39,257 nt of DNA. Origin: Hymenobacter sp. GTDB lineage: Bacteria > Bacteroidota > Bacteroidia > Cytophagales > Hymenobacteraceae. How positions within the stretch are numbered: the first letter of the stretch is position 1; each line of letters begins with the position of its first letter. Positions 1-39,257 of this stretch are shown here, one piece after another. The stretch covers positions 1 to 39,257 of the forward strand of contig JANXOE010000024.1 of NCBI GenBank assembly GCA_025353745.1, written 5' to 3'. The notes under the pieces were generated by a model that did no database searches, had not been told where the DNA came from, and saw nothing but the letters and a program-made list of their open reading frames with translations. Position numbers and translations under genes: made by a program.

Positions 1-1
1 C

Positions 2-1879
2 GGCCGCTTCGGCAACTGGCTGGAGAACCTGGTAGACTGGAACTTAAGCCGCTCGCGCTACTGGGGCACGCCGCTGCCCATCTGGCGCACCCAGGACCGG
101 ACGGAGGAAATCTGCATCGGCAGCATCGCCGAGCTGAAGGCGGAGATCGACAAGGCCGTGGCGGCCGAAGTCATGACCCACAACCCCTACGCCAACGGCG
201 AGAAAATCGACCTGCACCGGCCCTACGTGGACGATATTTTCCTCGTCTCGCCCTCCGGCCAGCCCATGTACCGCGAAGCCGATTTGATCGACGTGTGGTT
301 CGATTCCGGGGCCGTGCCTTACGCGCAGTGGCACTACCCGATTGAAAACGCCGACGTTTTTGCGAAGAACTTCCCCGCCGATTTCATCGCCGAAGGCGTG
401 GACCAGACGCGCGGCTGGTTCTTCACGCTGCACGCGCTGGCCGTGATGCTGGAAGATTCGGTGGCCTTCAAAAACGTGATTGCCAACGGCTTGGTGCTGG
501 CCAAGGACGGCCAGAAGATGAGCAAGCGCCTCGGCAACGCCGTGGATCCGTTTGCCACCATCCAGCAGTTCGGGCCCGACGCCACCCGCTGGTACCTCAT
601 CGCCAACGCCCCGCCGTGGGACAACCTCAAGTTCGACCCCGCCGGCATCGTGGAGGTGCAGCGCCGCTTCTTCGGCACGCTCTTCAACACGTACTCGTTC
701 TACGCCCTGTACGCCAACCTCGACGGGTTTGAAATCGACGAAAACAACCGCGTTGCGCACGCCGATTTGAGCGAGCTGGACCGTTGGATTCTGAGCAAGC
801 TGCAGTCGCTCATCAGCGAAGTACGCTTCCAGCTAGATACTTACGACCCGACGAAGGCCGCCCGCGCCGTGCAGGATTTCGTGACCGACCACCTCTCCAA
901 CTGGTACGTGCGCCTCTCGCGCCGCCGCTTCTGGAAGGGCGAACTGACGACCGACAAGCGCGGGGCCTACGAAACCCTGCACGAGTGCCTGACCACCGTT
1001 TCGCAGCTGATGGCCCCCATCGCGCCGTTCTTCGCCGAGTGGCTGTACCGCAACCTGAGCGGCGGCGAGGGCCCCGAATCGGTGCACCTCACGCTGCTGG
1101 GCGAAGCCGACGCCGCCCGCCTCGACGGGGCCCTGGAGGAGCGCATGGAGCTGGCCCAGCGCATCAGCTCGCTCGCCCACTCGCTGCGCAAGAAATCGGT
1201 GCTGAAGGTGCGCCAGCCCTTGCAGCGCATCCTGGTGCCGGTTTTGAACGATACGACGAAGGCGCAGGTCGGCCTCGTGGAGGACCTGATCTGCGCCGAA
1301 ATCAACGTGAAGCACATCGAGTTCCTGACCGACGAGAGCGGCGTGCTGGTGAAGTCGGTGAAGCCGAATTTCAAGCGCCTGGGCCAGCAGTACGGCCCCC
1401 GGCTGAAGGCCGTGGGGGCCCGCATCCAGGCCATGACGGCGGCCGAAATTTCCACGCTGGAGAAGGAGGGAAGCCTGGTGGTGGAAGTGGACGGCGCGCC
1501 CCTCACCCTGGCCCCCGACGACGTGGAAATCCGCACCGACGACCTGCCCGGCTGGCTCGTGGCCACCGACGGCCCCCTGACCGTGGCCCTCGACGTGACC
1601 CTGACCGACGCGCTGCGCCAGGAAGGCCTCGCCCGCGAGCTGGTGAACCGCCTCCAGAACCTGCGCAAAGACTCGGGCCTGGAAGTGCAGGACCGCATCC
1701 GCGTGACGCTGGCCGACCAGCAGCCGGCCCTGACGGCCGCCGTGGCGGCGTTTGGCGACTACATCCGCACCGAAACCCAGGCCCTGGCCCTCGATTTTGC
1801 GCCCGACGTAACGGGCGGCTCGCTGCTGGAATTTGATGATTTTGCGGTGCCCGTGCGCCTGGAAATCGCAACCGCCTGA
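2..1879 (+). CDS. ileS: Isoleucine--tRNA ligase, 3' part (5' end outside window)
   Basis: Class I aminoacyl-tRNA synthetase that charges tRNA-Ile in the cytoplasm. The open frame runs in from the left edge at base 2, so only the C-terminal ~625 residues are present. Visible landmarks are SRSRYWGTPLPIW near the left edge, DVWFDSG (about 280-305) and the class I signature KMSKR (about 515-530), followed by the anticodon-binding helical domain. The C-terminus ends without any CxxC zinc-binding pairs, unlike the E. coli-type enzyme. With the long C-terminal extension this suggests the eukaryote-like IleS2 type (inference). The reading frame is intact to TGA at 1877-1879, and a hairpin follows directly. 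Confidence 0.96.
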   Translation, partial: GRFGNWLENLVDWNLSRSRYWGTPLPIWRTQDRTEEICIGSIAELKAEIDKAVAAEVMTHNPYANGEKIDLHRPYVDDIFLVSPSGQPMYREADLIDVWFDSGAVPYAQWHYPIENADVFAKNFPADFIAEGVDQTRGWFFTLHALAVMLEDSVAFKNVIANGLVLAKDGQKMSKRLGNAVDPFATIQQFGPDATRWYLIANAPPWDNLKFDPAGIVEVQRRFFGTLFNTYSFYALYANLDGFEIDENNRVAHADLSELDRWILSKLQSLISEVRFQLDTYDPTKAARAVQDFVTDHLSNWYVRLSRRRFWKGELTTDKRGAYETLHECLTTVSQLMAPIAPFFAEWLYRNLSGGEGPESVHLTLLGEADAARLDGALEERMELAQRISSLAHSLRKKSVLKVRQPLQRILVPVLNDTTKAQVGLVEDLICAEINVKHIEFLTDESGVLVKSVKPNFKRLGQQYGPRLKAVGARIQAMTAAEISTLEKEGSLVVEVDGAPLTLAPDDVEIRTDDLPGWLVATDGPLTVALDVTLTDALRQEGLARELVNRLQNLRKDSGLEVQDRIRVTLADQQPALTAAVAAFGDYIRTETQALALDFAPDVTGGSLLEFDDFAVPVRLEIATA

Positions 1880-1891
1880 GGCTGAACGACT

Positions 1892-1922
1892 CGCCGGGGC
1901 CCTCCCGTCCCGGCGGGTTTTC
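1892..1922 (+). terminator. Intrinsic terminator after ileS
   Basis: Inverted repeat CGCCGGG (1892-1898) / CCCGGCG (1909-1915) followed by GGTTTT, 12 bases after the ileS stop. The T-run is short, so termination may be partial. Confidence 0.6.
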
Positions 1923-2046
1923 CGGCGCACAAATTTCCAATAAACTCGTCTTTATTCGTATAAAAGACCAGTCAATCAGTTATAAAAGGTACAAAAAGCC
2001 GATAAGCCGGCGTTCCGTTGCCTCGGCAACTTCCGGCCCCGCTGCC

Positions 2047-2706
2047 ATGCAACCAACCCGCACCGACCGCCCGCAAACGGCGCTGAAATTTTTCCTGCTG
2101 GCCCTGCTGGTCATCGGCCTCGACCAGCTTTCGAAGTGGGCCGTGCACACCCACATGCAGCCCGGGATGCCGGGCGAAATCCCGCTCCTCGGCCATTGGC
2201 TCAAGCTGCACTACACCCTGAACCCCGGCATGGCCTTTGGCGTGGAGCTGCCGCCGCCGTACGGCAAAGTCCTGCTCAGCGGCTTCCGCCTGCTGGCCGT
2301 GGGCGGGCTGAGCTGGTACATTGTGCGGCTGTGCCGGCAGCGGGCCGCCGCGGGCTTCATTGCCTGCATGGCGCTCATCCTGGGCGGGGCCGTGGGCAAC
2401 TTGATTGACTCGATTTTCTACGGCCTGGTCTACAAAAACGCGCCCTTCGGGGCCCCCACGGCCTGGTTTCACGGCCAGGTGATTGACATGATTTACGTGG
2501 ACATCTACGAAGGCTTTTTGCCCCAGAGCTGGCCGCTGCTGGGCGGAAAGTACGTGTCGCTGTGGCCCATTTTCAACCTGGCCGATTCGTCCATCTTCAT
2601 CGGCGTGGCCTTGATTCTGCTCAACCAAAGCCGGTTTTTTCAGCAGGAAGAGGCGGTGAGCCCGCAGCCGGCGACGGATGCGGAAAGCGCGGCGGCGGTG
2701 CAGTAA
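2047..2706 (+). CDS. lspA: Lipoprotein signal peptidase (signal peptidase II)
   Basis: Inner-membrane aspartyl protease that removes the signal peptide of prolipoproteins after lipidation. The 219-aa protein has four hydrophobic segments. It carries NPGMAFG (asparagine/glycine motif), GNLIDS with catalytic Asp121, and FNLADSS with catalytic Asp180. The stretch between these Asp residues is longer than in E. coli LspA and matches the Bacteroidota form. The ATG at 2047 gives a short polar N-terminus before the first membrane segment. In Bacteroidota lspA often follows ileS, as here, with 167 bp between them. The C-terminal ~15 residues are Ala/Ser-rich and probably disordered. Confidence 0.96.
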   Translation: MQPTRTDRPQTALKFFLLALLVIGLDQLSKWAVHTHMQPGMPGEIPLLGHWLKLHYTLNPGMAFGVELPPPYGKVLLSGFRLLAVGGLSWYIVRLCRQRAAAGFIACMALILGGAVGNLIDSIFYGLVYKNAPFGAPTAWFHGQVIDMIYVDIYEGFLPQSWPLLGGKYVSLWPIFNLADSSIFIGVALILLNQSRFFQQEEAVSPQPATDAESAAAVQ

Positions 2707-2727
2707 GTAGCAGTGCAAAGCCGTTTG

Positions 2728-2832
2728 GGCGATGCAGAGGCGCATCTTTGCGTCTTAGGTTTGAACGGCAGGAATGGGGCCCAGATCCTGGACGTTCAAG
2801 CCCGAGACGCCAGGATGCGCCTCTACATCGCC
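2728..2832. repeat. Imperfect palindromic element (REP/MITE-like) between lspA and the ABC gene
   Basis: A 28-base left arm (2728-2755, beginning GGCGATGCAGAGGCGC) is matched by an inverted right arm (2805-2832) at 25 of 28 positions. The inner part (about 2757-2804) is also self-complementary in outline: GGTTTGAACGGCAGGA faces the reverse complement of the segment at 2785-2803. The whole 105 bp can therefore fold into one long hairpin. Short dispersed palindromes built on a GTAGAGGCGC / GCGCCTCTAC core are common in Bacteroidota and cyanobacteria genomes. No transposase gene is present, and I found no second copy in this window. Confidence 0.6.
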
Positions 2833-2872
2833 TGATTGTTTCACGAACAAATAACCAAACCCCAGACTGCCC

Positions 2873-4852
2873 ATGCCCCCACCGCTACTCGCCGTTGCCA
2901 ACCTCACGCTCGATTTCCTCAGCCACCGCGGCCACACCCGCGCCGTGGACGGCGTGTCGTTCGAGCTGAACCGGGGCGAGACGGTGGCGATAGTAGGGGA
3001 GTCGGGCTCGGGCAAATCGGTGACCTCGCTGGCCCTGCTCGGGCTGATTCCCATGCCGCCCGGCCGGCTGGTGGCGGGCTCGGCCGTGTTTCAGTCCGGG
3101 GCCCTGGGCGAGGTGGACCTGCTGCGCCTGCCCGAAAAGCAGCTGCAAAAGGTGCGCGGCAACGACATCGGCATGATTTTCCAGGAGCCGATGACTTCCC
3201 TGAACCCGGTGCTGACCTGCGGGGCCCAGGTGGCGGAAGCCCTGCTGCTGCACACGGCCCTGAGCAAGGCCCAGGCCCGGGAGCGCACCATCGAGCTCTT
3301 CACCGAGGCGCAGTTGCCGCGCCCGGCGGGCATCTTCACCAGCTACCCGCACGAGATTTCCGGGGGCCAGAAGCAGCGCGTGATGATTGCCATGGCCATG
3401 GCCTGCCGCCCGGCCCTGCTCATCGCCGACGAGCCCACCACGGCCCTCGACGTGACGGTGCAGGCCCGCATGCTGCGCCTCATCGACGATTTGCGGCGGC
3501 AGCACGGCACGGCGGTGCTCTTCATCACCCACGACCTGGGCGTGGTGGCCGAGATTGCCGACCGCATCCTGGTCATGTACCGGGGCAAAGTGGTGGAGCA
3601 GGGCCCCGTGCTAAATATTTTTGAAAATCCGCAGCATCCGTACACCAAAGGGCTGCTGGCGTGCCGCCCGCGCCTCTCCGTGGGCCTAAAACGGCTGCCC
3701 GTGGTGGCCGATTTCATGGCCGAAGACGCCCAAGGGGCCCTCACGGCCCAGCCCGCCCCGGCGGGGCCCTCCGAAGATGAGGTACTTACGGATTCTTCGC
3801 CCGAAAGCGCGCAGCAGCAGTTACGCGACAATTCCGGTACTACCAAAACGTTCCCCGTGGAACATCTACGGTTGGGCGTGGAACGGCCGGGGGGAGGGCC
3901 CCCATCGGCCGAACACTTTCCTTTAAAAGAGCGGGCTGGGGCCGGTGGCCGCGCGCCGGAATCGGCAGGCTCCCGGATTTTTTTGGGGGCAGCTGCGGGC
4001 GCGGTTCCGCTGCTGCAAGTGGAAAACCTCCGGGTGCATTTCCCCGTGCGCACCGGCTGGTTTCAGCCCAAAGCCGTGGTGCGGGCCGTTGACGACGTCA
4101 GCTTCGTGCTCTACCCCGGCGAAACCATCGGGCTGGTGGGCGAGTCGGGCTGCGGCAAAACCACCCTGGGCCGGGCCCTGCTCCGCCTCACGGAACCTAC
4201 GGCCGGCCGCATTCTGTTTGAAGGAACCGACCTGGCCCGCTTGCCGGCCGAAGCCCTGCGCCGCCGTCGGCGCGAGTTTCAGCTGGTGTTTCAGGATCCT
4301 TACGCGGCCCTCAACCCGATGCTGACCGTGGGCGAGGCCATCTGGGAGCCCATGCGGGTGCACCGGGTAGGCGGGAGCCGCGCCCAGCAAAAGGCGCGGG
4401 TGCTGGAGCTGCTGCGCACGGTGGGCCTGCGCGACGAGCACTTTCAGCGCTACCCGCACGAGTTCAGCGGGGGGCAGCGGCAGCGCATTTGCATTGCCCG
4501 GGCCCTGGCGCTGCAGCCCAAGCTGATTGTGTGCGACGAGTCGGTGTCGGCGCTCGACGTGTCGGTGCAGGCCCAGGTGCTGAACCTGCTCAACGACCTC
4601 AAGCGCGAGTTCGGCATCACTTACCTGTTCATCACCCACGACCTGTCGGTGGCCCGCTTCATGAGCGACCGGCTGCTGGTGATGCACCAGGGCCGCATCG
4701 TGGAAAGCGGCCCGGCCGCCGCCGTCTACGCCCACCCGCAGCACGAATACACCCGGGGCCTGCTGGCCGCCATTCCCAAAGACGGCCTGGCCGATATTCG
4801 GTCGGCGGTGGCGGGCCGGGCCCTGGTCCGCCGGCCGGCTAATCCCGTTTAA
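2873..4852 (+). CDS. Dipeptide/oligopeptide-type ABC transporter, two fused ATP-binding domains
   Basis: This 659-aa protein fuses two nucleotide-binding domains of the DppD/DppF (GsiA/YejF-like) family, which power peptide or nickel uptake through an inner-membrane permease. Domain 1 has Walker A GESGSGKS (42-49), signature SGGQKQ (163-168) and Walker B with Asp186/Glu187. Domain 2 has Walker A GESGCGKT (423-430), SGGQRQ (532-537) and Walker B CDES with Asp555/Glu556. Both carry the C-terminal oligopeptide-transporter extension ([20 protein letters not shown]). The linker at about residues 285-380 is unusually long, polar and less GC-rich than its flanks. No permease or binding-protein genes are adjacent, so the partner subunits are encoded elsewhere and the substrate cannot be assigned. 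Confidence 0.93.
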
Positions 4853-4862
4853 CAGAAAACCT

Positions 4863-4881
4863 CGCGGCGGATGCCGCGTTT
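4863..4881 (+). terminator. Possible weak terminator after the ABC gene
   Basis: Perfect 6-bp stem CGCGGC/GCCGCG with loop GGAT, followed by TTT, 11 bases after the stop. The U-run is very short, so this is a weak call. Confidence 0.35.
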
Positions 4882-4959
4882 CACCTACCGCCGGGCCTTT
4901 CCCCGGCTCGTCCGCCCGCCGCCCCGGCTCAACTCACTTACTGGCGGCTTACGTTTTAC

Positions 4960-7428
4960 ATGGAATCACCTACTCCCCCCCGGCCCACCCGCGCCAAGCG
5001 CGAACCGTCCGAAACCGCGCCCATCACCCAGGAGCTGGTCCTGCGGGCCTTCACCGACAACCCCGAAAAGGTGCTGGCCTACCGCCAGCTCTCGCGCCGC
5101 CTGGGCGTGACGACCAAGCAGCAGCGCGAAGAAATATTCGGCCACCTGAAAAAGCTGCGCCAGCTGGGGGCCATTGCGCTGCTCCAGAACGACGAATACC
5201 GCCTGGCCGATGCCACGCTGGCCCCGGCCGCCGAGAAGCCCGTCCGGGGCCGAAAAACGGCCAAAGCTGCCCCTGTGGCGGCCCCGGGCCACACCCGCGA
5301 GCCCGTGGCCGAATTTGGCCAGGACCCGATTGTGCACCGCCGCCGCTCGGCCGGCTTCGACTACGTGGGCGACGACTCGCGGCCCAGCCGCGACGCCAAC
5401 ACCGTCATCGGCACCGTGGATTTGGGCACGGCCAACTTCGCCTTCGTGGTGCCCGAGGCGGAAGGCAGCGACGACATCCGCGTGTTCACCGACCAGCTCA
5501 AGTTTGCCTTGCAGGGCGACGTGGTGCGGGTGCGCCTGCGCGGCTCGCGCGACGGCCGGCCCCAGGGCGACGTGGTGGAGGTGCTCAAGCGGCAGCGCCC
5601 CGAAGTGGTGGGCCGCCTGCAGGTGCAGGGCACGCTGGGCTTCGTGAAGCCCGACAACCGCAAGATGTACTTCGACGTGTTTGTGCCGCCGCACGCGCTG
5701 GGCGACGCCCGCAACGGCGACAAGGTGCTCGTGCGCATCACCGAGTTTCCGGAGGACAGCCACCGGCAGCCGGTGGGCGAGGTGGTGCGCAACTTTGGGC
5801 AGGCCGGCGGCAACGAAGCCGAAATCAACGCCATCATGGCCGAGTTTGGGCTGCCGTTTGAGTTTCCGGCGGAAGTGGAGGTGGAGTCGGAAGCCATTGC
5901 CGAGGCCATTCCCGAGGACGAGATTGGCCGGCGGCGCGACTTCCGCGGCGTCACCACGTTCACCATCGACCCGGCCGACGCCAAGGACTTCGACGACGCG
6001 CTGTCCATCGAAAAGCTGGAGAACGGCAACTGGGAAATCGGCGTCCACATCGCCGACGTGACGCACTACGTGCGCCCCGGCACCGAGCTGGAGCGCGAAG
6101 GCAAGCACCGCGCGACGTCGGTGTACCTCGTGGACCGCGTGATTCCGATGCTGCCCGAGCGGCTCTCCAACGGCCTGTGCTCGCTGCGGCCCAACGAGGA
6201 CAAGCTCACCTTCTCGGCCGTGTTTGAGCTCGACGAGAAGGGCAAGCTCTACGAGTCGTGGTTTGGCAAAACCATCATTCACTCCGACCGCCGCTTCTCG
6301 TACGAAGACGCCCAGGAGCGCCTCGAAACGGGCGAGGGCGATTACAGCTTCGAAGTGAACACGCTCAACGGCATCGCCAAGCAGCTGCACGCGCAGCGCT
6401 TCAAGCAGGGGGCCATCAGCTTCGAGACGCAGGAAGTGAAGTTCCGGCTAGCGCCCGACGGCAAGCCGCTCGGCGTGTACGTGAAGGAGCGCAAGGACGC
6501 CCACAAGCTCATCGAGGAGTTCATGCTGCTGGCCAACCGCAAGGTGGCCGAGTTCGTGTTCAACCTCAAAAAAACCAAGCCGCGCTTCACGATGGTGTAC
6601 CGCACCCACGACGCGCCGGAGCCCGAGCGGCTGAACAACTTCGCCCTGTTTGCCCAGAAGTTTGGCTACACCCTCAAGCTCGACAACCCCAAAAAAGTCA
6701 GCACCGAGCTCAATAACCTGAGCGAGGAAGTGATGGGCAAGCCCGAGCAGAACGTGCTGCAGGGGCTGGCCATCCGCACCATGTCGAAGGCCATTTACAC
6801 CACCGAGCCGCTGGGCCATTTCGGGCTGGCGTTTGCGCACTACTCGCACTTCACCTCGCCCATCCGCCGCTACCCCGACATGATGGCCCACCGCCTGCTG
6901 GAGCACTACCTCGAAGGCGGCAAGAACGTGCCCGTGGAGCCGGTGGAGGACGAGTGCAAGCACTCGTCGGCCCGCGAAAAGCTCGCGGCCAACGCCGAGC
7001 GCGCCAGCATCAAGTTCAAGCAGGTCGAGTTCATGGCCGACGAGATTGGCAACGTCTTCAAGGGCGTGGTGTCGGGCCTGACGGAGCGCGGCATGTACAT
7101 CGAAATCGAGTCGAACAAGTGCGAAGGCATGGTGCGCCTGAGCGAGATTCCGGGCGACACGTTTGAGCTCGACAAGGACAACTACCGCATCATCGGCCGC
7201 AAGAGCAAGCGCATCATCCAGTTCGGCGACGAGTTGGAGGTGGTGGTGAAATCGGCCAACCTGCTCGACCGCACCATCGACTTCGACCTGGTCGACAACC
7301 GCCCCGACTCGGTGAAGCGCCGCGAAGCCGACGAGAAAAAAGCGCAGCGCAGCGCCCCGCGCGGCTACCGCGAACACGCCGGCGGGGGCAGCAAAGGGGG
7401 CCCCAAGGGCGGCAACCGCCGCCGCTAG
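4960..7428 (+). CDS. rnr: Ribonuclease R (3'-5' exoribonuclease)
   Basis: Processive hydrolytic 3'-5' exoribonuclease of the RNB/RNase II superfamily that degrades structured RNA in the cytoplasm. The 822 aa contain an N-terminal winged-helix region (about 20-80), cold-shock domains (about 140-300), and the RNB catalytic domain with the aspartate cluster DPADAKDFDDA (337-347). A C-terminal S1 domain (about 690-770) and a basic Gly/Lys-rich tail follow. Length and order are normal for RNase R. The ATG at 4960 follows TACGTTTT (4950-4957), one mismatch from the Bacteroidota -7 consensus. If that box is used, the mRNA would be nearly leaderless. Confidence 0.96.
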   Translation: MESPTPPRPTRAKREPSETAPITQELVLRAFTDNPEKVLAYRQLSRRLGVTTKQQREEIFGHLKKLRQLGAIALLQNDEYRLADATLAPAAEKPVRGRKTAKAAPVAAPGHTREPVAEFGQDPIVHRRRSAGFDYVGDDSRPSRDANTVIGTVDLGTANFAFVVPEAEGSDDIRVFTDQLKFALQGDVVRVRLRGSRDGRPQGDVVEVLKRQRPEVVGRLQVQGTLGFVKPDNRKMYFDVFVPPHALGDARNGDKVLVRITEFPEDSHRQPVGEVVRNFGQAGGNEAEINAIMAEFGLPFEFPAEVEVESEAIAEAIPEDEIGRRRDFRGVTTFTIDPADAKDFDDALSIEKLENGNWEIGVHIADVTHYVRPGTELEREGKHRATSVYLVDRVIPMLPERLSNGLCSLRPNEDKLTFSAVFELDEKGKLYESWFGKTIIHSDRRFSYEDAQERLETGEGDYSFEVNTLNGIAKQLHAQRFKQGAISFETQEVKFRLAPDGKPLGVYVKERKDAHKLIEEFMLLANRKVAEFVFNLKKTKPRFTMVYRTHDAPEPERLNNFALFAQKFGYTLKLDNPKKVSTELNNLSEEVMGKPEQNVLQGLAIRTMSKAIYTTEPLGHFGLAFAHYSHFTSPIRRYPDMMAHRLLEHYLEGGKNVPVEPVEDECKHSSAREKLAANAERASIKFKQVEFMADEIGNVFKGVVSGLTERGMYIEIESNKCEGMVRLSEIPGDTFELDKDNYRIIGRKSKRIIQFGDELEVVVKSANLLDRTIDFDLVDNRPDSVKRREADEKKAQRSAPRGYREHAGGGSKGGPKGGNRRR

Positions 7429-7448
7429 CCCCGCCCGCCGCCTGCGCC

Positions 7449-7488
7449 AGGCCCCGCCGCTCACCTTGGGCGGCGGGGCCTGTTTTTT
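7449..7488 (+). terminator. Strong intrinsic terminator after rnr
   Basis: Perfect 12-bp stem AGGCCCCGCCGC (7449-7460) / GCGGCGGGGCCT (7470-7481) followed by GTTTTTT. A TTG at 7466 lies inside this hairpin and is therefore unlikely to be the start of the next gene. Confidence 0.9.
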
Positions 7489-7493
7489 AGAGC

Positions 7494-7501
7494 GAACTTT
7501 G
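7494..7501 (+). promoter_or_regulatory. Possible Bacteroidota -7 box (GAACTTTG) for the prenyl synthase gene
   Basis: GAACTTTG matches TANNTTTG except at the first base. It lies directly after the rnr terminator and about 45 bases before the favoured TTG start at 7547. No convincing -33 TTG was seen. Confidence 0.4.
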
Positions 7502-7546
7502 CGCAACCCCATCCTTAACCTTGCGAAGCCCCGCGCGCCACTGCCC

Positions 7547-8509
7547 TTGGATTTTCCCGCCCAAATCACCGCCGCCCTCGCCCAACTCCACTACGGCGAG
7601 GCCCCCGACACGCTGTACGAACCCATCCGCTACATCATGGGCCTGGGCGGCAAGCGCCTCCGGCCGCTGCTCACGCTGCTGGGGGCCCACCTGTTCACCG
7701 ATGAGCTGGGGGCCGTCGTCCGGCCCGCGCTGGCCACCGAGGTCTTCCACAACTTCACGCTGCTCCACGACGACCTGATGGACCAGGCCCCGCTGCGCCG
7801 GGGCCGACCCACGGTGCACGAAAAGTGGAACCCCAACGTGGCCATCCTCAGCGGCGACGTGATGCTGGTGCGCGCCTACGAGCTGTTTTTTGACGTGGCG
7901 CCGGCCCTGCTGCCCGTGGTGCTGCGGCGCTTCAGCCAGACGGCCGCCGAGGTGTGCGAGGGCCAGCAATGGGACATGAACTTCGAAACCGAAGCCCAGG
8001 TCAGCATCCCGCAGTACCTGGACATGATCCGCCTGAAAACGGCCGTGCTCCTGGGCTTCTGCCTCGAGCTGGGGGCCCTCCTCGCCGGGGCCCCCGCCGA
8101 TGACGCCGGGCATCTGCGCCAGTTCGGCACCGACATCGGCCTGGCGTTCCAGCTCCGCGACGACCTGCTCGACGTGTACGGCGACGCCGCCACCTTTGGC
8201 AAGCGCGTGGGCGGCGACATCGTGGCGGACAAGAAAACCTTCCTGCTGCTCACCGCCCAGGCCCAGGCCGGCGCCGCCCAGCGCGCCGTGCTGGCCCGGC
8301 ACATCGGCCGGCCCGTGGCCGACGCCGACGCCAAAGTGGCCGCCGTGCGCGCCGTGTACGACGAGCTGAACATCCGCCCCCAAACGGAGGCCCTCATCAA
8401 CGAATACTTCCAGCAGGCCCTGCACCACCTGGCGCGCGTGGGGGCCCCCGAAGCCCGCAAGCAGCCCCTGCACCACCTCGCCCTCCAGCTCATGGAGCGC
8501 GAAAAATAA
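7547..8509 (+). CDS. Polyprenyl (isoprenyl) diphosphate synthase
   Basis: Trans-isoprenyl diphosphate synthase that condenses isopentenyl diphosphate with allylic diphosphates, feeding quinone, carotenoid or carrier-lipid synthesis. With the TTG start at 7547 (about 320 aa) the first Asp-rich motif DDLMD is at 75-79, followed by RRG, and the second, DDLLD, is at 205-209. GGKRLRP precedes them as usual. A Phe sits five residues before the first motif, a position where aromatics limit chain length in type I GGPP synthases, so a short product (C20 range) is plausible (inference). The frame is open back to TTG 7466, but that codon lies in the rnr terminator hairpin. The start codon is the main uncertainty; CTG 7541 and TTG 7499 are alternatives. 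Confidence 0.93.
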   Translation: MDFPAQITAALAQLHYGEAPDTLYEPIRYIMGLGGKRLRPLLTLLGAHLFTDELGAVVRPALATEVFHNFTLLHDDLMDQAPLRRGRPTVHEKWNPNVAILSGDVMLVRAYELFFDVAPALLPVVLRRFSQTAAEVCEGQQWDMNFETEAQVSIPQYLDMIRLKTAVLLGFCLELGALLAGAPADDAGHLRQFGTDIGLAFQLRDDLLDVYGDAATFGKRVGGDIVADKKTFLLLTAQAQAGAAQRAVLARHIGRPVADADAKVAAVRAVYDELNIRPQTEALINEYFQQALHHLARVGAPEARKQPLHHLALQLMEREK

Positions 8510-8515
8510 CCCGCC

Positions 8516-9163
8516 GTGCCCAGTCCCATCATCGTCCTCATCGCCCTCACGGTTCTCGTGTCGGCCTACGCCTTGTCCAAGCCCGTATTCATGGAGGCCT
8601 GGATTCTTGACCCCGCCCTCATGGCCCGGCGCGGGCAGTGGTACCGCTTCCTCACCTCCGGCTTTTTGCACGCCGACTGGGGCCATCTGCTGTTCAACAT
8701 GTTTGCCTTTTACTCCTTCAGCCCCGTGGTGCTGGGGGCCCTGACCGGCAATTTCGGGCCCGGGGCCGGGTTGGGCTGGTTCCTGCTGCTGTACCTGGGC
8801 GGCATCATCCTGTCGGACGTGCCCACCTACCTGCGCCACCGCGCCGACCCCGGCTACCGCAGCCTGGGGGCTTCGGGCGGGGTGTCGGCGGTGGTGTTTG
8901 CCAGCATCCTGCTGTTCCCGGTGGCCCCGGGCGGGGGCGGCATCATCATCTTTCCCATCCCGGTGCCCATCCAGCCGTTCCTGTTCGGCGTCCTCTACCT
9001 GGCTTATTCGTGGTACCAGGGCCGCCGCCGGGGCGACAACATCAACCACGACGCTCACTTCTACGGGGCCCTCTTTGGGGTGGTGCTCATGGCGGCGCTG
9101 CTGCCCGAAGCCGCGCCCCAGTTTTTTATTCAAGTAAAACAATTTATTTATTCAAAATTTTGA
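8516..9163 (+). CDS. Rhomboid-family intramembrane serine protease
   Basis: Polytopic membrane protein of 215 aa with the rhomboid signature: WGHLLFNMFAFYSF in an early helix, GASGG with the nucleophile Ser120, and a late-helix His181 in NHDAHFYGALFG. These form the Ser-His dyad that cuts substrates within the membrane. There are about six hydrophobic segments and no extra cytosolic domain, so it is a minimal rhomboid. The GTG start at 8516 is six bases after the prenyl synthase stop, so the two are probably co-transcribed. The substrate is unknown. Confidence 0.93.
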   Translation: MPSPIIVLIALTVLVSAYALSKPVFMEAWILDPALMARRGQWYRFLTSGFLHADWGHLLFNMFAFYSFSPVVLGALTGNFGPGAGLGWFLLLYLGGIILSDVPTYLRHRADPGYRSLGASGGVSAVVFASILLFPVAPGGGGIIIFPIPVPIQPFLFGVLYLAYSWYQGRRRGDNINHDAHFYGALFGVVLMAALLPEAAPQFFIQVKQFIYSKF

Positions 9164-9258
9164 CAATCAAATGGTTAAATAAAAAAATACCCGTATTTAC
9201 ATACCTAATTCCGTTACGGTGCGTAGAAGGGGGCAAATTCACTTAAATCTTGCTTCTC

Positions 9259-9531
9259 ATGCGCTCCCTCACCTCTTTGACCAAACGCCTGCCCCTCGCC
9301 TCCTTGTTGCTGCCCTTGCTGTTGCTGGCCACTTCCTGCAGCCGCTACAGCAACAACGGCAGCCTGGCCATCTGGGGCTACGTCCTGCTGGCCCTCGACG
9401 TTCTGGCTCTGCTCGACGTCTTCCGTCAGCCCTGGGACATTGGTAAAAAGATTCTTTGGGCCGCCATCATCTTCTTCTTCCCCTTGGGCGGCCTGATTAT
9501 TTACTACCTCTTCGCCGGCCGCGGCAAGTAA
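9259..9531 (+). CDS. Small membrane protein with PLDc_N-type domain
   Basis: A 90-aa protein with the ATG at 9259 preferred over an in-frame TTG at 9250. The N-terminus has a hydrophobic stretch ending in ATSC, which could be a lipobox (Cys about residue 27). Two further membrane segments follow. The last ~45 residues (LLDVFRQPWDIGKKILWA then FFPLGGLIIYYLFAGRGK) match the PLDc_N / cardiolipin-synthase N-terminal domain found in many short bacterial membrane proteins. No phospholipase domain is present, so no enzyme activity is implied. The 95-bp leader (9164-9258) is AT-rich, which suggests its own promoter, but no clear TANNTTTG box is visible. Confidence 0.8.
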   Translation: MRSLTSLTKRLPLASLLLPLLLLATSCSRYSNNGSLAIWGYVLLALDVLALLDVFRQPWDIGKKILWAAIIFFFPLGGLIIYYLFAGRGK

Positions 9532-9557
9532 GCCAACCCGCCACTCGGCCCCAATGC

Positions 9558-9594
9558 AAAGGCCGGCCCGTCATCGCGACGGGCCGGCCTTTTG
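9558..9594. terminator. Bidirectional terminator between convergent genes
   Basis: Perfect 15-bp stem, AAAGGCCGGCCCGTC (9558-9572) and GACGGGCCGGCCTTT (9578-9592), with a 5-base loop and T/A runs on both sides. It lies between the (+) PLDc_N gene and the (-) DUF2939 gene and can serve both. Confidence 0.9.
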
Positions 9595-9623
9595 TTATGT
9601 TCGGAGCCATAGCTGCTGCTGGC

Positions 9624-10244
9624 CTATTTCAACAATCGCCGCTTTTCCAGACGAGACGTTTGGCGCAGCAGCTCCCCGGTGTTCGTTATTTCGGTGAGCT
9701 GCCAGTGGTCGCCGCGGTGGCGCATCTTCACTTCCACCACCATCGTAGTGTCGTAGCGCGGCTGCGTGAACTCCATGCCCACCAGCGCCTGCTCGCCCTG
9801 CTCCGTGGCGTACTTGACGCCCTTGAACCGGCTGTCGGGGCCCACCACCTTGCCCGCCAGGCCGAAGATGGAAAGGTTCAGGCCGTGCTTGGGGGCCGCT
9901 TCGGCCGCTGCCTCCACCGAGCCGGTTTCGACGTAGCGCTGCACCTCTTTGCGGGCCGCGTTGGCCAGGGTCGGCTTTAGCAAGCGCAGGGCCCCGCCCA
10001 TCATCAGGCCGCCGCCCGGCACCAGGCCCGCGAGGGTCGCGCCCTGGCTGGCCACGTCGTCGACGAGGTGCGAGGTGACGCTGCCTACGTCCACGAATTT
10101 TTCAAACGTGGCCACGTCGTGCCTTTGCACCGCTGCCGCCGCTTGCACGAGGGCCCCAGTGGGGCCGTCCTTTTTACTTTTCACGTAGTAATACGCGCCG
10201 GCAGCCAAAGCCAGCACAACAACGAACAGGAGCAGTTTCTTCAT
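9624..10244 (-). CDS. DUF2939-like exported or membrane-anchored protein
   Basis: A 206-aa protein from the ATG at 10244. The N-terminus MKKLLLFVVVLALAAGAYYY is a signal peptide or membrane anchor, followed by a basic KSKK stretch. The rest resembles the DUF2939 family (a helical A/V-rich region beginning LVQAAAAVQRHDVATFEKFV, then a beta-rich end). The family function is unknown; members are small periplasmic or membrane-tethered proteins. The open frame extends 23 codons further upstream, but that part does not look like a signal peptide. It converges with the upstream (+) gene through a shared terminator. The DUF assignment is from memory of the family and is moderately sure. Confidence 0.7.
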   Translation of the reverse strand: MKKLLLFVVVLALAAGAYYYVKSKKDGPTGALVQAAAAVQRHDVATFEKFVDVGSVTSHLVDDVASQGATLAGLVPGGGLMMGGALRLLKPTLANAARKEVQRYVETGSVEAAAEAAPKHGLNLSIFGLAGKVVGPDSRFKGVKYATEQGEQALVGMEFTQPRYDTTMVVEVKMRHRGDHWQLTEITNTGELLRQTSRLEKRRLLK

Positions 10245-10398
10245 TTGAAAGGAAAAAGTGGATTGGTGGCGGTAATCGGCCGGAACGTGGTTGCGGCCAC
10301 CCCGGCCGTTCAAAATTACCCCGCATCGGCCACGAAATCCTGCATTCCCCCACGTTCCCTTGTATCACATGATCCAAGGATTTTCTTTTGTCAATAGC

Positions 10399-11265
10399 AT
10401 GGCTATTTCTTCTTCCTCGCCGCTACGGCCGCAGGTACACGGCCACCGGGGCTGCCGGGGCCTGCGGCCCGAAAACACTTTGTCGGGCTTCCTGCACGCG
10501 CTGGCGCTGGGCGTCGACGTGCTGGAGATGGACGTCGTCGTCTCGGCCGACGGGCAAGTCGTGGTGTCGCACGATCCGTGGCTGGCCGCGCACCTCTGCC
10601 GCGATGCCGCCGGCCACCGCATTGCTCCGGCCGACGAGCGCCGCCACAACCTCTACCAGATGCCCTACGCCGCCATCCGGCGGTGCGATTGCGGGAGCTG
10701 GCCCGCGCCAAGTTTCCCCGAGCAACAGCCTGTGCCGGCCGCCAAGCCGCTGCTGCGCGAGGTGCTGGCCGCCGCCGAGGCCGCGCCCCGCGCCCCCGGG
10801 CCCAGGGCCGTCCGCTACTCCGTCGAAATAAAAAGCAGCCCCGCGGGCGACGGCCGCTACCACCCGTTGCCGGCGCAATTCCTCGCGTTGGTGCTGGCCG
10901 AGCTGGCAGCGGCGGCGGTATTTGCCCGTACCACCTTGCTGTGCTTCGATGTGCGGGTGCTGCGCCTGGCGAGGGCCCTGGCGGTGCCCGGCCTCGCCTT
11001 GTGCCTGCTCAGCGAAGACGGCCGGCCCTGGCCCGGGGCCCTGGGCGAGCTGGGATTTCAACCGGATGTTTTCGGGCCCAATTACGAATCCGTGACGCCG
11101 GCCGCCGTCGCGGAGCTGCGCCGCGTGTGCCCCGGCACGGCCCTGGTGCCGTGGACTGTAAACGAGCCCGCCGAGATGCAGCGGCTGCTGTCACTAGGCG
11201 TTGACGGCATCACAACAGATTACCCCGACCGATTGCTGGCCCTGCTGGCCGAAACGCCGCTATAG
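10399..11265 (+). CDS. Glycerophosphodiester phosphodiesterase (GDPD family)
   Basis: TIM-barrel metal-dependent phosphodiesterase that hydrolyses glycerophosphodiesters to glycerol-3-phosphate and an alcohol. The signature is near the N-terminus: HGHRGCRGLRPENT, then EMDVVVSADGQVVVSHDP with the Glu/Asp metal ligands. EIK lies mid-protein and WTVNEPAEMQRLLSLGVDGI followed by TDYP at the end. From ATG 10399 the protein is 288 aa with no signal peptide, so it is probably cytoplasmic. ATG 10369 would add 10 residues and is an alternative. The stop is immediately followed by the AT-rich region with the TGTWACA cluster. Confidence 0.93.
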   Translation: MAISSSSPLRPQVHGHRGCRGLRPENTLSGFLHALALGVDVLEMDVVVSADGQVVVSHDPWLAAHLCRDAAGHRIAPADERRHNLYQMPYAAIRRCDCGSWPAPSFPEQQPVPAAKPLLREVLAAAEAAPRAPGPRAVRYSVEIKSSPAGDGRYHPLPAQFLALVLAELAAAAVFARTTLLCFDVRVLRLARALAVPGLALCLLSEDGRPWPGALGELGFQPDVFGPNYESVTPAAVAELRRVCPGTALVPWTVNEPAEMQRLLSLGVDGITTDYPDRLLALLAETPL

Positions 11266-11364
11266 TGTTACAAACGCCTGGAAATTCGTAATAATGTTAC
11301 AAACCCGTTGTGTGTAACAATTGCGGACGCTAGTTATTCCCAGGCAACTGTATTTTGTGTAACA
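11266..11364. repeat. Upstream cluster of four TGTWACA motifs
   Basis: Exact copies of the 7-bp palindrome TGTWACA lie at 11266-11272, 11295-11301, 11313-11319 and 11358-11364; the first two are extended as TGTTACAAAC. The region 11266-11453 has no gene, is markedly AT-richer than everything around it, and lies directly upstream of the HTH gene. The arrangement suggests binding sites of a regulator, possibly the HTH protein itself (inference). Confidence 0.6.
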
Positions 11365-11394
11365 CATCTTGCGTAATATTTATTTCTGGCATAC

Positions 11395-11426
11395 TTTGTT
11401 TTGCCGATGTAATTGATACATCTTTG
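11395..11426 (+). promoter_or_regulatory. Putative promoter of the HTH gene
   Basis: TTTG at about 11395-11398 and CATCTTTG at 11419-11426 (one mismatch to TANNTTTG) are spaced close to the Bacteroidota -33/-7 arrangement. A GATGTA/TACATC dyad (11406-11422) overlaps the -7 box. The predicted start is about 11433, some 20 bases before the ATG. Confidence 0.45.
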
Positions 11427-11454
11427 TGTAGCCCGTAAACGCTTGATCTACACA
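11425..11454 (+). promoter_or_regulatory. Inverted repeat from the -7 box to the start codon of the HTH gene
   Basis: TGTGTAG (11425-11431) and CTACACA (11448-11454) form a 7-bp inverted repeat. The second arm ends on the A of the ATG. It could be an operator, or a hairpin controlling translation if transcription starts upstream of it. Confidence 0.4.
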
Positions 11455-11840
11455 TGCCACACCAAGGCGAAATCCTGCAGGAAGCCATCAAAAACAGCGG
11501 TATTTCCATCACGCGCATCGTGGAGGAAATGGGCATTACGCGGCCGACCATCTACCGGAAATTCAAAGACGAAACGATCGACTACAACTTTGTAAAGCGG
11601 GTTGGTGACGTAATCGGACATGATTTTGCAAACGACTTTACGACGTTACAACAATCGTCGCTTCCATTTGTAAGTGTCCCGGCCCGTGTTACAAATCACC
11701 AGCCTGTTACAAACCGTGTAACATCACCCCAACCGCTTGACAATGACCTGTCCAAGCAGTTGCTGGCCCTTCAGACCAAGTACATCGCCTTGCTCGAAGC
11801 CTACAATGAGCTACTGCTAAAAGTGTACGGCCCGAGGTAA
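11454..11840 (+). CDS. Small helix-turn-helix DNA-binding protein, role unknown
   Basis: A 128-aa protein. Residues ~5-60 form an XRE/repressor-like helix-turn-helix (ILQEAIKNSGISITRIVEEM, then GITRPTIYRKF as recognition helix). Residues ~68-97 are a flexible linker containing RVTN, PVTN and RVTS. Residues ~98-125 are a Leu/Ala-rich amphipathic helix likely to form a coiled coil for dimerisation. The gene is AT-richer than its neighbours. Three exact TGTWACA motifs occur in its own coding sequence, exactly at the codons of the linker VT pairs. Four more precede the gene, and a parS palindrome overlaps its stop codon. Autoregulation is likely; a link to chromosome segregation or replication is speculative. 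An old phage-repressor origin is an alternative. Confidence 0.8.
   Translation: MPHQGEILQEAIKNSGISITRIVEEMGITRPTIYRKFKDETIDYNFVKRVGDVIGHDFANDFTTLQQSSLPFVSVPARVTNHQPVTNRVTSPQPLDNDLSKQLLALQTKYIALLEAYNELLLKVYGPR
11687..11723. repeat. In-gene cluster of three TGTWACA motifs
   Basis: Exact copies at 11687-11693, 11705-11711 and 11717-11723, with a near copy CGTTACA at 11644-11650. They lie in the linker-coding part of the HTH gene, where amino-acid constraint appears low. Confidence 0.6.
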
Positions 11841-11874
11841 CAAAAATGTTCCACGTGAAACATTTTTGTTAAAA
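11838..11874. terminator. Bidirectional terminator formed by the parS-containing palindrome
   Basis: The 34-bp palindrome (11838-11871) begins on the stop codon of the HTH gene. It has 13-bp perfect outer arms (TAACAAAAATGTT and its complement) around CACGTG and ends in TTTTTGTTA on the top strand and the same on the bottom strand. As RNA it resembles an intrinsic terminator for both converging genes. Whether it acts so, in addition to ParB binding, is not shown by sequence alone. Confidence 0.55.
11847..11862. other. parS centromere-like site (ParB-binding consensus)
   Basis: TGTTCCACGTGAAACA is an exact match to the 16-bp bacterial parS consensus TGTTNCACGTGAAACA, the ParB loading site for chromosome segregation. 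It is centred in a longer palindrome (11838-11871) whose 13-bp outer arms are perfectly complementary. It lies between the HTH gene and the convergent DciA-like gene, outside coding sequence. Chromosomal parS sites are normally origin-proximal, so this part of the chromosome may lie near oriC (inference). Confidence 0.85.
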
Positions 11875-11900
11875 GCAATTTCAAAAATGCAAGTGGGGGC

Positions 11901-12218
11901 CTACAGGAAGACGACTTCCTTGACCACGGCTTCGCCCACTTCGGCGTTGATGAGTTCGAGTACTTTGGTCTTGGCCATCATCAACTCGTGCTTCAGCGGG
12001 GCCGACGTTAGGCGCACAAACAGCTTGCCTTGGTACACGTAAACCTCCTTGGTTTTGAGGGCAACCGGCTTGCCCATCACCCGCTCCCAGCTCGCCACCA
12101 CCGTCACCTCGTTGAGCTTGCCTTGCAAGCGGTACGCCTTCACGAGGGCCTCCAGGCCGCCCTTCAAGTCGATGACGTCGTTGCGGCGGGTGGATGCCGA
12201 AGGGCCAGGTTTTTTCAC
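11901..12218 (-). CDS. DUF721 / DciA-like protein (helicase-loader family)
   Basis: A 105-aa protein from GTG 12218. After ~13 polar residues comes the DUF721 core: LKGGLEALVKAYRLQGKLNE, then VTVVASWERVMGKPVALKT, then the beta segments VYVYQGKLFVRL and LKHELMMAKTKVLELINAEV. DUF721 includes DciA, which loads or operates the replicative helicase DnaB in bacteria lacking DnaC. The family lies next to recF in many Bacteroidota, as here. The open frame runs back to 12332, but a TACCTTTG promoter box at 12302-12309 falls inside that extension, so the GTG is preferred. The assignment of DciA activity to this protein is by family only. Confidence 0.82.
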   Translation of the reverse strand: MKKPGPSASTRRNDVIDLKGGLEALVKAYRLQGKLNEVTVVASWERVMGKPVALKTKEVYVYQGKLFVRLTSAPLKHELMMAKTKVLELINAEVGEAVVKEVVFL

Positions 12219-12301
12219 GGGATAAAACGACGGGAGCGGGGGCAGGAGGCCGTTGAAAAAACAACGCAGCCCGCTGCCCGGGGGTGTACGTAGAGGGCCC
12301 G

Positions 12302-12309
12302 CAAAGGTA
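12302..12309 (-). promoter_or_regulatory. TACCTTTG -7 box for the DciA-like gene
   Basis: On the minus strand TACCTTTG matches the Bacteroidota TANNTTTG box perfectly, about 85 bases before GTG 12218. It also indicates that this gene can be transcribed separately from recF. No clear -33 TTG is visible. Confidence 0.5.
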
Positions 12310-12336
12310 CGGCCGGGCAGCGGGCCGGCCACTTGC

Positions 12337-12422
12337 TACAGTTGCGCCACGGTGCAATAACAAGGGCGGGGTTGCCAAGGCCACCACGGGGCCACCCGCT
12401 GGCTAGAGTTGCGCCACGGTGC
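12337..12422. repeat. Short duplication of the recF 3' end
   Basis: A 20-base segment at 12337-12356 repeats the last codons plus stop of recF at 12403-12422 with one mismatch. Both, read on the minus strand, encode TVAQL and a TAG stop. The copies are 66 bases apart and the sequence between them is not repeated. Confidence 0.6.
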
Positions 12423-13536
12423 CCCCGCGCACCTCGAAGCGGCGGATGGCCCCGCGCACGTTGGCCAGGGCCCGGTCGGTACGGGCCAGGTTGGTGTCGG
12501 TGAGGAAAACCTGGCCGAAGGTGTCGTTGGCCACCAGCTCCAGCAAGCGGGCGATGCGCTTCTCGTCGAGCCGGTCGAAAATGTCGTCGAGCAGGAGCAG
12601 GGGCTTGGCCGGGGCCGCGTCGCCGGCCCCGGCGCGGTGGGTGAGGGTTTCGAACTGGGCCAGCTTGAGGGCGATGGCGTAGGATTTCTGCTGGCCCTGC
12701 GAGGCGTAGCTTTTCACGGGCAAGCCGTCCATCAAAAAAACAAAGTCGTCGCGGTGGGCCCCGGCGGTGGTGCGCTGCATGGCGAAGTCGCGCCGCTCGT
12801 TCTGGCGCAGAAGCTGGCCAAAGTTCTCCGCCAGCAGCTGGCTCTTGTAGGTAAGAGAAACCGTTTCCCGGCCATCGGCCAGCTGCTGGTAGTGCCGCTG
12901 GAACACGGGCGTGAAGCGCTCGATGAAAGCGGCGCGCTGCGCCGAAAGCTCCTCGCCCAACGGGGCCAGCTGGTCGTCGAGGGCGAGCAGGTAGTCGCGG
13001 TCGAAGCCATGGGCGGGGCGGTCGGCGGCTTGCTTAAGCAGCGCGTTGCGCTGCCGCAGTAAGGCGTTGTAGGTGATGAGCACGTCGAGGAACCCGTGGT
13101 CGAACTGGGAGAGCAGGCTGTCAAAATACTTGCGCCGCTCTTCGCTGCCTTCGCGGATCAGATCGGTGTCGTAGGGCGACACCAGCACCGCGGGGTAGCG
13201 GCCGATGTGGTCGGCCAGGCGCTCGTAGGGCTGCTTGTCGTGGGTGAGCACCTTTTTTTGGCCCAGGCGCAGGCTCACCTGGATGGTTTCGGCCAGGGCC
13301 CCTTCGGCGGTGCGAAAACTGCCTTTAACTACAAAAAAATCAGCGTCTTGCCTGATGCTATTGGCATCGACTGAGGTTAAAGCACTCTTGGTGAGCGAGA
13401 GGTAATGAATGGCGTCGAGTAGGTTGGTTTTGCCGCTGCCGTTGTCGCCGATAAAGCAGTTGAGGCCGGGGGAGAATTGCAGCGCGGCGGCTTCGTAGTT
13501 CTTGAAAAAAAGCAGCTGTAACGAGTCTAAGGTCAT
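12403..13536 (-). CDS. recF: DNA replication and repair protein RecF
   Basis: SMC-like ATPase that binds gapped DNA and, with RecO and RecR, helps load RecA during recombinational repair. The 377-aa length is typical. Walker A GDNGSGKT is at residues 30-37, the ABC-type signature region SQGQQKS is in the C-terminal part, and Walker B LLLLDDIFDRLD follows. The ATG is at 13536. The gene lies upstream of the DciA-like gene on the same strand with ~185 bp between them, and is divergent from pdhA. The last codons are duplicated just downstream. Confidence 0.96.
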   Translation of the reverse strand: MTLDSLQLLFFKNYEAAALQFSPGLNCFIGDNGSGKTNLLDAIHYLSLTKSALTSVDANSIRQDADFFVVKGSFRTAEGALAETIQVSLRLGQKKVLTHDKQPYERLADHIGRYPAVLVSPYDTDLIREGSEERRKYFDSLLSQFDHGFLDVLITYNALLRQRNALLKQAADRPAHGFDRDYLLALDDQLAPLGEELSAQRAAFIERFTPVFQRHYQQLADGRETVSLTYKSQLLAENFGQLLRQNERRDFAMQRTTAGAHRDDFVFLMDGLPVKSYASQGQQKSYAIALKLAQFETLTHRAGAGDAAPAKPLLLLDDIFDRLDEKRIARLLELVANDTFGQVFLTDTNLARTDRALANVRGAIRRFEVRGGTVAQL

Positions 13537-13604
13537 TGGGTTGTCGGTAGTACGGGCAGTTTTACGTAATTTCGCCCTCCTAACGCGAATAATCTATACG
13601 TGCC

Positions 13605-14771
13605 ATGGCGGATACGAAAGTAAAAGAGGGCCCCAAAACTGTGCCCAACGCGCCGGCTGCCAACGGCAACGACGCGACCCAAGACGTGGAAACCGCGCCG
13701 CAGCCCGACGCGGCCGCGCCGGGCCCCGACCGGCCCGTGGACGCCGACGGCGGCCCCGAGCCCGAGGCGCAAGCCGTGGCCGAGGCGGTTTTCCCGAAGG
13801 AAACCTACCTGCGCTGGTACGAGCAGATGCAGCTCATGCGCAAGTTCGAAGACAAAGCGGGCCAGCTCTACGGCCAGCAAAAAATCAAGGGCTTCTGCCA
13901 CCTCTACATCGGGCAGGAGGCGTGCGTGGCCGGGGCCGTGTCGGCGCTGGAGCCGGGCGATAAATACATCACGGCCTACCGCGACCACGCCCACCCGCTG
14001 GCCCTGGGCACCTCGCCCAACGCCGTGATGGCCGAGCTGTACGCCAAAGCCACCGGCTGCTCGAAAGGCAAAGGCGGCTCGATGCACATGTTCGACAAGA
14101 AGGTGGGGTTCATGGGCGGCCACGGCATCGTGGGCGGCCAGATTCCGATGGGCGCGGGCATTGCCTTCGCCGAGAAGTACAACCAGACCGGCAAGCTCTG
14201 CATTTGCTACATGGGCGACGGCGCCGTGCGCCAGGGGGCCCTGCACGAGGCCTTCAACATGGCCATGCTCTGGAAGCTGCCGGTGATTTTCGTGGTCGAG
14301 AACAACGGCTACGCCATGGGCACCTCGGTGCAGCGCACCTCCAACGTGACGGAGCTCTACAAGCTCGGCCTGAGCTACAACATGCCCTCCGAATCGGTGA
14401 ACGCCATGCAGGTGGAAGACGTGCACCACGCCGTGGCCCGGGCCGCCGAGCGCGCCCGCGCCGGCGAGGGCCCCACGTTCCTCGAGTTCCGCACCTACCG
14501 CTACAAAGGCCACTCGATGAGCGACCCGGCCAAGTACCGCACCAAAGAAGAGCTGGAAGAGAAGCGCAGCCACGACAGCATCGAGGCCGTGCGCCACACG
14601 ATTCTGGAAAACCACATGGCCACCGAAGACGAGCTGAACGCCATCGACGAGCGCATCAAAGGCGAGGTGCAGGCCGCGGTGGACTTTGCCGAAGTTTCGC
14701 CCTATCCCACGCCCGACGAGCTGTTCAAGGACGTGTACGTGCAGGCCGACTACCCCTACATCCACGACTAG
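13605..14771 (+). CDS. pdhA: Pyruvate dehydrogenase E1 component, alpha subunit
   Basis: Thiamine-diphosphate-dependent E1 alpha subunit of the pyruvate (or branched-chain 2-oxoacid) dehydrogenase complex, which decarboxylates pyruvate and acetylates the E2 lipoyl group. The 388 aa start with a ~65-residue Pro/Ala/Asp-rich extension that is probably disordered. The E1 core follows: LRWYEQMQLMRKFEDKAG, QEACVAGAV, GKGGSMHMF, and the ThDP/Mg motif starting GDGAVRQGALHEAF at about 204 and ending in ENN. RTYRYKGHSMSDPAKYR carries the phosphorylation-loop-like segment. No beta subunit gene is adjacent. The upstream TAATTTCG (about 13568-13575) is one mismatch from a -7 box. Confidence 0.95.
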   Translation: MADTKVKEGPKTVPNAPAANGNDATQDVETAPQPDAAAPGPDRPVDADGGPEPEAQAVAEAVFPKETYLRWYEQMQLMRKFEDKAGQLYGQQKIKGFCHLYIGQEACVAGAVSALEPGDKYITAYRDHAHPLALGTSPNAVMAELYAKATGCSKGKGGSMHMFDKKVGFMGGHGIVGGQIPMGAGIAFAEKYNQTGKLCICYMGDGAVRQGALHEAFNMAMLWKLPVIFVVENNGYAMGTSVQRTSNVTELYKLGLSYNMPSESVNAMQVEDVHHAVARAAERARAGEGPTFLEFRTYRYKGHSMSDPAKYRTKEELEEKRSHDSIEAVRHTILENHMATEDELNAIDERIKGEVQAAVDFAEVSPYPTPDELFKDVYVQADYPYIHD

Positions 14772-14889
14772 AACGAGGAGCCGCGAACCCGTAGCAGCCG
14801 CAAGAATGCCCCGGCAAAAACGGGCAAATCCCGGCTGCTATCTTTCGGTTCCCGGCTTCCAGCCCCAGCTTTCCGCTTTCCAAAAAATA

Positions 14890-15657
14890 ATGTCCAAAAT
14901 TCCGTTTACTGGCAAGAGCCAGCAGGCCCGCCAGGGGCAAGTGCCCCAAGCCGTGCCCGCCGACCCGCTGGCCCCGGGCGAAAACTACGCCACGGAAAAC
15001 CCGTTGCTGGAAGACCCCGACGCCCTGGCCGCCCGCCTGGTCGAGTCGGAAGATTTCGTGCGCACCCACCGCAACCTGTTGCTGGGCATCCTGGCCGTGG
15101 TGGTGGCGGCCGTGGTGGGGGGCTTCGGCTACTATTCGTGGCGCGGCCAGCAAACCCAGAAGGCGCAGTCGGCCATGTTCCGGGCCGTGGACGCCTGGGA
15201 AGCGGACTCGCTCAGGAAAGCCGTAAAAGGCGACGGCAAGGCCCCCGGCCTGGCCACTGTGGTCAACGAGTACGGCGGCACCAAGGCCGGCAACCTGGCC
15301 AACTTCTACGCCGGCGTGGCCTCGCTCAAAGAAGGCAAGTACAAGGACGCCCTCGATTACCTCGAAGACTTCAGCTCCGACGATTACCTGGTGCAGGCCC
15401 GCGCCTACGCCCTGATGGGCGACGCGCAGCTCGAGCTGAACAAGCCCAAGGAAGCCGCCGACTTCTACGCCAAAGCCGCCGACCACAACGCCAACGAGTA
15501 CTTCTCGCCCAGCTACCTGCTGAAGGAAGCCACGGCCCGGGAAATCGCCAAGGACAACGACGGGGCCCTGAAAGCCTACGACCGCATCATCAACGAATAC
15601 CCCACGGCCCAGGAAGTAGCGGAAGCGCGGCAATACAAAGCCAAGCTGGCGAAGTAA
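14890..15657 (+). CDS. Membrane-anchored tetratricopeptide-repeat protein (YfgM-like architecture)
   Basis: A 255-aa protein. Residues 1-60 are polar and cytoplasmic, and residues ~62-82 form one membrane helix (LLLGILAVVVAAVVGGFGYY). The remaining ~170 residues are TPR-type helical repeats in the periplasm (NLANFYAGVASLKEGKYKDA; ARAYALMGDAQLELNKPKEA; ATAREIAKDNDGALKAYDRI). The architecture matches YfgM/ancillary Sec chaperone-like proteins, but the low TPR conservation makes function uncertain. The frame is open from 14686, overlapping pdhA, but ATG 14890 gives a sensible N-terminus. TATCTTTC (14839-14846) is a one-mismatch -7 box at a suitable distance. Confidence 0.85.
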   Translation: MSKIPFTGKSQQARQGQVPQAVPADPLAPGENYATENPLLEDPDALAARLVESEDFVRTHRNLLLGILAVVVAAVVGGFGYYSWRGQQTQKAQSAMFRAVDAWEADSLRKAVKGDGKAPGLATVVNEYGGTKAGNLANFYAGVASLKEGKYKDALDYLEDFSSDDYLVQARAYALMGDAQLELNKPKEAADFYAKAADHNANEYFSPSYLLKEATAREIAKDNDGALKAYDRIINEYPTAQEVAEARQYKAKLAK

Positions 15658-15690
15658 ACCGCGCATTACGCGCCGATTGCCGCTGATTTC

Positions 15691-15727
15691 AAAAAGCGCT
15701 TCTTCTGACAAGAAGAGGCGCTTTTAC
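15691..15727 (+). terminator. Terminator after the TPR gene
   Basis: AAAAAGCGCTTCTT (15691-15704) pairs with AAGAAGAGGCGCTTTT (from 15710) with a small bulge and a 5-base loop, ending in TTTT. The following 120 bases to ribH hold no gene. They contain only a small ACGGT/ACCGT dyad (about 15816-15830), and no FMN riboswitch was recognised. Confidence 0.7.
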
Positions 15728-15850
15728 ATAAAAGCGGTGCTGTTGGCGCGAAACGAGCGCGGCAGCAGGCCGAACAGCCCAAAGCGGTTTCAATGGTAAA
15801 AAATCAGCAAAATCACGGTTAGTCACCGTTAATCAGCGATTAAGAAATTT

Positions 15851-16327
15851 ATGGCAACTGCCCTGCAACACCTGAGTACCTACGACGCCTCTTCCTTCAT
15901 CGACATCAGCGAAAAGCGCTTCGGGCTGGTGGTGGCCGAATGGAACACCGAAATCACCGACGTGCTCAGCGCCGGGGCCTACGACACGCTGCTCAAGCAC
16001 GGGGCCCGGGCCGAAAACATCTTCCGCAACAGCGTGCCCGGCAGCTTCGAGCTGACGCTGGGGGCCCAGCTGCTGGCCCAGCACGAAGAAATGGACGCCG
16101 TGATTTGCCTGGGCGTGGTGATCAAGGGCGAAACCAAGCACGACGACTACATCTGCCACGCCGTGGCCCAGGGCCTCACCAACGTGGGGCTCAAGTACAA
16201 CAAGCCGGTGATTTTCGGCCTCGTAACCACCAATACGCTCGAGCAGGCCCAGGACCGCGCCGGCGGCAAGCACGGCAACAAAGGCGTGGAAGCGGCCGTG
16301 GCCGCCATCCAAATGCTGGGTTTTTGA
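15851..16327 (+). CDS. ribH: 6,7-dimethyl-8-ribityllumazine synthase
   Basis: Penultimate enzyme of riboflavin synthesis; it condenses 5-amino-6-ribitylamino-uracil with dihydroxybutanone phosphate. The 158-aa protein has the family landmarks: VVAEWNTEIT near the N-terminus, GSFELTLGAQLL, then DAVICLGVVIKGETKHDDYI including the conserved GETKHD segment, and FGLVTTNTLEQAQDRAGGKH near the C-terminus. Length and order are typical. No other rib genes are nearby. Confidence 0.96.
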   Translation: MATALQHLSTYDASSFIDISEKRFGLVVAEWNTEITDVLSAGAYDTLLKHGARAENIFRNSVPGSFELTLGAQLLAQHEEMDAVICLGVVIKGETKHDDYICHAVAQGLTNVGLKYNKPVIFGLVTTNTLEQAQDRAGGKHGNKGVEAAVAAIQMLGF

Positions 16328-16356
16328 GTAGATGGGCAAAACGGCGGGGCTTTTAT

Positions 16357-16383
16357 TACCTTTACCGGCCCGCGTGAGCGGGC
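16357..16383 (+). promoter_or_regulatory. Possible promoter and leader hairpin upstream of the DksA-like gene
   Basis: TACCTTTA (16357-16364) differs from TANNTTTG only in the last base. A perfect hairpin GCCCGC-GTGA-GCGGGC (16368-16383) follows. The remaining ~120 bases to the ATG contain GGCCG/CGGCC and a CCTGCCC that can pair with GGGCAGG at 16380-16386, so the leader may be structured. Confidence 0.35.
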
Positions 16384-16505
16384 AGGAAAACCAGCCGTGG
16401 GCCGCGGCGTACGGGGGCCGACTAAACTATTTGCCGGCCGTTGCCGTTGCCTGCCCACCCGCTATTTGTGCTTTTAACCATTCTGTCTATTTCCTTTTCT
16501 CTACC

Positions 16506-16889
16506 ATGTCCGACGAAAACGTCCGCTACTCGCGGGAAGACCTGAGCGAATTTGACCAGATTATTCAGGAAAAGCTGATGGCCGCCCGGCGCGAGCTGTC
16601 CTTCATCAAGGAAACGCTGACCCGGCGCAACGATTCGGGCACCGACACGACCGCTTCGTCGGCCAAGGTGCTGGAAGACGGCGCCGACACCGCCGAGAAG
16701 GAAAGCATGAACCAGCTGGCCTCGCGCCAGATGAAGTTCATTCAGCAGTTGGAAAACGCCCAGGTGCGCATCAAAAACGGCACCTACGGCGTGTGCATCG
16801 GCACGGGCAAGCTCATCCCCAAAGACCGCCTGCGGGCCGTGCCCCACACCCAGCACTCCATCGAAGCCAAAATGGCGCGCCGCGACTAA
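16506..16889 (+). CDS. DksA/TraR-family protein lacking the full C4 zinc finger
   Basis: A 127-aa protein with the N-terminal coiled-coil (residues ~10-90, with the acidic DGAD segment at 58-61 at the turn) and the C-terminal DksA/TraR fold (NGTYGVCIGTGKLIPKDRL). DksA binds the RNA polymerase secondary channel and, with ppGpp, adjusts transcription of stable RNA and amino-acid genes. Only Cys97 of the four zinc cysteines remains. The second pair is replaced by H114-T-Q-H117, and position 100 is Thr. This Cys-poor form is common in Bacteroidota, so it is probably functional but may not bind zinc in the usual way. A structured segment with a T-run follows directly. Confidence 0.87.
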   Translation: MSDENVRYSREDLSEFDQIIQEKLMAARRELSFIKETLTRRNDSGTDTTASSAKVLEDGADTAEKESMNQLASRQMKFIQQLENAQVRIKNGTYGVCIGTGKLIPKDRLRAVPHTQHSIEAKMARRD

Positions 16890-16906
16890 GCGACGCTGCC
16901 TGCGGT

Positions 16907-17001
16907 GGTCGGCACTGAATAATTCGGTAATCAGAACGGTTGGCCTGCGCCGACCGGGCAACGCCCCTGACCGCCGGCTATTCAGTGCCGACTGCTTTTT
17001 T
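16907..17001 (+). ncRNA. Candidate structured RNA with terminator, downstream of the DksA-like gene
   Basis: A perfect 14-bp outer stem, GTCGGCACTGAATA (16908-16921) with TATTCAGTGCCGAC (16979-16992), encloses 57 bases and is followed by a T-run (16995-17000). Inside are an 8-bp hairpin CGGTTGGC-CTGC-GCCGACCG (16937-16956, one G-U pair), a GGGC/GCCC hairpin just after it, and a possible TCAG/CTGA stem (16931-16934 with 16967-16970). This is more elaborate than an ordinary terminator. It may be a 3' UTR element of the gene or an independent small RNA. No known family was recognised. Confidence 0.45.
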
Positions 17002-17060
17002 ATTTAACACATACTTCACCACTCGTACCGTAGCGATACGGCACTCAGCTATTGTTCCCT

Positions 17061-19046
17061 ATGGGCAAGCAACATTTTTCGAAAGACAAGAACGACCGCC
17101 GCGGCGGCGCTCCCGGCGGCTTCGGCCGCCCCACTTCCCCGGGCGGTGACCGGCGCTCCGGCTCCGGCGACCGCCCAGGCGGGGAGCGGCGCTCATTTTC
17201 CGGCGACCGGCCGGCCGGCGATCGGCGCCCCAGCTTCGGCGACCGGCCGGCCGGCGATCGGCCGGGCGGCGAGCGGCGCCCCAGCTTCGGCGACCGGCCG
17301 GGCGGCGAGCGGCGCCCTAGCTTTGGCGACCGCCCGGGTGGCGGCAGCCGCGAGCAGGGCGGCAGCGGGTATTCGGCCGGCCGCCCGTCGTTTGGCGGGG
17401 GCGGCAAGCGCTTCAGCGGCGACGCGGAGCGGCGGCCTTACGGCCAGGGCGGCGGCTCGTCGTTCGGGGCGCGGCGCGACGAGCGGTCCGACGCGGCCAA
17501 GGAGCAGCGCACCGGCACCAGCTACGGCCGCACCGACCGCGGCACCGAGCGGCCCGCCCGCGAAGGCTTTGGCCGGAGCAGCGGCGGGGCCGACGAGCGC
17601 CCCGCCCGGCCCTACCAGCCCCGCGAAAACTGGAGCGGCCAGCCCTACCGCCAGGAAGGCCGCCCCGCCGTGCCCCGCGGCACGCCCGGCGAGCGCAACC
17701 GCAAGTTTCAGAAGCAAAGCCCATTCGAATCCAACGAAGGCTCCGCCAGCGTGGGCGCTCCGGGCTTCGGCCGCAGCACGCCCCGCGAGGACGGTGGGAG
17801 CCGGTCCGACGAGCGCGGGCCCAGCCGGCCCATCCGGGCGGCGCGGCCGTTTGACGCCACGCCGCCGCAGCCCCGCGAGGAGCGCGGCGACCGCGAAGGC
17901 GGTCGCGACCGGGGCTTTGGCGGGCCGCGCGGCGGCGAGTTCGAGCGCAAATTCACGCCGGGGGCCTTTGGCCGTCGCGACGGGGCCCCCAGCACCGCCC
18001 CGCGCAGCTACGGCGAGCGGCCGGGCGGCTTCGAGAAGCGCGGCTTTGGCGACCGCGACGCAACGCGGCCCGACGACCGGCCCGAGGCCGATGGCCGGCC
18101 CGCCTTGGGCAAGTTTGCCCAGCGCCGCGAGGAGTTGAAAGCCCAGGAGCGCAGCGTGCGCCGCTCGGGCACCGGCTACGGCACCGCCGGGGCCGGCCAG
18201 AACAACCGCGCCGACAAGCCCCGCTACGGCGAGCGCCCCGGCGAGGCCCCCGACTACAAAAACCTCAAGCACTACGAAGCCGACAAAGACCGGGGCAACA
18301 AGCGCCGCCGCGACCAAGAAAACCAGGACTTCGGCACCGACGAGCTGCGCCTGAACCGCTACATCGCCAACGCCGGCGTGTGCTCGCGCCGCGAGGCCGA
18401 CGCGCTGATTGCGGCCGGTGAAATCCGCGTCAACGGCGAGGTGGTGACCGAGATGGGCTACAAAGTGCAGCCCACCGACACGGTGCAGTACGGCAAAACC
18501 AACCTCAACCGCGAGAAATCGGTGTACGTGCTGCTCAACAAGCCCAAGGACTTCATCACCACCACCGAAGACCCCGAGGGCCGTCGCACGGTGATGGACC
18601 TGGTGGCCAGCGCCTCCAAGGAACGCATCTTCCCGGTGGGCCGCCTCGACCGCAACACCACGGGCCTGCTGCTCTTCACCAACGACGGCGAGGTGGCCCA
18701 GCGCCTCTCGCACCCGTCGCACAAAAACAAGAAAATCTACCAGGTCGAGCTGAGCACGCCCCTGACCGAAGACGACCTGCGCAAAATCGCCGAAGGCATT
18801 GAGCTGGAAGACGGCAAGGCCGAGGTGGACGACGTGGCCGTGGTGGCGGGCAACGCGCACTTCGTGGGCATCGAAATCCACATCGGGCGCAACCGCATCG
18901 TGCGCCGCATCTTCGAGCACCTGGGCTACGAAGTGGTGGCCCTGGACCGCGTGCAGTACGCCGGCCTCACCAAAAAAGACCTGCCCCGCGGCAAGTGGCG
19001 CTTCCTGAACGAGCAGGAAGTGATTCGGCTGAAGTACTTCATGTAG
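17061..19046 (+). CDS. rRNA pseudouridine synthase (RsuA/RluB family) with long Arg/Gly-rich N-terminal tail
   Basis: The C-terminal part is a standard RluB/RsuA-type enzyme that isomerises a uridine in rRNA. It has an S4 RNA-binding domain from about residue 429 (LRLNRYIANAGVCSRREADA), a catalytic domain with Asp530 in GRLDRNTTGLL, and the C-terminal NRIVRRIFEHLGYEV segment. The first ~425 residues are low complexity, dominated by Gly, Arg, Asp, Pro and Ser. Near-identical tandem units of the type GERRPSFGDRPGG lie around 17190-17350. Such RGG-like tails bind RNA non-specifically and can drive condensation. ATG 17061 is preferred over an in-frame TTG at 17052. Confidence 0.9.
   Translation: MGKQHFSKDKNDRRGGAPGGFGRPTSPGGDRRSGSGDRPGGERRSFSGDRPAGDRRPSFGDRPAGDRPGGERRPSFGDRPGGERRPSFGDRPGGGSREQGGSGYSAGRPSFGGGGKRFSGDAERRPYGQGGGSSFGARRDERSDAAKEQRTGTSYGRTDRGTERPAREGFGRSSGGADERPARPYQPRENWSGQPYRQEGRPAVPRGTPGERNRKFQKQSPFESNEGSASVGAPGFGRSTPREDGGSRSDERGPSRPIRAARPFDATPPQPREERGDREGGRDRGFGGPRGGEFERKFTPGAFGRRDGAPSTAPRSYGERPGGFEKRGFGDRDATRPDDRPEADGRPALGKFAQRREELKAQERSVRRSGTGYGTAGAGQNNRADKPRYGERPGEAPDYKNLKHYEADKDRGNKRRRDQENQDFGTDELRLNRYIANAGVCSRREADALIAAGEIRVNGEVVTEMGYKVQPTDTVQYGKTNLNREKSVYVLLNKPKDFITTTEDPEGRRTVMDLVASASKERIFPVGRLDRNTTGLLLFTNDGEVAQRLSHPSHKNKKIYQVELSTPLTEDDLRKIAEGIELEDGKAEVDDVAVVAGNAHFVGIEIHIGRNRIVRRIFEHLGYEVVALDRVQYAGLTKKDLPRGKWRFLNEQEVIRLKYFM
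17140..17355 (+). repeat. In-frame tandem repeats coding GDRPxGxRRPSF units
   Basis: Four to six imperfect copies of a unit of about 30-39 bases (GGCGACCGGCC(G/C)GGCGGCG type) encode repeated GDRP-GGERRPSF segments of the pseudouridine synthase tail. Copy number is likely to vary between strains through slippage (inference). Confidence 0.6.
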
Positions 19047-19063
19047 AGAATGGTTATTGAATA

Positions 19064-19114
19064 GCCATGGGACGAATTGTTGGTGGTAAAATCCTCAACA
19101 ATTCGTCCCATGGC
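19064..19114. promoter_or_regulatory. Perfect 19-bp inverted repeat between pseudouridine synthase and coaX
   Basis: GCCATGGGACGAATTGTTG (19064-19082) is matched exactly by its reverse complement at 19096-19114, with a 13-base loop. An overlapping 19-base near-palindrome (19050-19068, ATGGTTATTGAATAGCCAT) shares CCAT with the left arm, so two alternative hairpins are possible. No T-run follows, so it is not a classical terminator; it may be an operator, RNA switch or small repeat element. Confidence 0.6.
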
Positions 19115-19140
19115 CGTTTAGTAAGCCAGCGACTCGGCCC

Positions 19141-19887
19141 ATGCACACCCTGGTCCTCGACATCGGCAACACGGCCGCAAAAGCCGGCTGCTTTGCCGGC
19201 GCGGCGCTGCGCGAGACGGCCGGGGCCCTCACGCCCGCCGGAGTGGGGGCCCTCGTGGCCCGCTGGCAGCCCGAGCACGTGCTCATTGCCTCGGTGGCCG
19301 AAGACGCCGCCCGGTGGGCCCAGCGGCTGCGGGGCCACGTGCCGGGGCGCGTGCTGGCCTTCGAGCCGGGCACGACGCCCGTGCCGCTGCGCAACGCCTA
19401 CGCCACGCCCCGCACCCTGGGCGCCGACCGCCTGGCCGGGGCCGTGGGCGCGGCCGCCCTGCGGCCGGGCCGCGACACGCTGGTGCTCGACGCCGGCACG
19501 GCCCTGAAGTGCGACCTGGTGACGGCCGACGGCACTTACCGCGGCGGCAGCATCGGGCCGGGGCTGGCCATGCGGCTGCGGGCCCTGCACGAGTTCACGG
19601 GCCGCCTGCCGCTGCTGCCGCTGCCCGCCCCCGATGCAACGGTTCCGCTGGTGGGCGACTCTACTGCGGGGGCCCTGCTCAGCGGCGTGGTGAACGGCGC
19701 CGCCGCCGAAGCCAACGGCCTGGTGGCCGCCTACCGGCAACACTACCCCAGCCTGGGCGTGGTGCTGACCGGCGGCGACGCCCCGCTGCTGGCCGCCCGG
19801 CTGGCAGGCCCTATCTTTGCCGTGCCCGAACTGGTGCTGCTCGGACTTTACCGGATTTTAGCCTATAATGTTGAAGTTGAACGATAA
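19141..19887 (+). CDS. coaX: Type III pantothenate kinase
   Basis: First enzyme of coenzyme A synthesis: phosphorylates pantothenate, uses a monovalent cation and is not feedback-inhibited by CoA. The 248-aa protein carries the ASKHA-fold motifs of CoaX: DIGNTAAKAG at residues 7-16, GADRLAG in the middle, DAGTALKCDLVTADG, GGSIGPGLAMR, and TGGDA near the C-terminus. The ATG is at 19141. The stop overlaps the next gene by 20 bases, so the two are translationally linked. Confidence 0.95.
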   Translation: MHTLVLDIGNTAAKAGCFAGAALRETAGALTPAGVGALVARWQPEHVLIASVAEDAARWAQRLRGHVPGRVLAFEPGTTPVPLRNAYATPRTLGADRLAGAVGAAALRPGRDTLVLDAGTALKCDLVTADGTYRGGSIGPGLAMRLRALHEFTGRLPLLPLPAPDATVPLVGDSTAGALLSGVVNGAAAEANGLVAAYRQHYPSLGVVLTGGDAPLLAARLAGPIFAVPELVLLGLYRILAYNVEVER

Positions 19888-21193
19888 GAACGTGGGCCGC
19901 CTGGTGCTGGCCGGGGCGGTGGCGCTGGCCGCGGGCAGCGCGCAGGCCCAGGGCCTGGGCAACTCGCCCTACTCGCGCCTGGGCATCGGCGAATATTACC
20001 CCAACACCGGCGGCGTGCGCCAGATGGGCATGGGCGGCGTGGGCTTGGCGGCGCCCAACGCCGTGAACGTGAACGACCTGAACCCCGCGCTGCTGTACTA
20101 CACGGCCCGCACCACGTTCGAGGCCGGCTTGGACGGGCAATACAAAACGGTGAAAAATGCCAGCGCTTCGTCCCACACCGGCAGCGCCACCCTGGGCTAC
20201 TTTTCCTTGGCCGTGCCGCTGGCACGCCGTTGGGCGGCCTCGGTGGGCTTGCGGCCGCTGAGCGCCGTGAACTACGAAACCAACGCGCTGAGCACCGTAG
20301 AAGGGGCCCCCAACGACTTTGTGCTGAAGCAGCGCCAGGGCACGGGCGGCGTGTCGCGGGCTTACCTGGCCCAGGGCGTGCACGTGGCCCGCGACCTGAA
20401 CCTGGGCTTCACGGCGGCCTACGTGTTTGGAACGGTGGACGAGACGACCGGCACCACCATTCGGCTGGCCGACGGCTCCATGAGCGAGCAAACCGTGGAC
20501 CGCCGCCACCTGCACTATTCCGATTTCGATTTCCGCGCCGCGCTGCACTACCGCCACAAAGTGGGCAAAGACCTGCGCCTGAACCTGGCCGGCGTGTACA
20601 CCTTCCAGGGCAACCTGGGGGCCCGCCGCATCGGCACCCAGGAGCGGCAGGACGCGAACGGGGCCCTCGTGAGCCCGGCCATCCAAATTGAAGACAACAA
20701 GGGCACCGTGGTGGTGCCCGCCCTGGTCCAGGGCGGCATCAGCGTCGACAACGATAAAAACTGGAGCGCCAGCCTCGACGTGTCGCAGCAGCAGTGGTCG
20801 AAGTTTTCGAGCTTCGGGGCCGTCGACACGCCCCTGCGCAACACCGTGCGCGTCGGGCTGGGCGGCGAATACACCCCCGACCCGGGCTCGGTGGAGCACT
20901 ACTTTGAGCGCGTGAACTACCGCCTCGGCCTGAACGTGGCCCAAATGCCTTACCAGCCCGGCGGCCAGACGCTCTACGACCGCTCCGTGAGCTGGGGCTT
21001 CGGCTTCCCGCTGCCCACGGCCACGCCCCTCGAAGCCACCACCTTCAGCCTGGCTTTCACCTACGGAATGCGCGGCAACACCAACCTGGTCCAGGCCGGC
21101 AACGGGGCCAGCAACGTGCAGGAAAACTACGTGAAGATGACGTTCGGCGTGACGCTGAACAACCGCTGGTTCATCAAGCGCCGGCTGCAATAG
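19868..21193 (+). CDS. Outer-membrane beta-barrel protein (OmpP1/FadL-like), function unknown
   Basis: A 441-aa protein with a signal peptide ending at the Ala-rich GSAQAQ (about residue 26). Mature residues start GLGNSPYSRLGIGEYYPNTG, a pattern seen in Bacteroidota outer-membrane proteins. Next comes a conserved-looking GMGGVGLAAPNAVNVNDLNP segment, similar to the FadL/OmpP1 plug region. Alternating hydrophobic beta strands continue to the C-terminus, which ends in NNRWFIKRRLQ. No specific substrate is inferable. Position between coaX and lptC is conserved in related genomes to my knowledge and supports an envelope role. Confidence 0.82.
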   Translation: MLKLNDKNVGRLVLAGAVALAAGSAQAQGLGNSPYSRLGIGEYYPNTGGVRQMGMGGVGLAAPNAVNVNDLNPALLYYTARTTFEAGLDGQYKTVKNASASSHTGSATLGYFSLAVPLARRWAASVGLRPLSAVNYETNALSTVEGAPNDFVLKQRQGTGGVSRAYLAQGVHVARDLNLGFTAAYVFGTVDETTGTTIRLADGSMSEQTVDRRHLHYSDFDFRAALHYRHKVGKDLRLNLAGVYTFQGNLGARRIGTQERQDANGALVSPAIQIEDNKGTVVVPALVQGGISVDNDKNWSASLDVSQQQWSKFSSFGAVDTPLRNTVRVGLGGEYTPDPGSVEHYFERVNYRLGLNVAQMPYQPGGQTLYDRSVSWGFGFPLPTATPLEATTFSLAFTYGMRGNTNLVQAGNGASNVQENYVKMTFGVTLNNRWFIKRRLQ

Positions 21194-21207
21194 CCCGGCC
21201 CCAGGCA

Positions 21208-21786
21208 GTGAGCGAAGTGCGCGCATTCGGGCAGGGCAGGGGCGGGCGGCGGCTGGCGGGCGGGCTGCTGGCGCTGGCGCTGCTGGGCTGCGACGAAAAA
21301 AAAACCATCGGCCCCTCGCTCGTCTACAAGGGCCCCGTGATGGAGACGACCAACGTGCTGGAGCTGTTCAGCGACTCGGCCAAGCTGAAGATGCGGCTCA
21401 CGGCCCCGCTCGAGCAGCGCTACGAAAACAACGACGTGGTGTACACCAAAGGCTTGTCGGTCACGTTTTTCGACAAGGACAGCAAGACGGTGATCAACAC
21501 CCTGACGGCGCGCTACGGCAAGTACGAACAAAACAAAAACGTGTTCACCATGCGCGGCAGCGTGGTGGTGGCCAACGTGCCCGAGCAACAAAAGCTGTTC
21601 ACCGAAGAGCTGTTCTTTGACCGCGGCAAGCAGCTGATCTACACCACGCCGCAAATGTTCGTGAAGGTGCTCACGCCCACCGAGCGCCTCACCGGCACGG
21701 GCCTGACGGCCAACCAGAACTTCTCCTCCTACCGCATCACCCACCCCGAGGGCGTGTTCGCCGTCGACCAGGCGGGGGCCCCCTGA
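21208..21786 (+). CDS. lptC: LPS export ABC transporter periplasmic protein LptC
   Basis: LptC is the bitopic or lipid-anchored periplasmic piece of the Lpt bridge that carries lipopolysaccharide from LptB2FG to LptA. The 192-aa protein starts with GTG 21208 and has a basic N-terminus and hydrophobic stretch ending in the lipobox LLGC (Cys28), so here it appears to be a lipoprotein. The rest is the beta-jellyroll YrbK/LptC domain (AKLKMRLTAPLEQRYENNDV, YTKGLSVTFFDKD, TLTARYGKYEQNKNVFTMRG). It lies 14 bases after the OMP gene and belongs to the same unit. Confidence 0.88.
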   Translation: MSEVRAFGQGRGGRRLAGGLLALALLGCDEKKTIGPSLVYKGPVMETTNVLELFSDSAKLKMRLTAPLEQRYENNDVVYTKGLSVTFFDKDSKTVINTLTARYGKYEQNKNVFTMRGSVVVANVPEQQKLFTEELFFDRGKQLIYTTPQMFVKVLTPTERLTGTGLTANQNFSSYRITHPEGVFAVDQAGAP

Positions 21787-21816
21787 GCGGCGGCCCAACT
21801 TCTTCTTTCCCGGCCC

Positions 21817-22092
21817 ATGAAATTCGACAAGTCCCTGCTGCGCACCGTGTTCTTCGCCGTCGGCGTGACGGCCATGATCATCGGCATCTACCAAACCATT
21901 GTGTTCAACGACCTGGGCCGCAACTACTGGATTTTCATGGTGGCCACGGCGTGCTGGATGCCCCTCATCTACTGGCGGCAGCAGGAAAGCGTGGCCGCCA
22001 AGGTGGCCGAGCAGCAAGCCAAGGCCGCCAAAGCCAAGCCCAAAACCGGCCAGCCGGGCAAGGGCGGCAAGCCAGGGCCCCGGCGCCGCTGA
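21817..22092 (+). CDS. Small two-span membrane protein, function unknown
   Basis: A 91-aa protein with two membrane helices (residues ~8-28 and ~37-53) and a Lys/Ala/Gly-rich basic tail likely to face the cytoplasm (AKAAKAKPKTGQPGKGG). It lies 30 bases after lptC and ~80 before the PpiD-like gene, so it is probably co-transcribed with them. The family is not recognised. Confidence 0.75.
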   Translation: MKFDKSLLRTVFFAVGVTAMIIGIYQTIVFNDLGRNYWIFMVATACWMPLIYWRQQESVAAKVAEQQAKAAKAKPKTGQPGKGGKPGPRRR

Positions 22093-22175
22093 GCAACGGC
22101 TAGGATAAGCCGGGGATTTCTGGTTATTTTGCGCCTCTTTTGACCTTAACTATTTAGTTTTCTTTCGACAAGTAC

Positions 22176-24296
22176 ATGGCGTTAATCAACACGATACGGG
22201 AAAAATCGGGCTGGGCCGTGGGCACGGTGGCCATCGGCATGCTGCTCTTCATCGTGGGCGGCGACCTGGTGGGCGGCAAGAACCGCCTCTTCGGCCGCAA
22301 CGAGAACGTGGTGGGCGAAGTGGCCGGGCAGAAAGTGGAGCTGGCCGACTACAACGCTTCGCTGGAGCAGGCCAAGCAGCAGTTCACCGCCCAGCAGCAG
22401 CGCCCGCCCGACGAGCAGGCCCTCGGCTACCTGCGCGACCAGGCCTGGAACCAGACCATCTACCGCCTGGCGTTCCAGCCCGAATGGGACAAGCTGGGCC
22501 TGGCCGTGAGCGACGACGAGCTCGTGGACATGGTGCAGGGCGACAACATCAGCCCCGGCATCAAGCAGGCGTTTTCGGACCAGAAAACCGGCCAGTTCGA
22601 CAAAACCCGGTTGATTGAATACCTCAAAAACCTCGACAAGCTGCCCCCCGAAAGCCAGGCCGCCTGGCGCAACTTCGAGGCCAACCTGCCCGCCGACCGC
22701 CTGGCCAACAAGTACAACGCCCTGCTGAAAAACTCGGTGTACGTGACCACGGCCGAAGCCCAGCGCTTCAACAACAACCAGAACACCAAGGCCACGGTGA
22801 AGTACCTGTTCGTGCCCTACGCCAGCATCTCCGACTCGGCGGTGAAGGTGAGCAACGACCAGCTCCAGGCTTACCTCGACAAGCACAAGGGCCAGTACAA
22901 GGTGGAAGACGGCCGCTCGGTGGAGTACATCACGGTGCCGGTGGTGGCCTCGAAGGAGGACAGCGCCGCCGTGCGCAGCACCATTGGCACGCTGGCCACG
23001 CAGTTTGCCACGGCCCCGGCCGACTCGCTGTTCGTGAAGCTGAACTCCGATCAGCCCTACAACAAGGCTTTCCGCAGCCCCGCCGACCTGCCCGACCAGC
23101 TGCGCAAGCAGCTGCCGCTGGCGGTGGGCAAAGTGTACGGCCCCTACGCCGAAAACGGCACCTACTCGCTCTACAAAGTGACCGGCCAGAAGGAGGGCCC
23201 CCAGCCCGCCGCCCGCGCCAGCCACATCCTCATCAAGGCCGAAGCCAACACGCCCCAGGCCAAGGCCGTGGCCAAAGCCAAGGCCCAGGATTTGATCAAC
23301 AAAATCAAGGGCGGGGCCGATTTCGCGGCCCTGGCCCGGCAGTTCGGCACCGACGGCACCAAGGAGCAGGGCGGCGACCTGGGCTGGTTCACGAAGGGCC
23401 GCATGGTGCCCGAGTTTGAAAAAGCCATCTTCGGGGCCCCCGGCGTGGGCTTGCTGCCCGCCCCGGTCGAAACCTCGTTCGGCTACCACGTCATCAAAGT
23501 AACGGCCGCTCAAACCAAGCAAACCTACCAGGTGGCCGAGGTGAAAAAGGCCATCGTGCCGAGCGACGCCACCCGCGAAGCCGCCTACGCCAAGGCCCAG
23601 CAGCTCAAGGGCCAGGCCACCGACCTGGCCAGCTTCCGCCAGCTCACGGCCAAGGACAAAACCCTGCAAAAGCAGCAGGCTCCGAACCTCGACCGCAGCG
23701 CCCGCAATGTGAACAACCTGCAGAACGCCCGCGAGCTGGTGCGCTGGGCCTACGGCAACGGCCCCAACGGCGAAACCAAGATCGGCGACTTGTCGGAAGT
23801 GTACGAGATCGGCGATCAGTACGTGCTGGCTGCACTCACCGGCACCCAGGCCAAGGGCGCGGCCACCGTGGCCGGCCTCAAGCCCCAGCTCTCGGCCCTG
23901 GTGCGCAACGAGCTCAAGGCCCAGCAAATCATGGGCAAGCTGGGCAAAACCGGCCCCCTAGAGCAGCTGGCCACCGCCTACGGGGCCACCGCCCAAGTGG
24001 GCACCGCCGACGGCGTGGCCCTGGGCCAGGGCACGCTGCCTAACGTGGGCTTCGAGCCGCTGGCCGTGGGCACCGCCTTCGGCCTGAAGCCGGGCCAGCA
24101 CTCGGCCCCCTTGCAGGGCGAACAGGGCGTGCTGCTGGTGGAGCCGGTGAGCGTGACGCCGGCCCCCGCCGCCGCCGACCTCAAGGCCGTGCGCCAGCAG
24201 CTGGCCCAGCAGCGGCAGCAGCGCCAGGACGGCCTGATCTACGAAGCCATCAAGGCCCACGCCAACGTGAAAGACAACCGGGCCAAGTTCTTCTAA
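22176..24296 (+). CDS. Periplasmic peptidyl-prolyl isomerase / chaperone, PpiD-SurA type
   Basis: A 706-aa protein anchored by one N-terminal membrane helix (residues ~12-30, GWAVGTVAIGMLLFIVGGDL). A SurA_N-like helical chaperone domain follows (NENVVGEVAGQKVELADYNA onward), with a parvulin (PpiC) rotamase domain at ~345-450 (ASHILIKAEA, GGDLGWFTKGRMVPEFEKAI, FGYHVIKVT). A long C-terminal domain comes last. This is PpiD architecture, which assists folding of outer-membrane proteins as they leave the Sec translocon. It is the last gene of the coaX-lptC-ppiD run and is followed by a strong terminator. Confidence 0.9.
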   Translation: MALINTIREKSGWAVGTVAIGMLLFIVGGDLVGGKNRLFGRNENVVGEVAGQKVELADYNASLEQAKQQFTAQQQRPPDEQALGYLRDQAWNQTIYRLAFQPEWDKLGLAVSDDELVDMVQGDNISPGIKQAFSDQKTGQFDKTRLIEYLKNLDKLPPESQAAWRNFEANLPADRLANKYNALLKNSVYVTTAEAQRFNNNQNTKATVKYLFVPYASISDSAVKVSNDQLQAYLDKHKGQYKVEDGRSVEYITVPVVASKEDSAAVRSTIGTLATQFATAPADSLFVKLNSDQPYNKAFRSPADLPDQLRKQLPLAVGKVYGPYAENGTYSLYKVTGQKEGPQPAARASHILIKAEANTPQAKAVAKAKAQDLINKIKGGADFAALARQFGTDGTKEQGGDLGWFTKGRMVPEFEKAIFGAPGVGLLPAPVETSFGYHVIKVTAAQTKQTYQVAEVKKAIVPSDATREAAYAKAQQLKGQATDLASFRQLTAKDKTLQKQQAPNLDRSARNVNNLQNARELVRWAYGNGPNGETKIGDLSEVYEIGDQYVLAALTGTQAKGAATVAGLKPQLSALVRNELKAQQIMGKLGKTGPLEQLATAYGATAQVGTADGVALGQGTLPNVGFEPLAVGTAFGLKPGQHSAPLQGEQGVLLVEPVSVTPAPAAADLKAVRQQLAQQRQQRQDGLIYEAIKAHANVKDNRAKFF

Positions 24297-24317
24297 GCCG
24301 TCCGGAATTAGACCGTG

Positions 24318-24350
24318 AAAGGGCCGCGCCTCGGGTGCGGCCCTTTTTTT
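24318..24350 (+). terminator. Strong terminator closing the coaX-ppiD gene run
   Basis: Perfect stem AAAGGGCCGC (24318-24327) / GCGGCCCTTT (24337-24346) with a 9-base loop and a run of seven T (24344-24350). Confidence 0.92.
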
Positions 24351-24490
24351 GTGGGCGGAACGCCGGGGCCCCGGCCCCAAAACGCGCTAACTTTAGCGGC
24401 TGCCGGCGCGGCGGGCCACCCCGGGCCCGGCGCCGCGGCGGCCGTTGAACGAACCGGGCAAAAGCGGGCGTTAGGCCCACACCCATCCGT

Positions 24491-26326
24491 ATGTCCGCTA
24501 TGCGCCCATCCCTTCTGCTGCTGAGCACCGCTTTGCTGCTCGCCGGCCCCGCCCGCGCCCAGGGCCCCAAGGGCTGGGGCCCCGCCGACGGCACCGCCCT
24601 GGCCCGCGACTACGCCCGGCGCGGCGAGCCCGAGAAAGCCGTGTTCCTGCTCGAGCGCCTGCCCCCCGAGCAACAAACGGGCCCCGAGCTATTCCCGGTG
24701 TACTTGCAGGCCCTCACCGACCTCAAGCGCTACAAAGACGCCGAGAAGCTGGCCAAAAAAGCCATCAAGCTGCACCCCGCCGACGCTGCCTACGGCGTGG
24801 CCCTGGGCGGGGCCTTGCAAGCCGCCGGCGACGCTGCCGGGGCCGAGAAGCAGTGGCAGCGGGTAGTCAACCAACTTGCCCCGGAGCAGGTGGGGCCGGC
24901 GGCGGCCGAGTTTGGGCGGCGCAATTTGCCGGCCTGGGCCGAAAAAGCCTACCTGCGCGGCCGCGCCCTGGCCCGCAACGAAACCGAGTACGGCCCCCAG
25001 CTCATCCAGCTCTACACCCAAACCCAGCAGCAGGACCGCCTGCTGGCCGAAACCCTGCGCCTTATTGAGCAGGACGCGCAGCAGCTGCCCTACGTGCGCA
25101 ACATGCTCCAAAACGCGTTAAAGGAGGAAAAGGACTTCGACGCCCTCGAAAAGCAGCTGGTGAGCGCCGCCCAGCAGCACCCCGAGCAGGCCGCCTACGC
25201 CGAGCTGCTGCTGTGGCTGCAGGTGCAGCGCCACGACTTCGCCGGGGCCCTCGTGCAGGCCCGCGCCCTCGACCGGCGCGGGCGCACCCAGGGCAGCCGG
25301 GTGCTGGAAGTGGCCGCCATCGCCCAACAAAACAAGGACTACGAAAGCGCCCTCGCCGGCTACGACTACGTGCTGAAAGAGTACCGCGACGGCCCCCTCT
25401 ACAACGCCGCCCGCCAGCGCCGCCTGGCCGCCCGCGAGGACCAGGTGCGCGGCACCTACCCCGTCGACCCCGCCCAGGTGCGGGCCCTGGCCGCCGAGTA
25501 CGAGCAGCTGCTGGCCGAGCTGGGCCGGGCCCCCGAAGCGGCCCCGGTGCGCCGCCGCCTGGCCGACCTCTACGCCTTCCAGCTCGGCGACCGCGCCCGG
25601 GCCATGGGCTTGCTGCAAGCCGTCGTCGACCAGCCCACGGCCCCCGCCGGACTGGTCGACGACGCCAAGCTGGCCCTCGGCGACTTGTACCTGCTGCGCG
25701 GCGAGCCCTGGGAAGCCACGCTGCTCTATTCGCAGGTGGAAAAAGCGGAGAAGGAAGCCCCGCTGGGCTACGAAGCCAAGCTGCGCAACGCCCGCCTGAG
25801 CTACTTCGCCGGCGATTTTAAGCTCGCCCAAAGCCACCTCGACATCCTGAAGGAAGCCACGACCCGCGAAATTGCCAACGACGCCATGCAGCTCTCGCTG
25901 CTCATCGCCACCAACACCGTGGAAGACACCCTGGGCCGGGCCCTGAAGGACTACGCCGCCGCCGAGCAGCTCGTGTTTCAGAACAAGCTGCCCGCCGCCG
26001 TGGCCGGCCTCGACGCCTTGCTGGCCAAGTACCCCGGCCACTCGCTGACCGACAACGCCACCTACCTCAAGGCCCAGCTCCAGCAGCGGATGGGCGATTT
26101 CCCGGCCGCCGTGGCCACCCTCGGGCACTTGCTGGCCGGCCCCGCCAACGGCGTGCTCAGCGACGACGCCCTGTTCCTGCTCGCCCGCATCCAGGAAGAA
26201 GACCTCAAAGACAAGCCCCGGGCCCAGGCCCTTTACGAGCAGGTGCTCACCAAGTACCCCGGCAGCATCTACGTGGCCGAGGCCCGCAAGCGCTTCCGCA
26301 AGCTGCGCGGCGACAGCGTGCAGTAG
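24491..26326 (+). CDS. Exported tetratricopeptide-repeat protein
   Basis: A 611-aa protein with a signal peptide (MRPSLLLLSTALLLAGPARA; starts ATG 24491 or 24500) and then TPR-like helical repeats along its whole length. Examples are DYARRGEPEKAVFLLERLPP, YLQALTDLKRYKDAEKLAKK, DYESALAGYDYVLKEYRDGP and, near the end, FPAAVATLGHLLAG followed by PRAQALYEQVLTKYPGSIYV. The mature protein is probably periplasmic and acts as a scaffold. TAACTTTA (24388-24395) upstream is a one-mismatch -7 box. The exact role is unknown. Confidence 0.85.
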   Translation: MSAMRPSLLLLSTALLLAGPARAQGPKGWGPADGTALARDYARRGEPEKAVFLLERLPPEQQTGPELFPVYLQALTDLKRYKDAEKLAKKAIKLHPADAAYGVALGGALQAAGDAAGAEKQWQRVVNQLAPEQVGPAAAEFGRRNLPAWAEKAYLRGRALARNETEYGPQLIQLYTQTQQQDRLLAETLRLIEQDAQQLPYVRNMLQNALKEEKDFDALEKQLVSAAQQHPEQAAYAELLLWLQVQRHDFAGALVQARALDRRGRTQGSRVLEVAAIAQQNKDYESALAGYDYVLKEYRDGPLYNAARQRRLAAREDQVRGTYPVDPAQVRALAAEYEQLLAELGRAPEAAPVRRRLADLYAFQLGDRARAMGLLQAVVDQPTAPAGLVDDAKLALGDLYLLRGEPWEATLLYSQVEKAEKEAPLGYEAKLRNARLSYFAGDFKLAQSHLDILKEATTREIANDAMQLSLLIATNTVEDTLGRALKDYAAAEQLVFQNKLPAAVAGLDALLAKYPGHSLTDNATYLKAQLQQRMGDFPAAVATLGHLLAGPANGVLSDDALFLLARIQEEDLKDKPRAQALYEQVLTKYPGSIYVAEARKRFRKLRGDSVQ

Positions 26327-26337
26327 GGCCCCGGGCG

Positions 26338-26369
26338 GCGGGCGGTCGGCTTTTTTGCCGGCCGCCCGC
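26338..26369 (+). repeat. GC-rich hairpin with T6 loop (first of an inverted pair)
   Basis: GCGGGCGGTCGGC (26338-26350), loop TTTTTT, then GCCGGCCGCCCGC (26357-26369), 12 of 13 paired plus a G-T. The U-run lies in the loop rather than after the stem. A second, inverted copy lies at 26417-26448. Confidence 0.5.
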
Positions 26370-26416
26370 TAATCGTTGAACCGTGGCCTAACCGTAGCTG
26401 AGGGCCCCGGCGATTA

Positions 26417-26448
26417 CCGGGCGGCCGGTGAAAAAGCCGGCCGCCCGG
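26417..26448 (-). repeat. GC-rich hairpin, inverted copy of 26338-26369
   Basis: CCGGGCGGCCGG (26417-26428), loop TGAAAAAG, CCGGCCGCCCGG (26437-26448). Read on the minus strand it matches the first hairpin closely, including the T-rich loop. It lies 40 bases beyond the end of the small minus-strand gene, so each hairpin faces one of two converging transcripts. Confidence 0.5.
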
Positions 26449-26487
26449 GCCGTTCCGGTAGGCAGCCACTACTGCCGCCGGCATACG

Positions 26488-26601
26488 TTACCGGAAGAAG
26501 ACGAACAAAAACGCCAGAAACACGATGAAAACCAGGTACATCAGGCCGTCGGAAAGAATGTATTGACGGTAGCGGCGGTAGAAATCGCGGAGCTTGGGCA
26601 T
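26488..26601 (-). CDS. 37-residue single-span membrane protein
   Basis: The minus strand from ATG 26601 to TAA 26488 encodes MPKLRDFYRRYRQYILSDGL followed by MYLVFIVFLAFLFVFFR. The N-terminus is strongly basic and aromatic, and the last ~17 residues form a clean membrane helix. A hairpin follows the stop, and TACCTTTA (minus strand, 26631-26638) is a one-mismatch -7 box upstream. The composition contrast (AT-rich hydrophobic codons in a GC-rich neighbourhood) supports real coding. Similar tiny basic-plus-TM proteins occur in Bacteroidota; no function is known to me. Confidence 0.65.
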   Translation of the reverse strand: MPKLRDFYRRYRQYILSDGLMYLVFIVFLAFLFVFFR

Positions 26602-26666
26602 GGGGCAAAAGGGGCGGGCGCGGGGGCCGGTAAAGGTAGGCGCGCATCCCAGGCCGGGTTTGGGCG

Positions 26667-26674
26667 TACTTTTG
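26667..26674 (+). promoter_or_regulatory. TACTTTTG -7 box for recJ
   Basis: Exact match to TANNTTTG, 29 bases before ATG 26704. It is divergent from the weaker box of the 37-aa protein gene. No clear -33 TTG is visible. Confidence 0.6.
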
Positions 26675-26703
26675 CGCGATAGCCTTTCCGCGTAATCTGC
26701 CCA

Positions 26704-28443
26704 ATGCCACTACCCGCTGCCAAAAGCTGGAATTTTGCCCCGGCCCCCGATCCGGCGCGGGTCCTGGCCATCACCGAGGCCCTGCCCGTGGGCCCCGAAG
26801 TAGGCGCGATGCTGGTGCAGCGCGGCCTCGACACCCCCGAGGCGGCGGCGGCCTTCATCTACTCCGACCTGCGGCAGCTGCCCGACCCGTTTCTGCTGCG
26901 CGACATGGACCGCGCCGTGGACCGCCTCGTGCGGGCCCTGGAAACGGGTGAGAAAGTGCTCGTGCTGGGCGATTACGACGTGGACGGCATCACGTCGGTG
27001 GCGCTGGTCATCAGCTACCTCACGCCGCTCTTCGGGGCCGGGCGCCTGCGCGACTATATCCCCGACCGCTACACCGAGGGCTACGGCATCAGCCACCACG
27101 CCGTGGACGTGGCCGTGGCCGAGGGCTTCGCCCTGATCGTGGCCCTCGACTGCGGCATCAAGGCCCTGGAGCCGGTGGCCTACGCCGCCGGGCAGGGCGT
27201 CGACTTCGTCATCTGCGACCACCACCTGCCCGGCGAAACCCTGCCCGCCGCCGTGGCCGTGCTCGACCCCAAGCGCGCCGACTGCCGGTACCCGTACCCC
27301 GACTTGTCGGGCTGCGGCGTGGGCTTCAAGCTGATGCAGGGCCTGGGCCAGCGCCTGGGCCGCGACGAAGCCTTCCTCTACGACCTGCTGGACCTGGTGA
27401 CGGTGAGCATTGCCGCCGACGTGGTGCCCGTGACCGGCGAAAACCGCGTGCTGGCCGCCCACGGCCTGCGCCGCTTCAACGAAGACGCCCACTTGCTGCG
27501 GCCCGGCCTGGCCGCCCTGCGCGAGCTGGCCACCCTGCGCGAGGGGCCCCTCACGCTCAGCAGCCTGATTTTCGGCTTCGCCCCGCGCATCAACGCCGCC
27601 GGCCGCATGGGCGACGCCCGCCGCGCCGTGGCCATGCTGCTGGCCCCCGACCAGCAGGAGGCCCGCCACACCGCCGAAGTCGTGGACCGCATGAACCAGG
27701 AGCGCCGCGGCTCCGACCAGGCCACCACCCAGGAGGCCCTGGCCCTGATTGCCGACAGCCCGGCCCTGCAAGCGGCCCACGCCACGGTGCTCTACCAGGC
27801 CCACTGGCACCAGGGCGTGCTGGGCATCGTGGCCTCGCGCTGCCTCGACCAGTATTACCGGCCCACGGTCATCCTCACCCAGCGCGACGGCAAGGCCACC
27901 GGCTCGGCCCGCTCGGTGGCCGGCTTCGACATCCACGAGGCCCTGGAGCTGTGCGCCCCGCTGCTGGAGCAGTTCGGGGGCCACCGCGCCGCCGCCGGCC
28001 TCACGCTGAAGGTCGAAAACGTGCCCGCGTTTCAGGCCCAGTTCGAGGCCATCGTGGCCCGCACCCAGGCCACGGCCCACCTGGTGCGGCCCGTCGAAAT
28101 CGATGCCCTGCTGCCGCTGGCCCGCATCACCGACGGCTTTTTGCAGGAGTTACGGCCCCTGGAGCCTTTCGGGCCCGGCAACCCCAACCCGGTGTTTGCT
28201 TCGGAACGCCTGGTGGCCGTGCCCGGCAGCGCCCGCGAGGTCGGCAACGGCCACCTCAAAATCCGGCTCGTGGCCGCCGACGGCCCCGGCCCCGCCGTCG
28301 AAGCCATCGGCTTTGGCCTGGCCGGCTACCTGGCCCGCATCCACGAAGGCCAGCCTTTTGACGTGTGCTACACCCTGGAAATGAACGAGTACCGCGGCAG
28401 CCGCCACGTGCAGCTGCGCCTGCTGGATCTGCGCTGGGCGTAA
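26704..28443 (+). CDS. recJ: Single-stranded-DNA-specific exonuclease RecJ
   Basis: 5'-3' ssDNA exonuclease of the DHH phosphoesterase family, acting in RecF-pathway recombination, base excision and mismatch repair. The 579 aa include the DHH domain with metal ligands in GDYDVDGITS (Asp90, Asp92, Asp94), DCGIKA, and ICDHHLPG. The DHHA1 domain follows (RSVAGFDIHEALELCAPLLE, GGHRAAAGLTLK) with a C-terminal OB-like domain (LEPFGPGNPNPVFAS onward). It acts in the same pathway as recF, also in this window. Confidence 0.96.
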   Translation: MPLPAAKSWNFAPAPDPARVLAITEALPVGPEVGAMLVQRGLDTPEAAAAFIYSDLRQLPDPFLLRDMDRAVDRLVRALETGEKVLVLGDYDVDGITSVALVISYLTPLFGAGRLRDYIPDRYTEGYGISHHAVDVAVAEGFALIVALDCGIKALEPVAYAAGQGVDFVICDHHLPGETLPAAVAVLDPKRADCRYPYPDLSGCGVGFKLMQGLGQRLGRDEAFLYDLLDLVTVSIAADVVPVTGENRVLAAHGLRRFNEDAHLLRPGLAALRELATLREGPLTLSSLIFGFAPRINAAGRMGDARRAVAMLLAPDQQEARHTAEVVDRMNQERRGSDQATTQEALALIADSPALQAAHATVLYQAHWHQGVLGIVASRCLDQYYRPTVILTQRDGKATGSARSVAGFDIHEALELCAPLLEQFGGHRAAAGLTLKVENVPAFQAQFEAIVARTQATAHLVRPVEIDALLPLARITDGFLQELRPLEPFGPGNPNPVFASERLVAVPGSAREVGNGHLKIRLVAADGPGPAVEAIGFGLAGYLARIHEGQPFDVCYTLEMNEYRGSRHVQLRLLDLRWA

Positions 28444-28461
28444 CCCGTTTTTGGGCAGGCG

Positions 28462-28755
28462 TTGCTCTCGTTCGCCGTCGATGATTGTTGCCTCTACCAA
28501 ATCGACCCGACTTCTTTCCAAAGGCCTGTTGGCCAGCCGGGGCCCTGGGAGGAAATGCTGGGGTTTTTGTGCTTCAGCCTGAAGAAATTTGCCACGGCGG
28601 GCGTGGGCGAGGTGCACCCGGTCACGACCGCTGCGCGGGTCTGCGCCGTGGGCGAAATGGCCGTGGCGTACTTCACCACGGTGCTGGTCATCGCCAACGT
28701 GGGCTGCCTGCAAACGGTGCTGACCCGCGGCCCGGACCCGGAAACGCGCGGATGA
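28462..28755 (+). pseudogene. Remnant of a two-TM potassium-channel-like protein
   Basis: The open frame 28462-28755 starts 18 bases after recJ without a good start codon (TTG 28462, or ATG 28555 giving 67 aa). It reads FLCFSLKKFATAGVGEVHPV followed by a hydrophobic helix (GEMAVAYFTTVLVIANVGCL). The layout pore helix, filter-like TAGVGE, HPVT, then TM2 resembles the Ion_trans_2 family, whose filter is TVGYG. The N-terminal membrane helix is absent and recJ lies immediately upstream, so the gene looks 5'-truncated. A shortened but functional protein cannot be excluded. Confidence 0.45.
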
Positions 28756-28767
28756 GGCCGGGCGCGG

Positions 28768-29121
28768 CTAGCGCCGCGCCGTCCACACCCACCACATCAG
28801 CAAGGCTTGCAGGGGCAGGCGGCCCCAGGCGGCCCAGGCCGGGAAGCGCAGCTGGCCGGCAATCTGCGCCATGTACACGTTGGCCGGAAACACGGCGGCC
28901 AGCAGCACCACCAGGCCCAGCGCGGCCCACCAGCGGGTGGGGCCAAACAGCAGCCCCAGGGCCCCCGCCACCTCAAAAAAGCCGCTCACGTACACCAGCG
29001 CCAGCGGGGCAGGCAGCGCGGGCGGCACGATGCGCAGGTAAATTTCTGGTTTCAGAAAGTGCAGCAGGCCGGCCCCCGCGAAGGTGGCCGCCAGCACGTA
29101 GCGCGAAATAAGGTGCAGCAT
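28768..29121 (-). CDS. DoxX-family four-span membrane protein
   Basis: A 117-aa protein from ATG 29121 with four membrane helices. It has the DoxX-like pattern RYVLAATFAGAGLLHFLKPE at the start, VYVSGFFEVAGALGLLFGPT in the middle, and FPANVYMAQIAGQLRFPAWA toward the end. DoxX-like proteins are small quinol-oxidase-associated or redox-linked membrane proteins, and most have no known function. It is separated from the downstream end of the kinase gene by 25 bases on the same strand, so the two may be co-transcribed. Confidence 0.82.
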   Translation of the reverse strand: MLHLISRYVLAATFAGAGLLHFLKPEIYLRIVPPALPAPLALVYVSGFFEVAGALGLLFGPTRWWAALGLVVLLAAVFPANVYMAQIAGQLRFPAWAAWGRLPLQALLMWWVWTARR

Positions 29122-29146
29122 AGCGGGCAAAGAACGGTTGCCAGCG

Positions 29147-31906
29147 CTAAGCCGGCACGGACCGCGGCAGCTGCTTGCGCAGGGCCCCTAGGCCCCGGCC
29201 GAGGGCCCTGGCCGCCCGGTGCGCCGCCACAGAGGTCACGCCGGGGGCTTCCAAAGCGGCCAGGTGGGCTTCGAGCGATGCCGCGCCCAGCAGCTGGAGC
29301 GACGGGCGCAGGCGGTGCGCCAGGGCCGCCAGGGCGGGCAGGTCGGTGGCGGCCTGGGCGGTGCGCAGCTCGGCCAGGGCCCCGGGCATGTTGCCGTGGA
29401 AGGCTTCCAGCACCCGGTTGACGAACGCCAGGTTGCCGCGCGCCGTTTCGCGCAGCCGGGCCAGGTCGAAGGGCGGGGGCGGGGCGGGGGCCGCCGGGGC
29501 CGGTTCCGCCGGGCCGTCCGGGCCAGTCAAAGGCTCGCCGAGCAGGGCGGCGAGCTTGGCCAGCAGCTCGGCCTCGGCGTAGGGCTTGGCCAGCGTGTCG
29601 TTGAGGCCGGCGGCGCGGTACTTGTCGGCATCGGTCCGGAAGGCGTTGGCCGTCAGGGCCAGGATGGGCGTGGCGGCCCGCGCCGGGTCGGGGTGGGCGC
29701 GCAGGCGGGCGGTGGTTTCCAAGCCGTTCATGCCCGGCATTTGGATGTCCATCAGCACGGCGTCGTAGGTGTTGGCTGCGAACAAGTCCAGCGCCGCCGC
29801 CCCATTACCGGCCACGTCGACGCGCACGCCGTGGGCGGCCAGCAGCAGCTGGGCCACTTCGGCGCTCACGGAATTGTCTTCGGCCAGCAGCACCCGGCGG
29901 CCCCGCACGGCCCGGTGGTCGGGGGCGGGGGGCGGCGGGGCCTGGGCCGCCGTCTGCTGCGCTGCGCTGGCTTTGGGCAAAGTAATGGAAAAGGCAAACG
30001 AGCTGCCCAGGCCCACCTTGCTTTCCACGCGCAGGTTGCCGCCCATCTGCCGCACCAGGGCCCGGCTGATGCTCAGGCCCAGCCCCGTGCCCCCAAACTG
30101 CCGGGCCGTGTCGGCGTAAGCCTGGGTAAATTCCTGAAAAATGGCCTCCAGCTTGTCGGCGGCAATGCCGATGCCCGTGTCCGCCACCCGGAACTCGGTG
30201 GTGGTGGTGGTTTCGGTGTCCGCCACGAAGTAGCCCCCCACCGAGATGGTGCCCCCCGCCGGGGTGAACTTGATGGCGTTGGAGAGCAGGTTGAGCAGGA
30301 TCTGGTTGAGCCGGTAGGAGTCGCCCACCACCCACGGGTGCCGGCACGACTCGCTTAGCCGGGTGCCGATCACCCGGATGCCCTTCTGCTGGGCCAGCGC
30401 GGCCAGGGGCTGTGCGGCGGCCCACATGCTGTCGCAGAGGTTGAACGCCCGTTGTTCCAGCTCCAGCTGCCCCGACGTAATCTTGGCCATGTCGAGCACG
30501 TCGTTCACCACCGTCAGCAGGTGCTGGCCCGTGTGCTGGATGGTGCCCAGGAAGCGCTGCTGTTCGGCGTCGAGCGAGGTTTTGGCCAGCAGCGACGCCA
30601 TGCCCAGCACCCCGTGCAGCGGCGTGCGGATTTCGTGGCTCATGTTGGCCAGAAAATTTTCGCGGGCCGTGGCGGCTGCCTCGGCCGCCAGTTGCGCCGC
30701 CTTGAGGGTGGTAATGTCGGTGCTCACGCACAGCACGTGCGCCGTGCCGTCGGGCTGCACCAAGGGGCACTTCATCGATTGGTACCAGCGCACCTCGCCG
30801 TTGGGCAGCGTCAGGTGGTCTTCCACCACCAGTGCGCGGCCCAGCACCACCACCTCTGTGTCGGAGCTTTCGAACGAGCTTCGCTCCTGCGGCAGCACGC
30901 CCTCCGTGGCCGTGGCCGTGCCGGCCAGCTGGCGCACCAGCTGGCGCAGCTCCGTCATGGCCCGGTTCTGAAACACTACCTCGGCGTGCGGCTTGCGCAC
31001 GTAAATCAGGTTGGGGTTGAGGTCGAGTACCTGCGCCATGAACTCGCGCTGGGCCAGCACCACCGCCTCGCTGGCGCGGGCCTTGGCTTCGGCCCCGCGC
31101 TGGGTGGTCACGTCCAGGCCGTAGCTGATGACCAGGCGCAGCGTGCCATCGGCGTGAAACACGGGTTGGTACGACCGCAGCCAGTGCACCGGCGGCTGGT
31201 CGCCGGAAGCCGGCCACTCCTCGGCCCAATCGACGGCCGTTTTCTGCGCCACGGCCCGACGAAACAGGCGCTTGCGGCGTTCGCCCAGGGCCGGGGGCAT
31301 GCCGTGCGCCTCGCAGTACTCCGCAAAGGTTTGGCCCAGGCTGGGCAGCGGGCGGCGGGCGTACTTGCGGGCGGCGGGGTTGCGGTAGCGTTGGCGCTGC
31401 TCGGCGTCGAGCACCGCCACGGCGGCCGGCATGTACTTAAGCACGGTTTCGTAGAAGGTTTGCTGCTCGTGCACCTCGGCCTCGGCCGCGCGCAGCTTCG
31501 TCACGTCGGTGAGGTAAAACAACGTGTGGTCCTCGTCCGGCACCGGCACCGCGCACACCAGAAAGGTGTGCCCGGCCACGGCCAGCTCGCGCTGCACCGC
31601 CGCGCCCGTGCGCCGCGCCGCATCGGCCGCCGCGGCCAGCCACTGCCGCACGGGCGTGTCGGGCAGCCCCACCAGCTCCGGCACCCGAAACGCAGCCGCG
31701 TTGGCGTACTGCAACTGCCCCGCCCGGCCCAGGCGCACCAGCGGGTTGGGGCTGCGCTCGGCCAGGTGGGCCGTCAGGCGCAGGTGGTCCACTTCGGCTT
31801 CGGCCCGGGCGCGGCCGGCCCGCTCGGCGGCCAGCATCGCCCGCAGCTCGGCCACGGTGGCGGGGGCGTCAATCTCGTTGGTAAGGCAGGGTAGAGGAGC
31901 AACCAT
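29147..31906 (-). CDS. Hybrid sensor histidine kinase (PAS-HisKA-HATPase-REC-Hpt)
   Basis: A 919-aa multi-step phosphorelay kinase without membrane segments, so it probably senses cytoplasmic signals. Order: N-terminal coiled coil (~20-45), three PAS-like domains (~48-150, ~155-270, ~285-405), HisKA with His424 in NMSHEIRTPLHG, and HATPase_c (NLLSNAIKFTPAGG; VADTGIGI; GGTGLGLSIS). A receiver domain follows with phospho-acceptor Asp720 in LMDIQMPG and the KPY lysine. A C-terminal Hpt domain has His864 in AHRLRPSLQLLG. The Hpt motif has Pro instead of the usual small residue after HRLR. No separate output regulator is adjacent; the final acceptor is encoded elsewhere. Confidence 0.94.
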   Translation of the reverse strand: MVAPLPCLTNEIDAPATVAELRAMLAAERAGRARAEAEVDHLRLTAHLAERSPNPLVRLGRAGQLQYANAAAFRVPELVGLPDTPVRQWLAAAADAARRTGAAVQRELAVAGHTFLVCAVPVPDEDHTLFYLTDVTKLRAAEAEVHEQQTFYETVLKYMPAAVAVLDAEQRQRYRNPAARKYARRPLPSLGQTFAEYCEAHGMPPALGERRKRLFRRAVAQKTAVDWAEEWPASGDQPPVHWLRSYQPVFHADGTLRLVISYGLDVTTQRGAEAKARASEAVVLAQREFMAQVLDLNPNLIYVRKPHAEVVFQNRAMTELRQLVRQLAGTATATEGVLPQERSSFESSDTEVVVLGRALVVEDHLTLPNGEVRWYQSMKCPLVQPDGTAHVLCVSTDITTLKAAQLAAEAAATARENFLANMSHEIRTPLHGVLGMASLLAKTSLDAEQQRFLGTIQHTGQHLLTVVNDVLDMAKITSGQLELEQRAFNLCDSMWAAAQPLAALAQQKGIRVIGTRLSESCRHPWVVGDSYRLNQILLNLLSNAIKFTPAGGTISVGGYFVADTETTTTTEFRVADTGIGIAADKLEAIFQEFTQAYADTARQFGGTGLGLSISRALVRQMGGNLRVESKVGLGSSFAFSITLPKASAAQQTAAQAPPPPAPDHRAVRGRRVLLAEDNSVSAEVAQLLLAAHGVRVDVAGNGAAALDLFAANTYDAVLMDIQMPGMNGLETTARLRAHPDPARAATPILALTANAFRTDADKYRAAGLNDTLAKPYAEAELLAKLAALLGEPLTGPDGPAEPAPAAPAPPPPFDLARLRETARGNLAFVNRVLEAFHGNMPGALAELRTAQAATDLPALAALAHRLRPSLQLLGAASLEAHLAALEAPGVTSVAAHRAARALGRGLGALRKQLPRSVPA

Positions 31907-31973
31907 AGGGGGCGGTTTTTAGCGGGAAAGTCCAAAAAACCACCGTAAATATAAGGCCCCCTGGGGTTATTCG

Positions 31974-33539
31974 CTACAGCTCTTTCCGCAGCCGCGCCAC
32001 CGGAATGTTCAGCTGCTCGCGGTACTTGGCCACCGTGCGCCGGGCAATGTTGTAGCCCCTGGCGTTCAGCATCTTCTCCAGCTTGTCGTCGGCCAGCGGG
32101 TGCGACTTGTTCTCTTTGTCGATCAAGTCCTTCAGAATGCTCTTCACTTCGCGGCTCGACACGTCCTCCCCCGAATCGGTGGCAATACCCTCCGAAAAGA
32201 AGTATTTCAGGGGATAAATGCCAAACTCCGTCTGCACCGACTTGGAGTTGGCCACCCGGCTCACCGTGCTAATATCCATTCCGATCTGCTGGGCGATGTC
32301 CTTCAAAATCATCGGACGCAGCTTGGTTTCGTCGCCTTCCACGAAAAACTCGCGCTGCAGGCTCACGATGGAGTTCATGGTGCGCAGCAGCGTGTTCTGG
32401 CGTTGGCGGATGGCGTCGATGAACCACTTGGCAGAATCCAATTTTTGCTTGACAAAAGTCACTGCCTCTTTCATCTTCTGGTCCTTCTTCGCTGCCTTGT
32501 CGTAGGTCCGGAACATCTCCGTGTAGGCCGGGCTCACGCGCAGCTCGGGGGCGTTGCGCGCGTTCAGGGTCAGGTTCAGCTCGCCGTTGTCGTTGGTGAG
32601 GATGAAGTCCGGCATCAGGTACTGGGTTTTGCCGGGGCCGCTGGGGCCGCTGCCGCCGGGCTTGGGGTTGAGCTTGAGGATCAGGGCCACGGCCTCCTTC
32701 AGCTCGTCGTCTTCCAGGTCCAGCTTTTGCTGGATGCGGGCGTAGTGCTTCTTGCTGAACTCCTCGAACAGCGTGCCGATGATCTGCTCGGCGTGCGCCG
32801 TCGCCTCGTCCTGGGGCCGCCGCTCGAGCTGCAGCAGCAGGCACTCAGGCAGGTCGCGGGCGGCGATGCCGGGCGGGTCGAAGCCCTGCACCACGCGCAG
32901 CACGGCCCCGATTTCGGGCACCGTGGCCTCCATGTTCTGCGAAAAGGCCAGGTCGTTGGCGATGGCCGCCAGGTCGCGCCGGATGTAGCCGTCGCCGTCG
33001 ATCGAGCCGATGAGCTGCTGGCCGATGGCTTCCTCCCGCTCGCCGAGCCGGGTGAAGTGCAGCTGGTCGAGCAGCGAGTCCATGAGCGAGCCGCTGGTGT
33101 CGGCCAGGGGCATCTCGCGCTCTTCCTCCTCGCCGGGGCCGTCGCCCTGCATCTTGTAGCCCGCAATCTCGTCGTCGTTGAGGTAGTCGCTCAGGTCGAG
33201 GTCGGTGTTGTCGGGGGCCTCGTCGGGGGCCGGCTCGGGCTCGGGCGCGGCGTCGGCGGGGGCGTAATCGTCGGCGTCGGCGGGCTCCTCAAAGTCTTCG
33301 TCGAGGGTGCTGTTGTCGCTGTCGAACTCGGCGTCCGGGTCCTCCGTTTCGGCCTCGTCGTCGCCGTCCTGTTCTTCGGGCTCGTCGGTGTCGCCCTCTT
33401 CCAAAGCGGGGTTCACCTCCATCTCTTCCTTGATGCGGGTTTCCAGCTCCGCCGTCGGAATTTGCAGCAGCTTAATGAACTGGATCTGCTGCGGGCTGAG
33501 CTTTTGGGAGAGAAGCTGTTTTAAATCGAGGCGTTGCAT
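31974..33539 (-). CDS. rpoN: RNA polymerase sigma-54 factor
   Basis: Alternative sigma factor that recognises -24/-12 promoters and needs AAA+ enhancer-binding activators. The 521 aa from ATG 33539 show region I (MQRLDLKQLLSQKLSPQQIQ), a very acidic region II of about 100 residues (EEGDTDEPEEQDGDDEAETE), the core-binding region, and the C-terminal RpoN box ARRTVAKYREQ. The frame is open 13 codons further upstream, but that extension crosses a TACTTTTG promoter box, so ATG 33539 is the start. It is divergent from asnS. Confidence 0.96.
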   Translation of the reverse strand: MQRLDLKQLLSQKLSPQQIQFIKLLQIPTAELETRIKEEMEVNPALEEGDTDEPEEQDGDDEAETEDPDAEFDSDNSTLDEDFEEPADADDYAPADAAPEPEPAPDEAPDNTDLDLSDYLNDDEIAGYKMQGDGPGEEEEREMPLADTSGSLMDSLLDQLHFTRLGEREEAIGQQLIGSIDGDGYIRRDLAAIANDLAFSQNMEATVPEIGAVLRVVQGFDPPGIAARDLPECLLLQLERRPQDEATAHAEQIIGTLFEEFSKKHYARIQQKLDLEDDELKEAVALILKLNPKPGGSGPSGPGKTQYLMPDFILTNDNGELNLTLNARNAPELRVSPAYTEMFRTYDKAAKKDQKMKEAVTFVKQKLDSAKWFIDAIRQRQNTLLRTMNSIVSLQREFFVEGDETKLRPMILKDIAQQIGMDISTVSRVANSKSVQTEFGIYPLKYFFSEGIATDSGEDVSSREVKSILKDLIDKENKSHPLADDKLEKMLNARGYNIARRTVAKYREQLNIPVARLRKEL

Positions 33540-33544
33540 AAAGG

Positions 33545-33552
33545 CAAAAGTA
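33545..33552 (-). promoter_or_regulatory. TACTTTTG -7 box for rpoN, nearly touching the start codon
   Basis: Minus-strand TACTTTTG is an exact TANNTTTG match whose last base lies 5 bases before ATG 33539. Transcription starting about 7 bases after the box would begin at or next to the ATG, giving a leaderless mRNA (inference). Confidence 0.5.
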
Positions 33553-33632
33553 GCGGACGGGGCGGGGGAGGGCCCCAATAGATACGTAGCGGCCCCGGCG
33601 AAGGATAAGGTACGGCCTCGGCCCGGCGGCCC

Positions 33633-33640
33633 TACCTTTG
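33633..33640 (+). promoter_or_regulatory. TACCTTTG -7 box for asnS
   Basis: Exact TANNTTTG match 27 bases before ATG 33668, back to back with the rpoN promoter. Confidence 0.6.
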
Positions 33641-33667
33641 GGCCTTATTCGGCTTTCTTTTATCCCT

Positions 33668-35054
<1,387 letters not shown>

Positions 35055-35062
<8 letters not shown>

Positions 35063-35115
35063 CGGTGCGGGCGGGGCCCGGGAAAACGTCGGGGCCCTCC
35101 TGCACCGCTAAAACG
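35055..35115. repeat. 14-bp perfect inverted repeat over the asnS stop
   Basis: CGTTTTAGCGGTGC (35055-35068), which includes the asnS TAG stop, is repeated in reverse complement at 35102-35115. The 33-base interior also contains two GGGGCCC segments and the direct repeat AAAACGTC. The element ends 20 bases before the next gene. Confidence 0.55.
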
Positions 35116-35134
35116 TCCTTCATTTTCTCGCCGC

Positions 35135-36878
35135 GTGCTGCTGCTGCCCTGGTTCTGGTTATGGATTGCGGGGGTGAGCTACGCGGGCGGGCACGCGCTG
35201 CTGGGGCGGCAAGCGGCGGCGCGGCTGGCCCCGGAGCTGGTGGCCGCGGCCGGGCTGGCCGGCTTGAGCTGGGGCCTGGCGCTGCTGTCGCTGGGCACCG
35301 GCATCGGGGCCGCCGTGCAAGCGGGGGTGAGCGCCCTGGCCGGGCTGTACGCGGGCTGGCGCTGGGCGCGGGCCGCCCCGGCGGCGCGGGCGCAGTGGGG
35401 GGCGCGGCTGCTGGCCCCCGTGCGCGGCCCGGGCGGCGGGTGGATGGCGGCGCTGCTGCTCGTCTTCGGCGGGTTGATGCTGGTGCACGCGGTGCGGGCC
35501 CCGGCATTTCCCGATTCGGCCCTCTACAACGCCCAAACCGTGCAGTGGATGCAGCGGAGCGGTACCCGGTGGTGCCGGGGCTGGGCAACCTGCACGGACG
35601 GCTGGCCTTCAATTCGCACCTGCACCTGCTCACGGCTTTTTTTAGCGCCAGCCCGGGGCCCCGGCACCCGGCCTGGCAGCAGGCGGCCGGCAGCTTTTGG
35701 TTTGTGCTGGTGCTGAGCTACGGCGCGCGGCAGGCGGCCCGGGCCGGGGGCCGTCGGCGCGCGCCGGGCGTCCGGCCGGCGTTGCCGCCCGCGCTGGCGC
35801 TGTACTACCTGGGGGCCGTGACGCTGGCCCTGGTGGCGTTCCGGCCCTGGATATCGTCGCCCATGCCCGACAGCGGCGTGGCGCTGCTCACGCTGCTGGT
35901 GCTGGGCTGGGTGCTCGAAAAGCTGGCCGTGCCCGGCCCCGAGGCGGGCTTCAGCCGGGCCGAAATTTTGCTGCTGGCCGGCCTGGCGGCCACGGCCATC
36001 ACCTACAAGCTGTCGGCCGCCTGCCTGGTGCTGCCGCTGGGCTACGCTGCTTGGCAGCGGCGGCCGGCCGGGCGCTGGGTGGGCGCGGCGGTGCTGGTGG
36101 GCGCGGCGGTGTTGCTGCCCTGGGTGGTGCGCAACGTGGTGCTGTCGGGCTACCTGGCCTACCCGCTGGCCCCTTGGGCCGGCCTGCCGGTGGAGTGGCG
36201 CGTGCCACCCGCGCAGCTGGCCGCCGACCTGCGGGAAATCCGCGATTTTGCCCGCTGGCCCGCGGGCGGGTGGGAGGGCGTGGCCGCCCTGCGCCCAGGG
36301 GGCTGGCTGCCGTTCTGGTGGGGGCAGCAGCTTCCGGGCGACCACCGGCTGCTGCTGGGGGTGGAGGCCCTGGCCCTGGGCCTGGCCGGGGCCCGGCTGG
36401 TGCGCCGCCGGCCTGCCCAGGCGGGAGCCGTCGAAGCGTTGTTTTTCTGGCTGGTGGGGTGCTGCGGGGCGTGGTTTGCGGCGGCCCCGGCGTTTCGGTT
36501 CGGCTACGGCTACCTCATCGGGGCGGCGCTGGTTGGCTGCTGGTGCGCCGGCTGCCGGGCCACCTGGTGCGGGCCGGCGCGCTGGGCCTGGCGCTGGCGT
36601 ACGGCGCCAACGGCTTACGAAATGAAACACTTCATTTTGAAGCCGAAACCTGGGTGCTTCCCGCCGACTACCCCCCGCTGCCCACCGCCACGGTGCTGGT
36701 GCAGGGCCGGCCCGTGCGCGTGGCCGGCGCGGGCACCGGCGGCCGCTGCGGCAACTGCCCGCTGCCCTGCGCCGCCGATGTGCCGCCGCCCGACCTGCAC
36801 TGGCGCGGCGCGGGCGCGGCTCAGGGCTTCCGGCGCGGCCCCGCTCCGGCCTCCAAACACGGCGGTTCAAACCAATAA
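35135..36878 (+). pseudogene. Polytopic membrane protein (LIC_10190-like) broken by two frameshifts
   Basis: Three overlapping open frames read as one protein of about 580 aa if two -1 shifts are allowed. Piece 1 (35135 to about 35560, GTG start) has membrane helices and ends LYNAQTVQWMQR. Piece 2 (about 35557-36535) continues RYPVVPGLGNLHGRLAFNSH with eight or more helices to FGYGYLIGAALVG. Piece 3 (about 36530-36878) continues LLVRRLPGHLVRAGALGLAL and ends with a Cys-rich GRCGNCPLPC segment. The order resembles the large glycosyltransferase-39/LIC_10190-type membrane proteins of Bacteroidota. The frame breaks may be true mutations or sequencing errors in GC-rich DNA. No slippery heptamer was seen. 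Confidence 0.7.
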
Positions 36879-36909
36879 AAAAAGCGGTCCCGTGGAGGAC
36901 CGCTTTTTT
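36877..36909. terminator. Bidirectional terminator between convergent genes
   Basis: Stem AAAAAAAGCGGTCC (36877-36890) / GGACCGCTTTTTT (36897-36909) with a 6-base loop, A-run and T-run on either side. It serves the (+) membrane-protein pseudogene and the (-) secreted-protein gene. Confidence 0.92.
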
Positions 36910-36926
36910 GTTAAATCAACAATTGA

Positions 36927-37466
36927 CTAATCGCGGCGCCCGTGGCCGTGGCCATTTCCGTGGCCGTGCCCGCGGTCGTCGTCCCGGTCGTCGCGGCGGT
37001 CATCCCCCCGGTCGTCGCGGCGGTCATCGTTGCGTCCTTCCCGGTAGCCTTCGCGGTACAGCTTTTTGGCTTGGCCGGGCGGCAGGCCGTGGGGGTTGCC
37101 GTGGCCCCGTACCACGACCACTGTGCGGGGGTAGCGGGCGCGGTGGTCGCGCACGTACATCCAGGGCTGGCGGCCCCGGTAGTCGAGCACCACCGGATGA
37201 AAGGCGCGCGGGTCGTACCCGTTCACCACGGCCACCGGCACCCACTGGCCGCTACGGAGCACGATGTACTGCCGCGCGTAAAGGTCGTAGTAGCCGTCAA
37301 TCTCGGGAATGTAGTAATACTGCGTGCCGGCTGGCGCGGCAGGGCCCCAGGCGGGCGGGGCCGTGGGGGGCGTATTGATGTTGACGTTGATCTGGGCGCG
37401 GGCCGGAGCGGCGAAGGCAAGCCCCGCGCCGAGGGCAAATGCAAACAGGCTAAAGTGGCAGTTCAT
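36927..37466 (-). CDS. Secreted protein with YYYIPEIDGYY motif and His/Asp/Arg-rich tail (paralog A)
   Basis: A 179-aa protein from ATG 37466: signal peptide (MNCHFSLFAFALGAGLAFAA then PARAQ), a core with GTQYYYIPEIDGYYDLY, QYIVLRSGQWVP, NGYDPRAFHPVVLDYRGRQP, and a C-terminal tail of repeated RDD/GDD and GHGHGNGHGHG units. The core is shared with the neighbouring gene (37554-38342), so the two arose by tandem duplication. The His/Asp-rich tail could bind metal ions (inference). The function of the family is unknown to me. Confidence 0.78.
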   Translation of the reverse strand: MNCHFSLFAFALGAGLAFAAPARAQINVNINTPPTAPPAWGPAAPAGTQYYYIPEIDGYYDLYARQYIVLRSGQWVPVAVVNGYDPRAFHPVVLDYRGRQPWMYVRDHRARYPRTVVVVRGHGNPHGLPPGQAKKLYREGYREGRNDDRRDDRGDDRRDDRDDDRGHGHGNGHGHGRRD

Positions 37467-37553
37467 GAAGAATAGGAAAGAGTGAAAGAGGTAAGTCCCC
37501 CGCCCAGGCAAGTAGGGTGCCGGGTTTTGCGGCGAGCCAATCGGCGCCGAAAG

Positions 37554-38342
37554 CTAGAGCCGGCCGCGGCCGTCGCGGCGGCCCCCGCCGCCTTGCGGGT
37601 TTTGGTCGCCGGGGCTTTGCTCGAGGGCCCCCGGGCCGCGACGGGGCTGGAAAACAGGGCCGGGCGCCGGAGCGGGCTGAGCAGGTTGTGACTGGTTGCC
37701 ACGGTCGTAGCCGTCGTGGCTGGGGGGCGGGCCCTGGCCTCCGGTTTGGTTTTGGCCGTTGTATTGGCCGCCGTTGGCGTGGCCGCGGCCGTCCCGGGGG
37801 CGGCTGCCGTAGTCGCGGCTGTCGTAGCCCCGGTTGTCGTAGCGGTCGTGGTCGCCACGGTCGCGGTCGCCACGGTCGCGGTCGTAGCGGTCCCGGCCGC
37901 CGTAGTAGCCGCGGTTGCCGTAATAATACCGGTTGTCGTAGCCGCGGCCGTAGCCCCCGGCGTAATAGCCGCCCCGGCCGGGGCCGTAGGCCTGGTACGG
38001 GCGGTAGGCGTAGCGGGCGTGGTAGTAGTTGCAAAACTGCCAGGGCTCGCGGCCCCGGTAGTTGACCACGACGGGATGAAACTGGTACGGGTCGTAGCCG
38101 TAAAGCTCCGGCAGCGGCACCCAATAGCCGTCCTGCAACACAATGTATTGCTGCGAGTACAGGTCGTAGTAGCCGTCAATCTCGGGGATGTAATAGTACT
38201 GCGTGCCGTAGGGCACGGGCGGCCCCCACTCCGGGGCCCCAATGTTGACGCTGACCCCCACCTGGGCCCGGGCGGCCGGGGCCGTCAGCAAGGCAAAGGC
38301 GCCCACCAGGGCGGCACCAACAACTTTTGCGAGGGTTTTCAT
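37554..38342 (-). CDS. Secreted protein with YYYIPEIDGYY motif and long Tyr/Arg/Asp/Gly-rich tail (paralog B)
   Basis: A 262-aa protein from ATG 38342: signal peptide MKTLAKVVGAALVGAFALLT ending PAARAQ, the shared core (GTQYYYIPEIDGYYDLY, QYIVLQDGYWVPLPELYGYD, FHPVVVNYRGREPW), then a ~150-residue low-complexity tail with RDRGDRDRGDHDRYDNRGYD-type repeats and a Pro/Gln-rich end. It lies 87 bases upstream of paralog A on the same strand, so they may be co-transcribed. The tail composition differs between the two (Tyr/Gly here, His/Asp there). The frame is open 48 codons further upstream, but that part is not a signal peptide. An AT-rich TATTATAAAG segment (about 38396-38405, minus strand) may hold the promoter. 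Confidence 0.78.
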   Translation of the reverse strand: MKTLAKVVGAALVGAFALLTAPAARAQVGVSVNIGAPEWGPPVPYGTQYYYIPEIDGYYDLYSQQYIVLQDGYWVPLPELYGYDPYQFHPVVVNYRGREPWQFCNYYHARYAYRPYQAYGPGRGGYYAGGYGRGYDNRYYYGNRGYYGGRDRYDRDRGDRDRGDHDRYDNRGYDSRDYGSRPRDGRGHANGGQYNGQNQTGGQGPPPSHDGYDRGNQSQPAQPAPAPGPVFQPRRGPGALEQSPGDQNPQGGGGRRDGRGRL

Positions 38343-38630
38343 GGAAAAAAAGTTTAACCAGTGAAGCGGACACCCAACGGCGTAGCCGAGGGACTTTATA
38401 ATATGCAAGGGAAATGCCAGGTTGTCCGGGGGCGTTCCCCCTCCGGCCCAAAATATTGCCCAACGGGCCCGGGCCCGCAGCGCCACGTTTCATTATAAAA
38501 AATTCCCGGGCACAAATGCGCCCGCTTTGGGGTTGTGCTCCGAACGCCCCGGGCCCACCGGCCCCGGCGCAACCCCCGCCGCCCGGCGGCGTTTCCCGTA
38601 CTTTTGCGGACTCATCCGCTGTTTTCCTGC
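38343..38630. other. Intergenic region between paralog B and uvrA
   Basis: About 290 bases without a gene. It holds divergent signals only: an AT-rich stretch near paralog B, a hairpin-prone GGGCCCGGGCCC segment near 38469-38480, and the uvrA -7 box at 38599. No conserved RNA or repeat was recognised. Confidence 0.5.
38599..38606 (+). promoter_or_regulatory. TACTTTTG -7 box for uvrA
   Basis: Exact TANNTTTG match 24 bases before ATG 38631. No LexA-like operator was recognised nearby. Confidence 0.6.
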
Positions 38631-39257
38631 ATGGCCAAAAAATCACCGGCTGCTTCCGTTGCCACCGCGCCCAAACCGGCGGCTTCGGCGTTGAAAAAGA
38701 AGCTGCAAGGCACCGCCACCGACGCCGCGGGGGCCCTGGGCAGCCAGCCCAACCCCGCCGGCCTCGCGGTGGCCGTGCGCCACCAAACGCCCGACACGCT
38801 GCCCCCCACCGCTGCCAACGGCGCGGTGCCCGGCCCGGCGGCGTTCGACGTGCCGTTCATCGAGGTGTACGGGGCCCGCGAGCACAACCTGAAAAACGTG
38901 TCGGTCCGGATTCCGCGCAACCAGCTGGTGGTGTTCACGGGCATCTCGGGCTCGGGCAAGAGCAGTTTGGCCTTCGACACGATTTACGCCGAGGGCCAGC
39001 GCCGCTACATGGAAACGTTTTCGGCCTACGCCCGCTCTTTCATGGGCGGGCTGGAGCGGCCCGACGTGGACAAGATCGAGGGCCTCTCGCCGGTCATCAG
39101 CATCGAGCAGAAAACCACCTCGCGCAACCCGCGCTCCACGGTGGGCACCATCACGGAGATTTACGATTTTTTGCGCCTGCTCTACGCCCGCACCGCCGAA
39201 GCCTTCAGCTACGCGACGGGCGAGAAGATGATCCGGCAGAGCGACGACCAGATCATC
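38631..39257 (+). CDS. uvrA: Excinuclease ABC subunit A, 5' part (continues past window)
   Basis: Damage-recognition ATPase of nucleotide excision repair, which with UvrB scans DNA for bulky lesions. The 209 residues present start with a ~75-residue Ala/Pro/Lys-rich extension not found in E. coli UvrA. The conserved start of UvrA follows ([20 protein letters not shown]), with the Walker A motif [29 protein letters not shown], and [20 protein letters not shown]. The frame is open to the last base of the window. Confidence 0.96.

Follow-up and report, generated by a model that had tools for sequence, protein, structure and literature searches.

The long palindrome that follows the dksA-like gene in the 39,257 nt of Hymenobacter sp. 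contig JANXOE010000024.1 analysed here (the window) is probably the Rho-independent terminator of that gene, with a hairpin that is likely of heptamer-palindrome descent, as judged from comparison with related species. Taken alone, a terminator behind dksA would be ordinary. The site is of interest as a worked case of possible terminator origins, in which a palindrome of 7-nt repeats may have been fixed, compensation is found across 22 orthologous rows and another hairpin occupies the position elsewhere. It also illustrates that strong covariation together with a T-run is insufficient for declaring a new regulatory RNA.

In the window, ribH, the dksA/traR-like gene and a pseudouridine synthase gene (rluB-like gene) are all on the + strand, and the element is located between the last two (Table 1). 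The dksA/traR-like gene scored 52.8 bits against the NCBIfam model TIGR02420 (dksA), which is under the cut-off of 115.5 for that model. The pseudouridine synthase gene was above the cut-off of TIGR00093 and under those of the RluF, RluB and RsuA equivalogs. Tandem repeats of 36/51/87 bp were seen in the RG-rich N-terminal part of this gene, at 17138-17343 of the window.

Table 1. Features in and around the element behind the dksA-like gene. Positions are those of the window.
Feature	Position	Strand	Basis
ribH (lumazine synthase), upstream of the dksA-like gene	15851..16327	+	Pfam PF00885, NCBIfam TIGR00114; same strand as the dksA-like gene
dksA/traR-like gene, 127 aa, C4 zinc finger	16506..16889	+	Pfam PF01258 (33.2 bits, above cut-off); translation
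Hairpin of putative intrinsic terminator	16904..16996	+	Fold, exact arms, covariation in relatives
5′ arm, degenerate in the window; its alignment partner in some related species is a four-heptamer arm	16905..16932	+	Alignments, heptad readout
Apical hairpin (16938-16955) and second small hairpin (16956-16966)	within 16904..16996	+	Fold
T-run, six T, completing the putative terminator	16996..17001	+	Sequence; at least four T in 22/22 orthologous type A elements
5′-leader hairpin CCGTA-GCGA-TACGG of the next gene, apart from the terminator	17028..17041	+	64/83 loci exact, 6/83 with compensated stem
RluB/RluF/RsuA-type pseudouridine synthase, S4 domain, long RG-rich N-terminal region	17061..19046	+	Pfam PF00849, PF01479

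The sequence-only reading had described a 14-bp perfect closing stem and a T-run at the end of the structure, and both were borne out: the exact inverted repeat GTCGGCACTGAATA occupies 16908-16921 and 16979-16992, and six T are found at 16996-17001. The element starts 14-15 nt past the stop codon of the dksA-like gene, which ends at 16889, and lies on the strand of that gene. The MFE of 16904-17001 was −55.6 kcal/mol compared to −32.6 ± 3.3 kcal/mol for 200 dinucleotide shuffles (z = −6.97), none of which was as low (0/200). The energy of the hairpin was put at −53.4 to −55.6 kcal/mol, with the six T at the stem end. The MFE fold consists of an 18-pair outer stem (16904-16921 / 16979-16996) with G-U pairs at its base, which encloses two inner helices as well as hairpins of 7 bp and 4 bp. 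The opposite strand folds almost as well (−49.9 kcal/mol, z = −6.1), since the element is a palindrome.

A BLAST search showed that the sequence of the element is single-copy in its own genome. The window contained no Rfam match at gathering score, and with permissive thresholds the best match on the element reached 11.4 bits against a threshold of 39. No tRNA or tmRNA was found. The site was absent from the output of a terminator scan, the loop limit of which is 3-8. A scan of 16300-17300 revealed no sigma-70-like promoter, in a genus whose promoters are poorly covered by such scans, and TAnnTTTG, the Bacteroidetes −7 motif, was not found in 16600-16905.

Out of 101 genomes of the genus, DNA similarity identified the element in no more than 3, one of them being its own, and the family was therefore traced by means of synteny and covariance models. 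The best 80 of 483 relatives from a DksA-like protein scan were taken, 78 of which were titled Hymenobacter, and the window, these 80 loci and two further congener loci made up a collection of 83 intergenic regions. An rluB-like domain was recognised downstream in 71/83 loci, the other 12 having failed a motif or length test. Two kinds of hairpin were present at the site: type A, to which the hairpin of the window belongs (22 rows), and others that are rich in G+C, for example GCCCGGAC...GTCCGGGC. In 82 of the 83 intergenic regions behind dksA-like genes, at least four T were detected within 6 nt of a hairpin of −20 kcal/mol or lower, the exception being L040 with TTT only. The median start of the hairpin was 18 nt past the stop codon in type A (n = 22) and 19 nt in the others (n = 60). 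The hairpin sequence at the site thus differs between clades while the hairpin and the T-run stay. Since the hairpin and U-run are kept and the sequence is expendable, this pattern is the signature of a terminator.

The type A stem was evaluated in an alignment of 21 rows (A2), 20 of them distinct; L028, which has a shorter apical part, was omitted here and retained in the alignment A1. The 26-pair stem had 94.8% of its cells paired, compared to 18-40% when the partner was slid by 1-3 columns. Changes on both sides were found in 14/26 pairs (58 such cells), and 0 of 500 shuffles, which ignore the kinship of the rows, reached any of the five measures used. The covariation proposed as a check was in this way found in the stem, yet it is equally expected of a terminator: it supports the stem and not an sRNA, because a terminator needs its stem too.

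The outer and inner stems are preserved in the window and in the five rows closest to it, with 16-17/17, 4-5/5 and 4/4 pairs formed. The 7-bp apical hairpin keeps 6-7 pairs among these five rows, and the 4-bp second hairpin keeps merely 2-3/4 pairs in all five. Across the 21 rows of A2, between 1 and 7 of the 7 apical pairs of the window can form, a count that varies with the alignment, and an apical hairpin of their own, with a different sequence, is predicted for a number of other type A rows. The multi-branched RNA that had been proposed is therefore found in the fold of the window but not in the family, where the branched tip is not kept. G52 and C58 (window row) are the only nearly invariant apical columns, and all other invariant columns belong to the stems or the T-run. 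The apical part varies, and no conserved unpaired seed beyond these two columns was found in the type A alignments. The loop, the conservation of which had also been put forward as a check, is accordingly largely unconserved.

It is unlikely that the element is a small RNA, either cut off from the dksA 3′ UTR or separately transcribed, which would act in trans and perhaps take part in the stringent response. The very stable, conserved and T-run-ended structure is of sRNA size, the paired cores TCGGTA and TCAGA/TCTGA are nearly invariant in type A, and the two nearly invariant apical columns would also fit such an RNA. However, there is no conserved unpaired stretch usable as a seed, the apical part is rewritten even among the nearest relatives, and in other species the sequence is wholly replaced while a T-run hairpin remains. 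With unconserved branches, no Rfam match and no promoter motif found by scans that cover this genus poorly, the stand-alone sRNA or elaborate regulatory 3′ UTR of the sequence-only reading is not supported. What stands of its structured RNA of interest is a T-run-ended, covarying structure that is kept across species behind the dksA-like gene.

A separate hairpin in the 5′ leader of the rluB-like gene, located 19 nt ahead of its start, is a better riboregulator candidate than the element on the dksA side. Among the 83 loci, 64 had this hairpin exact, 6 had an unchanged GCGA loop on a compensated stem, 7 had it replaced by a different, likewise conserved 29-mer and 6 were without either. The exact 14-mer was present in 49/61 genomes (once in 48 of them, twice in G017) and absent from 12, and a reversed-pattern control gave 0; the position before the rluB-like gene was seen at the dksA-side loci. 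The 6 compensated versions all belong to one clade and may represent one event. The GNRA loop and the compensation argue for an RNA element, possibly a cis-regulatory one. A role of this hairpin as target mimic of helix 18 of the 16S rRNA was considered and dropped, as the letters common to both are no longer present in the 6 compensated versions. At 7/83 loci (L027, L029, L033, L036, L050, L077 and L082) the invariant sequence GCGCCGGCGGCGCGGGACTATAAGCCAGC was seen in place of the leader hairpin upstream of the rluB-like gene.

The conserved leader hairpin beside the start codon is also the strongly conserved part of the setting in which the dksA-side hairpin might act as a cis-acting attenuator, where conditional read-through would control the downstream rluB-like gene. 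The two are on the same strand, the distance from the T-run to the start codon is 59 nt, and no promoter-like site was found in between, which weighs little in a genus poorly covered by such scans. The sequence of the terminator is, however, replaced between clades, which would hardly be tolerable for a switch, and we regard this explanation as still less likely than a small RNA.

If the element is the terminator of the dksA-like gene, the following course of events may be depicted. The polymerase that leaves the dksA-like gene would transcribe a long self-complementary pair of arms, and the closing of the basal stem at the U6 run would release the transcript and split dksA from the rluB-like gene. 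The terminated transcripts would be that of dksA and perhaps that of ribH-dksA, and the stem would also cap the mRNA and shield its 3′ end. A stem of about 26 bp exceeds the need of a terminator, and the element may have a further function as well.

Four tandem heptamers, e.g. GTAGTCG GTATTGA GTAGCCG GTAGTCA, make up the arm of the hairpin in certain related species. The 22 type A 5′ arms, which were gathered by position and not by motif, displayed a pooled lag-7 identity of 0.44 (z = 10.3, a value that overstates independence as the rows are related). Taken singly, 6/22 arms were at z of at least 3, namely L007 (3.5), L012 (4.4), L016 (5.0), L020 (3.6), L028 (4.3) and L031 (5.5), and those of L025 (2.6), L038 (2.3) and L019 (2.0) and the other 13 (0.1-1.6) were under this value. 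The arms of the window copy are not significantly 7-periodic (z = 1.2-1.3 on the 5′ side and 1.0 on the 3′ side), and values of 1.2-1.4 were obtained for the five relatives nearest to it. Matches of at least 20/28 in 800 kb away from the dksA site numbered 19 for the L020 arm (mean 0.175 and maximum 2 over 40 mononucleotide shuffles) and 19 for the L031 arm (shuffles: mean 0.075, maximum 1), and in the same test 14 for the L012 arm (mean 0.525, maximum 3). The arm of the window had no such match in the 800 kb. Because tandem 7-nt units are not recognisable in its arms, the window copy was filed as a probable descendant of the heptamer palindrome family and not as a member. Its probable heptad ancestry is judged from the alignment with its orthologs, its own arm having neither significant periodicity nor such matches.

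The covariance model of type A (R1) had matches at E ≤ 1 in 59/120 congeneric genomes, with up to 21 in each, a number that includes dksA sites and counts a palindrome on either strand. Forty dispersed loci were hand-picked from the listed R1 rows, several of which are mutually orthologous, so that n = 40 overstates independence. The 40 arms, all found with the type A model, read as four 7-nt units GTNNTNR followed by GA and had a lag-7 self-identity of 0.66 (z = 26.7). One of these loci (L129) is the dksA site of G070, the same as L028, and was kept in this lag count and dropped from the T-run count (n = 39). At least four T were found in 22/22 type A elements compared to 10/39 dispersed heptad palindromes in match orientation (search windows of 12 and 15 nt) and 0/39 on their opposite strand. 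The U-run therefore belongs to the dksA site.

A mixed model (R2), for which 37 candidates per Hymenobacter genome (a ceiling on the number of matches) and 15 per Bacteroidota genome were scored, had matches at E ≤ 1e-3 in 115/120 Hymenobacter genomes. In the Bacteroidota it matched 82/296 genomes, Hymenobacter members included. Heptad-like sequences served to train both R1 and R2, and the matches of these models are not independent evidence of heptads. Among the loci outside Hymenobacter, the 17 for which DNA was obtained each had lag-7 periodicity in at least one arm, and periodicity at another lag was found in none; as the best matches of a heptad-trained model, they show the existence of such elements outside the genus and not their abundance. 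Weaker R2 matches included non-heptad palindromes (L212:15781, L219:1241 and L220:19417). In the genome to which the window belongs, R2 matched the window, C37 (E = 1e-6), C31 (5e-5) and C205 (1e-4), and the 5′ arms of C37 and C205 had lag-7 z values of 4.8 and 3.5. In contiguous sequence, strong R2 places numbered 3 for G029 (200 kb) and 6 for G074 (400 kb), and by extrapolation the heptamer palindromes number tens of copies per genome.

A model-free scan for palindromes with arms of at least 24 nt and at least 80% complementarity covered 800 kb, consisting of 200 kb of G029, the syntenic 200 kb of G111 and 400 kb of G074. Synteny guided the choice of the stretches from G029 and G111, whose R2 matches were known beforehand, and that of G074 is a block from an R2-rich genome; the stretches come from hit-bearing genomes, and the palindrome density is therefore valid for such genomes. 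Among the 165 palindromes detected, arms periodic at z of at least 3 were found in 26 at lag 7, 7 at lag 8 and 1-3 at each of the lags 3-6 and 9-12. Leaving out the redundant G111, 22/126 were periodic at lag 7. The heptad units included GTTGTCA, GTAGTCR, GCTGTTA and GAATTAT. Heptamer palindromes look like a sizeable class of Hymenobacter intergenic sequence, amounting to about one sixth of the long palindromes in the 800 kb from three genomes. A second abundant palindrome family, GTCATTCTGAGCG...GAAGAATCTCGC and variants, was seen in L187-L226 (G029, G111 and G074), e.g. at L220:19409-19501. With a loose pattern, the motifs of this family were present in 18/37, 18/39 and 38/89 palindromes of the G029, G111 and G074 stretches, respectively.

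The phylogeny of the site was based on a tree of dksA-like and rluB-like DNA encompassing 70/83 rows, made by quick search with SH-aLRT as the only support values. The rows left out were 12 that lacked the rluB-like motif or had less than 500 nt of it and one more that was too short, and 17/22 type A rows were placed. A single clade of 24 rows (SH-aLRT 99) contains all 17. Three is the minimum number of changes of hairpin type on the tree, and the supported branches alone force one. A single gain and two switches to G+C-rich hairpins (L024 and L026; L010, L014 and L021-L023) could account for the three. The history of the site may then be traced as follows: the terminator hairpin of the ancestor from which one subclade of Hymenobacter descends would have been, or have become, a palindrome of four heptamers, (GTNNTNR)x4, sharing its origin with the copies of the dispersed family. 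Thereafter this palindrome would have drifted with compensatory changes, in the window past recognition as heptads, and G+C-rich hairpins would have replaced the heptad-derived one in two sublineages. The direction of change may also have been the reverse, with a plain terminator being converted toward heptads in some species by dispersed copies.

A neighbouring intergenic region, between pdhA and a TPR gene, was compared through a 3′ anchor that was present in 77/80 loci and in the window. A palindrome of GCTGTTA heptads was seen by eye in this region at 11 loci, among them L020 and not its sister L025 (SH-aLRT 98). Comparison of L020 with L025, at about 1250-1370, showed that relatives without the heptad palindrome have an unrelated, shorter sequence. 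The pdhA alleles of L020 and L025 share no sequence, with a local score of 5 against a shuffled mean of 6.7, and the scores were 66 for L020/L019 and 44 for L025/L007. A clean insertion with target duplication was rejected for this region, as the L020 and L025 alleles share no sequence, and the pdhA/TPR-gene intergenic regions look as if they were exchanged as whole alleles and not changed by insertion. Least likely of all, the element behind the dksA-like gene is a palindrome of the REP or MITE kind that is still mobile, or was so until recently, and is found here by chance: heptad-armed dispersed relatives do occur in most Hymenobacter genomes searched and weaker ones in its own genome (C37, C31 and C205), but the sequence has one copy and no near-identical copies there, the site is common to 22 rows with drift and compensation, and neither a clean empty site nor a target duplication was seen, the sister alleles at pdhA sharing no sequence.

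The terminator of the dksA-like gene, as we read the element, resembles intrinsic terminators in its G+C-containing stem, closed at a U-run shortly past a stop codon. It differs from them in the stem of about 26 bp with its large apical domain and in the heptamer arms of some relatives. In Neisseria, inverted pairs of the uptake signal, a 10-12-mer, serve as terminators. These pairs are alike in that a dispersed short motif forms terminator hairpins when inverted, and differ in not being heptamer ladders.

Among systems with 7-nt units, GGGAATC heptamer arrays are reported in Xanthomonas at 183-186 per genome, mostly with four units (PMC4692102). According to the same report, potential stem-loops are formed by (GGGAATC)n in 70 and 75 convergent pairs per genome, the arrays are located close behind stop codons with an average of 28 nt to the 5′ neighbouring ORF, and in RNA-seq data transcript starts or stops are more frequent at the G4-forming set than they are at controls (PMC4692102). 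The 7-nt units, mostly four per array, and the stem-loop pairs behind stop codons are shared with the Hymenobacter palindromes (PMC4692102). The Xanthomonas repeats are, however, G-rich and were studied as G-quadruplexes, whereas the unit described here is GTNNTNR and occurs in Bacteroidota, where one copy seems to have become fixed as a terminator and to drift with compensatory changes. In the P6b stem of the Nostoc tRNA-Leu(UAA) intron, degenerate TDNGATT or NNTGAGT motifs are described, one class being replaced as a block by the other (PMC4476775). NNTGAGT is a rotation of GTNNTGA, and the stem is built of a 7-nt motif as in the heptad family, but it is part of a group I intron and not a terminator (PMC4476775). 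Direct repeats of TAACTGA are reported from Beggiatoaceae, cyanobacteria and five Bacteroidetes, where they are intergenic and mostly near start codons (PMC4679880). Reverse-complemented to TCAGTTA and shifted in phase to GTTATCA, the TAACTGA unit fits GTNNTNR; these repeats differ in being direct and not inverted and in their position mostly near start codons (PMC4679880). The word Hymenobacter is absent from the main text of that study. Among the top-ranked matches of the open-licence literature, we found no published account of inverted heptamer repeats in Hymenobacter and none that matched palindromic, hairpin or intergenic heptamer repeats of this kind.

More tentatively, the heptamer-ladder palindromes might constitute a Bacteroidota-wide intergenic class that is kept by copying or conversion of 7-nt units, provides preformed hairpins time and again and is domesticated as terminators or mRNA caps, a proposal that we consider doubtful at present. 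If it were true, terminators would be turned over by the swapping of whole intergenic alleles and not by point change, and the dksA site would exemplify such domestication in a single copy that is fixed and drifting.

Two further inverted repeats were seen in the window. The one at 2728-2832 has 40-nt arms that are 85% complementary and a spacer of 25 nt, and by eye it is like the GTAGAGACGCAT...GCGTCTCGTCGTTG palindromes of G074, in which genome 7/89 palindromes contained GAGACGC or GCGTCTC. The other, at 26339-26447, has 37-nt arms located 35 nt apart, with a T-stretch within the arms. Both are longer than the 14-bp perfect repeat of the element behind the dksA-like gene.
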